DNA from: Draconibacterium orientale
GTDB taxonomy: Bacteria; Bacteroidota; Bacteroidia; Bacteroidales; UBA12170
Reading direction: 5' to 3'
Assembly: GCA_020718205.1 (NCBI GenBank)
Contig: DYSN01000010.1
Location: 1-55,375 of the forward strand
DNA length: 55,375 nt
In this document: positions 1-55,375 of the stretch, in pieces
Layout: each line of letters begins with the position of its first letter
Position numbering within the stretch: the first letter of the stretch is position 1
Translations under genes and position numbers: made by a program
The notes under the pieces: generated by a model
Told to the model about the DNA's origin: nothing
Databases searched by the model: none
The model's input: the letters and a program-made list of their open reading frames with translations, nothing else

Positions 1-710
1 CATTGAATTTAAAAGATTTTGAACGTATCGAAAACTTAAAAATAATAAAAAAGGATTAAACTTCACTACCTAATACGCGGTGATAAATAATTGGGCATTA
101 GGTGATTAAATGCATATTTTGGTTTCCAAATATACGTTTCCCTCGCTTGATTTGCAAAGTGCTCCGAAATCCCCAACAATTCATACCATCAATCCGTTGT
201 ACAACATTCCCCAGATAAAGCCCTCCAAAATTATTTTAAATCAAGCTAATATTTTTCCCGGATTTATTGATTTCCCCTACTAACCAATAAGCGCACCTGA
301 GCATAGAGGCTTTTTGTAAATAAGGTTTTTAAAATGATATCGTTGCAAGGTTAACCGCTAAGCCCCGGCTTCATTCTGGAATGGGATTAAAAATGGAAAC
401 AACCAACGCTGAAAAGAAAGAAAATTGCTATATTTGGTCTCGATTCAATTGAACCTGGTAACTTAGCTCAAGATAGATATATCGAAAGCTGGAATCTTAA
501 ACAAGCTAATATTCAAGCAGATAATTGATGTTAGTCAGAATGCAAAAAAACGAAATTGGAAAGATTCCACAAAAAGACTAAATTTGTGCAAAATAAAGAC
601 TTTGGAATATCCATTCAAAAAGGTTTACACAAACCAGGAATGTTTAACATGGATATTCCCTGTCTGCCGACAAGCAGGCATCTGACCATTAAAAATAAAA
701 TTACAAACAG
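1..710. other. Gene-poor AT-rich region, no supported gene
   Basis: No reading frame of convincing length or composition is present. A short run near 411-530 reads like degraded coding sequence (a hydrophobic start IAIFGLD followed by stops), but I cannot assign it. The only structured element is a small inverted repeat at 661-680. The stretch looks like accessory or decayed DNA ahead of the toxin-antitoxin pair. Confidence 0.5.
659..681. repeat. Short imperfect inverted repeat
   Basis: TGTCTGC at 661-667 pairs with GCAGGCA at 674-680 apart from one G-T position. It resembles the CCTGCCTGCCG-type intergenic palindromes common in Bacteroidota genomes. There is no adjacent T-run, so it is not an obvious terminator. 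Confidence 0.35.
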
Positions 711-938
711 ATGAAAACTCTAAATATTTCAATATCAGATTTAGAATATAATCAATTCGGGATAGACAATGATAAATTGTCATTCACCGAATTTGTTGAC
801 ATTATTAATAAGGAGATTACAAAGCAAACTCTCAATAGATGTGTTCAATTGGCAGAAAAATATAAGCTTTCACGAATGTCCATGGATGAGATTAATGATG
901 AAGTCAATGCTGTAAGAAATGCAAAAAATAATCATTGA
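711..938 (+). CDS. Putative antitoxin of a PIN-type toxin-antitoxin pair
   Basis: This 75-residue soluble acidic protein precedes a PIN-domain toxin and overlaps it by 20 bp (919-938), the usual antitoxin-first, translationally coupled order. I recognise no catalytic motif. The N-terminal half (ISISDLEYNQFGI) resembles short Bacteroidota antitoxins paired with COG1569-type PIN toxins, and the C-terminal half is charged and probably helical. The role as toxin-neutralising partner, and possibly transcriptional autoregulator, is inferred mainly from position. The ATG at 711 is the first in frame and lies in AT-rich sequence without a strong Shine-Dalgarno, which is normal in this phylum. Confidence 0.6.
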   Translation: MKTLNISISDLEYNQFGIDNDKLSFTEFVDIINKEITKQTLNRCVQLAEKYKLSRMSMDEINDEVNAVRNAKNNH

Positions 939-1335
939 TACAAATGTGCTGATTTCAGCTTTAATTCAGAAGAATTATCCAAATTTTATTCTTTATTACT
1001 ACGTTCTTGATAATCAAGTAGATGTTTGTATCTCTGATGAGTTGTTTCAAGAATATCTAGAAGTTTTAAATAGACCAAAGTTTAGCAAATATCCTGACTT
1101 TTTAATTAAAGCAGAATATGTTTTGGCTCAATTGGAGACAAAAGCCAAAAAGTTTACACCAACAAATAGACTTGATTTAATCAAGGATAATCCTGATAAT
1201 AGATTGTTAGAATTGGCAGTTGAATCACGGGCTGATTTCATAATAACTGGAAATATTAATGATTTTACAATGAATGAATTTCAAGGAACCAAAATAGTTA
1301 CCCCAAAGGAATATTGGGATTTATATAGAGAGTGA
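919..1335 (+). CDS. PIN-domain ribonuclease toxin (COG1569-like)
   Basis: This 138-residue protein begins with the PIN signature KIIIDTNVLISAL (acidic D7). Further expected metal-ligand positions are visible in FQEYLEVL (E45), KDNPDNRLLELA (D90/D93) and ADFIITGNINDF (D115). Family knowledge: PIN toxins are Mg-dependent endoribonucleases that cut tRNA, rRNA or mRNA when released from their antitoxin. The length is normal for the putative TA toxin, PIN family. It overlaps the upstream antitoxin by 20 bp, implying one transcript. The RNA target cannot be told from sequence. All acidic positions appear intact, so the toxin is probably functional. Confidence 0.82.
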   Translation: MQKIIIDTNVLISALIQKNYPNFILYYYVLDNQVDVCISDELFQEYLEVLNRPKFSKYPDFLIKAEYVLAQLETKAKKFTPTNRLDLIKDNPDNRLLELAVESRADFIITGNINDFTMNEFQGTKIVTPKEYWDLYRE

Positions 1336-1617
1336 AAAAAAACTACCCACAAAATGCAAAATAAAACAGTTGGGGGTCAGTGGTTTGTGAAAATTTGTTC
1401 CCACATCAATTTTTCTACGGTTGATACAGACGCACTCCAAAATCCCCATTGTTTCATGTTTCCACCATGTATAAGCAATTCATTTTAACGAAAAACCGAT
1501 TTATCAAGTATAATACTGGTTTTCTGAAGTATTGATTTTTAAAGATTAAAAAAATATTTTACCGGCAGGATTTGCACCATTAATTATGAGAATGATTAAA
1601 AACCTATATTTGACTTC

Positions 1618-2658
1618 ATGATTATAAGCAGACATATTCGATTGTTAGTCTTTTTTTTATTGGCCGATTTGGTGCTTGTCATCGTCAATCTGTTTGTTGG
1701 TTCGGTCTCCATTCCCATTGCCGAAATACTGCAATCGCTTGGATTGCAACAAGGTTCACCACAATCTGTTTCTCAAATTATCATCATTGAATCGCGCCTT
1801 CCGCAAGCACTCACTGCATTGCTCACCGGTGCTGCTCTTTCGGTTGCGGGGCTTTTAATGCAGAGTTTGTTCCGCAATCCGCTGGCCGATCCTGGTATTT
1901 TGGGCGTTAGCTCCGGCGCAAGTCTGGGGGTTGCTGTTTTTACTTTATTGGGCGGAATGGGTGGCTGGTTGGCCAATACTCCACTGCTACAGCATTTTAG
2001 CCTGGTGTTGGCAGCTTTCAGCGGAGCCATGCTCAGTTTAATGCTCATTATCTTTTTCTCTCAGGTGGTAAAAAACAATGTATCGCTACTCATCATTGGT
2101 TTAATGGTGGGTTATGCGGCATCGAGCCTCATAGGATTTTTGCAGTTCGTGAGCCAAAAGGAACAGATTCATTCCTTTGTTCTCTGGGGTTTAGGAAGTT
2201 TTAGTCAGGTAGCGCTCAATGATTTGGATTTTTACGCTGTGCTTATTATAGTGGCTCTCAGCATGGGTTTATTTTTAATTAAACCCCTGAATTTATTTAT
2301 TTTAGGAGAGAATTATGCGGCCAATCTGGGAGTAAATATTAAAAGAATCCGGCTGGCTCTCATCATTTTAGCGGGGTTTCTAACCGCATTGGCCACCGCT
2401 TATACCGGCCCCATTGCTTTTATTGGGCTGGCCGTTCCGCATTTGGTAAAAATTATTTTCAGAACCTCCGATTTTAAAACTTTATTGCCGGGCACCATCC
2501 TGGCCGGAATGGCTATCGCACTCATTTGCAATGTTATCAGCAGGCTACCCTCGCTCGACCAGGCCATCCCCATCAATATTGTAACCTCAGTTTTTGGTGC
2601 TCCTTTGGTTATTTGGTTTCTGGTCAGAAATAACAAATCGAACCCTGTAATTCCATAA
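1618..2658 (+). CDS. FecCD/BtuC-family ABC transporter permease
   Basis: This 346-residue, highly hydrophobic protein has about ten membrane segments. It carries FecCD landmarks: NPLADPGILGVSSGASLGV near residues 90-108 and the coupling-helix region GPIAFIGLAVPHLVK near 266-280. It would form the homodimeric inner-membrane channel importing ferric siderophore, haem or cobalamin from a periplasmic binding protein. The matching ATPase follows after 11 bp. No substrate-binding protein, TonB receptor or cobalamin riboswitch is visible in the window, so the substrate is unresolved. A TATATTTG box at 1605-1612 ends only 5 nt before the ATG, so the message may have almost no leader. Confidence 0.88.
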   Translation: MIISRHIRLLVFFLLADLVLVIVNLFVGSVSIPIAEILQSLGLQQGSPQSVSQIIIIESRLPQALTALLTGAALSVAGLLMQSLFRNPLADPGILGVSSGASLGVAVFTLLGGMGGWLANTPLLQHFSLVLAAFSGAMLSLMLIIFFSQVVKNNVSLLIIGLMVGYAASSLIGFLQFVSQKEQIHSFVLWGLGSFSQVALNDLDFYAVLIIVALSMGLFLIKPLNLFILGENYAANLGVNIKRIRLALIILAGFLTALATAYTGPIAFIGLAVPHLVKIIFRTSDFKTLLPGTILAGMAIALICNVISRLPSLDQAIPINIVTSVFGAPLVIWFLVRNNKSNPVIP

Positions 2659-2669
2659 AATTGCTGGTT

Positions 2670-3659
2670 ATGAAAGAAATATTGCTCGAAACCAAATATT
2701 TAAAAATCGGCTATACTAAGCAGCGAAATCAACATGTGGTTTACTCCAACTTGAATTTAAACCTTCGGAACGGTGAACTTGTTTGTCTTTTGGGATCTAA
2801 CGGTGCAGGAAAATCAACGCTTCTAAAAACTCTTGGCAGGTTGATACCCCCATTAGGCGGCTCCATTTTGATTGAAAAACAAAAAATTGACGACTTAACC
2901 CCCAAAATATTCAGCACGAAAACAGGCCTTGTTTTAACCGAAAAACCTGAACTCTGGAACATTACGGCCCGGGAAATTATCAGTTTAGGGCGTTATCCAT
3001 ACACTGGTTTCTGGGGGAAGCTAACGGAGCAGGATTGGGAGCTGGTGGGTCAAGCGGCAGAACAAGCCGGAGTCGAAACAATTCTTGACCGCCAATTTAT
3101 GGAACTCAGCGATGGCGAAAAACAAAAGGTAATGATAGCCAAAGCTTTGGCTCAGAAAACCCCCATTATTCTTCTCGACGAGCCCATGGCATTCTTAGAT
3201 TTTCCCTCCAAATCGAACTTATTGCTACTCCTTAGAAAATTAGCCCACGAGCAGAATCTGGGGATTATTCTCTCCACCCACGATATTGAACTGGCCCTTC
3301 GCACTGCCGACCGAATTTGGCTAATCCCCGAAAAAGGCAAGCTGATTGATGAGATTCCAGAAGATATGGTTATGAAAGGCCACATTCACAAAGCATTTAA
3401 AAACAAGGATTTATCATTTGATGTATCCACCGGACATTTCGAAAATTCATTTGAACCCCAAAAATTTATCCGGGTTTCGGGCGATCCTGTTCCCACAAGG
3501 TGGCTCACACAAGCCTTAAACCGCAATCAAATTGGCACCGATGGTCCATCGGACTGGCATGTGGAATGTGGAGAAAATTATTGTGTTAAATTTCAGGGCT
3601 CAATCCATATGAATTTTCGTACCATAACAGATGTATTACTATTTTTAAATATCCAATAA
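2670..3659 (+). CDS. Iron/cobalamin-type ABC transporter ATP-binding protein
   Basis: This 329-residue ATPase partners the permease just upstream. Walker A GSNGAGKST is at about 42-50, the signature LSDGEKQKV at 146-154, Walker B IILLDEP at 166-172 and the H-loop STHD at 202-205. I chose the ATG at 2670 over an in-frame TTG at 2661 because it gives a normal MKEILLETKY start 11 bp after the permease stop. The core ABC domain ends near residue 240. About 85 further residues form a C-terminal extension (SFDVSTGHFENSF to the end) that canonical FecE/BtuD proteins of about 250 residues lack. Its function is unknown to me; a regulatory domain is possible. Confidence 0.85.
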   Translation: MKEILLETKYLKIGYTKQRNQHVVYSNLNLNLRNGELVCLLGSNGAGKSTLLKTLGRLIPPLGGSILIEKQKIDDLTPKIFSTKTGLVLTEKPELWNITAREIISLGRYPYTGFWGKLTEQDWELVGQAAEQAGVETILDRQFMELSDGEKQKVMIAKALAQKTPIILLDEPMAFLDFPSKSNLLLLLRKLAHEQNLGIILSTHDIELALRTADRIWLIPEKGKLIDEIPEDMVMKGHIHKAFKNKDLSFDVSTGHFENSFEPQKFIRVSGDPVPTRWLTQALNRNQIGTDGPSDWHVECGENYCVKFQGSIHMNFRTITDVLLFLNIQ

Positions 3660-3660
3660 T

Positions 3661-5301
3661 ATGAACAAATTCCTTGCAATTATGAGCATTGTACTTTTAT
3701 CAACTGGTTGCCGGAAAGTTACCGAAGTTGACATGATTATTCATCATGCCCGCATCTATACCGTGGATGTTCAATTCTCCATGGCAGAAGCCATGGCTGT
3801 GAAAGGCGGAAAAATAATTGCCATAGGCACCAACGAAGAAATAAGCGCTCAATATTGGGCCAAAGAAAGCTTTGACCTGAGAGATAAATTTGTGTATCCG
3901 GGTTTTATCGATGCTCACAGTCATTTTATCAGTTTGGGCGAAGGATTGGTTTCCCGCGCCGATTTAACCGGGACCAAAAGTTTTGCGGAAGCAATAGAAA
4001 GGCTGAGGGAATTTGAGAAAACATATCCCGCCGAATGGCTTGTAGGGCGTGGCTGGGATCAGAATGACTGGGAAAGCAAAAGCTTCCCCACAAAAGAGTT
4101 GCTTGACGAAATCTGGCCCAATAAACCCGTCTTTCTAACCCGCATCGATGGTCATGCCGCTCTGGTAAACAGCAAGGCAATGGAGCTGGCAGGGATACAG
4201 CCCGGTCAATATGTTGATGGTGGTGAAATAGTTCACGAGAAAGGCCTGCCAACAGGAATTTTTATCGACAATGCCATGGACCTTATCAAGGCTGTGATAC
4301 CGGCTCCGACCGAAGAGCTGTTGACAAAAGCCATAGAACGTGCTGAAAGAGAGTGTTTTGCTGTGGGGCTAACGTCTGTTTGCGATGCCGGGCTCGAATC
4401 GAAGGAGATATTTCTGCTCCAAAAAATGCAGGAAGAAAACAAACTGAATATGCGGATTTATGCCATGCTCACTCCCACCCCACAGACTTTGGAAGATATT
4501 ATGCTCAAAGGCATTATAGAAACCGATAAACTCACCGTTCGTTCTGTTAAGCTGTATGCTGATGGAGCTTTGGGAAGCCGTGGAGCTTGTCTCCTTCACG
4601 ATTACAGCGACCAACCCAACTGGAAAGGACTGATGCTTAGCCACCAGGCCTGGTTCGACAGCCTGTGCTCAATGGCCGAAAAACATAATTATCAGGTAAA
4701 TACCCACGCCATTGGCGATTCCGCAAACCGCGTTATTCTGCAAACCTACGCCCGTTTTCTAAAGGGTAAAAACAATAAAAGGTGGCGGATAGAACATGCC
4801 CAGGTGGTTCATCCTGACGATTTTCACTTGTTCGGGGAGTTTAATATAGTTCCTTCGGTTCAACCAACCCATGCCACCAGCGACATGTATTGGGCCGACG
4901 AGCGGTTGGGAGCTGAAAGGCTAAAATCGGCCTACGCCTACAAACAGCTGCTGCAAGAAAACAGCTGGATTCCATTGGGGACTGATTTTCCCATCGAAAA
5001 AATTGATCCCTTACTCACCTTCTTTGCCGCCACAGCGCGAAAAGACCTGGATAATTATCCCACCGGAGGATTTCAAACAGAAAATGCACTCACAAGAGAA
5101 GATGCTTTGCGGGGAATCACCATTTGGGCAGCTAAGGCAGGTTTCGATGAACCTAAAAAAGGAAGCCTCGAAGTGGGGAAATTTGCCGATTTTGTGATTC
5201 TCAATCAGGACCTTATGAACATAGAAGAATCGGATATTCCAAAGGCAAAAATTCTCATGACTTTTGTGAATGGTAAGCGGGTTTATTACAGTGGAGAGTA
5301 G
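3661..5301 (+). CDS. Lipoprotein amidohydrolase, YtcJ-like (Amidohydro_3)
   Basis: This 546-residue protein starts with a lipoprotein signal whose lipobox LSTGC places the acylated cysteine at 17. The amidohydrolase TIM barrel carries DAHSHF (H86, H88), NTHAIGD (H349), RIEHAQ (H379) and GTDFP (D442), the expected metal and catalytic positions of YtcJ-type hydrolases. The family hydrolyses amide or imide bonds in small molecules; the substrate is unknown. It starts 1 bp after the ABC ATPase stop, so it is probably co-transcribed. That arrangement could suggest processing of an imported ligand, although the linkage may be accidental. Most YtcJ relatives are cytoplasmic or plainly secreted, so lipid anchoring is notable. 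Confidence 0.85.
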   Translation: MNKFLAIMSIVLLSTGCRKVTEVDMIIHHARIYTVDVQFSMAEAMAVKGGKIIAIGTNEEISAQYWAKESFDLRDKFVYPGFIDAHSHFISLGEGLVSRADLTGTKSFAEAIERLREFEKTYPAEWLVGRGWDQNDWESKSFPTKELLDEIWPNKPVFLTRIDGHAALVNSKAMELAGIQPGQYVDGGEIVHEKGLPTGIFIDNAMDLIKAVIPAPTEELLTKAIERAERECFAVGLTSVCDAGLESKEIFLLQKMQEENKLNMRIYAMLTPTPQTLEDIMLKGIIETDKLTVRSVKLYADGALGSRGACLLHDYSDQPNWKGLMLSHQAWFDSLCSMAEKHNYQVNTHAIGDSANRVILQTYARFLKGKNNKRWRIEHAQVVHPDDFHLFGEFNIVPSVQPTHATSDMYWADERLGAERLKSAYAYKQLLQENSWIPLGTDFPIEKIDPLLTFFAATARKDLDNYPTGGFQTENALTREDALRGITIWAAKAGFDEPKKGSLEVGKFADFVILNQDLMNIEESDIPKAKILMTFVNGKRVYYSGE

Positions 5302-5501
5302 GTTTTTTTGGTTGAAAATTGTTATTTTTAAACACAGAAACTTCCACTATGTAATAGAAAATCAAGGCTTCTAAAGTTATGAACATTTGATTTTTAAAAT
5401 CTTAATAATTATCTATTTCTCGCTTAAATGCTGTTTTTTAAAAAATTATATTTGCAGCTTAAAACCATTCTAAATTATTTAATACATTTAAATTCAACAT
5501 T

Positions 5502-7691
5502 ATGCCAAATTTTAGGTTCACTGCACTTGAGAAAACATTGAGCAGGCAAGTTGTCCCCTATTCCATGCCCAAAAATAAGCCATCGGAATATTTTGGTGAG
5601 ATGACCTTTAACATGTCGGCCATGAAAGAGTATTTAACTTCCGAAGCCTATGGCAAAGTTCGACAAGCCATGGAAAAAGGTGATAAAATTGACCGGAAAA
5701 TTGCCGATCAGATTGCCTCTTCAATGAAAGCATGGGCCATGGGGAAAGGCGCCACGCACTACACCCATTGGTTTCATCCGCTTACTGGCTCCACCGCCGA
5801 AAAGCATGATGCTTTCATAAATCCTGAAGGCGAAGGGAAAGCAATCGAGAATTTCAGAGGCAATGAGCTTGTACAACAGGAACCCGATGCCAGCAGTTTC
5901 CCACACGGAGGAATCAGAAACACTTTTGAAGCCAGAGGTTATACAGGCTGGGATCCAACAAGTCCGGCTTTCATTTTAGGAAATACGCTCTGTATTCCCA
6001 CCATTTTTGTAAGCTATACCGGCGAGGCATTGGATTATAAAACCCCGTTGCTTAAATCGGCTCAGGCTCTGGATCATGCAGCCACTGCGGTTTGCAAAAT
6101 GTTCGACAAGAATGTGGAGAAAGTTTATGCAACCTTAGGATGGGAACAGGAATATTTTCTGGTTGATTCGGCTTTATATGCTGCCCGCCCCGATTTAATG
6201 CTCACTGGACGCACTTTGTTTGGTCATAGCAGTGCCAAAGACCAACAGCTTTCAGACCATTATTTTGGGACCATTCCCGAAAGAGTGATAGAGTTTATGA
6301 AAGAGTACGAAACAGAAGCACATCGTCTGGGCGTACCTGTAAAAACCCGTCACAACGAGGTGGCTCCCAATCAGTTTGAAGTTGCCCCTGTTTACGAAGA
6401 AGTGAATCTGGCGGTTGACCACAATCAGCTGATTATGCATATTATTGAAACTGTGGCTAAAAAGCACAATTTTGTGGCTCTTTTCCACGAGAAACCCTAT
6501 GCACACGTCAACGGATCAGGAAAGCACAATAACTATTCTTTGAGCACCAATACCGGCAGCAACCTTTTTGCCCCCGGAAAAACATCGAAACAAAACCTTC
6601 GCTTTATCACCTACATGGTGAATATGGTGATGGCAGTTCATAAATACGAAGACTTACTCAGAGCCAGCATTGCAAGCGAAGGCAACGACCACCGTTTGGG
6701 TGGCCACGAAGCGCCTCCAGCCATTATCAGTGTGTTTATTGGCAGTCAGATGACCCGCATGTTCGACAAGATTGAGAACAGCGAAACCCGCGAAGGTATG
6801 TCGGACGATTTATTGCAGGAGTTCAACATCGATGTGCCTAAAATCCCTGAAATTTTATTGGACAATACCGATAGAAACCGTACATCGCCCTTTGCTTTCA
6901 CCGGAAATAAATTCGAATTCAGAGCTGTAGGCAGCAATGCCAATTGTGGAAAACCCATGATTGCATTAAATACCATTCTTGCCGACCAACTTGCTCAATT
7001 TAAAGTGGATATGGATGCCGAGATGTCCAAAGGAAACAGCTTTGAAGATGCTTTGTTTGTGGTTATCAAACAATATATTATCGAAAGCAAACGCATTCGT
7101 TTCGAAGGCAATAACTACAGCGATGAGTGGCGTGAAGAAGCCGAAAAAAGAGGCATCACCAATGTTAAAACCACTCCATTAACCTTGAACACTTATATTG
7201 AAGACAGAATTGTAAATCTTTTCGAGCGTCACAATATATTGAACCGCAGAGAGTTGGAAGCCCGCCGATTAATCAGACTTGAGAAATTCACCAAGAAAGT
7301 ACAAATAGAATCGAGAATTATGGGCGATATGGCTACCAACCATATTATCCCCATTGCCATTCGTTACCAAAACACGCTTATTGAGAATGTTAAAGGATTG
7401 AAAGACATCCTCGACCTTCAGACATATGGCAAGGTATCGAAGAATGAGTTGGAAATGATTACCCGCATCTCGAACCATATTTCGGAAATCAAAAAAGGTG
7501 TAGATCAAATGATTAACGAGAGAAAGCAAGCCAATCTGATAGAAGATGAGTTGCAACAAGCCATGGCCTACGATGAAAAAGTACGTCCATTGCTCGAGTA
7601 TATCCGCCGCCATGTGGATAAACTGGAACTTCAGGTTGACGATGAGTTGTGGCCATTACCAAAATACAGAGAATTGCTTTTTGTGAAGTAA
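5502..7691 (+). CDS. glnN: Glutamine synthetase type III
   Basis: This 729-residue protein has the length and sequence of GSIII, the large glutamine synthetase typical of Bacteroidota, which makes glutamine from glutamate, ammonia and ATP in the cytoplasm. Recognisable segments are the N-terminal YFGEMTFNMSAMKEYL, the ATP/glutamate-site region TRHNEVAPNQFEVAPVYEE near 285-303, the NGSGKHNNYSLST loop near 335 and RLGGHEAPPAIIS near 400. The gene is monocistronic-looking: 200 bp of AT-rich leader lies before it (a TATATTTG candidate -7 box is at 5447-5454) and a strong hairpin with a T-run follows at 7710-7764. No frameshift or missing motif is seen. Confidence 0.95.
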   Translation: MPNFRFTALEKTLSRQVVPYSMPKNKPSEYFGEMTFNMSAMKEYLTSEAYGKVRQAMEKGDKIDRKIADQIASSMKAWAMGKGATHYTHWFHPLTGSTAEKHDAFINPEGEGKAIENFRGNELVQQEPDASSFPHGGIRNTFEARGYTGWDPTSPAFILGNTLCIPTIFVSYTGEALDYKTPLLKSAQALDHAATAVCKMFDKNVEKVYATLGWEQEYFLVDSALYAARPDLMLTGRTLFGHSSAKDQQLSDHYFGTIPERVIEFMKEYETEAHRLGVPVKTRHNEVAPNQFEVAPVYEEVNLAVDHNQLIMHIIETVAKKHNFVALFHEKPYAHVNGSGKHNNYSLSTNTGSNLFAPGKTSKQNLRFITYMVNMVMAVHKYEDLLRASIASEGNDHRLGGHEAPPAIISVFIGSQMTRMFDKIENSETREGMSDDLLQEFNIDVPKIPEILLDNTDRNRTSPFAFTGNKFEFRAVGSNANCGKPMIALNTILADQLAQFKVDMDAEMSKGNSFEDALFVVIKQYIIESKRIRFEGNNYSDEWREEAEKRGITNVKTTPLTLNTYIEDRIVNLFERHNILNRRELEARRLIRLEKFTKKVQIESRIMGDMATNHIIPIAIRYQNTLIENVKGLKDILDLQTYGKVSKNELEMITRISNHISEIKKGVDQMINERKQANLIEDELQQAMAYDEKVRPLLEYIRRHVDKLELQVDDELWPLPKYRELLFVK

Positions 7692-7709
7692 TTTTGCCGT
7701 TACTATTTT

Positions 7710-7764
7710 AGAGTTTTATTTGTAATATTGTTCATTCAATAGAAACAAATAAAACTCTTTTTTT
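7710..7764 (+). terminator. Perfect 14-bp hairpin plus T7, after glnN and abutting the next ATG
   Basis: AGAGTTTTATTTGT (7710-7723) is exactly complementary to ACAAATAAAACTCT (7745-7758), with a 21-nt loop and T-run 7758-7764. It has the form of an intrinsic terminator for the glutamine synthetase transcript. The T-run ends one base before the ATG of the zinc-ribbon gene at 7765, so the hairpin may also control that gene. Confidence 0.75.
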
Positions 7765-7971
7765 ATGGCTCAAAAATATCTTTGTCCCAAATGCGGAAAC
7801 ACACAGTTTGATACTGATGAAATAAGAACCACAGGTGGTCGATTTTCTAAGCTATTTAATATCCAAAACAAAAAGTTTACTGTGGTAAGTTGCACAAGAT
7901 GCAGATACAGTGAGCTTTACAAAGGCGAAACAAGTGCTGCCGGCAACGTTTTAGATTTCTTCACAAATTAA
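7765..7971 (+). CDS. Small zinc-ribbon protein, predicted nucleic-acid-binding
   Basis: This 68-residue protein has two CXXC knuckles, CPKC (C7, C10) and CTRC (C43, C46), spaced as in the zinc-ribbon family annotated as predicted nucleic-acid-binding protein containing a Zn-ribbon domain (COG3478-like). The middle contains a TTGGRFSKLFNIQNKKF stretch typical of that family. The molecular role is not established. Its ATG follows the T-run of the 7710-7764 hairpin directly, so it has neither a free 5' leader from the upstream gene nor an obvious ribosome binding site. It may be translated from read-through RNA or from a promoter inside the hairpin. Confidence 0.75.
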   Translation: MAQKYLCPKCGNTQFDTDEIRTTGGRFSKLFNIQNKKFTVVSCTRCRYSELYKGETSAAGNVLDFFTN

Positions 7972-8020
7972 ACCCAAAGTCAATTTCATTTAAACTACTT
8001 CATTCCCATCGTAAAATTCT

Positions 8021-9193
8021 ATGAATACATTAAAAAATAAACCCCTTTTATTGTCAGCATTGACCCTGTTTTTTTTGGCATTTTCATCCACTTTAAGTGC
8101 TCAGATAACCACTCAAAAAGTGAACCCCACCGAGTCATTTGCATCTGTTAATGGTTTCGTTTATGCGCTGCCCATGGTTACCTATCGCATAGAAGTTCAA
8201 GTGGAAAAACTGGAACATATCAAAGGTCCCTATACTTTGTATGCCAATAAACTGCTGGGTTTGAGCGATGTGACAGAAACCAACTACGAATCGTATAAAA
8301 TCAAGGATATTGCTCTTTCGGCAGAATATGTTGCCGACCCCAGCCAACTATACTATATTCAATTGGGTGAGATTTCGGGGAAATCGGATCAGGCGAAATT
8401 CTTTCAGATGAACCAAAACGGGTTGTTTGGTGGTGTGATTTCGGAGTCATTGATTGGCTCAACCAATCAGACGACGGTGAGTAAAGTGGAGAAAGTAGTT
8501 TCGGGGAGCCGCGATTTCAGGTATTTTGCCGATGCCAATTTAATTGAAAAGGCCGACACCATTATCCGCCGCGTGGATGTTGACACAGCGACCATTGAAA
8601 AAGCTGTGATAAAAAGATACAGCATAGAAAAGGATTTTATGCAGCGGGCACAGGATGCAGCTACTCAGCTGATGGAAATCAGGAAAAATCGCTTTGAACT
8701 GGTTTCCGGTTTTCACGAGGTGGCTTATAGCGAAGGTACTTTTAGAATGATGAATGAGGAACTCAACCAAATGGAGAATGAATATATTGCTCTTTTTGCC
8801 GGAAAAACGCTGGTAACCGATCAGCATTTTGTTTTCTTTTATACCCCAACGCCCGATCAACCCAATGTGTTGGCTCCGATTTTCAAATTCTCTGAGCAAT
8901 CGGGTTTAGCCTATCTATCGGCTGCCATCGGAGAAAAAGTATCCTTAGCCATTAAAAGCAATGGATTGGCAGAGCAAATGGCCGATACCAAAGTTTCTGG
9001 TGCTGTGAGCGGAATTGTTTACCGTTATCCCGAAACAGCCGAAGTGTGGATGAAATATGGCAATCAGGAGTACGACAAGCAACTTTCTACCATTCCACAA
9101 TTCGGAAAAATTCAAAAGATACAAGTGAACCAAAATACTTTTGAACTCTATCCCACCACCGGCGGACTTAAATTGTTGGAAGTAAGAAAATAG
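8021..9193 (+). CDS. Secreted DUF4831 family protein
   Basis: This 390-residue protein starts with a clear Sec signal peptide (about 1-27, hydrophobic core LLLSALTLFFLAF, cleavage near LSAQ). It matches my memory of DUF4831, a Bacteroidota-specific family of unknown function with similar length. Typical family segments are the early VNGFVYALPMVTYRIEV run and a C-terminal GAVSGIVYRYP segment. The mature protein is probably periplasmic or on the inner face of the outer membrane. No catalytic motif is recognisable. It lies 49 bp after the zinc-ribbon gene and 10 bp before the helicase gene, so co-transcription with the helicase is likely, though no functional link is known. Confidence 0.75.
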   Translation: MNTLKNKPLLLSALTLFFLAFSSTLSAQITTQKVNPTESFASVNGFVYALPMVTYRIEVQVEKLEHIKGPYTLYANKLLGLSDVTETNYESYKIKDIALSAEYVADPSQLYYIQLGEISGKSDQAKFFQMNQNGLFGGVISESLIGSTNQTTVSKVEKVVSGSRDFRYFADANLIEKADTIIRRVDVDTATIEKAVIKRYSIEKDFMQRAQDAATQLMEIRKNRFELVSGFHEVAYSEGTFRMMNEELNQMENEYIALFAGKTLVTDQHFVFFYTPTPDQPNVLAPIFKFSEQSGLAYLSAAIGEKVSLAIKSNGLAEQMADTKVSGAVSGIVYRYPETAEVWMKYGNQEYDKQLSTIPQFGKIQKIQVNQNTFELYPTTGGLKLLEVRK

Positions 9194-9203
9194 TAACCTA
9201 ACC

Positions 9204-12200
9204 ATGAATACATCCACTCAAAAGCTTAAAGTTTATAAGGCTTCGGCAGGAAGTGGAAAAACCACCATTCTGGCTTTGGAATATTTGAAGCTGGCCCTCA
9301 ATCAAAAAGAAGAAGGGCAGTTAAAATTTCCGTCTATTCTGGCTCTCACCTTCACCAACAGGGCAGCACAGGAAATGAAAGAAAGGATTCTGGATTATCT
9401 TTTAGAGATAATTCAAATGGATCAACAAAAGAAAATTCCTTTTTTTATCCCCATTTTGCTCAGTGAAATTCCCAGATATCAGTTTATAAGAAAAGAAAAA
9501 GGAGAATCAGAAGCCCTGGAAACTTTGAAGAAAGACGGGAAATTGCTTCACAAAAACATACTTCACAATTACTCAGATTATTCCGTTACAACCATCGACA
9601 GCTTCACCAACCGGCTTATTCGGGCCTTTAGCTTCGATTTGGGACTGAGTTTTAACTATCAGGTGGAATTGGATTCGGAAATTCTGCTTCGCGATTCCGT
9701 TACCGAGTTGCTGAGCCGTGTGAATCCCAATGGCGAAACTCTCACCACTGCCCTGTTAGCTTTTAGTAATCAGAAGATTAACAGCGAAAAAAACCGTAAA
9801 ATCGGGAGCGACCTGCGTTTTAGAGCCAAAGCTCTTTTGCGCGATGTGGCCGACGAATACCTGATTTATCTGCGCCAACTGGAATGGACTGAATTGCTCG
9901 ATTTGCCAAAAATATTAGACAAACAAGTGGAAGAGTACGAAGCAACTCTGGAAAAAATTAGCAAAGATTTCCATGATTATTGCGCCCAAAATGGCATTGA
10001 GCCGGGAATGATTTATCAGGGGAAAAACGGGCTTTTTGGCTATTTCAATAATATAATTAAAGACAAATCGAAAAAACCTGAGGGCAGCAATTATGCCAAA
10101 GCCACTATTTACGAAGGAAAATGGTTTACAGCAAAACCACAACAGCATATTAAAGCTATTGTGGAGCCTCATATAGAAACCCTAACTGCTTTTTATCAGA
10201 AAGCAGAGAAATATATTGATGAGAATTTTGGCTCTGTAAAGATTAAGAGCGAAATATCCAAAGGATTGTATCCGTATTTGGTGCTTATCGAGCTGGAAAA
10301 AATTCTGGAGCAGTTGAAATCGGAACAGGAACTGATTCATATTTCTGACTTTAACCGAATCATTGCCAAAGAAATAGCCAACGAGCCAGCCCCTTATATT
10401 TACGAAAGAATGGGGAATAAATATCAGCATTTTTTGCTCGACGAGTTTCAGGACACATCCGTAATTCAGTGGCATAACCTAATGCCTTTGGTGGAGAATT
10501 CGCTCGCCGGAAATAACGAGAATCTGGTAGTTGGCGATGCCAAACAGTCCATTTATCGTTGGCGCGGCGGCGATGTAGAGCAGTTTGCTCAATTTCCAAA
10601 ACTCACCACTCCCACCACCGATATTTTACTTCTCGAACGGGAAGCCACCTTGCTTAGATCGTTTAAAGAAACCCGTCTCAATTCCAATTTCAGGTCGGGA
10701 AAAAAGATAGTTGATTTCAATAACCTGCTTTTTCAATTTATTGTTGATGGCAATTATCTCCCTGAATCTCACAAATATGTGTATTCAGATATTTTGCAAA
10801 TTCCTAACAATCCCAAACATTTAGCTTCGCATGTGGAGGTTCACCAAATGAGCAAGGTGGACGAAGAAGAAGCCGAGGACAAGTCGGAAATGTATTATCA
10901 AAGGGTTTTCAGAATAATTCAAAATTGCTTAAGCGATGGTTATGATTTGAAAGATATAGTGGTTTTATCGCGCAAAAACAAGCAGTTGATAGAACTCGCA
11001 CATTGGTTATTCTCGCACCAGATTGATGTGGTTTCATCTGAAAGCCTTTATGCCGACTCATCGCCCATGGTTAGGTTTTTGGTAAGCTTTATCAATTTCA
11101 TTTATCAACCCCGGGAGCTGCTTTATCAATCGGAGATTATCAGATATTTATGGCAAAACGGATGGATAGAAGACCATGGGACTCCACTGCACGAGCTGCT
11201 CGCATCTACTGAACCCGATTTGGAGCTAAAACCTTTGTTTAAAGAGCTTGGAGTGGATTTAAACCTCACTCAAATGGCTCATCTGGAAGCCTATGAAGCA
11301 CTTGAAAACCTTTGCCGGACCTTTAGACTAAAGACAAATCACCCGCTGTTGCATTTTTTTCTGGAGGCTGCACTCAACTTCACTCAGGAAAAACATCAGA
11401 ATTTATACGAGTTCAATGCATGGTGGGAAGAGCATTATGCCAACTATTCGCTGGAAATGCCCAACGAATGGAACGCTGTAAGATTGATGTCATTCCACAA
11501 ATCGAAGGGACTTGAATTTCCGGTGGTGATAAATCTGTTTCCCCAGAGTTTTATGAAAGAAGAATCGTCGAAAAATGAGATATGGCTCGATCCCCAGCTC
11601 CCTGAATTTCCGCAGCTTAAAACCTTCCCATTCAAGATTTCGTCGCTCAAAGACACACCGCTGGAGCCCGCTAAAATATTGGAAGATGAGCTGAGAAAAC
11701 TCGACAACACCAATATTTTCTATGTGGCCCTGACCAGACCAAAACAACGATTGTATCTGATTGTGGATAAACCAAATCCAAATAGTAAATCAGAGGCTTT
11801 CCGCTATGATAAAATTCTGGATGAGTTCATCACGAGTCAAAATATGCTAAGCGCGGATGGAATTGTTCGTTTTGGTGATACGGATTCTGAAAAATCTCAA
11901 TCCGGCGACCATGACGTTGAAAAGCAGACTTCGGTTTATTTGGAACAACCGGAAAATACACTTTGGCGCGAAAATGTGCATCTGTCGCTAACAGAAACCC
12001 TTGAAAATGAACTTATTTTAGCTGAATGGGGAAAGAAAGTACATGCACTGATGGCCTTGGTCAATGGCCCGAACGAAATAGATTTTGCTATAAAAACTAT
12101 GGTTTATCAGGGGAGAGTTGGGTTAAACGAAGTGGATAAACTCAAGTCGATGGCACTGCAAATAATGGAGCATCCGCTGTTAAAAGATTATTACAATATG

Positions 12201-12452
12201 CCTGATCTAAATTATAACGAGCGCGAAATGGTAGAAGTAGTACAAGGAGTAGCACGGGTTTTCCGCCCCGATAAGATGGTGGAGCGTGAAGCTGAAACCG
12301 TGATTATTGACTATAAAACCGGGAAACCTAACCCCAAAAATGATCAACAGCTATTGCATTATTGCACCATGACTGAGAAATTCAGCCAAAAGAAAAGCTT
12401 GGGATATTTGGTGTATTTACATGACAATGTTGATGTTATTCGAGTTAAATAA
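9204..12452 (+). CDS. AddA-like UvrD-family helicase-nuclease
   Basis: This 1082-residue SF1A helicase has Walker A KASAGSGKTT (12-21), motif Ia ALTFTNRAAQEMKERI, Walker B DEFQDTS (D413, E414), VGDAKQSIYRWRGGD, SNFRSGK, SFHKSKGLEFPVV and YVALTRPKQRL in canonical order. A C-terminal PD-(D/E)XK nuclease block follows, with IDYKTGKP (D1036). This is the AddA architecture for RecBCD-like double-strand break end processing. The AddB partner usually sits next to addA, but it is absent: a DUF4831 gene precedes this one by 10 bp and a membrane-protein gene follows by 12 bp. AddB may lie elsewhere on the chromosome. Confidence 0.88.
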   Translation: MNTSTQKLKVYKASAGSGKTTILALEYLKLALNQKEEGQLKFPSILALTFTNRAAQEMKERILDYLLEIIQMDQQKKIPFFIPILLSEIPRYQFIRKEKGESEALETLKKDGKLLHKNILHNYSDYSVTTIDSFTNRLIRAFSFDLGLSFNYQVELDSEILLRDSVTELLSRVNPNGETLTTALLAFSNQKINSEKNRKIGSDLRFRAKALLRDVADEYLIYLRQLEWTELLDLPKILDKQVEEYEATLEKISKDFHDYCAQNGIEPGMIYQGKNGLFGYFNNIIKDKSKKPEGSNYAKATIYEGKWFTAKPQQHIKAIVEPHIETLTAFYQKAEKYIDENFGSVKIKSEISKGLYPYLVLIELEKILEQLKSEQELIHISDFNRIIAKEIANEPAPYIYERMGNKYQHFLLDEFQDTSVIQWHNLMPLVENSLAGNNENLVVGDAKQSIYRWRGGDVEQFAQFPKLTTPTTDILLLEREATLLRSFKETRLNSNFRSGKKIVDFNNLLFQFIVDGNYLPESHKYVYSDILQIPNNPKHLASHVEVHQMSKVDEEEAEDKSEMYYQRVFRIIQNCLSDGYDLKDIVVLSRKNKQLIELAHWLFSHQIDVVSSESLYADSSPMVRFLVSFINFIYQPRELLYQSEIIRYLWQNGWIEDHGTPLHELLASTEPDLELKPLFKELGVDLNLTQMAHLEAYEALENLCRTFRLKTNHPLLHFFLEAALNFTQEKHQNLYEFNAWWEEHYANYSLEMPNEWNAVRLMSFHKSKGLEFPVVINLFPQSFMKEESSKNEIWLDPQLPEFPQLKTFPFKISSLKDTPLEPAKILEDELRKLDNTNIFYVALTRPKQRLYLIVDKPNPNSKSEAFRYDKILDEFITSQNMLSADGIVRFGDTDSEKSQSGDHDVEKQTSVYLEQPENTLWRENVHLSLTETLENELILAEWGKKVHALMALVNGPNEIDFAIKTMVYQGRVGLNEVDKLKSMALQIMEHPLLKDYYNMPDLNYNEREMVEVVQGVARVFRPDKMVEREAETVIIDYKTGKPNPKNDQQLLHYCTMTEKFSQKKSLGYLVYLHDNVDVIRVK

Positions 12453-12464
12453 AATTACTTAATC

Positions 12465-14297
12465 ATGAAGAAAGAGGGAATCAAATCGCTTGTTGCAGTA
12501 TGGATTGTTATCATTGGAATGATAACCATAAACTCCTTTAATGTTCCGCACAAAGTATTTGCCTACGACAATTTTGGGTTTTATATGTATTTACCCAATC
12601 TGTTTATCTATCATGAGGTAGCTCCTACTGATATAGGATTTATTCAAAAGATAAATGAGCAATACGAACTAACTCCTACGCTTTATCAACTTTCAAAAAC
12701 CAATGAAAATGTGTGGGTTATCAGGTTTTTTAGCGGATTGTCTATACTGATTTTGCCGTTTTTTTTAATAGCCCATTTATTTACCCTTGTTTCTTCCTTT
12801 CCGGCCGATGGCTACTCAATGCCCTATTTCTGGGGTTTTTGGATGGCAGGAATTGTCTATGCAGCACTGGGACTCATTTTACTCCGAAAGGTACTTCGAC
12901 AATATCTGTCCGATATTTCTGTCGCTGTAACCCTTCTTTTGCTATACCTTGGAACAAATTTTTACTTTTTTTCGAGTCTTACCAACCCATCACCACATAT
13001 TTTTGTTTTTGCAGAATACAGTTTCCTGCTTTGGGTAACCATGAAATGGCATCAGAATCAGAAAGTTGTTTATGCAAGACTCATCGGGCTAACCATTGGA
13101 TTGATAACCATAACCCGATTAAGCGAAGTTATTTCGATGTTTATTCCTCTTTTGTGGGGCGTTCACGATGGTGAAAGTTTAAAAAACAAGTGGCTTCTCA
13201 TTAAAAATCATCGACTTCAACTGCTCCAACTGGTTTTGTTCGCATTTTTGGGTGGATTTCCACAGGTACTTTATTGGCTCATTGCCACTAAATCGGTCTG
13301 GTTCAATGCATACAATGACGAATCATCGCAATTGGTATTGAGTAAACCGGAGTTTATCAATGTGCTGTTTGGCTATAGAAAAGGATGGCTGATTTACTCA
13401 CCGCTCATGATTTTCAGCATCATAGGTTTTGTGGCACTGTATTTTAAAAGGCGTGATATATTCTGGCCCATTTTTCTTGTGTTTCTTATCAATCTGTATC
13501 TGATTGCCAGTTTTACAAGCTTAGTGAGCTATGGCTACCGTGCTTTTATTCAGTCATATGCCTATATGATTATCCCTTTTGGATTTTTGGTTCAATGGGT
13601 TATCTCCAAACGGAAATGGGTTTGGGTGGCAAGCGGAGTTATTGTAGCCGGTTTTATGTATGTAAACATATTACAAGCCAAGCAGATACTGGTAAATACC
13701 ATTCATGGTAGCCGAATGACGAAAGAGTATTATTGGGCAGTTTTTCTCAAAAAATATGCATCGGAGGAAGATAAAAAACTTCTTCTCATTGAACGATCGG
13801 AAACTTCGGAGGAAAAACTATCCAACGAGTCTGATTTTAAATCAAAAACAGAATTTCTTGAAAATTTCGAAAATCGCGGAAAATATAAATCAACACAGTT
13901 CGACAGTTTGAATGTGCATGAAGGAAAATATTCCTACCGAATTGATGAAACCATTGAATATGGACCAACTTTAGAATTGGTTTACAGTCAGGTGACTCAG
14001 GACTATTTTGCCTGGTTCAGGCCATCAGTTTATGTTTATCCGGAATATGATGTAACTGCCAACGATGTAATTTTCGTGTTTTCATTTGAACACAATGGCA
14101 AAAGCTATAAATACAAAGGTATTAAGCTTAAAGACCCCAAACTCAGCCTAAAAGCCAATCAATGGAACAAAATTGAAATGGATTTCCTATCCCCCGAGTT
14201 ACTTTCTCCTGATGACAAAATGAAATTTTACATTTGGAACAAAGGAAAACAAAGGCTACTAATCGACGATATGCAAATCATCAGCTTCACCCGGTGA
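12465..14297 (+). CDS. Multi-pass membrane protein with C-terminal soluble domain
   Basis: This 610-residue protein has about ten predicted membrane helices in residues 8-410, followed by a hydrophilic region of about 200 residues with aromatic-rich beta-type sequence. The N-terminal loop AYDNFGFYMYLPNLFIY and the general layout resemble uncharacterised Bacteroidota membrane proteins distantly related to GT-C (family 39-like) glycosyltransferases, with an acidic residue in the first large loop. I cannot confirm a catalytic site, so the function is open. The last 39 bp overlap the convergent xerD gene, so either this C-terminus or the XerD tail is unusually extended. Confidence 0.6.
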   Translation: MKKEGIKSLVAVWIVIIGMITINSFNVPHKVFAYDNFGFYMYLPNLFIYHEVAPTDIGFIQKINEQYELTPTLYQLSKTNENVWVIRFFSGLSILILPFFLIAHLFTLVSSFPADGYSMPYFWGFWMAGIVYAALGLILLRKVLRQYLSDISVAVTLLLLYLGTNFYFFSSLTNPSPHIFVFAEYSFLLWVTMKWHQNQKVVYARLIGLTIGLITITRLSEVISMFIPLLWGVHDGESLKNKWLLIKNHRLQLLQLVLFAFLGGFPQVLYWLIATKSVWFNAYNDESSQLVLSKPEFINVLFGYRKGWLIYSPLMIFSIIGFVALYFKRRDIFWPIFLVFLINLYLIASFTSLVSYGYRAFIQSYAYMIIPFGFLVQWVISKRKWVWVASGVIVAGFMYVNILQAKQILVNTIHGSRMTKEYYWAVFLKKYASEEDKKLLLIERSETSEEKLSNESDFKSKTEFLENFENRGKYKSTQFDSLNVHEGKYSYRIDETIEYGPTLELVYSQVTQDYFAWFRPSVYVYPEYDVTANDVIFVFSFEHNGKSYKYKGIKLKDPKLSLKANQWNKIEMDFLSPELLSPDDKMKFYIWNKGKQRLLIDDMQIISFTR

Positions 14298-15218
14298 GTT
14301 CTTTAACTTCCTGCTTTTACTTCTTGGATGGTATAATAGTACCTCACTTCGCAAATAGACTTTATCAAGATGAGAGTAAATCTCTGTGGTGATGATAGAT
14401 GCGTGTCCCAGCATTTCCTGCACAGCACGCAAATCGGCACCACCCTCTACCAAATGTGTGGCAAATGAATGGCGAAAGGTATGGGGGCTGATGGTTTTGT
14501 GGATACCTGCCCGTTGGGCCAAATCTTTTATAATGATAAAGACCATGGTTCGGGTTAGCTTTCTCCCCCTTCGATTTAGGAAAACATAGTCTTCGAATCC
14601 GCGTTTCACATCTACATGAGCCCGCACATGCTTTAAATAAAGGTTGATTTGTTTCAGGGCGTAGCTTCCAATAGGTATCAACCTCTCCTTGTCGCCTTTT
14701 CCAACGACCCTGATAAACTTGTCTTTGGCATATATATTACTGATTCTCAAATCAACAAGCTCACTAACGCGCAATCCGCAACTATAGAGCGTTTCGACAA
14801 TGGCCTTGTTTCGTTCGCCTTCAGCTTTGCTTCGGTCTATTTGGGCAATCATGGCATCAATCTCATCCAGTTCTAATGTAACCGGGAGTTTTCGTCCCAA
14901 TGTGGGTAAATCCAAAAGCTCTGTGGGATCGTTTTCGATAATATTTTCGAGTAATAGAAACCTGTAAAACGATTTTATTCCCGATATGATTCGGGCCTGA
15001 GAACGAGCATTAAGACCCACTTCGGCCAGCCAATGAATAAAGCTTTGCAAGTTCTTTTGGGTTAGTGCGGAAACAGGGACAGTAAAGCCCTTCATTTGCC
15101 AAAAGGAGATGAGTTTTTGCACGTCCCTTTCATAGGCCAGTCGGGTATTTGGCGACAATGATTTTTCGAGTTTCAGATAAATAAGAAAACTCTTGAGTAA
15201 AATCTGCGGGGCAGACAT
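14259..15218 (-). CDS. xerD: Tyrosine site-specific recombinase XerD
   Basis: This 319-residue recombinase has the full catalytic set: R150 (SCGLRVSEL), K174 (VGKGDKERL), H246 and R249 (HTFRHSFATHL), H272 (LGHASII) and nucleophile Y281 (EIYSHLD). An N-terminal SAM-like core-binding domain covers about 1-105. XerD with a partner resolves chromosome dimers at dif. It is the last gene of der-S4-xerD, starting on the base after the S4 gene's stop. Canonical XerD ends near HPRSK; here about 18 extra residues run on, creating a 39-bp convergent overlap with the membrane-protein gene. A mobile-element integrase is less likely given the housekeeping operon. Confidence 0.88.
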   Translation of the reverse strand: MSAPQILLKSFLIYLKLEKSLSPNTRLAYERDVQKLISFWQMKGFTVPVSALTQKNLQSFIHWLAEVGLNARSQARIISGIKSFYRFLLLENIIENDPTELLDLPTLGRKLPVTLELDEIDAMIAQIDRSKAEGERNKAIVETLYSCGLRVSELVDLRISNIYAKDKFIRVVGKGDKERLIPIGSYALKQINLYLKHVRAHVDVKRGFEDYVFLNRRGRKLTRTMVFIIIKDLAQRAGIHKTISPHTFRHSFATHLVEGGADLRAVQEMLGHASIITTEIYSHLDKVYLRSEVLLYHPRSKSRKLKNSPGEADDLHIVD

Positions 15219-15593
15219 TTACGATTCTTTTAATCTGTCAATATCACGGCGCTCTTTTTTGGTGGGGCGACCAGTTCCTCTGTCGCGGTGTTCCGTTTTC
15301 ATTTGGCGGATAAGCTCAACGCGCTCCATTTCTTCGGGCGGAGTAAGGTCGTTGTATTTTTCGACAGCCAAGCTGGCTTTCAGGCGATTTTTAGTAAGGT
15401 CTATCACTTCTATCACCTTGTTAACACCCGCTACTTTAAGCTCGATAATATCCCCTATTTTAACTTCACGGCTGGATTTCACAGCATTACCATCCATTTT
15501 AACTTTTCCGCCTTTACAGGCATCTGCAGCTAAAGTTCTGGTTTTGAATGCCCTGATAGCCCAGAGATATTTATCAATCCTAATGCCTTCCAT
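15219..15593 (-). CDS. S4-domain RNA-binding protein (HslR/Hsp15-like)
   Basis: This 124-residue protein begins with an S4 fold, RIDKYLWAIRAFKTRTLA (residues 4-21), followed by the second S4 strand region GKVKMDGNAVKSSREV. The C-terminal tail is basic (GTGRPTKKERRDIDRL). The family includes Hsp15, which binds stalled 50S subunits carrying peptidyl-tRNA. It lies between der and xerD with zero intergenic bases on both sides (TAA directly followed by ATG), so translation is probably coupled to Der, itself a 50S biogenesis factor. A ribosome-linked role is therefore plausible. Confidence 0.85.
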   Translation of the reverse strand: MEGIRIDKYLWAIRAFKTRTLAADACKGGKVKMDGNAVKSSREVKIGDIIELKVAGVNKVIEVIDLTKNRLKASLAVEKYNDLTPPEEMERVELIRQMKTEHRDRGTGRPTKKERRDIDRLKES

Positions 15594-16904
15594 TTATTTC
15601 TCTCTAAAAAACAATTTTATGGGGACCCCTGTAAAATTGAATTCTTTTCGTAATTTATTCTCTAAAAAGCGCGCATAGTTATCTTTAACCTCATTGGGCA
15701 GATTGCAGAAGAAAACAAAGCTGGGGTAATGGGTTTTGAGCTGCGTGATGTATTTAATTCTGATATAACGCTCACGACTGGCCTGCGGCGGCGGTGTTGC
15801 CTGAATAATAGGCAGAAGAATATCGTTCAGTTTACTGGTACTTATTTTTTGAGTACGGTTTTCAAAAACCTCGTGTATGGTTTCCAGGGTTTTGTGAATG
15901 CGTTGCTTGTTTAAAACAGAAGTAAAGATTATAGGAATATCAGTAAAAGGTGCTGTTTTCTTGCGGATGGCTTCGGCATACTCCAAATGTGTATTGTTAC
16001 CTTTGTCCACCAAATCCCACTTGTTTACCACTATCACAACCCCTTTATTGTTCCGCTCTATCACCCCCAGAATGTTCATATCCTGCGATTCCATACCAGT
16101 TTGAGCATCGATCATCAATATACAAACATCGCTACTTTCGATGGCTCTAAAAGAACGCATAACGCTATAGAATTCAATATTCTCGCTCACGTTTTTCTTT
16201 TTGCGGATTCCGGCTGTATCGACCAGTTTAAATTTAAAGCCAAAGCGGTTATATTCTGTATAAACAGAGTCCCGGGTAGTTCCGGCAACATTGGTCACAA
16301 TATTCCTGTCGTCGCCCAGCAGAGCATTCACTAAGCTGGATTTGCCTACATTTGGGCGTCCAACCACAGTAAACTTTGGAATAGACTCATCATTCGAGAG
16401 ATCAACTTCGGGTGAGAATTCTTTCACCACTACGTCGAGAAGTTCGCCAGTTCCAGCGCCATTCATGGCAGAAACACTATAAACTTCGCCAAGTCCAAGT
16501 GCGTAAAAATCATTACTTTGAGAGTAATATCCCATGTTATCAACCTTGTTCGAAACCAGAAATATTTTCTTATTGCTGCTTCGAAGCATATGCGACACAT
16601 CTTCGTCCAGCGGAGTAACACCATCTCGCACATCGACCATAAAGAGAATCACATCCGACTCGTCGATGGCCAGTTGAACCTGTTTGCGGATTTCCTCTTC
16701 AAAAACATCCTCGGATCCCACCACATATCCACCAGTATCAATAACCATAAAATCAAAACCATTCCAGTTGGAATAGCCATAATGACGGTCGCGGGTAACG
16801 CCGCTTGTCTCTTCCACAATGGCTTCACGAGTCTTGGTAAGTCGATTAAATAAAGTTGATTTGCCCACATTGGGTCTTCCTACAATTGCCAGATAATTTC
16901 CCAT
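15594..16904 (-). CDS. der: Ribosome biogenesis GTPase Der (EngA)
   Basis: The protein has 436 residues with two tandem GTPase domains, the first P-loop GRPNVGKST at 9-17 and the second GRPNVGKSS near 182. Both have DTGG/DTAG switch motifs and NKxD motifs (SNKVD, VNKWD), followed by a C-terminal KH-like domain ending in GVPIKLFFREK. Der assists late 50S assembly. An upstream in-frame ATG at 17057 would add 51 residues, but I chose the ATG at 16904 because it gives the standard MGNYLAIVGRPN start and family length. A TTTC-N21-TATTTTTG promoter candidate lies just upstream. It is the first gene of a gap-free der-S4-xerD operon. Confidence 0.95.
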   Translation of the reverse strand: MGNYLAIVGRPNVGKSTLFNRLTKTREAIVEETSGVTRDRHYGYSNWNGFDFMVIDTGGYVVGSEDVFEEEIRKQVQLAIDESDVILFMVDVRDGVTPLDEDVSHMLRSSNKKIFLVSNKVDNMGYYSQSNDFYALGLGEVYSVSAMNGAGTGELLDVVVKEFSPEVDLSNDESIPKFTVVGRPNVGKSSLVNALLGDDRNIVTNVAGTTRDSVYTEYNRFGFKFKLVDTAGIRKKKNVSENIEFYSVMRSFRAIESSDVCILMIDAQTGMESQDMNILGVIERNNKGVVIVVNKWDLVDKGNNTHLEYAEAIRKKTAPFTDIPIIFTSVLNKQRIHKTLETIHEVFENRTQKISTSKLNDILLPIIQATPPPQASRERYIRIKYITQLKTHYPSFVFFCNLPNEVKDNYARFLENKLRKEFNFTGVPIKLFFREK

Positions 16905-16922
16905 TCTATATATTTTCGGTTG

Positions 16923-16955
16923 CAAAAATAGCGAAATTAACAGAACGGGTTGAAA
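16923..16955 (-). promoter_or_regulatory. Bacteroidota-type promoter for der-S4-xerD
   Basis: On the minus strand TATTTTTG (16930-16923) matches TANNTTTG, with TTTC 21 nt upstream (16955-16952) near the TTTG -33 consensus. The start site would lie about 12 nt before the chosen der ATG, supporting that start over the upstream ATG at 17057. Confidence 0.45.
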
Positions 16956-17092
16956 ATTAACTGTGTAATTCGCAATTTTTTCACAAAAAGGACTAAATAT
17001 TTCCCCAAACCACTTAGATGATAAAGGCAAAATGTAGTTTACAACACTATATATCAATTACTTAGTAAAATATTAAAAAATTAAGCCGAATA

Positions 17093-17123
17093 TTTGTCTT
17101 TTTAAAAAAAACTACTACTTTTG
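17093..17123 (+). promoter_or_regulatory. Promoter of tRNA-Lys, Bacteroidota sigma consensus
   Basis: TTTG (17093-17096), a 19-nt spacer and TACTTTTG (17116-17123) match the TTTG-N19-21-TANNTTTG consensus exactly. The tRNA begins 18 nt later. This is the best promoter match in the window. Confidence 0.75.
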
Positions 17124-17141
17124 CACCCGCGTTTGAATAAC

Positions 17142-17214
17142 GATTCCGTAGCTCAGCAGGTAGAGCAACAGCCTTTTAAGTTGTGGGTCCTGGGTTCGAA
17201 TCCCAGCGGGATCA
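17142..17214 (+). tRNA. tRNA-Lys (anticodon TTT)
   Basis: The 73-nt cloverleaf folds fully by eye. The acceptor GATTCCG pairs with CGGGATC, with one T-G wobble. The D arm is GCTC...GAGC, the anticodon stem ACAGC/GTTGT encloses CTTTTAA with anticodon TTT, and the T arm is CTGGG/CCCAG around TTCGAAT. The discriminator is A and CCA is not encoded. A consensus promoter precedes it and an intrinsic terminator follows 12 nt later. No integration remnant was recognised at its 3' end, although accessory DNA follows. Confidence 0.97.
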
Positions 17215-17225
17215 CGTTAGATTTT

Positions 17226-17261
17226 AAATCCGTTTAGGTTTTTTCCTAAGCGGATTTTTTT
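17226..17261 (+). terminator. Intrinsic terminator of tRNA-Lys
   Basis: AAATCCGTTTAGG (17226-17238) pairs with CCTAAGCGGATTT (17245-17257) across a 6-nt loop, with one G-T wobble, and is followed by T residues to 17261. It sits 12 nt after the tRNA. Confidence 0.85.
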
Positions 17262-17536
17262 CAGCACGTTCCGTTCACATCGTTTTTCCCTGCTTTTTCT
17301 ATTTAAAAAACTTCCGGATAAATATTGCGGGAAGCACCATCCACAGCATTTTGTTTTGATTAACTTGTTAGGTAATGTCGCTTTAAAATGCTGATTATAT
17401 TAACATTAGAATCTACGAGTTGATGAATTAGCCCCTAATGTTGCCAAATAGAATAAAATCTTAAAATGACATAACTTTGTTTAATAAAAATTGTAGAAAT
17501 TTGATGTGGTTCGAGTAACAAAAATCAAAATTTTTA

Positions 17537-19036
17537 ATGATGACCAAAGAATAACTGATACGAAAACTGGAAGATATTGAATGGGAAGATTTTGAAGTAA
17601 AAGAAGCAAATTCTGAAATACCAAAGTCGGCCCGGGAAACCGTGTCTGCATTCTCCAACACCAATGGAGGTTGGCTTATATTTGGTATAAAACAAATCGG
17701 AAAACAATTTGAAATTATAGGAGTAAAGAATGCCGAAAAAATAGAGCAGAATTTTGTTACCAATATCAGAGGCGGGAAATTTAATGTAGTATTTTCGACC
17801 CGGCAAAGAAAATATTTGTTTGGCGAAAAAACTGTTTTAGCCTTTTATATTCCCGTTTCTGCAAAAAAACCCATTTATTACAATAGCCCTGTAAATACAT
17901 TTATTCGAAGGGGAAGTTCCGATATGCGTGCTACAAAAGAAGAAATTGACAGCATGTATAGAGACCGGACTTTTGGCACAAAAACATCCGAAACAGCACA
18001 GAATACTGATAGAAACTCGTTAAGCGACAACTCTTTGGACCGATATCGTGATTACATGTCGCGCTTCAATCCAGCTGCCGGTTATAACCGATTTAACGAA
18101 AATGAATTCTTAAGCAAGTTACGAATCATTGAAAATGGGGCATGTTCATTTGGAGGCTTGCTGATGTTTGGCAAGCGTGAAATTATAGAGAAATATTTCC
18201 CCGATTTTAGGATAGATTTAATTGAAATTCCAGGCACATCGTATAGCAACGCCCAATCTCGCTATACATTTCGGCTCGATGAACACGAAAATTTGTGGGA
18301 ATATTATTTTGAGTGCCTTAATCGGTTAAAAAACAAGGTGGATGTTACATTTATTCTCACTTCCGAAGGTTTTGGGCAAGAATTGTCCCCTGGTCTGGAA
18401 GCCATTAGAGAAGCATTAGTCAATATGCTCATGCATGCAGATTATTTTTCTCCGGCTAAATCGATGATTAGAGTCTTTAATAATCGAATCGAATTCTTCA
18501 ATCCCGGTGGTTTTCCTAAACCCATAGAAGAATTAAAAAATAAAGACTTATCAATATCACGCAATCCTATCATTACCAAGCTCTTTCGAATGGTCAAACT
18601 TTCGGGAAACATAGGTTCGGGTTTAGAAAAAATTGACACAAATTGGTTTGAATATAACAGGACAAGACCCATATATCAGCTTGAATTTGATTCAACCATT
18701 GTTCAGTTTAGACTTTCATAGGCCTATGAAGGATTTGATGGAGATACCTACAATGATTTAGAAAAAAACATAGTAAAAGACCCCGGAAGATACTCAAATT
18801 GGAACACTGATAGAGACACTGATAGGGACACCGACAAAGGTAATAGCTTTAATACCAATGAATTAAAAATTCTTCAAGAAATCAAAACAAACCCCAGAAT
18901 CTCTGCAGCAAAACTTGCAGTAATCGTTGGCATTAATGAGCGAAACATAAAAAAGAACCTTGAAAAACTTAAATACAAGAATAAGATAATCCGAATTGGC
19001 CCAGACCATGGAGGCTATTGGGAAGTAATATTTTAA
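17537..19036 (+). pseudogene. AlbA_2/Schlafen-like ATP-binding regulator, broken by two in-frame stops
   Basis: One continuous frame of about 500 codons runs from ATG 17537 (or 17540) to TAA 19034-19036, broken by TAA at 17552-17554 (sixth codon from 17537) and TAG at 18719-18721. Upstream of the first intact part the frame still encodes DIEWEDFEVKEA, the typical AlbA_2 start. The middle has AFSNTNGGWLIFGI and the GHKL-like region REALVNMLMHADY near 260 of the intact ORF. After the TAG, a winged-helix domain is legible (LKILQEIKTNPRISAAKLA to GGYWEVIF). A shortened product could begin at GTG 17642 and end at 18721, but it would lack both ends. Family members are putative DNA-binding regulators, often in mobile regions. 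Confidence 0.8.
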
Positions 19037-19165
19037 ACGATTCCCTTTTTAACTGATATTTAAACCACCCCCATTGCAGAAAATCAATGAATAAAAATAA
19101 TGGTTTCACGAAAATATGGCACCAAATTCCTAATTTTACCTGCATAAAAAGATTTATCCTGTCCA

Positions 19166-19561
19166 ATGAAAAACATCACTTTATTAACAATAATCGGCCT
19201 TATTTTAATTTTTGCGGGATGCAAAAAAGACATCTTCGACTACCGAACCAAATATACCGGATCGTGGGAATTTACTGTTAAATGGACAGAAGTCAATATA
19301 GATTCGGTGGGTCATCACGAAAGTGGGGAATATATCTATATGGGGGAAATAATAACTGGTGATGCAGATGACGAGTTGATAGTGAGCTATTCGAGCACCA
19401 ATAGCGCTATTATTGCCATCGATAAAAACGGAGACATAACCAATTTCCCTACCCAATATGCCTCCGGAGATTTTGACGGAACCGAAAATATGAACCTGTT
19501 TTTACGCTATGGCGGATTGGGTGGATATGTGGCCTACGAAATAAAAGGCAAGAAGGATTAA
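19166..19561 (+). CDS. Small putative lipoprotein of unknown function
   Basis: This 131-residue protein has an N-terminal signal (LLTIIGLILIFAGC) with a lipobox AGC that places the acylated cysteine near 19, then an acidic, beta-rich mature part. I recognise no domain. Comparable short lipoproteins are abundant in Bacteroidota and usually sit on the inner face of the outer membrane. It lies 129 bp after the broken AlbA_2 gene and 77 bp before the serine hydrolase. The coding frame is clean with a normal ATG start, so it looks real, but no function can be given. Confidence 0.65.
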   Translation: MKNITLLTIIGLILIFAGCKKDIFDYRTKYTGSWEFTVKWTEVNIDSVGHHESGEYIYMGEIITGDADDELIVSYSSTNSAIIAIDKNGDITNFPTQYASGDFDGTENMNLFLRYGGLGGYVAYEIKGKKD

Positions 19562-19638
19562 TTCAAAAAAAGGATTTAGGTTGGTTATTAAACCTTATTT
19601 GATTTAAATTGTCCAACTTTCCTTAAAATATTTAGATA

Positions 19639-20949
19639 ATGGTAAAATGGTTGTTCTTTACATTAATGACTTGGGGAAGCTTGTCAGCTTTTTCGCAAAA
19701 CCTATACTTTCCACCCACCGAAAGCGATGAATGGGACACCCTTTCCCCCCAAAGATATCATTGGTGCGACACAAAAATAGACAGCCTTTATGAATTTCCG
19801 GAAGCCAACAATACCAAGGCCTTCCTTCTACTTATCGATGGGAAAATAGTTCTGGAACAATATTTCAATGGCCACGATGCAAATGCTTCCTGGTATTGGG
19901 CATCGGCGGGAAAATCATTAACATCGTTCATGGTGGGGCTGGCTCAGCAAGATGGTTATTTGAGCATTTACGACGCCACCAGCTCCTATCTTGGCAATGG
20001 TTGGACAAGTTGCTCCCCCGAACAGGAAGAAAAAATTACCATCCGCCATCAATTGACCATGACATCAGGGCTTGATGACGGCGTTACTGATCCACATTGC
20101 ACAGATGTAGCTTGTTTAACTTTTAAGGCAAATGCAGGAGAGCGTTGGGCCTACCACAATGCTCCCTACACCCTTCTCGACGGGGTTATAGAAGCCGCCA
20201 CGGGGATGTCGCTCAATGTTTACACCAATCTCAAAGTAAAAACAGTAACAGGCATGACAGGCTTATTCGTTCCATCGGGCTATAATAATGTGTTTTATAG
20301 TACGGCCCGAAGCATGGCGCGATTTGGCTTGCTCATTCTCAATAATGGAGATTGGAACGGCAGGCCTATCATGACCGACCAAAACTACTTTCACGAAATG
20401 ACCCATCAATCGCAGGATTTGAACCAAAGCTACGGCTATTTATGGTGGCTCAATGGGTATGACAGCTTTATGATTCCACAATCGCAATTTGTTTTTCCGG
20501 GCCCATTATTCACAAATGCTCCCACGGATTCTTATGCGGCAATGGGCAAAAACGGCCAATTTTTGAATGTGGTTTCCGGTAAAAATATGATTTGGATAAG
20601 AATGGGTGATGCACCCGACAATTCAGATGTGCCTTTTTTGCTCAATGACCAGATTTGGGGGTATTTAAATGAGTTGAATTGCCATTCAGTTGGAATTGCT
20701 GAAACTGATTTTGGTAAAAACCAAATCCGCATTTCCCCCATTCCAATTCAGGAAACCATCAATATTACCTCTGATGAAAAAATTGTTCTGTCTGAATTAA
20801 TAAATGCGCAAGGGCAAATTGTACTTAGAACACATCCAAAAAATTGGAATTTTGAGATTGAAACATCAAATCTATTGCCTGGATTTTATATTTTGCGATT
20901 TAAAACAGGAAACGGTCACCATCATTCAATAAAAGTAATAAAGAATTAA
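19639..20949 (+). CDS. Secreted serine hydrolase, class C beta-lactamase fold, with T9SS sorting domain
   Basis: This 436-residue protein has a Sec signal (1-20, ending AFSQ) and a beta-lactamase/transpeptidase fold with SxxK as SAGK (S89-K92) and YxN as YHN (Y172-N174). Such proteins include esterases, D-aminopeptidases and penicillin-binding proteins; the substrate is not deducible. Residues from about 365 to the end form a T9SS type A sorting domain (ISPIPIQETINI, then LLPGFYILRFKTGNG and a basic end), so it is exported across the outer membrane and probably surface-attached or released. The frame is intact and no operon partner is evident. Confidence 0.85.
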   Translation: MVKWLFFTLMTWGSLSAFSQNLYFPPTESDEWDTLSPQRYHWCDTKIDSLYEFPEANNTKAFLLLIDGKIVLEQYFNGHDANASWYWASAGKSLTSFMVGLAQQDGYLSIYDATSSYLGNGWTSCSPEQEEKITIRHQLTMTSGLDDGVTDPHCTDVACLTFKANAGERWAYHNAPYTLLDGVIEAATGMSLNVYTNLKVKTVTGMTGLFVPSGYNNVFYSTARSMARFGLLILNNGDWNGRPIMTDQNYFHEMTHQSQDLNQSYGYLWWLNGYDSFMIPQSQFVFPGPLFTNAPTDSYAAMGKNGQFLNVVSGKNMIWIRMGDAPDNSDVPFLLNDQIWGYLNELNCHSVGIAETDFGKNQIRISPIPIQETINITSDEKIVLSELINAQGQIVLRTHPKNWNFEIETSNLLPGFYILRFKTGNGHHHSIKVIKN

Positions 20950-20976
20950 ATTTCAAAGTTTTAAAGCAAACTCATC

Positions 20977-21276
20977 ATGGCAAATAATACATCCCAACAT
21001 ATTCTGAACACCTCGGCAAATTTGCTGGGGTTTTGCCTTTTTGTAATTACTTCGTTGCATATAACCAATAAAGCCGAAACAGTTATCATCGACGAACTTA
21101 CCTCGATAGTTGGGGTGCTTTTGGTGTTCTCGTCACTGTTCTCGTTTTTCTCAATTCGCACATCACACCACAAAACTGAACAACAACTTGAGTTGGCTGC
21201 CGATTACTTTTTTATAACAGCCCTCATTGGTATTTTGGGAATCATTCTTTTTATTGCTTTTAACTATATTGCCTGA
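20977..21276 (+). CDS. Small integral membrane protein
   Basis: This 99-residue protein has three likely membrane segments (about 16-33, 38-60 and 74-97) separated by short polar loops, including SIRTSHHKTEQQLE. I do not recognise a named family, although similar three-helix proteins are common in Bacteroidota. It starts 27 bp after the serine hydrolase stop and may share its transcript. The minus-strand frame across the same bases has no protein-like character. Function is unknown. Confidence 0.6.
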   Translation: MANNTSQHILNTSANLLGFCLFVITSLHITNKAETVIIDELTSIVGVLLVFSSLFSFFSIRTSHHKTEQQLELAADYFFITALIGILGIILFIAFNYIA

Positions 21277-21477
21277 AAAACAACTATTTAAGGCAATTTA
21301 TTGATATTTTTTATCACCCGCTTTATAAAATTTGAATCATCCTTTTCAAAATTTCTTTCTGTTCAAGTGATGATATGGCAACATTCCTGATATTTTTTTG
21401 TTTTTAGGTTTATTTTTCGCCGCACCAATAAAAACGATTGTTGGTTGATAGAACATGAAAAGAGAATTTTAAGACGA

Positions 21478-22622
21478 ATGCATATGTTACGATTTCAATA
21501 TTTGGTATATCTGGTTTTTCTGAGCTTTTCAGCTATTGCTCAATCTGATAATCAATCCAAAAACTAAAAAACAATTCTTTAATTTAACATCAAACTACGC
21601 CTATGGCAATATCATCCCAACAAATCCTTTTGTGAAAGGTGAGAACAGAGAAGGGCTTCCACAAAAAACACTATCAGGCTTTTTCGCTTAAAGTACTTTG
21701 GCAAAATCCAGGTTACCGCAATTGGCAGAAAGTATTTAAAGGTCCTCATTACGGACTTGGAATCACTCGGGGCGATTTTTTCAATTCCACAGAAATCGGC
21801 TATCCAATATCATATTATGGTGTTTTGGGTTTACCCATTAAGCGTTGAAACAAGCTGGAGCTTTATTCTGAGATTCAATTTGGATTAACAAGCAACCGGA
21901 AAAAATACGACAGCATTGCAAATCCATACAATATTGTTACAGGAGGCGGAATGACAGTCCATTTGAACATTGGCATCAATGCTTGTTATCCGTTAAATAA
22001 ATACCTGGATTTAGGGGCTGCGTTTTCGTTTATCCATTTTTCAAATGGCGGCTTCGAAAGGCCAATCCGCGGTTTTAATATATATTCGCCCAGTGTGGAG
22101 CTCAAATATCATATAAACCAAAGACCAAACGCCAGGGAAATAGAATCGCCCCGAAGGCTGGAAAGAAGTAACGACTTGTATCTGATGCTGGGCTATGGCG
22201 ACCATCAATTGGTTGAGCATGAATTGGATACGAATTATTTTGCCATTGCAGGAATCAGTGCCATTTATTTTACTCAACTTTCCAATGCTTTCAGGTTGGG
22301 CTATGGGGCTGATATGAACTACTGGTGGGGTTTAAATGCCAGACCCGATGGCACTCCGGGGCCTTATTTCTTCGATAATATGACGCTGGGATTGATACTT
22401 CAGCCCGAACTCATCATCGACAGATTCACCCTGGTTGGAGGAATCGGAATCTATGCTGTTCATCTGGATTATGGCAATTTCAGCCAAACATATCAGCGGT
22501 TGATGGTTTGATATGAGTTTTACAAAAACATCTCTCTTGGTGTTAATGTAAGATCGATTAATTTTATGCCGGCCGAGTTGCTGGAGTTTAATCTGGGCTA
22601 TCGGTTTAGGTGGATGAAATAA
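21478..22622 (+). pseudogene. PagL-like acyloxyacyl hydrolase (lipid A 3-O-deacylase), multiply broken
   Basis: The pieces read as one former outer-membrane protein. A signal peptide (YLVYLVFLSFSAIAQ) is in one frame. A shift near 21555 leads to KQFFNLTSNYAYGNI, and another near 21650 leads to the main frame 21639-22622. That frame is interrupted by TGA at 21846-21848 and 22509-22511 and ends at TAA 22620-22622. FIHFSNGG in the main frame matches the His-x-Ser active-site motif of PagL-type deacylases, and the C-terminus ends in alternating aromatic strands. Two frameshifts plus two stops make function very unlikely. It is convergent with the last gene of the glucan locus. Confidence 0.8.
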
Positions 22623-22643
22623 AAAAAGCTGTTCTCCAAATAA

Positions 22644-25427
22644 CTACTCACTCTGCAAAAACACCTTGATAACATTAAGCTCTTCGTCGAAATTTTCGTT
22701 GATATATTGACTGCTAATGATGCAGCTTTTGGCTCTTTCCTTTGTTAAAATCACAGGAACATTGTTCACGGCTACTACGCCAATCATATAACGGTTTATT
22801 TTGTGAATGGGTTTTAACACATAGACCACTCTAATCCGTTTTTCATGAAATGTCAACTCAATGGAAGCTTCACCCTGCTCATTAAATAGCTCCGGCCTGA
22901 TGCGTGGTTCAAGGATTAAATCGCCTTTTTTACCGCGAACACCAAACATCTGACTCGTTAAACTGAGCATCATCCAGGCGGAAGAGCCCGTGAGATAGGC
23001 ATAGGCTCCCCTATCGCCAATTTCCAAATAACTCGGAACGCCGGGAAATATTTTCGATGTGGCCGAATCGGTGGCTAGCTGAAAAACATCGAAAATTATT
23101 TGGTTGGCAAACTCGTTGAAGCCCCTTGTATACATGGCATAGGCCAACATCACATTTTGCTGTAACCACTTGCTGCCATGTTCTTTATAGCCATAAACAA
23201 ATCCTGTTAAGCGCCCTACATTCAGGTCAAGTTGCGAAAAAGGCCTGCACAATCTGATTCCTTTGGTATCGGTATCGGTTAAAAGCTCGTCGACGGCTTG
23301 TTTAATAAACGGAATTCGCTCGTCTGAGGCAGCCTGATTTAGAATGGTCATGACCTGGGTTGTAAGGTCGATTTGTTTTTTCTGACTGCTATAACCCCCA
23401 ATTGCCTGACCCAGATTGTCGTAATGGCCATTGAAAAAGCCGGCATTGTCGGCAAACTGAATCCATTCCTGTTGCGCTATGAGCGATAAAACATGTTGCG
23501 CTTTTTCATGGAGGTCAATTTTCAGGTCGTCGATATTTACTTGTACCACTCGTCCGCTCAAAGGATTCTCTACCCGGCTGAAAAACTCCTGAATCCTCTG
23601 TTGTTTCTCCCCACTGATGCTATAATCAATCTTTACCTGATTATCCAAACGGTCGATGAGCACCAACAATTCTTCGAAGAGATCCACCGATTTTTGTCCA
23701 TTTTTCTGAAGCACCTCAAGCCACTCGTTCATGAGCAGAAGATTGTGGGCATAGAAAGCATAAAAACCCACTGTTTCGCCATTTTCGCGGGCCATATCGT
23801 AGGTATCGTTCCAATCGGCTCCTTCGAGCTTGAGAATATTGTGGGTTCCCACGGTATAGAAAGCAGAAAGCTGCTGAACAAGCAAATGCTCGAAAATAGA
23901 GCCCCGATAAATTTCTTCGTTATTGGCTAATTGCCAATTTCCTGACGCACGATTCCAACTGGCATCCACTCTTTTACATCTATGCACAAACTGGTCTTTC
24001 CAGTAGGGCATTTTTTGGAAGAGAAGATCGTAATCGCCGCTTTGATTCAAATAAAAATTGGTAACAAAAACAGGCCATGCACCGTGGTCGCTCCACGAAC
24101 GGGGCACATTGTTGCGGTCGGCAATAAATTCTCCGGGCTTGAAACCAATGATGGTGGCGTTGCTTCCATCGATACGGATGCCGTTGAAATTATTGATGAT
24201 TTCCTGGCGGGCACTTCCCGGGTCTATGAGCAAAACGGAAAGCAAATCCTGCCACAAATCGCGCCATCCGCGACCTCCGCGGCCATAGCTAAAATCGGGG
24301 AGAAATGAATTTCCAAACTCCTGACGGGCTTTCACCTGATAAATAACCCATTGTGCCCACTCATCGAAATCTGTGGAAGCTGTTTGAATTTTTATTCGCT
24401 GTGTATAGTTCTCCCAGTATGACTTTGTTTTTGCAAATGCCTGACTGACGCCACTTTTATGACCAAAATGAGCCGGCCATTGGGCCGATTCCTTCTCATT
24501 TTCGCTGATGCCATTCATGAGAATATAGCTGAGGGTTTGGCCAGGATTTAACGTGATTTTAGCGAATCGAAAAGCGCCAATGGCTTCCCTTCCGTGATTG
24601 TTCTCCGCAAATAAATCCGATGGCTTTTTATGGAGAAAAACCGCTTCGGGATTGTCCAATGACCCACCTTCGCCCGTAAAATCGACCATATCGAGCCAGA
24701 TTTGCTCTGGAGCCAATCCTTGCTCATCGGCACCCAAAACCATATAATTGGTATGGTTGGCGCGGTGACCATGCTCATCGTGAACTATGTTGGGCTTAAC
24801 CCGAACTCCATGTGATTCTTTAAAAACCTGCTGAAACATGGAAGTTACTTCCCTGTGATCGCGGAAATTGTCGGCATGGCGGCCAAAAAGGGGAATGGAA
24901 TAGGTCAGTTGCAAATTGATTGCTGAAGTGCCTGTATTTTCAATTTTGACCCACAAAAGCTCCACAGTATCTTTAGAATTGGGGACGAAGACTACAATTT
25001 CGGAACGAATGGCTCTTTCGGTGTTTTGGCGGTGAAGGCTAAAAATGCCCGGTTGTGCCTGAACTTCGGAATAATCCTGATTTTCGGCCCATTTTTCGGC
25101 TTTTTGCCAGGCGCTCATTCCAGTGGCCGACCAGGGTTTGTGTCCATCGACGGTGATCCATATATTTCTCGAAGACAAGGTTTTGTCCATTTCTTCCGAT
25201 ACCAAAGGCGGTGTGAGATAGTGACTGAACGAAGTACAAACATCGCCTTTCAATTGTGGATTTACCCAGGATTTCATTCCGGCGGAATTCATCAGTGGGA
25301 AATACAAACGCGAGAGATAGTCGGCATGTGGTGTCGAAAAACTACCATTTTCCTGATTTTTAAAGACCCACAGCGGGCCTTTTCCCTGACGTGCGGCTTT
25401 TCCGCCAACCATATCTTTTGTGACCAT
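22644..25427 (-). CDS. Cytoplasmic glycoside phosphorylase, GH94/GH149/GH161-type
   Basis: This 927-residue protein has no signal peptide, so it acts in the cytoplasm. It has the N-terminal beta-sandwich and (alpha/alpha)6 barrel layout of disaccharide and oligosaccharide phosphorylases. Segments include the opening WVFKNQENGSF, GRGGRGWRDLWQD near 387-399, DHGAWPV and EGADWND (536-542; the acidic D538/D541 are candidates for the general acid). Family knowledge: these enzymes split beta-glucosidic bonds with phosphate to give glucose 1-phosphate. The length and the beta-1,3-glucan context favour a laminari-oligosaccharide phosphorylase, but GH94, GH149 and GH161 cannot be separated by eye. It is the last gene of the locus, 17 bp after the GH-A gene. 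Confidence 0.8.
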   Translation of the reverse strand: MVTKDMVGGKAARQGKGPLWVFKNQENGSFSTPHADYLSRLYFPLMNSAGMKSWVNPQLKGDVCTSFSHYLTPPLVSEEMDKTLSSRNIWITVDGHKPWSATGMSAWQKAEKWAENQDYSEVQAQPGIFSLHRQNTERAIRSEIVVFVPNSKDTVELLWVKIENTGTSAINLQLTYSIPLFGRHADNFRDHREVTSMFQQVFKESHGVRVKPNIVHDEHGHRANHTNYMVLGADEQGLAPEQIWLDMVDFTGEGGSLDNPEAVFLHKKPSDLFAENNHGREAIGAFRFAKITLNPGQTLSYILMNGISENEKESAQWPAHFGHKSGVSQAFAKTKSYWENYTQRIKIQTASTDFDEWAQWVIYQVKARQEFGNSFLPDFSYGRGGRGWRDLWQDLLSVLLIDPGSARQEIINNFNGIRIDGSNATIIGFKPGEFIADRNNVPRSWSDHGAWPVFVTNFYLNQSGDYDLLFQKMPYWKDQFVHRCKRVDASWNRASGNWQLANNEEIYRGSIFEHLLVQQLSAFYTVGTHNILKLEGADWNDTYDMARENGETVGFYAFYAHNLLLMNEWLEVLQKNGQKSVDLFEELLVLIDRLDNQVKIDYSISGEKQQRIQEFFSRVENPLSGRVVQVNIDDLKIDLHEKAQHVLSLIAQQEWIQFADNAGFFNGHYDNLGQAIGGYSSQKKQIDLTTQVMTILNQAASDERIPFIKQAVDELLTDTDTKGIRLCRPFSQLDLNVGRLTGFVYGYKEHGSKWLQQNVMLAYAMYTRGFNEFANQIIFDVFQLATDSATSKIFPGVPSYLEIGDRGAYAYLTGSSAWMMLSLTSQMFGVRGKKGDLILEPRIRPELFNEQGEASIELTFHEKRIRVVYVLKPIHKINRYMIGVVAVNNVPVILTKERAKSCIISSQYINENFDEELNVIKVFLQSE

Positions 25428-25444
25428 AGTAAATTCTCAAAAAA

Positions 25445-26773
25445 TTATTCTACAACTAAAAATGATATGTTTGCGGTGGCGGCATTTCCATGACCATCGC
25501 TGGCATAAACAAACAGGCGATACTCCCCTGTGGCGGGTGCTGTAAATGAAATTTCGGAAAGTTGAGTTCCTTCAGATTGCCAAACCACTTCGGGGGTTTC
25601 TTCGAAATCGCCACCATCACTTTGGGCGTGAACCGGAACTTCGCGCATTATCTGCCAATGATAGGCTAATGTATCATTCTCTAAATCAACAACCTGAACC
25701 AGGGAATTAAATTCCTTTCCCGATTTCAGCGTTACACTTTCGTAGGCTGTTTTTCCATCCAAAGTAAAAGATTTCAACTGTGGTACGCGGTTATCGGGCC
25801 ATTTGGCATTCCAAACATAATGCATCATATCCACCGCTTCGGTTTCTTCGCCATTGGGCATAAAAATTCCGTACCATGTTGGAGTACGCTCCTGCTTTTG
25901 CCCCCAAAGAAAAACGAAAGAACCCAGACAATGGGTAGGATCGGCTTCAATCACCTTTTGATAGCGCATGAGATAATCCTGAGCCTTATCGTGACTGTTG
26001 TGTTCAATGGGTCGGCCCCAGCTGGTTGCGGGTACTTCCCAATGGCCTGTTGCTCCCCACTCAGAAACAATGTAGGCGCCGTTATAATCGCCATCTCTCA
26101 GATAATCAGGAAGATTCACTATATCGCCATAAAGCTGAAAAGAAATAAAATCAAGCTCGGGGGCATATTCTTTAATGTGCATCAACACATCGGGAGCGGC
26201 TCCTGCCAGCATGGTCGTTACAGGATGGTTTGGGTCGATTTCATGAATCATTTTTGCAATTTCGTTTACCGCAGACCAAACTTTTACGTTGGTATAGCGC
26301 AGGTTAAGCTCGTTTCCAATCCCCCAAAGCAACAAAGCCGGATGATCCTTCAGCGCTTCCACATCACGTTTAATTTGCTCGAACTGAGCCCGAACAGCCA
26401 AAGAGTCGTTATAGTCGAAACCATGACGCTCGCGCCCCACTTCAATGCCCATGCAAACCATCAACCCATGTTTCTGAGCTTCGTCGAGCACTTCTCTCCC
26501 ACTCTGCTTTCCGTTATCTATTCTCCAGGTTCTCAAGGTATTACCACCATGCTCTTTTAAGCTGGCCATATTGCCAAACTCCAATCCGGCTCCTTTAATA
26601 AAAAATGGTTCCCCATCTTTGAGTAAAAGATATTTGCCATTCACCTGTTTTAACTCTGCTTTTACAGTTTTATTTGTTGATTTTTTGATTTCTGCCGTGG
26701 AGCAAGCAATGAAGAATATCGTGCTGATGCCTAACAACAAAATGAGTCCTGGTACTATTAAATTTCTGATCAT
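25445..26773 (-). CDS. Lipoprotein clan GH-A glycosidase with Ig-like C-terminus (GH158 or GH2-type candidate)
   Basis: This 442-residue lipoprotein has a lipobox ending IAC (C24). A TIM barrel follows with acid/base GNE (E155 in WGIGNELN) and nucleophile E238 (IVSEWG), the clan GH-A pattern. From about 345 an Ig-like beta domain follows. Annotation pipelines often label such proteins GH2 TIM-barrel. The TIM plus Ig architecture, the 83-residue spacing of the two glutamates and the beta-1,3-glucan neighbours fit what I recall of GH158 endo-beta-1,3-glucanases, but I could not verify that. It is anchored to a membrane, probably the outer one, and encoded between the MFS porter (95 bp upstream) and the phosphorylase (17 bp downstream). 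Confidence 0.72.
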   Translation of the reverse strand: MIRNLIVPGLILLLGISTIFFIACSTAEIKKSTNKTVKAELKQVNGKYLLLKDGEPFFIKGAGLEFGNMASLKEHGGNTLRTWRIDNGKQSGREVLDEAQKHGLMVCMGIEVGRERHGFDYNDSLAVRAQFEQIKRDVEALKDHPALLLWGIGNELNLRYTNVKVWSAVNEIAKMIHEIDPNHPVTTMLAGAAPDVLMHIKEYAPELDFISFQLYGDIVNLPDYLRDGDYNGAYIVSEWGATGHWEVPATSWGRPIEHNSHDKAQDYLMRYQKVIEADPTHCLGSFVFLWGQKQERTPTWYGIFMPNGEETEAVDMMHYVWNAKWPDNRVPQLKSFTLDGKTAYESVTLKSGKEFNSLVQVVDLENDTLAYHWQIMREVPVHAQSDGGDFEETPEVVWQSEGTQLSEISFTAPATGEYRLFVYASDGHGNAATANISFLVVE

Positions 26774-26868
26774 TGGTTATATTTTTATTGTTTCGGGGTC
26801 AGATTGCAAGCTGTTGGTAAAGCTCAACGAGCCAGGCAAAAGGAATCCTTTCATGGTTTTTCTATATT

Positions 26869-28431
26869 TTATTTAGCAAGGAATTTTTCTAATTCTTCGA
26901 GCGATTTTCCTTTGGTTTCGGGGACTTTGAACATCACAAACACCAATCCGGCTGCGGCAAACAGACCATAGATAAAAAAAGTTGACGAGCTGCCAAGCAC
27001 TTCCAGCTCCCAGGGGAAAACAAGCTGCACCAGAAAGCTCACCACCGAATTGATAAATCCCACAAACGAAATGGCCACAGCCCTAACACTGTTGGGAAAC
27101 AATTCTGAGAAAAGCACCCACATTACGGGGCCAATGGAAATGGCGAAAGATGCCACAAAAGCAAGTATTCCCCATAAAATCAGGGTGGAATTGATATGGA
27201 TAGCACTGTTGAGCAAAGAAGATTTGTTCTGCTCAAAATCGGCCACAGAAATTACCTGACACAGCTTGGTTACAAAATCGCTTTCGGCATTAAAAACCAT
27301 CCCTTCAATGGATTGGAGCTGCTGAAATATAGGCGAACCGGCAAACTGGCTCAGAGTATTTTTATCCACTGAATAGGTGGCCGCATTAAACCCGTAGGAA
27401 AGTAAAAACATGCTTACAACTATTCCCGCCATACCAAGAATTAACAAGGGTTTGCGTCCGAATTTATCGATGAATCCAATGGCCAGAACTGTGAAAATCA
27501 GATTAATAAGTCCCACATAAATGGCTTGTGTGAAAGAAGCATCGATGCCAATACCCGATTGCTCAAAAATCATGGGGGCGTAAAAGAAAACCGAATTGAT
27601 TCCGGTGATTTGCTGCAATACAGCCAGCACGATTCCTATGAGCAGAACTTTGGATAAAGCCGGTTTAAAAATATCGGTCCATTTGGCTTTGGCTTTGCTT
27701 TCGTCCGATTGCAGGCTGGCTTTAATCAAGACAATATCTTTATCAACCTGACTTTCGCCAACTGCCTTTGCCAACACCACTCGTGCTTCCTGGTCAAAAC
27801 CTTTCATAAGGAGCCAACGGGGACTGCGGGGAACCAGCATCAGTACGAAAAAGTAAAAAATGGCTGGAATGCTTTCAATACCCAACATCCAACGCCAATT
27901 GTATTCGGCTAATTTTAAGCTATTCACCAAGTCGTTATCAAGTTGTCCCCATTTCAAAATCAGGTAGTTGGTGAAAAATGCAGCAGAAATACCAATAACG
28001 ATATTGAGCTGATTGAACGATACCAACCTTCCGCGAAGATGAGCCGGAGCAGTTTCAGCAATATACATGGGCGCAATAATTAAAGAAGCACCCACTCCAA
28101 AACCGCCAATCATGCGGGCAATGACTAAAAAAGCAAAATTGGGAGCAATGGCCGACAAAACAGCCGACAGCGCATAAACCAATGCCGAAATGGTCAGAAT
28201 TTTCTTTCTTCCATATTTATCGCTTAATGGTCCCACCAGCATCATGGCGAGGGTTGCTGTTAATGTGAGTGAACTCACCGCCCAGCCCAATTGCAGTTTG
28301 CTGAGACCGAATTCCGGCTCAATAAACTTCACCACGCCCGAAATAACCGAAGCGTCGAATCCCATTAAAAATCCGCCCAATGCTACAATCAGGCTTATCT
28401 TTACTACATATAGTTGGCTTCCATTTTTCAT
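26869..28431 (-). CDS. MFS sugar porter
   Basis: This 520-residue protein has 12 predicted membrane helices and sugar-porter signatures: GFDASVISG in helix 1, DKYGRKK between helices 2 and 3, PRSPRWLL after helix 6, QQITGINSVFFYAP in helix 7 and PETKGKS at the C-terminus. A longer loop near 360-390 precedes helix 10. It would carry glucose or short beta-glucan oligosaccharides across the inner membrane, feeding the cytoplasmic phosphorylase. Its ATG overlaps the GH3 stop by 4 bp (28428-28431, ATGA), so the two are translationally coupled. The substrate is inferred from context only. Confidence 0.9.
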   Translation of the reverse strand: MKNGSQLYVVKISLIVALGGFLMGFDASVISGVVKFIEPEFGLSKLQLGWAVSSLTLTATLAMMLVGPLSDKYGRKKILTISALVYALSAVLSAIAPNFAFLVIARMIGGFGVGASLIIAPMYIAETAPAHLRGRLVSFNQLNIVIGISAAFFTNYLILKWGQLDNDLVNSLKLAEYNWRWMLGIESIPAIFYFFVLMLVPRSPRWLLMKGFDQEARVVLAKAVGESQVDKDIVLIKASLQSDESKAKAKWTDIFKPALSKVLLIGIVLAVLQQITGINSVFFYAPMIFEQSGIGIDASFTQAIYVGLINLIFTVLAIGFIDKFGRKPLLILGMAGIVVSMFLLSYGFNAATYSVDKNTLSQFAGSPIFQQLQSIEGMVFNAESDFVTKLCQVISVADFEQNKSSLLNSAIHINSTLILWGILAFVASFAISIGPVMWVLFSELFPNSVRAVAISFVGFINSVVSFLVQLVFPWELEVLGSSSTFFIYGLFAAAGLVFVMFKVPETKGKSLEELEKFLAK

Positions 28432-30674
28432 TTATTTGATGTTTCAAGTTGAAAATCTGTTTTGTTGGTGGTGTTTGAATGGGGCCCAATCCAAATATTA
28501 AACTGGCCGGATTCTAAAATTTCTTCGCCTTCGGGGGATAAAAATGAAAGCTGGCTGGAGGTAATTTCGAAACTAACCTTCTGACTTTCCCCTGGCTTTA
28601 AATGCACGCGTCGAAATGCCTTGAGCTCTTTCACCGGACGGGTGAAGCTTGCCGAAATATCCTGAATATAAAGCTGAACAATCTCATCGGCTGGATATGT
28701 TCCTGTATTTGTGATGTTTAGAGATGCTTTTAAAGTCTCGTCCTGGTTCATTTTTTTGGCAGAAAGCTCAATTTCACCATAGGAAAAATTGGTGTATGAC
28801 AATCCAAAACCGAAGGGAAACAAGGGTTCGAACCCCACATCGAGGTAGTGATTGGTATTTCCCAACGATGTTTGAAACGATCGAACTGGAATGGAATCCA
28901 AATGCACAAAACTTTGGCTGTTTGCCGGACGTCCGCTGTTTTTATGAGCATAGTAAATGGGGATTTGTCCAGGCGACTTGGGGAAAGTGATCGGCAATTT
29001 GCCAGAGGGCGATTCAATGCCAAAAAGCACATCGACTATGGCTGGACCACCCATGGAGCCCGGATGCCAGGCATAAATCACGGCATCGGCATAGGGCAAA
29101 ATGCTGCCAAGAGTCAGCGGGCGGGATGTCATTACAACTAATATTACTTTTTTCCCAGCTTCCTTAAGTTGCTGAATGAGTTGGTTTTGAGCACCGGGCA
29201 AGTCGAGAAAAGCTCTCGAGTGCGCTTCGCCTGTCAGTATGGCCTCTTCGCCGGCAAAAACCAATACCACATCAATATCTTTCAATTTTTGAATTGCATT
29301 GGGCATCAGACTCAAATCTTTATCGCGGGTGGTTTTTAAAATTTTGGAATAAGAGACTTTTTCTTCCCCCAGAAATTCATTCAATGCAGCCAATGGGGTG
29401 ATGGTGAGATTGGTATCTCCATCAAAAATCCAGGTTCCCAATTGCTCGTACACATCGTTGGCCATGGGACCAACAACCCCAATCCGGCCCATTTTTGGGC
29501 TCAGGGGGAGAATTTTATTTTCATTCTTCAATAAAACCAAACTTTGAACTGCTGCCTTTTTAGCCAGGGCCAAATGCTCCGTTTTATTGTAATAAGCAGC
29601 TGCGTCAACATAAGGGTTTTCAAAAAGTCCAAGTTTTTCTTTTAATTCCAGAACCCGCAAAACCGACTCGTCAACCTGAGCCATTGTAATTTTTTTCTCG
29701 TCAATCAGCTCTTTCAGATATTGTGCATAGGTGGATGTGGCCATTTCCACATCGAGTCCGGCGGAGAATGAAAGTCTGGCTGCTTCTTTATCATTGGCTG
29801 CATAGCCATGATAAATCTGCTCGTGAACCGAAGCCCAATCACTCACCACAAAACCTTTAAATTTCCATTGGTTACGCAAAATATCGGTGAGCAGCATTTT
29901 ATTCCCCGAGGCCGGAACACCATTTACTTCTGTAAATGAACTCATTACCGTTTGTACATCGTTGTCAACCAGAGCCTTAAATGGGGCGAGATGGATATTG
30001 TACAAATCGGACGGGGAAACACTCACGGTGTTATAGTCTCGTCCGCCTTCCACAGCGCCATAACCCGCAAAATGCTTGGCACAGGCTGCCATATTGAGTT
30101 TTCCATCAGGTGAATAGGTTTGAAATCCTTTTAGAGTGGCCAACCCCATTTGAGTGACCAAATGAACATCTTCTCCAAAACCTTCGGCCATTCTTCCCCA
30201 TCGTGGGTCGCGGCTCACATCGAGCATGGGCCCGAAGGACCAGCGAATTCCAGCTGTGCGGGCTTCTCGTGCCCAAACTTCGGCTCCCTGTTGAACGAGT
30301 TCCGGGTTAAAAGTAGCCGCAAGTCCGATATTTATGGGAAAAATAGTGTGAAATCCATGAATGACATCGCGGGCAAAAATGAGCGGAATTCCCAACCGAC
30401 TTTCTTCCACCGCCACCCGCTGCATCTCATTGATATGATGAGTATTGGCCTCATTGAGAACCGAACCCATTCGGCCTTCTCTAATCATTTGAAGCAAGTT
30501 AGGATTGTTAGATCCATTTTCACTGTGCATTTGACTCAGCTGTCCGATTTTCTCATCAAGTGACATTTGGTTCAACAGCCTGTGAATTCTCGATTCTGGC
30601 TGTTTCGGACTGCCCGACATGAGCAAAAGGGCGATGCCAATCCCGCCAATTATTTTATCAATTGAAGCCTTCAT
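28428..30674 (-). CDS. GH3 beta-glucosidase (BglX-like)
   Basis: This 748-residue protein has an N-terminal signal (GGIGIALLLMSGS), the GH3 barrel with KHFAGYG and the nucleophile D279 in GFVVSDWAS, the alpha/beta sandwich domain (LLKNENKILPL onward) and a C-terminal fibronectin-like domain (FGFGLSYTNFSY to the end). It would release glucose from beta-linked oligosaccharides in the periplasm. In this locus the likely substrates are beta-1,3/1,6-gluco-oligosaccharides from laminarin. It begins a sub-operon after the terminator behind SusD, with a candidate -7 box at 30704-30711, and its stop overlaps the MFS start. Confidence 0.92.
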   Translation of the reverse strand: MKASIDKIIGGIGIALLLMSGSPKQPESRIHRLLNQMSLDEKIGQLSQMHSENGSNNPNLLQMIREGRMGSVLNEANTHHINEMQRVAVEESRLGIPLIFARDVIHGFHTIFPINIGLAATFNPELVQQGAEVWAREARTAGIRWSFGPMLDVSRDPRWGRMAEGFGEDVHLVTQMGLATLKGFQTYSPDGKLNMAACAKHFAGYGAVEGGRDYNTVSVSPSDLYNIHLAPFKALVDNDVQTVMSSFTEVNGVPASGNKMLLTDILRNQWKFKGFVVSDWASVHEQIYHGYAANDKEAARLSFSAGLDVEMATSTYAQYLKELIDEKKITMAQVDESVLRVLELKEKLGLFENPYVDAAAYYNKTEHLALAKKAAVQSLVLLKNENKILPLSPKMGRIGVVGPMANDVYEQLGTWIFDGDTNLTITPLAALNEFLGEEKVSYSKILKTTRDKDLSLMPNAIQKLKDIDVVLVFAGEEAILTGEAHSRAFLDLPGAQNQLIQQLKEAGKKVILVVMTSRPLTLGSILPYADAVIYAWHPGSMGGPAIVDVLFGIESPSGKLPITFPKSPGQIPIYYAHKNSGRPANSQSFVHLDSIPVRSFQTSLGNTNHYLDVGFEPLFPFGFGLSYTNFSYGEIELSAKKMNQDETLKASLNITNTGTYPADEIVQLYIQDISASFTRPVKELKAFRRVHLKPGESQKVSFEITSSQLSFLSPEGEEILESGQFNIWIGPHSNTTNKTDFQLETSNK

Positions 30675-30703
30675 TGTTATGTTTGGATATTGGTTTAGAT
30701 AAA

Positions 30704-30711
30704 CAAATGTA
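30704..30711 (-). promoter_or_regulatory. Candidate -7 box for the GH3-MFS-GH-A-phosphorylase unit
   Basis: TACATTTG on the minus strand matches TANNTTTG, 29 nt ahead of the GH3 ATG and downstream of the SusD terminator. I see no good -33 box at the proper distance. Confidence 0.4.
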
Positions 30712-30827
30712 TTTTTATTGGCCGATGTTTTTACTGTGATTGCACAAAAAGATTCCGGCTTGTTATAAAATCACAACAAAGTATATCCCACTGATTTTTA
30801 AATAACTATTTTGAATTGACGCCGGTT

Positions 30828-30873
30828 AAAAAAAGAGGAACCCCGGAAAATTAAAAACTTTCAAGGGTTCCCC
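30828..30873 (-). terminator. Terminator-like hairpin after susD
   Basis: On the minus strand GGAACCC pairs with GGGTTCC (plus-strand arms 30865-30871 and 30837-30843), followed by a T-run (A-run 30828-30834 on the plus strand). It lies 7 bp beyond the susD stop. The loop is about 21 nt, so strength may be moderate and read-through possible. Confidence 0.6.
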
Positions 30874-30879
30874 AGACTT

Positions 30880-32436
30880 CTAGTAACCTGCATTTTGGTT
30901 AAACATTCCTCCCGACAAATCAACTTCTGTCTGTGGAATGGGTAAAAATCCTTTCGTGGCGGCGTTAAAAGTTACATCGAATATTTGTTGATCGCCTTCG
31001 TAGTTTTGCCCGTAAATACCTATGGATGTAAGTTCCTGACTGGCAAAAGTCAGACCTTTTCTCAACACGTCGAAATATCTGATTCCTTCTAACGAAAATT
31101 CCAAACGACGCTCTTTAAAGATATTTTCGGGTGTTGCAGGAATGCTTGGCAATCCAACTCGAGTTCTCACTTTGTCTAAATAGCTTTGAGCGTTGGGGCT
31201 ACCCAATTCAGCGGCCATGAGCAATACATCGGAATAGCGAATTACACGGAAATTGGTGGTTCTGTTCAATTCAAACTGACCATCGGCTCCCCAATGTTCG
31301 ACATCTGAACTGTATTTTTTGCTGAAATAGCCAGTATGTTGATAACCAATATCCAAATGACCATCTAAATCTTCCTGAAAAAGTACAGTTTCGTGCAGTC
31401 GAGGATCGGTTCCCATGTCTGTCACAAGTTTTTGGTTCACAGGTGCGAAACTCCATCCACGGTTCCAGTTGTCGCTGCCAGTAACGCGGGGACCCTGCAT
31501 TTGTGAAGCTAAGTTTCCTTCTCCACCTCGTGGATAACCCCAATTCCACCATGCGGGACTGTCGCCATGGGAAATTTCGAATACCGACTCAATACCAAAT
31601 TCATGGGCTTTTCTGAAGTTCATGGTGTATTCCGCAAACAAATCGTGACCACTGTTGGTGATTAAATCTTCGAGATATGCAAGTGCAGTGGCCTGATTCA
31701 CAGTCACCGAACCTGATTCCATATCCTGACCATAAACGCCGTTGTAGAATAAAAAGGCACGAGCCAGCAGTGCTTCGGCAGCCCATTTGCTGATTCTTCC
31801 AGCTTCGTCGGCTTCGATAACAGTAGGCAAACCATTGATTGCAGCGACAAGGTCGGTGGCAATTTGGTTATAAACCGCTGTGGGTGTGCTTTGTGGCTGA
31901 CTGTATTCCGATGGACCTGTAATAGTTGCGGTGAGCAAAGGAATGTTTTCGAAGAAACGCACTTGTTCAAAATAGAAATAGGCGCGCATGAATTTGCATT
32001 CGGCAATCACTCTGTTTTTGAACTCTTCGCTGGCATCTATGCCCCCAATTTTTTCCATAAGCAGATTAGCTCGGTAAATACCTATGTAGTTTTTAATCCA
32101 AATAGCATGAACCATCGAATTGGTGGTTGGTATGTTAAATGTACTTATTTCATCTAATCCTTTTCCATCGTTAGGATCGCTGCCACCGGCAAAAGCATCG
32201 TCGGAAAGAGCATCGCTCACTGTGACAAAAGGTGCCCAGGAAACTCCCGGAGTTGATTGATAACCAAGCACATCGTAAACAGCTACCAAAGCTTGTTTGG
32301 CATCTTCTTCTGTTTTGTAGAAATTCGAAGTCACTTCTTTGTCCAAAGGATAACGATCGAGAAACTCCTTGGAGCATGATGTCGACAAAACCGCCAACCC
32401 AATAAATGAAGCTATTATATAATTAATTTTTCTCAT
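30880..32436 (-). CDS. SusD/RagB-family glycan-binding outer-membrane lipoprotein
   Basis: This 518-residue lipoprotein (cysteine 21 after LSTS) has the SusD landmarks: an early KEFLDRYPLD, TPR-type helices (ECKFMRAYFYFEQVRFF near 146-160) and the C-terminal SusD block (FKERRLEFSLEGIRYFDVLRKG region, then LPIPQTEVDLSGG and a late NQNAGY). It forms the lid of the SusC channel and captures oligosaccharides at the cell surface. It starts 18 bp after the SusC stop, and a terminator-like hairpin follows it. The bound glycan is inferred to be beta-1,3-glucan from the neighbouring enzymes. Confidence 0.95.
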   Translation of the reverse strand: MRKINYIIASFIGLAVLSTSCSKEFLDRYPLDKEVTSNFYKTEEDAKQALVAVYDVLGYQSTPGVSWAPFVTVSDALSDDAFAGGSDPNDGKGLDEISTFNIPTTNSMVHAIWIKNYIGIYRANLLMEKIGGIDASEEFKNRVIAECKFMRAYFYFEQVRFFENIPLLTATITGPSEYSQPQSTPTAVYNQIATDLVAAINGLPTVIEADEAGRISKWAAEALLARAFLFYNGVYGQDMESGSVTVNQATALAYLEDLITNSGHDLFAEYTMNFRKAHEFGIESVFEISHGDSPAWWNWGYPRGGEGNLASQMQGPRVTGSDNWNRGWSFAPVNQKLVTDMGTDPRLHETVLFQEDLDGHLDIGYQHTGYFSKKYSSDVEHWGADGQFELNRTTNFRVIRYSDVLLMAAELGSPNAQSYLDKVRTRVGLPSIPATPENIFKERRLEFSLEGIRYFDVLRKGLTFASQELTSIGIYGQNYEGDQQIFDVTFNAATKGFLPIPQTEVDLSGGMFNQNAGY

Positions 32437-32454
32437 GATATCTTGTTTTTTCGA

Positions 32455-35400
32455 TTAAAAAGTGATTGATGTTCCAAATCTGAAGGTACGGGCTTGCGGA
32501 TAAACGCCGCGGTCTATACCAATATCGAATGAGCTCATTGCACCAATTTCGGGATCGGCACCGGTATATTTGGTAATTGTTACCAAATTCTCTGCCGATA
32601 TATAGAATCTCCAGGCCTGAACTTTTATCTTGTCAACAATATTTTTCGACAGGGAATAACCCAATTGAATATTTTTCAGGCGAACATAGGAACCGCTCTC
32701 TATATACAAATCGGAAACGCGGTAGTTATTGTTCACGTCGATCCAGGTATAGCGTGGGTCGGTGTCGGAAGTTCCTTCGCCTGTCCAGCGGTCTAAAATA
32801 GCGGTGGTGCGGTTGGTATATCTCAAATCCTGACGTTGCGAGCCATTTAAAATCTCATGACCAAAAGCACCCGTAAACAGGAAGGAGAAATCGAATTGTT
32901 TGTATTCTGCCGAGCCATTGATACCCAAAGTCCAGTCGGGAGTTGGATTTCCGATGATGGTGCGGTCGTCCTCGTTAATCACGCCATCGCCATTAACATC
33001 CACAAAACGAACATCACCGGGAACAGCATTGGGTTGCAACATATTTCCATTGGGTGCTAAGTGTTGAAACACTTCAGCTTTGTTTTGGAATACGCCATCG
33101 GTTTTATATCCCCAGAAATATCCTATAGGCAAGCCTTCTTCGGCTCTTGATACAAATCCAGCAACAGCCCAGGATCCACCCCTTAAAAAGCCATCTTCGT
33201 TACCAATTTCAATCATTTCGTTCTTATTATAAGAGCCATTTACCCCAAAACTATAACGAAAATCGTTGATGGTATGACGCCAGTTAACTGAAAGCTCAAC
33301 CCCTTTATTTCTCACACTACCCACATTGGCGTATGGGGCATCGTTTCCTACGTGCGCTGGAATTGGGATTTTTTCTAACAGTCCGTTGGTAGTTTTGATA
33401 TAATAATCTACAGTAGCTGTGAGCCTGTCATTGAGGAAACCCATATCCAAAGCCACATCTATTTGTTCAGATTCTTCCCAGCGTATGTCGGCATTGTCAA
33501 TAAAGGCAGGAGAAGCTCCAATGATTCTACCTGCTCCAAAAATGTATCCACGGCTTCTGTCGATAGATGAAACAAACTGATAATCACCTATTTCCTGATT
33601 ACCGTTGCCCCCCCAGCTGGCTCTGAATTTCAGGAAGCTTAAAAAATCGAGTCCTTTCATGAACTTCTCTTCGGAAATGAGCCACGAAACTCCCAATGAA
33701 GGAAAAATACCAAAGCGGTTATTGGGGCCAAATTTAGAAGAACCATCGCGGCGGATGATCCCGGTGAAAGCATAACGGCTTTTGAAGTCGTAGGTTATAC
33801 GGCCAAACATGGAGAACAAGGCTGCATGTGATGCACCTCCACCCGATTTCCAGGCGGTATCGGTGGCCATATCCAGATAAACATTTTCGGGATCGGTTAT
33901 AGGAACCTGGGCATTGAAACCATAAAGATTCTCGAATTTATACTCGTTGGCAGTTGTTCCGGCCAAAAGCGAAAACTGATGATCCTGAATTTTTTTGGTG
34001 TAGGAAATGGTGTTCTCCCATTGCCAGCTATAATATCTGTCGATGCTTTTAGATACCGACGTTTTTTCGGTATTGTTCTGAGCACCATTGAGATAGTACA
34101 ACGGACGGTAAGAATCGGACAAAACATAAGCCAAGTCGATTCCATAGCTCGATTTAACTTTTAATCCTTTGATGGGCTCAACTTCTGCATAAACATTTCC
34201 AACTACTTTGTCAACTCTGGTTTCACCATTTTCATTTTGGAGCAATGCCATGGGATTCACTACTTCGGCACCCACATACCTCGAAATACCATAAACTTGA
34301 CCATCGTCGTTTTTAATCACAGGCTCTGTGGAATAAGGGGCTGTGGCTAAAATATCAGGGTCGGTTTCATAGAGTGGAGTCAGTGGGTCGAGATTCAAGG
34401 CACTACTGTAAGCCCCATTGAACGATTGATTGGAGCCAATTCCACGACGAACGATATGTGTATAGCTCAGATTGTTGCCAAAATTAAGCCATTCTGTTAT
34501 TTTATGAGTACTGTTCAAACGGCCTGTTACCCGGTCGAACTGCGATTTATCACCCCCAATAATCCCTTGCTGAGAAAAATAAGACAGCGAAGATGCGAAG
34601 GTCGATTTTTCGTTTCCACCCACAACCGAAATTTCATGATTCATCATGGGGGCATTTTTGGTGAAGAGTTCTTCTTGCCAATCGGTATTGTTGGGTACTA
34701 TTTCGTTTAGATCGAAGGGTTCAGAAAGTCCGGCATTGCGGGCACCTTCGTTCATAATCATTCTGTATTCATCGGCATCGAGCATATCGAGTACTTTAGC
34801 TCTGTTTTGAATGCCGTAATAAGATGAGTAAGTCAGATTTAATTTGCCGGCTTTTCCACTTTTTGTGGTAATCAGAACAACACCATTGGCAGCTCTGGCT
34901 CCATAAATGGCTGCAGAAGCAGCATCTTTTAGCACATCGATGGATTCAATGTCGCCGGGATTCAAATAATCGATTCCCCCAACGGCCATTCCATCAACAA
35001 TATAGAGTGGATCGGCGCTTCCGGTGGTTCCAGCTCCACGAATACGAACGGTGGGTGCTTCGCCGGGTTGACCGGAAAGGTTGGTCACCTGAACACCAGC
35101 GGTGCGGCCTTGAAGGGCTTGCTCTGTTCTGAGCACAGGTGTGCTGCTGATTTCTTTGGCACTCACCGAAGCAATGGCACCGGTAACTACCTTTTTCTTT
35201 TGAGTTCCATAACCAATCACCACTACTTCTTCCAATTCTGCCAGCGCTTCCTGCATGGTGAGATCGATGATTGCTCTACCTGCAACAGCAACTTCTATGG
35301 GTTTATAACCCACATAACTCAGTAATAATGTGTCGTTTGGTGAAGAAACAGATAGACTGTATTTCCCATCAAAATCGGTAATGGTACCGTTGAGCGAACC

Positions 35401-35544
35401 TTTTTGCATCACGGCCGCTCCCGGAAGACCTGTTCCTGTGGAACCATCGTGAATGGTTCCGCTGATGTTGTGTTGGGCTATTAAAACATTGACCGTGAAC
35501 AACATGAACAAGATTGCTAATAATTTGTACATATTTTTATACAT
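32455..35544 (-). CDS. SusC-family TonB-dependent outer-membrane transporter
   Basis: This 1029-residue protein has a signal peptide, an N-terminal carboxypeptidase-regulatory-like domain (about 25-100, GTGLPGAAVMQKG), a TonB box region VVVIGYGTQKKK, the plug with IRGAGTTGSADPLYIVDG and the barrel ending in an aromatic strand (FRFGTSITF). It is the SusC partner of the next gene and imports oligosaccharides using TonB energy. The ATG at 35544 gives MYKNMYKLL; a second ATG four codons later is equally usable. It lies 164 bp after the GH16 gene. Confidence 0.95.
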   Translation of the reverse strand: MYKNMYKLLAILFMLFTVNVLIAQHNISGTIHDGSTGTGLPGAAVMQKGSLNGTITDFDGKYSLSVSSPNDTLLLSYVGYKPIEVAVAGRAIIDLTMQEALAELEEVVVIGYGTQKKKVVTGAIASVSAKEISSTPVLRTEQALQGRTAGVQVTNLSGQPGEAPTVRIRGAGTTGSADPLYIVDGMAVGGIDYLNPGDIESIDVLKDAASAAIYGARAANGVVLITTKSGKAGKLNLTYSSYYGIQNRAKVLDMLDADEYRMIMNEGARNAGLSEPFDLNEIVPNNTDWQEELFTKNAPMMNHEISVVGGNEKSTFASSLSYFSQQGIIGGDKSQFDRVTGRLNSTHKITEWLNFGNNLSYTHIVRRGIGSNQSFNGAYSSALNLDPLTPLYETDPDILATAPYSTEPVIKNDDGQVYGISRYVGAEVVNPMALLQNENGETRVDKVVGNVYAEVEPIKGLKVKSSYGIDLAYVLSDSYRPLYYLNGAQNNTEKTSVSKSIDRYYSWQWENTISYTKKIQDHQFSLLAGTTANEYKFENLYGFNAQVPITDPENVYLDMATDTAWKSGGGASHAALFSMFGRITYDFKSRYAFTGIIRRDGSSKFGPNNRFGIFPSLGVSWLISEEKFMKGLDFLSFLKFRASWGGNGNQEIGDYQFVSSIDRSRGYIFGAGRIIGASPAFIDNADIRWEESEQIDVALDMGFLNDRLTATVDYYIKTTNGLLEKIPIPAHVGNDAPYANVGSVRNKGVELSVNWRHTINDFRYSFGVNGSYNKNEMIEIGNEDGFLRGGSWAVAGFVSRAEEGLPIGYFWGYKTDGVFQNKAEVFQHLAPNGNMLQPNAVPGDVRFVDVNGDGVINEDDRTIIGNPTPDWTLGINGSAEYKQFDFSFLFTGAFGHEILNGSQRQDLRYTNRTTAILDRWTGEGTSDTDPRYTWIDVNNNYRVSDLYIESGSYVRLKNIQLGYSLSKNIVDKIKVQAWRFYISAENLVTITKYTGADPEIGAMSSFDIGIDRGVYPQARTFRFGTSITF

Positions 35545-35708
35545 CTGTTATTGTTTTGATTTTTGATTGCCTCTTGAAATAACTTAAGTACCAGAAGATT
35601 TTGGCAGTTAAAGATTTTTTACTTTCACTTTTGAACCATCTTTTTATCATTTGTTTTCCACAACTTTAGCTTAGACTAAATAATTGGGGAAAAAGGTATT
35701 GTCTGAAT

Positions 35709-36830
35709 CTATTTGCTTTCCTTTTGAAAAACGCGCACATAGTCTATGCACATTTGTTGAGGAAAAACAGTGGATTGATCGGGATTCCCTGGCCAGTATC
35801 CTCCTACAGCCACATTGAGAATAATCCAGTATTTCTGATGAAATTCTGTCATAAAACTCGCAGTAATAGCTGCTTCGTAAAATAGCTGGTCATCCATATA
35901 CCAACGTAAGTATTGCTCATCCCAAATGAGAGAAAATACATGATACGATTGGGCATAAATTCCTGAAGTTAAAGTATAAGCACCTCCATGATACGCATGG
36001 CCGTTGTTGTTGTAATGAATGGTACCATGAACCACATTGTCTTTGCCATTGCCGCCACCTATAAGTTCCATCACATCAATTTCGCCCGATGAAGGCCATC
36101 CTATCGAATTGATATTGTCGCCCAACATCCATAAAGCAGGCCATATGCCTTGTCCTTTGGGCAATAAAGCCCTGATGTCTAAACGACCATATTGAAAGGA
36201 GAATTTATTTTTTGTATGCATTTTAGCTGAAGTGTAGGCATAACCCGAATAGACTTCTGAGCGGGCTTCGATGGTTAAATAATCGTCTTTTATCCAGGCA
36301 TTTTCCGATCTGTAATATTCCAGCTCATTGTTTCCCCATCCGCAGATACCCGGGCATCCATTTCCAATGTCGAAGGTCCAATTGGATGTATTTATAGAGC
36401 TTCCTGTAAACTCGTCGTTCCAAACCAATTGATAACCATCGTATTGCAGAGGAGTTGTATATCCCATGTCCAATGGAACCCCCGAATTGTCGGCCAAAAC
36501 AACCTGCTTGCTCTTTTTAATATACTTTCCATTGGAGCCAATTGCTCTTACTTCCACAGTGTAGGTTCCGGGGCTATTATAAGTATATTCAAAAAAGCCG
36601 GTTTCGTTTATCAAGTCTGCTTCACTACTTCCGGAAGCAAATAGCTGATATTGAATGGTATTTACTGCCGTTGACTGAATAATAACTATGCCGGTTTCCG
36701 GGTTTGCTGACATAATCTCCAAAGTAAGATTCGATGGGTCGTTATCAGTTGATTTGTCCTTGTCTTTGGAACAGAATGTCAACGAGAAGATGAGCATGAG
36801 AGATAAAATCACTGATTTGATATTTTTCAT
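35709..36830 (-). CDS. GH16 laminarinase-type endo-beta-1,3-glucanase lipoprotein
   Basis: This 373-residue lipoprotein (cysteine 20 in LTFCSKD) has an Ig/PKD-like region at about 35-110, then a GH16 jelly roll with the catalytic motif EIDVME (nucleophile E250, D252, acid/base E255). The bulge residue and the context WPSSGEIDVMELIG are typical of laminarinases. Supporting segments are LVWNDEFTGSS, YGRLDIRALLP and the C-terminal QQMCIDYVRVF. It would cut beta-1,3-glucan (laminarin) at the cell surface. It starts 55 bp after the PKD protein gene, with a perfect terminator hairpin in between, so it may depend on read-through. Confidence 0.93.
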   Translation of the reverse strand: MKNIKSVILSLMLIFSLTFCSKDKDKSTDNDPSNLTLEIMSANPETGIVIIQSTAVNTIQYQLFASGSSEADLINETGFFEYTYNSPGTYTVEVRAIGSNGKYIKKSKQVVLADNSGVPLDMGYTTPLQYDGYQLVWNDEFTGSSINTSNWTFDIGNGCPGICGWGNNELEYYRSENAWIKDDYLTIEARSEVYSGYAYTSAKMHTKNKFSFQYGRLDIRALLPKGQGIWPALWMLGDNINSIGWPSSGEIDVMELIGGGNGKDNVVHGTIHYNNNGHAYHGGAYTLTSGIYAQSYHVFSLIWDEQYLRWYMDDQLFYEAAITASFMTEFHQKYWIILNVAVGGYWPGNPDQSTVFPQQMCIDYVRVFQKESK

Positions 36831-36838
36831 TGTTACTG

Positions 36839-36877
36839 TAAAAAAAAAGCTGTGGCCTAATTTCGGGGGCCACAGCT
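36839..36877 (-). terminator. Strong intrinsic terminator between the PKD protein and GH16 genes
   Basis: On the minus strand AGCTGTGGCC pairs perfectly with GGCCACAGCT (plus-strand 36868-36877 and 36848-36857) across a 10-nt loop, followed by nine T residues. It begins 9 bp after the PKD gene's stop codon and ends about 10 bp before the GH16 ATG. Confidence 0.85.
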
Positions 36878-36885
36878 CATATTAA

Positions 36886-38376
36886 CTAATTAAATACGAA
36901 GTTCCGAATGAAGAAAGTGCCATCTACTGAGTGACCTGAGCCACCAATTACAAGGCCTACCAAATCGAGGTCGGTTCTGGTTTTAGGTGTTCCAACGCCC
37001 GAAGAAGGTGTTTCTAAATCGAAAGTATAGGTTTTCCATTCGTCCATTACCACGTCGGCAGGATTCACATCATACTGAACCCAGTTGGTCCAGAATTCCT
37101 GAGTTTGGCTGGCATCGGCAATCCAAAGCTGAATACCGGTTGTTAAACCACCTTCGCTATAAGTGTTGGTGCTAGGAATATAAACATCAATAGAGATAGA
37201 AGTGAAATTGTCGAACTGGCAATCGTAAGCCAATTGGAATTTCAAGTCACTGTAAGAATCTGTTCCACGAACATACTGACCAACTTTTGCGGCAGTTGGA
37301 TCGGCTGGATTATCAACACCAGGAGTGATAACAACGGACGAAGCAGTAGGAACAAGTTCCTGAACATCAGCAGCATCGCTAGAATTGAAAGTATTGAACA
37401 TAGCGGTTGGTGCTACGTTTTCCAAATCTTCGCCCCATGGCAACGCTTCTGTAACTACATCTGGCTCGTTGGCTGGATTGTCGTAGCTTGCATAGGTAAA
37501 GTCCCAATATAAGGTGGCGTAAGTATAACTGATGTGTAGTAAATCGTAGCCATCAAACTCTTCTATAGTGGCTTCAAAAGTTTTTGCGGATTCAGGAACA
37601 ATTGATTCAGCAGCAGTACCCAACTGGGGAAGTCCCATCCATGCACCATTTCCTGTAAGGGTTATTTTTGCATTAATAGCATCGTATGCAAAAGCGTGAG
37701 TTCCGCCTAACCATGCGCTTATGTCTGCACCTTCTTTGTTTATCATATTGGCAGCTACAGCATCGAAACATGTACCCATTATCGGTAAATCACCAAAAAT
37801 TGCTACCTCACCAAAGAACGAACCTTCATCATCAAATACAAAGGAACCATCGCGGTTAAAAGTAAAGGAATGATAATAAACGCAAGGTCTGCTTCCATCG
37901 TTATTTAGCGACCACCATATACGTGCTGAAGCTGCATCGGGACCAACGCCAAGGCTTGTTCCTTCTCTCAGCAGACGCCATGTTTTGCTGGTTGTGCCGG
38001 CCAATAATGCTAAAGCAGAATTAGGGTCGTTGATTTCAAATGACTTATTAAATGTAGCTGAAGTACCTGCAGAATTTTTAGCAGTTAAAACTACAGTATA
38101 ATTTCCAGTAGCAGTATAAACATGCACTGGGTCTTTTTCGGCCGATGTTTGGCCATCGCCAAAATTCCACTCATAAGTAGCCGCATTTTGCGAGAAATTG
38201 GTAAAGGTTACTTGTAAAAAATTTGTGGCACTAACCTCAAACTGAAAACTTGCAATTGGATTTGCAGGTGCAATTGGGTCATCCTTGTCTTTACCGCAGG
38301 AGCTAAAGGTAACCACTGCCAGGGCGCTCATAAAGAAAGCCATTCTAAAGAACCATTGAAAACTTTTCTTTTTCAT
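36886..38376 (-). CDS. PKD-domain surface lipoprotein, putative surface glycan-binding protein
   Basis: This 496-residue lipoprotein (cysteine 27 in TFSSCGKD) has a PKD domain at about 40-112 with the hallmark YEWNFGDGQTS and HVYTATGNYTVVLTA. A beta-rich middle region contains SKTWRLLREG, and a C-terminal jelly-roll-like part (about 335-496) contains YSDLKFQLAYDCQFDNF. The layout resembles SGBP-like PKD proteins in marine laminarin loci. It probably binds beta-glucan at the surface beside SusCD. It is the first structural gene after the regulator, with a promoter candidate 105-140 bp upstream, and a strong terminator follows, so it may be made in excess over the enzymes. Confidence 0.82.
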   Translation of the reverse strand: MKKKSFQWFFRMAFFMSALAVVTFSSCGKDKDDPIAPANPIASFQFEVSATNFLQVTFTNFSQNAATYEWNFGDGQTSAEKDPVHVYTATGNYTVVLTAKNSAGTSATFNKSFEINDPNSALALLAGTTSKTWRLLREGTSLGVGPDAASARIWWSLNNDGSRPCVYYHSFTFNRDGSFVFDDEGSFFGEVAIFGDLPIMGTCFDAVAANMINKEGADISAWLGGTHAFAYDAINAKITLTGNGAWMGLPQLGTAAESIVPESAKTFEATIEEFDGYDLLHISYTYATLYWDFTYASYDNPANEPDVVTEALPWGEDLENVAPTAMFNTFNSSDAADVQELVPTASSVVITPGVDNPADPTAAKVGQYVRGTDSYSDLKFQLAYDCQFDNFTSISIDVYIPSTNTYSEGGLTTGIQLWIADASQTQEFWTNWVQYDVNPADVVMDEWKTYTFDLETPSSGVGTPKTRTDLDLVGLVIGGSGHSVDGTFFIRNFVFN

Positions 38377-38929
38377 AATAATTAGTTTTTTTTTGATTGT
38401 TAATTGATCTTTTTTATCGATAAAATCAATTTCCTTGTTTGTGAATTGACTGTTATCAAATTTTAATTTTTAGTTTAATATTTTCAACAAAATTAGCACC
38501 ACAATTACGAAACATCAACTTTTTCGCATGCACAAAAACACATCGAACACATTTTTTCACTACATCATTACTACAGCTACTCATATCCTTATTAATTGAT
38601 TGTCTTAGCATTACAGCAATTCAATTACCGAAATAATGCTTTCTCAAAAAAGAAAAATAATAATATTTGTTAAAATTTGTAAAATCTAAAATGGCTCATC
38701 AATCTTCTCCTTTTGACTTGATTATATTGAGTTCATATCCTGAAGAAAATCTTCTATGAATTGTGGCTAAATAGCTATTTATCAATATTTTATAATTTCA
38801 CAATTATCTTCTTAGAAACATGAATCTTCGTTAGGTTAATTTTTTGCGGGAAAGAAATCTGATAATTTAATTGATAAAAACAAATTCAAAACAGGAAGAT
38901 AATACCTTGATTACCTATTGTTTACAATA
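38377..38929. other. 553-bp regulatory intergenic region heading the glucan locus
   Basis: This very AT-rich stretch lies between the stop of the SusR-like regulator gene and the start of the PKD gene. It holds the promoter candidate at 38488-38519 and no credible gene. Its length and position make it the best candidate for the operator bound by the regulator. I did not find a convincing long direct or inverted repeat by eye. Confidence 0.5.
38488..38519 (-). promoter_or_regulatory. Candidate promoter of the glucan utilization locus
   Basis: On the minus strand TAATTTTG (38495-38488) matches TANNTTTG, with GTTG 20 nt upstream (38519-38516). The start site would be near 38481, leaving a leader of about 105 nt before the PKD gene. 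Confidence 0.42.
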
Positions 38930-41812
38930 CTAAAAGCTCATGATAAAATCCGTGAGATTGGAATCGTGCTCCAAACCCAATTTTTTCCGCAACCGATAGC
39001 GGGAAATTTCAACTCCGCGGGTAGAGATATTCATTAAACTGGCTATTTCCTTGCTTGTGATGTTCAATCTGAGGTAGGTACAAAGCCTCATTTCGCGTGG
39101 AGTGAGGTCAGGATAGTCGGCTTTGAGTCGTTTTAGAAACTCCTCGTGCACGTTTTCGAAATGACTTTCGAAGACTTCCCACTGGGTTTCGTTCTCAATT
39201 TCGCGGTTCACTTTCCGAATGATGGAGTTGATATGGTTGGTGATGATGTCGTCGCCTATGTCTTTTGACAATTTATGAAGCTCATTTTTAATGGTGCTCA
39301 GGGTTTTGCTCTTCTGTATCATTTGCATGGTACTATTGGCCAACTCCTTGTCTTTCTGCTTCATATCTTTCCGAAGCTCTTCGTTGCGCATTCTAATGAG
39401 CTCTTTTTCAGCTTCCAAAGCTTCCCGTTGCAGCTTTTCTTCCTTCTTCCTAAAAATTTCCCGCTGAACTTCTTCGTGTTTCTCTTTTGCCTTTTCAAAC
39501 CGCTTACGCATCAAATAAATGACCACTATAACAAGCATCACGAATATTAAGAAGTAAATAAACCGGGCATAGATGGATCGATGAAAAGGGGGTAAAATTT
39601 TAAACGAAACTGATTCTTCATAAGTTATAGTTCCGTAGATGTTTTTAGCTCTCACCTTAAACCGATAATCGCCTTCGTAAAGATTGGTGAATTCTCTAGA
39701 AGTCTTTGGCTGCCAGTCGCTCCAATTGTTTTCATATCCTTCGAGATAGGTGGAAAATGAAATATTCCCCAGGTTTGAAAAATCGTTGGCGCTAAACTCA
39801 AAGGAAATTTCGTTATTACTGAACTCTAGAATTATGGGCTGGGTTTTATTTGAAAGCAAATAAGATGAATCGGAGTAATAGGTTCTAAGATGATTTAAAT
39901 AGCAGTGGAATGAATAGTCGTATTTGCGGTTCATTTCGGAACGGTAAAAGGCAAAACCATTTTCTACTGCAAACAGAACATTCTCATTATCATAGGGATA
40001 AACATACTCGAAGCTGTGCATAAACTGCCCATTCAATTTCTTAAAAGGGAGCCTGACATCGGTATATTGGCCATCCTCCCACATTCTCAGAACGCCAGTT
40101 TCTGTTTGTGTAAAATACCAGAGATTGCCTCCCTTGTCCCCGTAAATGGCCTTTATCAATTGGTCGCCCAATAAAGTGGCCAGAAATTCGTCTTTCACAA
40201 AACCATTGGACTGATTGCTATAACGTAAAACGCCCTTTCCTGTTAAAAAGACAATTTTGTCTTTGATACTTGTCACCCCCCAAATGTCATTGGACAATCC
40301 GCCGGAACCCGATGGATAATAGTCTATATTGACAATGGAGTCGTAGTTTTTATCGAACCGGAATCGGTAAACACCCTTGTAACCGTGGGTCATCCAAAGA
40401 CTTCCATCGACATCGAAAGCCATGCTACGCGCCGATTCGGTGCACCCGTCGTACTGCTTGCTCATTTTCCAGGTTCCATTTTCTTTCACATAGAGAACAA
40501 GCCCAAGATAGGTGCCACCTATAATCTTGTCTATATGACCTGGTATCTGCAGGAAAATCCATCCGCCCGGAATGTCCGATAATTTGTTTGCTTTGGAACC
40601 ATCTATTAGAAATGCGCCTGAATTGTGTCCACAAAACAATTGACCATCTATTTCTGTTAATGCCCAAACCTGGCCACGGGTAGATTCAATAATAGGGAGT
40701 TCTTTATTTTCACTAAAGGAATATAATTCGTTTTTTTTCTGAAAAAAAACACCTTGATTGGTGCCAAAATAGACATATTCGTCGTTTATGTAAGCCGCAT
40801 ATCCTGTGCTTAATCCGTAATTGTAACTTATTTTTGTCAATGGAGAATTAGTCTCCAGATAATCTATACCATGATCCGATCCCAACCAAATATTACCTAA
40901 ATAATCCTCCTCAATACAAAGAATGGTATTGTTTTGTAAGCCATCATGCATATTAATATGTTGAATGATTCCATTTGGATGACAAATCAGAACACCATTC
41001 TGAATGGTACCAAAGACAAGTGACCCACTTCTTGTTTTTAAAAGACTAAATACCTGGTTTTTCTGAAGAAAAGCCGATATGTCTGGTTGCCAATTTTTTA
41101 AATTATTTCCATTATACAAAAACACACCATCAGACGAAGTGGCAATAAGCAATTGATTATTATAGCTTAATAACCCCCAAATTTCTTTTCCACGAAGTTT
41201 CTCTAGTCCGTTGAGCGGAAATATCTTTCCCATGGCATACCGTAGCAAGCCATATTCCAAATCATTAACATATAATTCGTTATCAACAATAAATGAAAAG
41301 TGGAACTGCTTGGGAGCCATTATAAGCTCCAATTTTTCATTACTATAAATCATTAATTGTTCAAACGATTGAAAAATAATACCATCTGCATGCTCATGAA
41401 TCTTCCATACCTCTCCAAAATCTTTGTTGCCATTATTTATCAGATGCACCAAACTATGAAACTCCAATTTTCCCGATTCATCGGGCAAAAAATAGCCAAA
41501 TTCATTAAATCCGCCGGCATAAATTCTGTTGTCTTTGGTTTGTAGGACACTTCTAATAACACTTTTATTGGGTAATTGGTATAAATACCAGTAGAAGCCA
41601 TCAAACTCAAGGAGTCCGTTGTTATTGGCAAAATACATTTTACCGTTTTCGGCCTGAACAATGTCCCAATTTTGACTTCCGGCATTGTATATTGTTCTGG
41701 GATAGTTCTTTACATCGGGAGTACCTATGGGAATATTCTGTGCTTTCGAATAATATCCGAACAAAATAATAACCAAAATAAGACTAAAAAACCTCATGAC
41801 TGATCCATTCAT
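38930..41812 (-). CDS. SusR-like membrane regulator: beta-propeller, Y_Y_Y, LuxR-type HTH
   Basis: This 960-residue protein has a signal/anchor (about 5-24), then a long periplasmic propeller (Reg_prop-like repeats such as MYFANNNGLLEFDG and GNIWLGSDHGIDYL). A Y_Y_Y domain at about 660-740 (YEGDYRFKVRAKNIYG) is followed by one membrane helix at about 750-769, a charged coiled coil at about 770-860 and a C-terminal LuxR/GerE-type helix-turn-helix at about 895-950 (LTPREMRLCTYL, ITSKEIASLMNIS). There is no kinase or receiver domain, so it resembles SusR rather than a hybrid two-component system. It likely senses a beta-glucan oligosaccharide in the periplasm and activates the locus next to it. 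Confidence 0.88.
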   Translation of the reverse strand: MNGSVMRFFSLILVIILFGYYSKAQNIPIGTPDVKNYPRTIYNAGSQNWDIVQAENGKMYFANNNGLLEFDGFYWYLYQLPNKSVIRSVLQTKDNRIYAGGFNEFGYFLPDESGKLEFHSLVHLINNGNKDFGEVWKIHEHADGIIFQSFEQLMIYSNEKLELIMAPKQFHFSFIVDNELYVNDLEYGLLRYAMGKIFPLNGLEKLRGKEIWGLLSYNNQLLIATSSDGVFLYNGNNLKNWQPDISAFLQKNQVFSLLKTRSGSLVFGTIQNGVLICHPNGIIQHINMHDGLQNNTILCIEEDYLGNIWLGSDHGIDYLETNSPLTKISYNYGLSTGYAAYINDEYVYFGTNQGVFFQKKNELYSFSENKELPIIESTRGQVWALTEIDGQLFCGHNSGAFLIDGSKANKLSDIPGGWIFLQIPGHIDKIIGGTYLGLVLYVKENGTWKMSKQYDGCTESARSMAFDVDGSLWMTHGYKGVYRFRFDKNYDSIVNIDYYPSGSGGLSNDIWGVTSIKDKIVFLTGKGVLRYSNQSNGFVKDEFLATLLGDQLIKAIYGDKGGNLWYFTQTETGVLRMWEDGQYTDVRLPFKKLNGQFMHSFEYVYPYDNENVLFAVENGFAFYRSEMNRKYDYSFHCYLNHLRTYYSDSSYLLSNKTQPIILEFSNNEISFEFSANDFSNLGNISFSTYLEGYENNWSDWQPKTSREFTNLYEGDYRFKVRAKNIYGTITYEESVSFKILPPFHRSIYARFIYFLIFVMLVIVVIYLMRKRFEKAKEKHEEVQREIFRKKEEKLQREALEAEKELIRMRNEELRKDMKQKDKELANSTMQMIQKSKTLSTIKNELHKLSKDIGDDIITNHINSIIRKVNREIENETQWEVFESHFENVHEEFLKRLKADYPDLTPREMRLCTYLRLNITSKEIASLMNISTRGVEISRYRLRKKLGLEHDSNLTDFIMSF

Positions 41813-41895
41813 TGGGCTAATTTATAAAATTATTTATCAGCACAGGGCAAATAATATAAGAACAATGTTCTGCAAGGCTAACAAAAACAGGTTTT

Positions 41896-43119
41896 TTAAG
41901 CCTTTGGCTTATTTTTTAGGTATAGCTTTTCGGAAAAGATAATGGAATTCGATGCGTTTTTTACATTCACCTCATAAACTCCATCTGGTAGCTTGGAGTT
42001 CATTTCAATTTTGTTTTTTCCTTTGCTCAGGGTACGTTTCAATACCTGCTTGTTATCGGCGGTCACCAAAGTAAGTGTTAGCTTTTCGGCAAAGCATTCT
42101 ATCGCCAAACCGCTCAATCCTGGCTCAACTTTGAGCTTTTCCTGCGGATTAAAAGTGGAAGTTTGTGATGATGGGGTTTTGAGAATATCGAGTGTGAGAA
42201 GCACGGGCATATGGTCGGACATGTGATAAAGAGCCGTAATTACACTGTCGGGTGCGCTGTGATTGGGCGGATCGATAATGGAATGGTCAAAACGGTTTCC
42301 ATCCTGCCCCAGGGCTTTGTAACTGTCTTTTTGATATTGAATAAACTGCTCGCCGTACATGATGTCGGAGCTCAGGAAAACCATGTCGAACCTGTCGTCG
42401 AGCCCACCGGTGGAGCCACCGCCAAACTGTGTTTTCCGCACACTCTGTGTGTGAATATGAGAAAACCGGGGATTGTTGGACCAGTCTCCGGGAGTAAAAA
42501 TGGGATCCATAAGCCGGATATGATAGCCGCCACTGAGCACAGTATAAGCGGGTTCGCTGCTGCTGTAGAGATTCAAATCGCCCCCAAAAACCACATTTTG
42601 CAGCTGCGGATTGGAGCCCAGATAGGCCTTCAACTGACTGGCTTCCAAAGCTCTCAGAGCCATTTCTTCGTTGCCGGTGCTGGCTTTCAGATGTGCCGAG
42701 AAAAAGTTGAGAAAAACGGTATCGCCCAAAACCGGCATAACATAAAGGGTATAGCCGTTTATATGCCGCAAATCGGTTGGAATGACCATTTGTCCCTTCA
42801 ACCCCAGCTTTTTGGCATTATAAAAAATCATATTGTCCGAATCCTTACCATCGGTGAAACGAGCCCTGCTATAATGAGAAACTTTGCCCACATTGATGCT
42901 CTTCTGCAAAATTAAATCGGCTCCGGCTTCCGACACCAACTCGTTAACCACCAGAACATCAGGCTTCACATACTGAAGAATTCTCCGCAGTGTATCAGCT
43001 CGTTCGGGGGTATTTCGAGGGAAATTGAGTAAATTGTAGTACATCACCGTCAGCGAATTCTGGCCAAAAACCTGAACTCCAACAACAATAAATAGAAAAA
43101 TCAGGGCTTTAATCCTCAT
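41896..43119 (-). CDS. Secreted endonuclease/exonuclease/phosphatase-fold protein
   Basis: This 407-residue protein has a Sec signal (1-20, ending VFGQ) and an EEP fold with VVNELV (E60), FGGDLNLYS, FDMVF and the closing SDHMPVLL (Asp-His pair). The family includes DNases, RNases and lipid phosphatases; a secreted nuclease that scavenges nucleic acid is plausible but unproven. Residues from about 330 form a beta-rich end (LPDGVYEVNVKN, then a basic tail) that resembles a short or degenerate T9SS sorting domain. It lies 83 bp upstream of the glucan regulator on the same strand. Confidence 0.82.
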   Translation of the reverse strand: MRIKALIFLFIVVGVQVFGQNSLTVMYYNLLNFPRNTPERADTLRRILQYVKPDVLVVNELVSEAGADLILQKSINVGKVSHYSRARFTDGKDSDNMIFYNAKKLGLKGQMVIPTDLRHINGYTLYVMPVLGDTVFLNFFSAHLKASTGNEEMALRALEASQLKAYLGSNPQLQNVVFGGDLNLYSSSEPAYTVLSGGYHIRLMDPIFTPGDWSNNPRFSHIHTQSVRKTQFGGGSTGGLDDRFDMVFLSSDIMYGEQFIQYQKDSYKALGQDGNRFDHSIIDPPNHSAPDSVITALYHMSDHMPVLLTLDILKTPSSQTSTFNPQEKLKVEPGLSGLAIECFAEKLTLTLVTADNKQVLKRTLSKGKNKIEMNSKLPDGVYEVNVKNASNSIIFSEKLYLKNKPKA

Positions 43120-43213
43120 GTGATTTTATAATTAGGCGCTGGCAAAGATAGGGGAAAATCGATGGTTTTTTGGGGGTTGAAGATGTGAGATGAAGAGTAT
43201 TAGTACTTAAGTT

Positions 43214-43270
43214 GAGCGTCGGTTGCTGAGTATCGATTGCTGAGTATCGGTTGCTGAGCGTAGCCGAAGC
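43214..43270. repeat. 14-bp tandem repeats ending in a GAGCGTAGCCGAAGC motif
   Basis: Three near-identical 14-mers, GAGCGTCGGTTGCT, GAGTATCGATTGCT and GAGTATCGGTTGCT, run from 43214 to 43255, followed by GAGCGTAGCCGAAGC. The last motif is partly palindromic and is common between genes in Bacteroidota. It sits in the 207-bp gap between two minus-strand genes. Confidence 0.7.
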
Positions 43271-43326
43271 AAGCCAAAACACTGACCTTTGGACTCAATA
43301 GAAGTCTCCCTGTTAAGCTCTGATTA

Positions 43327-45363
43327 TTAATATTTTGTAATCTTTTGCGTATAAAGGAAATCATCAAGCTTTAGCCTAAGTATATAAACCCCAGGGGATA
43401 AATCTGAAACATTTACGGTTAAACTATTTTTTAGGCTCATGATTTCCTGTCCGCAGATTGAAAAAATGGTTATTTCTGAATTTGTAAATTTCGCGTCGGT
43501 TGTTATTTCAATCAGATTATTGCTTGGATTGGGATCAATACGCACTTCACTCACAAGGTCTTGATTTTCAAGCCCTGTTACATTATTCAAAGAAATTAAA
43601 TCAACATAAGGCGGCGAAACACTACTCGTTATTGTGTTATTTACGGGGGATACGGTACCATTTCCAACGATAGAATACTCGTGATTCCCATCAATTCTTA
43701 TTATTTGGTAATTCATATCCTGAGTCATGTTTTGAAATTCAACAGTGTAGGAATTGGATAAATTATTGGGGTTGGAAACAATCACATGAATGCTTGCATT
43801 ATTGGCATTTTTACCGGCCAAACATATATTCCCCAACGAATCGCTTCCCGAAGTCTGAAGCATTTCATGATCCACCAATTCACCAATGGCTTTGAATGCC
43901 AACCCGGAATATGAGTATTCTGCATTATCTCTAAAAAGTCCGAAAAAATATTCGTCCGTTCTGTATCTGTATGCTGCCGAAAGAGTTGTGTTTTGCAAAT
44001 AATAAATGCTCGATGCTGTTAGCGCAGCCGAAAGGGCATCGTCTCTGCCAAATTCTATTATGGTATTCTCTTCATTGTACGAATAGTTATTCCATTCGGT
44101 CAATAGCAATTCGATATTTTCCAGGCCATATTCCGAGAGAATAGTTTTCAAATCGTCCAATTGAACTGCGAAATGGTAAGGGTTCGAATAAGTATAAGAG
44201 TGATAGGAGAAAAAATCGAGTGGTGTATCATGCGCAACAATGGAATCTAAAAAAGGGCCCGAAAAACTATTATTTACTGATATCGCGAAGCCGGCAGCCC
44301 CAATTTTCAAAATACTGTCAAATTCTTTGAGTTTAACCGCTGTTGTCCGATACATATCGTAAAATTGCTGTGGTGTTCCCGCCCAAAAATGGGACAAATC
44401 AGGCTCGTTCCATATTTCCCATTTCTCGATATTATAAATATACCCGTCGTTCCAGCCATCGTTATAATGCATCACAATGTGCTTACATATGGTAGCCCAC
44501 TTATCAAAATCAGGGGGTGGAATATTGTATTCAGGGTTCAAAGTATAACTATATCCCAATCTAAAAAATGCCTGAGAATTAGCATTGTAAATGGATTCGA
44601 TCACCAAATCGGAAGCCGTGAAATCGTAAGAATCCGGATTGTTCGGATCTGCTGAAAAGTCCGGGAAAATTATATTTATATCACAAGTATTGTAAATATC
44701 ATGAGTCCTAACTTCCTGAATACCAATATCAATAAACTCATCGGTAAAATCATTGGCAGAATTGGGTGTTGTGGGCGAACTGTTTGTACAAAGTAAATGA
44801 TTATTGAAATTTCCTGTAATTTCTGATACATCTACCGTAAACAGCAAGTTGTTTGTCTCCTGAACTTCAGCGAGATAAAAATTATCAATCCACGCAGTAC
44901 CGGATTTCCCATTTAAAAAATAAAAGAAACTAAGATTGTTTACCAGCGGTGGTGATGTAAATCTCATTTTATAAGTTGTCCAGTCTTTTGAATAGCCCGA
45001 AACATACCCATTTTGAACAAAGACTTCGCTCCCATCGCTGTATTTCAAAAAAGGAAAAGCCAGATAATCCACACTCTCAGTTTTCACCGAATAGTATAAA
45101 TAGTAAGTCGTGTTTGGAGTTATTTCAATAGTTTGCAAAATGCCCGCCGTTACTATGGAATCTGGATTTTGTATGTTTAGTCTCAAACTTAGAGCTCCTT
45201 CATAAACCTCTGACATATCAATATTTACAGTAGCAAACGAGTTGTTCTCAATAAAATACCATGAATTTCCCCCATCTTCAAAACCGCCATTCTGAAGAAT
45301 GTTTTGGCTAAATCCTATTTGGGTGACGAGAACCAACAGAGAAATAAATATTTTTATATTCAT
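43327..45363 (-). CDS. T9SS-exported GH39-like glycosidase with N-terminal CBM-like domain
   Basis: This 678-residue protein has a signal peptide (1-19) and a CBM4/9-like jelly roll at about 22-170 (ILQNGGFEDGG to AWIDNFYLAE). A clan GH-A barrel of GH39 character follows, with acid/base E320 (EIWNEPDLSHFW) and nucleophile E423 (LLLTEWNNYS). A T9SS type A sorting domain occupies the last 75 residues (IDPNPSNNLIEIT to LSPGVYILRL). GH39 includes beta-xylosidases and relatives; the substrate here is uncertain. The gene stands alone outside the glucan locus, with its own candidate promoter at 45433-45465. Confidence 0.8.
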   Translation of the reverse strand: MNIKIFISLLVLVTQIGFSQNILQNGGFEDGGNSWYFIENNSFATVNIDMSEVYEGALSLRLNIQNPDSIVTAGILQTIEITPNTTYYLYYSVKTESVDYLAFPFLKYSDGSEVFVQNGYVSGYSKDWTTYKMRFTSPPLVNNLSFFYFLNGKSGTAWIDNFYLAEVQETNNLLFTVDVSEITGNFNNHLLCTNSSPTTPNSANDFTDEFIDIGIQEVRTHDIYNTCDINIIFPDFSADPNNPDSYDFTASDLVIESIYNANSQAFFRLGYSYTLNPEYNIPPPDFDKWATICKHIVMHYNDGWNDGYIYNIEKWEIWNEPDLSHFWAGTPQQFYDMYRTTAVKLKEFDSILKIGAAGFAISVNNSFSGPFLDSIVAHDTPLDFFSYHSYTYSNPYHFAVQLDDLKTILSEYGLENIELLLTEWNNYSYNEENTIIEFGRDDALSAALTASSIYYLQNTTLSAAYRYRTDEYFFGLFRDNAEYSYSGLAFKAIGELVDHEMLQTSGSDSLGNICLAGKNANNASIHVIVSNPNNLSNSYTVEFQNMTQDMNYQIIRIDGNHEYSIVGNGTVSPVNNTITSSVSPPYVDLISLNNVTGLENQDLVSEVRIDPNPSNNLIEITTDAKFTNSEITIFSICGQEIMSLKNSLTVNVSDLSPGVYILRLKLDDFLYTQKITKY

Positions 45364-45749
45364 AATTTAAGATGAGTATTATAATAGTTCCCAACTAATG
45401 CCAATTTTTCAGTGTTAATAATCAATTAGTTACAAAAATATCTATTTATTGTTGAATAGCGCAACAAGTTGACTAAAATACAGCAAAAGAGCCGTTTAAC
45501 GAGCAAAAATATGGCTTTTTAAATCGGCACAATAAAAAATGATGTTGTGGTGGTAAAATGATTTGGTGGATTATTGATATTTTGTTTCTCCCTCTCCCCT
45601 GTCCGAAATCGAACTCCCCACAAATCATTTGCGAACAGTTGCGTGAAATGAATAAATTTGCCGAAATTGTAACTTTGTCGGAATCAGGCCATCCTAAAAA
45701 ATGGCATATTTATTGACCCGTTTTTATCGTTCAACCGCTGCATGCTTTT
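45364..45749. other. 386-bp divergent intergenic region
   Basis: This region separates the GH39-like gene (minus) from the DUF5916 gene (plus). It holds the minus-strand promoter at 45433-45465 and a plus-strand TAACTTTG box at 45670-45677 that could drive the DUF5916 gene with a leader of about 65 nt. No gene is seen in it. Confidence 0.5.
45433..45465 (-). promoter_or_regulatory. Candidate promoter of the GH39-like gene
   Basis: On the minus strand TATTTTTG (45440-45433) has GTTG 21 nt upstream (45465-45462), close to the phylum consensus. The leader would be about 63 nt. Confidence 0.45.
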
Positions 45750-48341
45750 ATGAGAATATATATACTGCTTTTTTTATTGGTCATTTTTCAGCTGTCCTTT
45801 GCCCAGCGCCGTGTTTACGAGACATCGCGCTTCGAAGGTTCTGCCCCCAAAATCGATGGTATTGCCGACGAACCTGCCTGGGATGTGGTTCCCTGGGCCG
45901 GCGATTTTATTCAGTGGATTCCCGCCAATGGCGCCCCTCCATCGCAACGCACCAAATTCAAAATCATCTACGACGATAACTATCTCTATGTAGCCATTAT
46001 GGCTCACGACAGCGTGCCCGGCGACATTGTGCAGCGTATGTCGCGCCGCGATGGTTTCGAAGGCGACTATGTGGAAATCAATATCGACAGCTACCACGAC
46101 TACCTGACTGCTTATTCCTTCTCAGCCACCGCCGCCGGTGTAAAAGGCGATGAGCGTATTACTCTCAATGGCCAGTTCTGGGACGCTACCTGGGATCCAA
46201 TCTGGTATCTGAAAACCACCGTTAACGAAAATGGTTATCTGGCCGAGATAAAAATTCCGCTTACCCAGCTTCGGTTCTCCGCCGAAAAAGAACAGGTCTG
46301 GGGGCTGGAAGTGAAAAGAAGGTATTTTAAAAAGGACGAACGCTCTGTATGGCAGCCCATTCCGGAGAGCAGCACAGGCTATGTGAGCCTTTTTGGAGAA
46401 CTCCGCGGACTCTCTAACTTGTTGCCCAAAAAACAATTTGAAATTACCCCCTATGTGGTGGGTTCCTATGAACACTATAAGGCCGAAGAAGGCTCTCCAT
46501 TTCATAAAGGAGAAGAATGGAAGCCCCGGGTGGGTGTGGATACCAAAATTGGTCTCACCAACAATCTCACTTTAGACCTCACCATAAACCCCGACTTTGG
46601 TCAGGTGGAAGCCGATCCAAGCGAAGTGAATCTCACCGCATTTGAGTCGTATTTCGAGGAGCAAAGACCCTTTTTCATAGAGGGAAGGAATATATATACC
46701 TACGGCATGGAACCCGGCGACGATAGCTACGATGGCTTGTTTTACAGCCGTCGAATCGGCAAAGCACCCAGCTACGAACCCGATTACGATTATGTTAAAG
46801 CACCAGAAAACACTGCCATTCTGGGGGCAGCTAAAATTACGGGCAAAACAAAAAATGGGTTGAGTATTGGCATTTTGGAGAGCCTCACAAAAAAAGAATC
46901 AGCGCAGGTGATGAATGAGGGCAGCGACATCGAAAAAATGGTGGTGGAACCGATGACCAACTATTTTGTGGCACGGGTGGATCAGGAATTAAATCAGGGA
47001 AATACCATAGTCGGCGGAATGGTTACCTCAACAGAACGATTCAACAATGACAATCATTTAACAGAACTCCCCAATGCAGCCCAAACTGTGGGGCTCAATA
47101 TGGAGCATAGTTGGGCCAACAAAAAATATACGGTGGCTGCCAAATTTTTTGGCAGTCGGGTAACGGGTGATACCGCCAGCATTTTGAGCCTTCAAACCGC
47201 TTCGAGCCGATATTTTCAGCGGCCCGATGCGAAAACCATGCGTCTCGACTCCACACGAAAATCACTCAATGGAACCGGTGGGTTTGTTAGTTTTGGAAGG
47301 ACAGTAAACAGCGGCTGGAACTTTTTAACCTGGGTTAACTGGCATTCACCCCAATTGGAGCTTAACGATATTGGCTATATGCGCAATGCCAACGATATTC
47401 ACCACATTTTTTGGATTGGCTACCGAGGCTCGCAACCCAAAGGCATTTTCAGAAACCGGAATTTTAATATGGCCGAATGGACGGGGTACAATTTTGATGG
47501 TGTGTTTAAGTATTGGGGGCTGAGTGCCAATGCCAAAGTTAAATTTATGAATTACTGGGAATTAGGTATCGGAACCAACTACGACGGACAAGCACACAGT
47601 CAGACGATGCTTCGTGGAGGCCCCATTCTTACCATTCCTTCCAATATGAACTACTGGATAAATTTAGAAACCGATGAACGCAAGAAACTCGATTTCGAAT
47701 TGCTTTTCTTTCAAACTTTCGGGTTTCAAAGAAACATGCAAGTCACTGATGGAGCCTTAGAAATAACCTTCCGCCCAAGCGATCGGTGGGAAATATCTTT
47801 AAAACCATCCATCAATTTGAATCACAACAAGATGCAATATCTTACCACCGAAACTTTTGAATCGAAAGACAGGTATTTCATGGCCGAATTAAACCAAAAG
47901 ACAGTTGTTTTGGAATTTCGGGTCAATTTGAGCCTCACCCCCGATTTAAGTCTGCAATATTACGGGCAACCCTTTATTTCTTCGGGTACCTATTCCAACT
48001 ACAAATGGATTACCAACCCCAAAGCCAACCGTATAGAAGAGCAATATCAGCCTGTCTTTCCCAATGCAAATTTCGAAGTCGATTTAAATGAAGATGGAAA
48101 CTCAGATATAACCCTGGGAAATCCCGATTTCAAATACGTGTTTTTTCAATCGAATATGGTGTTGCGTTGGGAGTATTTGCCGGGGAGTACGATTTATTTA
48201 GTTTGGAGTCAATCGCGCAATGATGGTGATTATGAGCCATCTCAGCTGCCCTTTGCCTTTGATGAGGATATGAATCGAATGTTTGCCATCTTTCCCCACG
48301 ATGTTTTTCTGGTGAAGTTAAGCTATCGGATTCCTCTATAG
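45750..48341 (+). CDS. DUF5916 outer-membrane protein with CBM9-like domain
   Basis: This 863-residue protein has a signal peptide (1-18, ending SFAQ). A carbohydrate-family-9-like sandwich at about 25-210 (SAPKIDGIADEPAWD, DNYLYVAIMAHD, NGYLAEIKIPLTQL) is followed by the DUF5916 region with NPDFGQVEADPSEVNLTAFE and FEEQRPFFIEG. A long set of alternating aromatic strands ends VFLVKLSYRIPL, a barrel-type C-terminus. The family is widespread in Bacteroidota and of unknown function, probably an outer-membrane barrel with a periplasmic or surface binding domain. Local base composition is more GC-rich than the flanks. No enzymatic motif is recognised. Confidence 0.85.
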   Translation: MRIYILLFLLVIFQLSFAQRRVYETSRFEGSAPKIDGIADEPAWDVVPWAGDFIQWIPANGAPPSQRTKFKIIYDDNYLYVAIMAHDSVPGDIVQRMSRRDGFEGDYVEINIDSYHDYLTAYSFSATAAGVKGDERITLNGQFWDATWDPIWYLKTTVNENGYLAEIKIPLTQLRFSAEKEQVWGLEVKRRYFKKDERSVWQPIPESSTGYVSLFGELRGLSNLLPKKQFEITPYVVGSYEHYKAEEGSPFHKGEEWKPRVGVDTKIGLTNNLTLDLTINPDFGQVEADPSEVNLTAFESYFEEQRPFFIEGRNIYTYGMEPGDDSYDGLFYSRRIGKAPSYEPDYDYVKAPENTAILGAAKITGKTKNGLSIGILESLTKKESAQVMNEGSDIEKMVVEPMTNYFVARVDQELNQGNTIVGGMVTSTERFNNDNHLTELPNAAQTVGLNMEHSWANKKYTVAAKFFGSRVTGDTASILSLQTASSRYFQRPDAKTMRLDSTRKSLNGTGGFVSFGRTVNSGWNFLTWVNWHSPQLELNDIGYMRNANDIHHIFWIGYRGSQPKGIFRNRNFNMAEWTGYNFDGVFKYWGLSANAKVKFMNYWELGIGTNYDGQAHSQTMLRGGPILTIPSNMNYWINLETDERKKLDFELLFFQTFGFQRNMQVTDGALEITFRPSDRWEISLKPSINLNHNKMQYLTTETFESKDRYFMAELNQKTVVLEFRVNLSLTPDLSLQYYGQPFISSGTYSNYKWITNPKANRIEEQYQPVFPNANFEVDLNEDGNSDITLGNPDFKYVFFQSNMVLRWEYLPGSTIYLVWSQSRNDGDYEPSQLPFAFDEDMNRMFAIFPHDVFLVKLSYRIPL

Positions 48342-48558
48342 TTGATTTATGCGAATTGAAGTATTGTAAAAAAATCTCCTTGCTAATAAAAGCCTAAAGT
48401 TTAATCAATAATATATGGTTTAGGTATTTTTAAATAATATAAGGTCTCGCTAAATAAATTCAGTGAGTCACTTGAAATAATCATTTAAATTGGCTATTTT
48501 GAATCAAAAAGCCCTGAAAATCATTGTATAATTTGAATTATAGAATCTAAAAATGATT

Positions 48559-48936
48559 TCAGGGTAAAAAATCTTTTATAATTCTATGAAATTCTTCCAC
48601 TTCAGAAATCAATGGTTTTACATCCTGCTCATCAAAGTCAACAAATGCAGAATAATCACTTTCCTGGCGCTAATCGATTAGCTGAGCATACAATTTACCA
48701 TACTTTTTCTCAATTATATTCGATTTTATGTATTTCAGAAAAAACTGTGTTTTTAAGCCATCATGTGATTTCGAAATAATCCCATCTTTATACAATAATG
48801 CATCAACTATATGAAAACAGGAGTAATATAAACGATTTACACAGGATCTCCATCTGTTATTTTGCGCTAGAATCAAGGCATCTTCATATAATTCCTTCGA
48901 TCGATCTATACGATATTTAATGTGTTCAATATCCAT
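48559..48936 (-). pseudogene. HEPN-domain protein of an MNT/HEPN pair, broken by an in-frame TAG
   Basis: The frame from 48936 encodes 88 residues, then TAG (48670-48672), then 36 more codons in the same frame (RQESDYSAFVDFDEQDV through DFLP) before TGA at 48559-48561. At the break related proteins usually have Trp, so TGG to TAG is likely. The HEPN RNase motif RX6H (R35-LYYSCF-H42) lies before the stop and is intact, but the C-terminal helices are lost. Its ATG shares a base with the MNT stop (TGATG). In this family HEPN is the toxin and MNT the antitoxin. A truncated product may still be made. Confidence 0.8.
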
Positions 48937-49259
48937 CAGGCTAAATATATTCCTTCTTTCTTAATATTTAAGTATAAAGGAGTGGATGAAAACCTGCTCT
49001 CCCAATCCTTCTGATTAAAAATGATAGATGAAATAGGTTCTTCAATTTCCAATTCTATTTCAAATAACTCATCACGATAAATTTTTTCAATTTCCCTTGT
49101 CGTCTTTGGGGCGCTGATTAAAATTAGCAAATCCCAATCAGAATTTTCTGTTGCATTGCCGGTAGCATGTGAACCAAATAATACAATTTGAGCAGAAGGA
49201 TCCTTCCTCTTGATTCTATCTTCAATTAGTGTCAGTATTTCTTTCTCTCTTGGTGTCAT
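48936..49259 (-). CDS. MNT-type minimal nucleotidyltransferase antitoxin
   Basis: The protein has 107 residues when started at ATG 49259 (MTPREKEIL); a longer frame to 49394 has poor N-terminal sequence. The minimal nucleotidyltransferase motif is intact: LFGSHATG (G29, S30) with SDWDLLI (D41, D43). MNT proteins of this kind neutralise HEPN RNases, in known cases by AMPylating them. The downstream HEPN gene overlaps by one base and carries a nonsense codon. A TATTTTTG box lies only 4 nt before the ATG, so the transcript may be leaderless or nearly so. Confidence 0.82.
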   Translation of the reverse strand: MTPREKEILTLIEDRIKRKDPSAQIVLFGSHATGNATENSDWDLLILISAPKTTREIEKIYRDELFEIELEIEEPISSIIFNQKDWESRFSSTPLYLNIKKEGIYLA

Positions 49260-49459
49260 AGAGCAAAAATACATATTATTCCGGCAAAAAAACCAACAAA
49301 GTGTTAAGCAATGCATATCGCAGGAAAAAAGCCAAAAAGGCCAAAATATAAACGATTTTACATCTGAATTCACCCAACCTTCCCAACATGGCAATGGAAA
49401 AATGTTAAAAAACTAATCATTTCAACCACGATAATGAAATCATTTTAATTGTTAACCTA

Positions 49460-49526
49460 CAGACGAATTTCCCTCCATTTCAATCTTCCGGTTGTTGTTT
49501 TTTACATCATTGGACAATTGAAAGAA
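49460..49526. repeat. Direct repeat copy 1 (67 bp)
   Basis: The segment from ACAGACGAATTT to ACAATTGAAAGAA recurs at 49707-49774 with a few substitutions and one indel. A further weaker match (ttccaatcaggctga) follows copy 1 and precedes copy 2. The 603-bp stretch 49260-49862 holds these repeats, a promoter candidate and no convincing gene. Confidence 0.75.
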
Positions 49527-49706
49527 GTTTCCAATCAGGCTGAATGGCGAAAGAAAAACTTTGGCACAGCAGATTTAGATTTCTCTTCCATTGCTTTAGT
49601 CGAAAAAATATGGCTCTTGAGAAATCCTTTTATTCCTTCCTGAAAAACTACAATCAAGGTCAGCAGTCGAAGTTTAACAGAAAAATTTTGGTTTCTAATC
49701 AGGCTG

Positions 49707-49774
49707 ACAGACGAATTTTCCCCCATTTCAATCTTCCAATTGTTGTTTTTTACATCATTGGACAATTGAAAGAA
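49707..49774. repeat. Direct repeat copy 2 (68 bp)
   Basis: This is the second copy of the repeat at 49460-49526. Its last bases supply the ATTG that forms the -33 part of the promoter candidate for the glycosyltransferase gene. Copy 1 has no TANNTTTG box at the equivalent place. Confidence 0.75.
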
Positions 49775-49787
49775 TATAGTATTTTTG
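49757..49787 (+). promoter_or_regulatory. Candidate promoter of the glycosyltransferase gene
   Basis: ATTG (49757-49760), 19 nt, then TATTTTTG (49780-49787) is close to the phylum consensus. The start site would be about 70 nt before the ATG at 49863. Confidence 0.5.
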
Positions 49788-49862
49788 GACTCCTGAATTT
49801 ATGCCAAAACAGCCTGAATTTGGGCAGAGAGATACCATTCAAATTCAATCTTTTAAAAGTAA

Positions 49863-51830
49863 ATGAAGTTATCGGTAATTATTGTCAACTACAATGTAAA
49901 ACACTTTTTAGAACAGTGCCTGAACTCTGTTAGAAAAGCGGCCCAACATGTGGATGCTGAAATTTGGGTGGTTGATAATAACTCCGTGGATCAAAGCGTG
50001 GAGATGGTGCGGGATAAATTTCCCGAGGTGAAAGTGATTGCCAATAAAGACAACAGGGGCTTCTCAGTGGCTAATAATCAGGCCATTAAACTAAGCAATA
50101 GCGAATACATTCTCCTGCTCAATCCCGATACCGTGGTCGAAGAGTTTACCTTTGCCAAAGTGGTGGAATTTATGGATCAAAACAGCGATGCCGGTGGTTT
50201 GGGCGTAAAAATGGTCGATGGAAACGGGGTATTCTTACCTGAATCAAAGCGTGGATTGCCCACACCCGCTGTGGCATTTTATAAGATTTTTGGTCTCTCG
50301 GCCATTTTCCCGAAATCAAGAACTTTTGGCAAATATCATCTTGGCTTTCTCAACGAAAACGAAATTCATTATGTCGACGTGCTCAGTGGTGCTTTCATGC
50401 TAATGCGCAAATCGGTGCTCGACAAGGTAGGCCTTCTCGACGAAACATTCTTTATGTATGGCGAAGATATCGACCTGTCGTACAGGATAATAAAAGGTGG
50501 ATTTAAGAACTATTATTTCCCACAAACCCGCATCATTCATTACAAAGGCGAAAGCACCAAGAAAAGCAGCGTAAACTATGTGTTTGTCTTTTATCAGGCC
50601 ATGATTATTTTTGCCCGCAAGCATTTTAGCCTGCGATATGCCCGGTTGTTCTCGCTGCTCATTCATTTGGCTATCTATCTCAGAGCTTCACTTTCTGTTA
50701 TTCGCCGCTTGTCGAGCCGTGTTTTTCTTCCGGTTATTGATGCCGCCATTCTTTATATTGGATTCTATTTCATAAAATCTTACTGGGAACAGACCTGGCT
50801 ACTTCCGCACAGCAGCGCCTATCCACTGCTCTATATGCTCTATATTGTCCCCATTTATATTCTCATATTGCTCGGCGGCGTTTTGCTCACAGGAGGCTAC
50901 GATAAACCCTATCAGATTCCGCGCTTAGTGAAAGGCCTGTTTTCCGGAATCATTGCCATATTGGTAATGTATGCGTTGCTGCCTGAGAACTACCGCTATA
51001 GCCGCGCCATTATTATTGCCGGAACTTTTTGGGGATTTATAAGCTTGTCGGGAATCAGATTTGTTTTTCAGATGATGGGTTTTTCGGCCTTTGGCAATCA
51101 TGAAGAGAAGAAAAACAGAATAGCCATAGTTGGCGAAAGCTCTGAAAGTCAACGAGTAGCAGCTTTACTGCGAAACATGAGCCGCAAGCCATCGTTCATT
51201 GGTTTGGTGAGCCTTAAAGAGTCGGATAAAAAAGTTGAAGGCGAAATTGGTACTGTGGATCAATTGCAGGAAATTATAAGAGTTTATGGTCTGGGCGAAG
51301 TGGTATTTTGCGCCAGAGATATGAGTGCTCAACATATTATTGACCAAATGATTCAGCTTCAAAATCAGGGGATTGATTATAAAATTGCCCCCGAAGAGAG
51401 CATGGCCATCATTGGTAGTAAGAGCATCAGCGCCGGAAACGATTTGTTTATGATTGATGTGGACAGCATTACCAAACCCCAAAACAAGCGAAATAAAAGA
51501 ATCACCGATTTGCTGCTGGCCTTTAGTCTTTTTATTACCCTTCCTTTAAATGTCTGGTTTGTGGATAAAAAATCCGGCTATCTCTGGAATCTGATTCAGG
51601 TACTCGTCTCCCAAAAAACTTTTGTAGCCTATTATTTCAGCAAACAACACTCGCAACAGGCTCTCCCCCATTTAAAAGCAGGAATATTGCATCCCGGACA
51701 TGCCTTTGCCTCCGAAACCTTAAACGACGACACTCTGTCACGACTCAATTTGCTCTATTCGCGCGATTATAAGATTGCCAACGATTTGGAAATCATTTGG
51801 AAGGGATTTAAGTTTCTGGGGAATAGATAG
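49863..51830 (+). CDS. GT2 glycosyltransferase fused to a membrane/Rossmann (CoA_binding_3-like) module
   Basis: This 655-residue protein has a GT2 domain at about 1-250 (LSVIIVNYNV; D38 in VVDNN; NPD at 87-89 in LLLNPDTV; MYGEDIDLSYRI), related to rhamnosyltransferases. About five membrane helices (245-415) are followed by a Rossmann-like domain (RIAIVGESSESQRVA). The C-terminus resembles the end of polyprenyl-phosphate sugar-1-phosphate transferases, but the catalytic segment is missing: after NKRITDLLLAFSLF there is no recognisable YKFRSM or RPG motif. It probably acts in surface polysaccharide synthesis. Its last 52 codons (51675-51830) recur twice downstream, so the 3' end is a recombination or insertion site. 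Confidence 0.82.
   Translation: MKLSVIIVNYNVKHFLEQCLNSVRKAAQHVDAEIWVVDNNSVDQSVEMVRDKFPEVKVIANKDNRGFSVANNQAIKLSNSEYILLLNPDTVVEEFTFAKVVEFMDQNSDAGGLGVKMVDGNGVFLPESKRGLPTPAVAFYKIFGLSAIFPKSRTFGKYHLGFLNENEIHYVDVLSGAFMLMRKSVLDKVGLLDETFFMYGEDIDLSYRIIKGGFKNYYFPQTRIIHYKGESTKKSSVNYVFVFYQAMIIFARKHFSLRYARLFSLLIHLAIYLRASLSVIRRLSSRVFLPVIDAAILYIGFYFIKSYWEQTWLLPHSSAYPLLYMLYIVPIYILILLGGVLLTGGYDKPYQIPRLVKGLFSGIIAILVMYALLPENYRYSRAIIIAGTFWGFISLSGIRFVFQMMGFSAFGNHEEKKNRIAIVGESSESQRVAALLRNMSRKPSFIGLVSLKESDKKVEGEIGTVDQLQEIIRVYGLGEVVFCARDMSAQHIIDQMIQLQNQGIDYKIAPEESMAIIGSKSISAGNDLFMIDVDSITKPQNKRNKRITDLLLAFSLFITLPLNVWFVDKKSGYLWNLIQVLVSQKTFVAYYFSKQHSQQALPHLKAGILHPGHAFASETLNDDTLSRLNLLYSRDYKIANDLEIIWKGFKFLGNR
51675..51830 (+). 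repeat. Glycosyltransferase tail, native copy (T0, 156 bp)
   Basis: These last 52 codons of the glycosyltransferase are repeated at 53609-53764 (T1) and 54424-54579 (T2) with identical length. T0 and T1 stay similar for about 20 bp past the stop codon. T0 and T2 are nearly identical over the final 80 bp. Confidence 0.85.
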
Positions 51831-52057
51831 TGGTTTATCATTTGGTTTTTGTACTCTCATAAAAATGGATGCTAATAGGGTGTTAAAAATCAGCAGGAAT
51901 CAATTGTTGATCAGCCAGATTAGTTAAAGCCTTAAAAACATTCATTGAATTTTGAAACTAAAGCCACTCGTTAGTTTTACGCACAATAAGATTGTTAATC
52001 AAAATTGCATCATTTAATGTGCAATATTATCATTAAACCTAATTAAAAACATTTATT

Positions 52058-52089
52058 TTTCGTCTATAAAAGAATAATTACTAATTTTG
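52058..52089 (+). promoter_or_regulatory. Candidate promoter of the AAA ATPase gene
   Basis: TTTC (52058-52061), 20 nt, then TAATTTTG (52082-52089). The ATG at 52106 would follow the start site by about 10 nt. Confidence 0.5.
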
Positions 52090-52105
52090 TGTAAATTTTT
52101 CAGTT

Positions 52106-53413
52106 ATGGAAGAATATTTTAACTCATTGGCAAAATACAACTTTTGGAACGGCAACGTGCCACAACAAGGGTTTTTGCGGACCGATTATCTCAATTCAAT
52201 CCGGAGTTATTGTGATAATAAATTAGTTAAAGTAATTGTAGGTCAAAGGCGTACCGGTAAAAGTTATATTTTACGTCAGATGGCTAACGACCTAATTACT
52301 AATGGTGTGCATCCAAATAACATTTTTTATTTAAACAAAGAATATCTCGATTTTGATTTTGTTAACCATTATACTGATTTAGAGCGATTGATAAAACACT
52401 ATCAATTGACTTTAAAACCTCAAGGGAAAATTTATTTGTTTTTGGACGAAATTCAAAATATTGCACAATGGGAACGGCTTGTAAACTCCTATTCCCAAGA
52501 TTTTACCCAAAGTTACGAAGTGTTTATCAGCGGTTCAAATTCTAAAATGCTTTCGGGCGAATTAGCTACTTTACTCTCGGGCAGGTATATCAATTTTGAA
52601 ATATTTCCATTCAGTTTCAAAGAATATATCGGCATTACAAAACAAGATAACAACAAAGAATCGTTTATCAATTATATGCAAAGCGGTGGTTTACCAGAAC
52701 TTTTTGTATTGCCAAACGAGGAAACCAAAAGACATTATATTGCATCAGTAAAGGATACAGTTTTACTTCGGGATGTTATCCAGCGACACGCCATAAAAGA
52801 TCCCAGATTATTGGAAGAAATTTTTATTTATTTGGTTAATAATGCAGCTAATTTACTGTCTATCAATAACGTTACAAACTATTTGAAAAGCAAAGGTCGA
52901 AAAACAACTTATGATACCATAGCGAATTATATTGGTTACATCGAAGATACTTTTTTACTGCACAAAGCAGAGCGTTTTGACATTAAAGGAAAAGATACCA
53001 TAGCTGGAAATGTAAAATATTATTGCAATGATTTGGCATACAAAAATTATTTGTACGCTGGTTTTGGATACGGAATAGGATATCAATTAGAAAACTTGAT
53101 TTATTTGGACCTGCGCCGATTGGGTTATGAAGTGTATGTTGGTATAATACCCAATAAAGAAGTTGACTTTGTAGCAACAAAAGCAGACCAAAAGCTGTAT
53201 ATTCAGTGTGTATATTTGTTACTTGACGAAGCCACCATAAAAAGAGAATATGCTTCTTTGGAAGCCATTAATGATAATTATCCGAAAATTGTGGTGTCTT
53301 TAGACGACATCATAATGCCTATCAACAAAGGAATTATCCATTTACAAGCTTGGAAATTACACGATTTTTTAACCACAACATATCAGCACTTAAGTTTGAT
53401 GACGGTCAGATGA
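52106..53413 (+). CDS. AAA_14/DUF4143 ATPase with repeat-derived C-terminus
   Basis: This 435-residue protein has Walker A GQRRTGKS (46-53), Walker B IYLFLDEIQN (D114, E115) and ISGSNSKML in an AAA_14 domain, then a DUF4143 region (about 200-360) containing YIGYIEDTFLLHKAERFDI and the nuclease-like KEVDFVATK. Such ATPases are common in accessory DNA and of unknown function. The coding sequence crosses into the 385-bp repeat at 53380, so the last ten residues (YQHLSLMTVR) and the stop come from the DUF2442 repeat read in another frame. The original C-terminus may therefore be lost. It is flanked by glycosyltransferase tail copies T0 and T1. Confidence 0.82.
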   Translation: MEEYFNSLAKYNFWNGNVPQQGFLRTDYLNSIRSYCDNKLVKVIVGQRRTGKSYILRQMANDLITNGVHPNNIFYLNKEYLDFDFVNHYTDLERLIKHYQLTLKPQGKIYLFLDEIQNIAQWERLVNSYSQDFTQSYEVFISGSNSKMLSGELATLLSGRYINFEIFPFSFKEYIGITKQDNNKESFINYMQSGGLPELFVLPNEETKRHYIASVKDTVLLRDVIQRHAIKDPRLLEEIFIYLVNNAANLLSINNVTNYLKSKGRKTTYDTIANYIGYIEDTFLLHKAERFDIKGKDTIAGNVKYYCNDLAYKNYLYAGFGYGIGYQLENLIYLDLRRLGYEVYVGIIPNKEVDFVATKADQKLYIQCVYLLLDEATIKREYASLEAINDNYPKIVVSLDDIIMPINKGIIHLQAWKLHDFLTTTYQHLSLMTVR

Positions 53414-53610
53414 TTATTTATATCAATGAAAAAGTATTATCTTTTCAATTATCTGAGATTTCTGATAGGCTATCATGCGCTTCAACCAAAGAATTATTAG
53501 ACTTTAAGATATCACCATCGGGATATGGAATCCATTGGAAGCAACTTGATGAAGATATTTCAATAAACGGTCTGATTGAACTCCATGAGAGAAAAAATTC
53601 TATAACCTAA
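53380..53610 (+). pseudogene. 5'-truncated DUF2442 gene copy
   Basis: This is the same reading frame as the intact DUF2442 gene at 54171-54425, from NISALKFDD to the end, but the first seven codons, including both ATGs, are replaced by the end of the ATPase gene. An in-frame TTG at 53350 could start an 86-residue product overlapping the ATPase, but there is no partner DUF4160 gene. It is probably a remnant. Confidence 0.75.
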
Positions 53611-53764
53611 GGCATGAATTTTACATCCCGGACATGCCTTTGCCAAAGAAAACTTAAGCGACGACACCCTGTCACGACTCAATTTGCTCTCTTCGCACGA
53701 CCAAAAAATTGTCAATGATTTGGAAATCATCTGGAAGGGATTTAAGTATCGGGGGAATGGATAG
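53609..53764 (+). pseudogene. Glycosyltransferase tail copy T1
   Basis: It aligns codon for codon with the last 52 codons of the glycosyltransferase. One Gly codon (GGA) is TGA here (53615-53617). The rest is open, with amino-acid variants (FAKENLSDDTL against FASETLNDDTL). It starts at the DUF2442 stop codon. It has no start codon of its own, so it is a gene fragment. Confidence 0.8.
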
Positions 53765-53880
53765 TGTTTTGTCATTTGATTTACTTTCAGTTAACAATCC
53801 AAATAAGAAGATTTTGATTTAAAAATTTTGATAATTTAAGACCGTTTTTTCTTGCTAAATTGTTAAAAATCCTGATTGAG

Positions 53881-53911
53881 TTTTATTAGATTCGTAGATA
53901 AGATATATTTG
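53881..53911 (+). promoter_or_regulatory. Candidate promoter of the DUF4160-DUF2442 pair
   Basis: TTTT (53881-53884), 19 nt, then TATATTTG (53904-53911), with the DUF4160 ATG at 53923. Confidence 0.42.
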
Positions 53912-53922
53912 AATAAAAAAGC

Positions 53923-54174
53923 ATGCCAACAGTTTTATTTTTATTAGGATGGAGGTTATATTTTTGGTCCAACGAGAACCATGAGCCTATTCATATTCAT
54001 GCAGAGAAAGGCGAAATGGAAGGTAAATTTTGGATTGATGTTGAAAATTTTGAAATCACTATAGCTGTAGAGTACAATCTAACACCACAAGCAAAAAGAG
54101 AGATTAAAAAAATTATATACGAGCATTTTGATCTAATTGTTTCTGAATGGAACAGACATTTTAACAAATCATGA
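53923..54174 (+). CDS. DUF4160 family protein
   Basis: This 83-residue protein matches DUF4160, with the characteristic RLYFWSNENHEPIHIHAEKG (a His-rich HEPIHIH motif near residues 21-27) and a C-terminal helix with LIVSEWNRHF. DUF4160 and DUF2442 genes commonly sit together and are suspected toxin-antitoxin-like modules; the biochemical role is not established. The stop overlaps the DUF2442 start by 4 bp (54171-54174, ATGA), so the two are translationally coupled. The cassette is bounded on both sides by glycosyltransferase tail copies. Confidence 0.82.
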   Translation: MPTVLFLLGWRLYFWSNENHEPIHIHAEKGEMEGKFWIDVENFEITIAVEYNLTPQAKREIKKIIYEHFDLIVSEWNRHFNKS

Positions 54175-54425
54175 TTATGGAAAAATTATATAATATATCA
54201 GCACTTAAGTTTGATGACGGTCAGATGATTATTTATATCAACGAAAAAGTATTATCTTTTCAATTATCTGAGATTTCTGATAGGCTATCATGCGCTTCAA
54301 CCAAAGAATTATTAGACTTTAAGATATCACCATCGGGATATGGAATCCATTGGAAGCAACTTGATGAAGATATTTCAATAAACGGTCTGATTGAACTCCA
54401 TGAGAGAAAAAATTCTATAACCTAA
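54171..54425 (+). CDS. DUF2442 family protein, intact copy
   Basis: This 84-residue protein (or 82 if started at the second ATG, 54177) has the DUF2442 core: ALKFDDGQMIIYI, then FKISPSGYGIHWKQLDEDI and NGLIEL. Family members accompany DUF4160 proteins and are predicted DNA-binding or antitoxin partners. Its stop codon coincides with the first bases of the glycosyltransferase tail copy T2. A 5'-truncated duplicate lies 815 bp upstream with almost no divergence, which indicates a recent duplication. Confidence 0.82.
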   Translation: MIMEKLYNISALKFDDGQMIIYINEKVLSFQLSEISDRLSCASTKELLDFKISPSGYGIHWKQLDEDISINGLIELHERKNSIT

Positions 54426-54579
54426 GGCATGAATTTTACATCCCGGACATGCCTTTGCCAAAGAAAACTTAAGCGACGACACCCTGTCACGACTCAATTT
54501 GCTCTATTCGCGCGATTATAAGATTGCCAACGATTTGGAAATCATCTGGAAGGGATTTAAGTTTCTGGGGAATAGATAG
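54195..54579 (+). repeat. 385-bp direct repeat, copy 2
   Basis: Partner of 53380-53764. It contains most of the intact DUF2442 gene and tail T2. The last 80 bp match the native glycosyltransferase end rather than copy 1, so this copy is a mosaic. Confidence 0.9.
54424..54579 (+). pseudogene. Glycosyltransferase tail copy T2 (mosaic)
   Basis: This 52-codon copy of the glycosyltransferase end has no start. The first half matches T1, including the TGA in place of Gly. From about 54500 it is nearly identical to the native end (ending KGFKFLGNR then TAG), with one silent-type difference (atcatctgg for atcatttgg). The sequence after the stop is unrelated to that after T0 and T1. Confidence 0.8.
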
Positions 54580-54746
54580 GTACACACTTCTTTTAGCTGT
54601 CAATTTTCTAACAAAGCTCACATTTTTCAGTTGAAAAATGGCTTCAGGAAGCTCCTTTCTTATCATTAATTCTGTTCCTTTCATTTTTTCGAATCATTTA
54701 CCATAGAATGTGAACAAATTGTGGAGAAATATATTGGTGGATATAT

Positions 54747-54776
54747 CTTGTAAAATTGTCAATTATATTACATTTG
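54747..54776 (+). promoter_or_regulatory. Candidate promoter of the endonuclease I gene
   Basis: CTTG (54747-54750), 18 nt, then TACATTTG (54769-54776), about 54 nt before the ATG at 54830. Confidence 0.4.
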
Positions 54777-54829
54777 CGCCCCCTTAAGGACTGCGACAAA
54801 CCGGGCAGCCCTGATGAAATTATTAAACA

Positions 54830-55375
54830 ATGATGAAAAAAACATTTCTTTCTACACTGGGACTGCTGCTTGGTCTAACCATATTTGCTCAAATCCCCAA
54901 TGGATATTACGATGATGCCGAAGGCTTATCTGGAGCACAGCTGAAAACAGCTCTTTACGGAATCATCAACGACCATGATGCTCAATCATATAGTTCTATT
55001 TGGACACATTTTCATACTACAGATGATAAACCCAATGGTAAGGTATGGGATATGTATAGCGATATTCCCGGTGGCACACCCCCTTACGAATATAATTTCG
55101 GCACAAACCAATGTGGAAGTTACAGCGAAGAAGGCGATTGTTATAACCGCGAACACAGTTTCCCCAAAAGCTGGTTTAATGATGCTTCACCCATGGTGAC
55201 CGATATTTTTCACATTGTTCCCACCGATGGTTATGTGAATAGTCAGCGCAGCAATTACCCTTTTGGCGAAGTGAACAACCCAAGCTGGACAAGTTTAAAC
55301 GGATCTAAAAAGGGAAATAACTCAACATCGGGTTATTCGGGTACCGTTTTTGAGCCCCGCGATGAGTATAAAGGT
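54830..55375 (+). CDS. Secreted endonuclease I family nuclease, partial at right edge
   Basis: 182 codons are present and the frame is open at the window end. A Sec signal (about 1-21, GLLLGLTIFAQ) is followed by the endonuclease I domain: GYYDDAEGLSGAQLKTALY, then YNREHSFPKSWF (the conserved Arg-Glu-His metal-finger motif of Vvn/EndA-type nucleases) and DIFHIVPTDGYVNSQRSNYPFG. Family members are extracellular DNases/RNases; Bacteroidota homologues often carry a T9SS domain at the C-terminus, which lies outside this window. I used the first of two adjacent ATGs; the second is equally possible. Confidence 0.88.
   Translation, partial: MMKKTFLSTLGLLLGLTIFAQIPNGYYDDAEGLSGAQLKTALYGIINDHDAQSYSSIWTHFHTTDDKPNGKVWDMYSDIPGGTPPYEYNFGTNQCGSYSEEGDCYNREHSFPKSWFNDASPMVTDIFHIVPTDGYVNSQRSNYPFGEVNNPSWTSLNGSKKGNNSTSGYSGTVFEPRDEYKG

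Follow-up and report, generated by a model that had tools for sequence, protein, structure and literature searches.

The stretch of DNA that we analysed (the window, 55,375 nucleotides of Draconibacterium orientale) contains a glycosyltransferase (GT) gene whose 3' end recurs twice downstream, each copy closing a small cassette, and the last of the three gene ends, or tails, is a mosaic. Beyond the window, cassettes of these kinds are associated with direct repeats that mostly differ between loci, and one locus elsewhere has an allelic gene tail. We propose, with moderate confidence, that such small cassettes entered by homology-anchored insertion together with a gene tail and were then stacked by recombination between tails.

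The host gene is an intact family 2 glycosyltransferase of 655 aa (49863-51830, an open reading frame with Pfam PF00535) and lies, like all the features described here, on the plus strand. Its own final 52 codons, including the stop codon, form tail A (51675-51830), and self-comparison finds them again as tail B (53609-53764) and tail C (54424-54579), all three being 156 bp long with no indels, just as the original prediction had it. The tail self-matches have E-values of 7e-52 or lower, and therefore are not due to chance; searching the genome itself with the tail gave no match beyond these three places. Tail A is followed by 18 bp (51831-51848) similar to the 18 bp 3' of tail B, then by the gene of an AAA_14-DUF4143 ATPase (52106-53413, assigned by Pfam and PADLOC), and then by a first copy of an antitoxin-like DUF2442 gene (53377-53608; PF10387, E 2e-13). 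Between B and C lie the gene of a predicted DhiT-like toxin with DUF4160 (53923-54174; PF13711, E 2e-16) and its antitoxin-like DUF2442 partner (54171-54425; PF10387), and behind tail C comes the next host gene, for endonuclease I (54830-55375, open reading frame and Pfam), which runs off the contig end. The first DUF2442 copy (repeat D2), 99% identical to the second, had been called truncated, but it lacks only the start codon region and first residues, the rest of the domain being present, with Pfam positions 2-68 of 72 matched in both copies. What is repeated at B and C goes beyond the tail and takes in almost the entire DUF2442: the strongest self-match in the whole window pairs 53377-53764 with 54192-54579 at 96.6% identity over 388 bp, with 99% in the first 300 bp. 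The ATPase frame runs into this repeat, and its last residues are read from it. Given that 300-bp repeats at 99% are difficult for short reads, and that this assembly has 393 contigs and 6.23% contamination, one might suspect that variant strains in a metagenome were joined into one sequence; such an artefact is extremely unlikely, because the arrangement recurs in many other assemblies, some of few contigs, and because it depends on the type of gene, unlike artefacts.

Tails A and C are 92.9% identical over 156 bp, and A and B are 85.6% identical over 174 bp, that is, reaching 18 bp beyond the stop codon. Tail C agrees with B at all 10 variable sites up to 51734 (in tail A coordinates) and with A at 11 of the 12 from 51757 to 51825, with the switch inside 22 identical bases; this mosaic, which the original prediction had not noticed, means that homologous recombination acted on the tails. 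The copies had been described as largely keeping the GT frame; B and C both carry an in-frame TGA at their codon 3. Nor are the differences in tail B clearly of the coding type that had been described: first, second, and third codon positions hold 4, 8, and 10 of the 22 A-B differences, and 8 codons are changed synonymously and 11 nonsynonymously. The 5' part of tail B is C-like and its 3' half is decayed, since residues invariant in relatives are replaced, namely a tyrosine conserved in 99 of 99 relative sequences (three of them being second fetches of places already included) and a second tyrosine conserved in 98 of the 99. Between A and C, synonymous changes do not exceed nonsynonymous ones significantly (5 to 4, P 0.053).

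In the insertion that we favour, the incoming DNA would have carried a selfish or defence-type cassette adjoining a version of the GT tail, and a crossover within the tail would have joined it to the chromosome, whereby the host gene would retain a working 3' end and the second tail would close the insert; later tail-tail recombination would have stacked both cassettes and created the mosaic tail C. This is the order of events that we infer for the window, the agents presumably being DNA from outside and the recombination machinery of the cell itself, and the incoming molecule may have been either a circle, integrating by a single crossover, or a linear fragment, joined by homology at one end and illegitimately at the other. 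Tail A does not switch alleles as a simple single crossover predicts, and therefore at least one more event would be needed. The interpretation first offered, cassette capture at the 3' end with a replacement tail or else repeated recombination, finds partial support.

Full-length GT relatives of 72-74% identity are present in genomes G002, G008, and G009. The search for the tail in related genomes that had been suggested as a check gave no second tail at any of 104 GT loci of relatives (96 distinct places), with about 0.1-8 kb of sequence available 3' of the gene, and the GT gene itself therefore seems not to be a conserved hotspot; with the same insert absent there, these loci offer no empty-site comparison for the window. 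None of them is the orthologous junction of the same species, and the weak tail matches at three of them (24-41 residues or 31-32 bases) were judged to be chance. The missing second tail also counts against a history in which the entire gene, or a larger segment, was duplicated in tandem, most of the extra copies were deleted, and cassettes landed in the leftover. Such a history would yield synonymous tails and mosaics, and relics of neighbouring genes do persist at some loci (L257), but at other loci the repeats consist of promoter, terminator-like, or intergenic sequence instead of gene relics, and control genes rarely lie between repeats, so that we give it very little credence. A scan for local repeats in 85 stretches (1.28 Mb) around the relatives' GT, from which pairs with each copy in a long open reading frame were excluded, gave 10 pairs. 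They fall in 6 stretches, and in three of these six they adjoin genes that by eye resemble REP-associated or IS200-type transposases. The scan of the own genome covered 73 stretches (0.81 Mb), and we set aside by hand repeats at N gaps (L158, L159), in what by appearance are tRNA genes (L164), inside one large gene (L171), or on a likely contaminant contig (L144).

The arrangement does recur, in the form of small cassettes bracketed by direct repeats, in support of the interpretation first offered. In the own genome and those of the same genus, 12 of 44 testable AAA_14-DUF4143 genes, the window's own being one of the 12, are bracketed, vs. 2 of 200 controls (Fisher p 2e-8), a count that keeps the doubtful rows L247 (two), L134, L254, and L249. 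This genus set comprises 46 genes identified by a local profile within fetched stretches, part of 62 DUF4143 matches in the genus, and some of its genes share a contig (L247, L254, L131, L274). Of the two control matches, one is a gene next to an apparent toxin-antitoxin pair (L242), and the other is L144, the likely contaminant. Examples from the own genome had prompted this test, and the order-level sets, drawn afterwards, consist of the best-scoring 30 loci per family (29 for DUF2442). In these order-level sets, bracketing was found for 10 of 27 AAA_14-DUF4143 genes from other genera of the order vs. 0 of 28 controls (p 2.9e-4), keeping the doubtful L280, L287, L299, L300, and L302; for 12 of 29 DUF2442 genes, or 9 of 29 without the doubtful L360, L361, and L362; for 6 of 27 nucleotidyltransferase genes, or 4 of 27 without the doubtful L384 and L394; and for 0 of 30 aminotransferase genes. 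Direct repeats outnumber inverted ones throughout: 12 vs. 1 of 44 and 10 vs. 1 of 27 for AAA_14-DUF4143, 12 vs. 3 of 29 for DUF2442, and 6 vs. 2 of 27 for nucleotidyltransferases, and randomly paired flanks from different loci matched in only 1 of 213 cases. Scores of at least 50 bits were reached by 9 of the 12 matches in the genus set and 9 of the 10 in the order set. The repeats measure 31-326 bp, and their copies are about 77-100% identical. They are hardly shared between loci: 16 bracketed pairs compared gave one 14-base match, and among 28 loci two pairs of loci had 24-28 bases in common. At more than half of the tested cassettes, a detectable repeat is absent. We also observed that some matches are palindromes, WD-type repeats, or repeats that look interspersed, and one is a tandem duplication, that the repeat family at L249 adjoins a gene resembling by eye an IS630-type transposase, and that L405, L407, and L274 may be paralogues.

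At most bracketed loci, the repeats are not gene tails, and at some they are: the tail of a class-III aminotransferase gene lies around a DUF2442-DUF4160 pair, that of a helicase gene brackets a nucleotidyltransferase and its neighbour, and further tails belong to a DUF3006-like gene and a methylmalonyl-CoA mutase gene. Between the two mutase tails, 12 codons differ synonymously and none nonsynonymously (P 2.6e-7 under neutral change), and one of the tails therefore probably came from another functional allele, in keeping with the predicted replacement tail. At other tails of genes the picture is mixed, with synonymous to nonsynonymous changes of 7 to 4, 10 to 6, 13 to 18, 1 to 3, and 3 to 7. 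In genome G008, the repeat is a 75-bp promoter region of a pyruvate:ferredoxin oxidoreductase-like gene (named by eye), which is single-copy in the stretches examined from genomes G000 and G004, and at L412 and L413 two cassettes lie between three copies of one repeat. Several of these features would also follow from a true long target duplication, where the insertion itself copies the target through a staggered break and fill-in, the identical copies drift, and mosaics arise by later gene conversion: the decayed 3' half of tail B, repeat identities that fit differing ages, the single-copy promoter in relatives, and the predominance of nonsynonymous changes in the last three ratios above. Passages of PMC1643837, PMC3874152, and PMC2869330, moreover, report such events for restriction-modification genes, the duplicated stretches being on the order of 100 bp. 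Nevertheless, the purely synonymous mutase tails are not what a drifting dead copy yields, and two cassettes between three repeat copies need repeated hits on one spot, and this makes target duplication, in our judgement, rather unlikely.

Synonymous replacement of gene tails and tail-cassette-tail arrays are also the expected leftovers of integrative elements whose tyrosine recombinase inserted at gene 3' ends, with replacement tails and att-to-att accretion, and whose integrase was then lost. However, no common core exists across the compared loci, the repeats include promoter and terminator-like stretches, and neither an integrase nor a transposase appears by name in the families listed (25 of 63 Pfam and 25 of 29 PHROG families, 17 of the 25 PHROGs being without a name) for 57 neighbouring proteins, out of 120 of at least 110 aa, from 18 of 20 loci; none was found either among the ten window proteins scanned. 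We consider such remnants very unlikely. To extend homology-anchored insertion further, toxin-antitoxin units and single-gene defence units of small size in this order might travel as integrase-free cassettes, each with a copy of the end of a neighbouring gene as its own attachment site, with homologous recombination swapping the tail, keeping the host gene working, and allowing stacking, which would make it a recombination-driven counterpart of integrons and a main route of spread for such genes; this we put forward only tentatively, as a possibility that we rather doubt.

With regard to the cargo, the window's ATPase, the only one scanned against PADLOC PDC-S01, matches that model with residues 21-418 at positions 9-405 of 412 (E 2e-140), and we regard it from this similarity as a candidate phage defence gene. 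Its DUF4143 is presumably a PD-(D/E)XK domain; an E-x-D-F motif in 45 aligned ATPases is suggestive only, and no match to the ATPase was found among solved structures. The DUF4160 protein scores 32.8 bits (E 8e-8) against NCBIfam toxin_DhiT, below the curated cut-off of 100, and it is therefore called DhiT-like and not DhiT. Searching the 10 other genomes of the genus gave no DUF2442, which fits a recently imported gene. The DUF4160 gene overlaps the downstream DUF2442 gene as in DhiTA, a pair of the same domains and overlap in the available passages of PMC8198452, and the two are predicted to form a DhiTA-like toxin-antitoxin pair. For most PDCs, validation is pending according to part of PMC12988326, a paper where the terms "direct repeat" and "flanking repeats" have 0 occurrences. 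Our window thus carries the same cargo families as DhiTA and PDC-S01, and the passages on both in these two sources are silent about flanking repeats, of which the literature searched gave no report at PDC-S01 or DhiTA.

By what route toxin-antitoxin pairs and defence systems of a single gene travel without a transposase is an open question. The footprint found here, at about 27-41% of the tested AAA_14-DUF4143 and DUF2442 loci with doubtful rows included, consists of locus-specific direct repeats, sometimes gene tails with allelic differences, and it makes that question testable, since strain collections can be examined for the donors, empty sites, and stacked arrays that it leads one to expect. 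It also provides a marker for recent defence cassettes, and the pattern known from restriction-modification genes is now joined to other common cargo.

Among known systems, integrative elements such as e14 in icd replace the 3' end of a gene, the insert supplying a working tail and displacing the old one; in contrast, the inserts here are about 0.7-2 kb, with no common repeat core and no integrase named among the proteins scanned. Integron arrays likewise have small cassettes separated by repeats, whereas the repeats in the window are GT coding sequence and its ten scanned proteins include no integrase. In Arabidopsis, transposed genes are surrounded by direct repeats of host, mostly genic, sequence, some of them chimeric, and insertion of a circle by recombination was proposed (Woodhouse et al. 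2010, as far as the passages of PMC2869330 go); that is a eukaryote with movement within one genome, and ours is a bacterial case with defence-type cargo and probably imported DNA. Contrary to the original prediction, which knew of no described system of this form, the literature has one for restriction-modification genes, with Helicobacter pylori as the first case: insertion with long target duplication (Nobusato et al. 2000, Gene 259:99, through passages of PMC1643837, PMC3874152, and PMC2869330). There, too, a small addiction or defence unit sits within long direct repeats of the target whose length and sequence vary with each insertion. Since the cargo here is not restriction-modification, and consists instead of AAA_14-DUF4143 ATPases and toxin-antitoxin pairs in an order of the Bacteroidales type, we call our arrangement a variant of it, distinguished from what those passages describe by allelic (synonymous) gene tails at some loci, a mosaic tail, and stacks of cassettes.

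The family-2 glycosyltransferase gene at 49863-51830, whose named relatives come mostly from Bacteroidales or Bacteroidetes, ends in tail A (51675-51830) and is followed by an AAA_14-DUF4143 ATPase gene, a DUF2442 gene whose start is missing, tail B (53609-53764), a DUF4160-DUF2442 pair, tail C (54424-54579) and an endonuclease I gene. Both B and C copy the last 52 glycosyltransferase codons over 156 bp, and the repeat block they share begins upstream of the tails, at 53377 and 54192, taking in DUF2442 at 99% identity. A search of the own genome (4.12 Mb in 393 contigs, the window being contig 73) found the tail sequence at these three sites only, and the locus is known from this one assembly, of one strain. 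Among the variable sites within the 156 bp, tail C has the base of B at 10 of 10 as far as 51734 and that of A at 11 of 12 between 51757 and 51825, the sole exception (51797) being a change private to A. This switch from B-like to A-like falls inside 22 identical bases, and therefore the tails have recombined, with the mosaic structure of C showing that the recombination was homologous. Tail B is a dead copy: residues conserved in 99 of 99 and in 98 of 99 sequences of relatives (from 96 distinct places) are gone from its 3' half. In the 5' part, it is the tail of the working gene that seems to be the changed one, given that A reads serine and asparagine at two positions where B and C, like the three nearest relatives, still have lysine and serine. 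The original prediction described the differences among the tails as coding-type, which is at most weakly the case here, since both B and C carry an in-frame TGA, the 3' half of B is decayed, and the codon differences are 8 synonymous and 11 nonsynonymous between A and B and 5 and 4 between A and C.

Other genes of this kind also sit between direct repeats. In the own genome, on contig C287, repeats of 108 bp (89%) bracket an AAA_14-DUF4143 gene, and repeats of 83 bp (97.6%) bracket a nucleotidyltransferase together with a neighbour that looks HEPN-like by eye, while on contig C117 a small gene, DUF3368-looking by eye, lies between 46-bp repeats. When the 1.5 kb to the left of a gene was compared with the 1.5 kb to its right in direct orientation, in counts that here and below include weak rows, 12 of 44 testable AAA_14-DUF4143 genes from the own and same-genus genomes were bracketed, the window's own gene included (two more lay too near a contig end), versus 2 of 200 testable control genes of 300-500 aa lying more than 3 kb away (43 being too near an end; p 2e-8). 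Inverted matches surrounded 1 of the same 44, and randomly paired flanks of different loci matched in 1 of 213 cases. In 30 newly drawn loci belonging to other genera within the order, compared over 1.2-kb flanks, 10 of 27 testable AAA_14-DUF4143 genes were bracketed, and the aminotransferase controls gave 0 of 28 (p 2.9e-4). Rerunning this with a looser gene finder yielded 10/28 against 0/30, along with 12 of 29 for DUF2442 (inverted, 3) and 6 of 27 for the nucleotidyltransferase family (inverted, 2).

Judging by their sequence, the repeats are mostly locus-specific and therefore not the ends of one element: comparison of 16 bracketed pairs gave one 14-base match, and 2 pairs of loci among 28 share 24-28 bases. 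A check of 57 of 120 proteins (18 of 20 loci) showed no integrase by name among the part of their matched families that was listed. In the same-genus genome G008, a 75-bp repeat (98.7%) corresponds to the promoter region of what by eye resembles a pyruvate:ferredoxin oxidoreductase gene, and the stretches examined in the own genome and in G004, of the same genus, have a single, recognisably homologous copy upstream of the same gene. In G154, from the order-level set, the tail of a methylmalonyl-CoA mutase gene recurs twice, around DUF433-DUF5615, DUF2442 and ParE-type genes; the far copy encodes the same 27 residues and stop as the gene, with 12 synonymous and no nonsynonymous codon differences (P 2.6e-7 for neutral change), and the near copy has 7 and 4. 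On these counts, selection acted on the synonymous tail within a working gene before the two copies were brought together, and so its most likely source is another allele rather than on-the-spot copying of the target. Other gene ends recur in further order-level genomes: a class-III aminotransferase tail of 46 bp behind a DUF2442-DUF4160 pair (G179; 1 synonymous, 3 nonsynonymous), sequence close to the end of a Schlafen-type helicase gene past a nucleotidyltransferase and its neighbour (G125; 10 and 6), the tail of a gene DUF3006-like by eye around small cassettes (G048; 1 and 0), and a UDP-sugar dehydrogenase tail that may be a paralogue (G039; 13 and 18). Where tails have many nonsynonymous changes, or the repeats are intergenic, the data do not tell duplication of the target at insertion apart from homology-anchored insertion of cassette-bearing DNA. 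Stacks of the form repeat-cassette-repeat-cassette-repeat occur at loci L412 and L413. At L257 (G004:C177), an internal piece of a gene DUF456-like by eye recurs past an AAA_14-DUF4143 gene, the two stretches being 868-957 and 2499-2589.

Taking the synonymous mutase tail together with the mosaic tail C, we favour a route in which DNA carrying a cassette inserts by way of its homology to host sequence. Such an insertion would leave the host gene with a working end and place another copy of that end past the insert, and the tails could then act as further recombination sites, allowing cassettes to stack. A plain single crossover does not by itself account for the three tails of the window, and therefore an extra step is needed, either conversion at a later time or the entry of a linear fragment of which one end was homologous and the other illegitimate. 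We infer this history of the locus, whose steps may have come in more than one order, and we date the stacking as recent relative to the 14% divergence between A and B, because A and C are nearly identical in their 3' halves, as are B and C in the blocks formed by DUF2442 and the 5' tail.

Immediately 5' of the glycosyltransferase gene there is a 68-bp direct repeat (94%; 49459-49526 and 49707-49774), the right copy of which overlaps sequence similar to what precedes this gene in G002, of the same genus; since a nucleotidyltransferase-HEPN pair (48670-49394) adjoins the repeat, the arrangement may mark another insertion. In the interval from tail A to the ATPase gene, 52 bp (51881-51932) match the extreme end of contig C180 of the own genome at 86.5%, where a second copy of the ATPase flank may lie at an assembly break. 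A further own-genome locus, L144 on contig C70, where hairpin repeats accompany genes that by eye look cytochrome-like and ferredoxin-like, appears foreign, in agreement with the 6.23% contamination.

As for the cargo, the window ATPase matches PADLOC PDC-S01 (E 2e-140), a candidate defence gene that a 2026 survey (PMC12988326) ranked fourth by commonness across prokaryotes. The dhiTA genes of Dickeya encode a DUF4160/DUF2442 domain pair (PMC8198452), and such a pair on a Thermus plasmid was hypothesised by its authors to be a toxin-antitoxin (PMC12724237); the window DUF4160 matches the NCBIfam DhiT model under the model's cut-off. DUF2442 is probably imported, because it was found in 0 of 10 other genomes of the genus but in 63 of 198 drawn from the order. 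Arrays of small genes were also seen. At L400 (G047:C12, 2893-8534), many copies of one repeat lie between genes that include a DUF2442 pair and, by eye, HicB-like and AAA_14-like ones; as read by eye, the repeat starts in both copies with sequence encoding EAAIKIENLSKQ and then a stop, the differences being synonymous only. L404 (G112:C44, 3452-8501) lines up, by eye, a DUF4160-DUF2442 pair and several apparent nucleotidyltransferase pairs, and a shared repeat of 146-188 bp is present there in more than one copy. The repeat of L249 (G004:C96, 1106-7168), up to 212 bp long, has at least four copies around an AAA_14-DUF4143 gene and also lies beside a gene that by eye looks like an IS630-type transposase. 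L287 (G059:C168), with a perfect 239-bp repeat and two equal-score matches to the same ATPase family 1.9 kb apart, is either a fresh tandem duplication or an assembly effect.

Papers linking PDC-S01 or DhiTA to such repeats were not found in the open-licence literature searched, and the association with direct repeats is quantified here by sampling within one bacterial order. For restriction-modification genes, insertion with long target duplication has been reported (Nobusato et al. 2000, as described in citing papers), with duplications in the order of 100 bp according to one review, and Woodhouse et al. (2010) described a eukaryote counterpart, proposing insertion of a circle by recombination. 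The footprint found here is the same, with cargo other than restriction-modification genes, and the present case adds to that type of insertion allelic gene tails, a mosaic and stacks.
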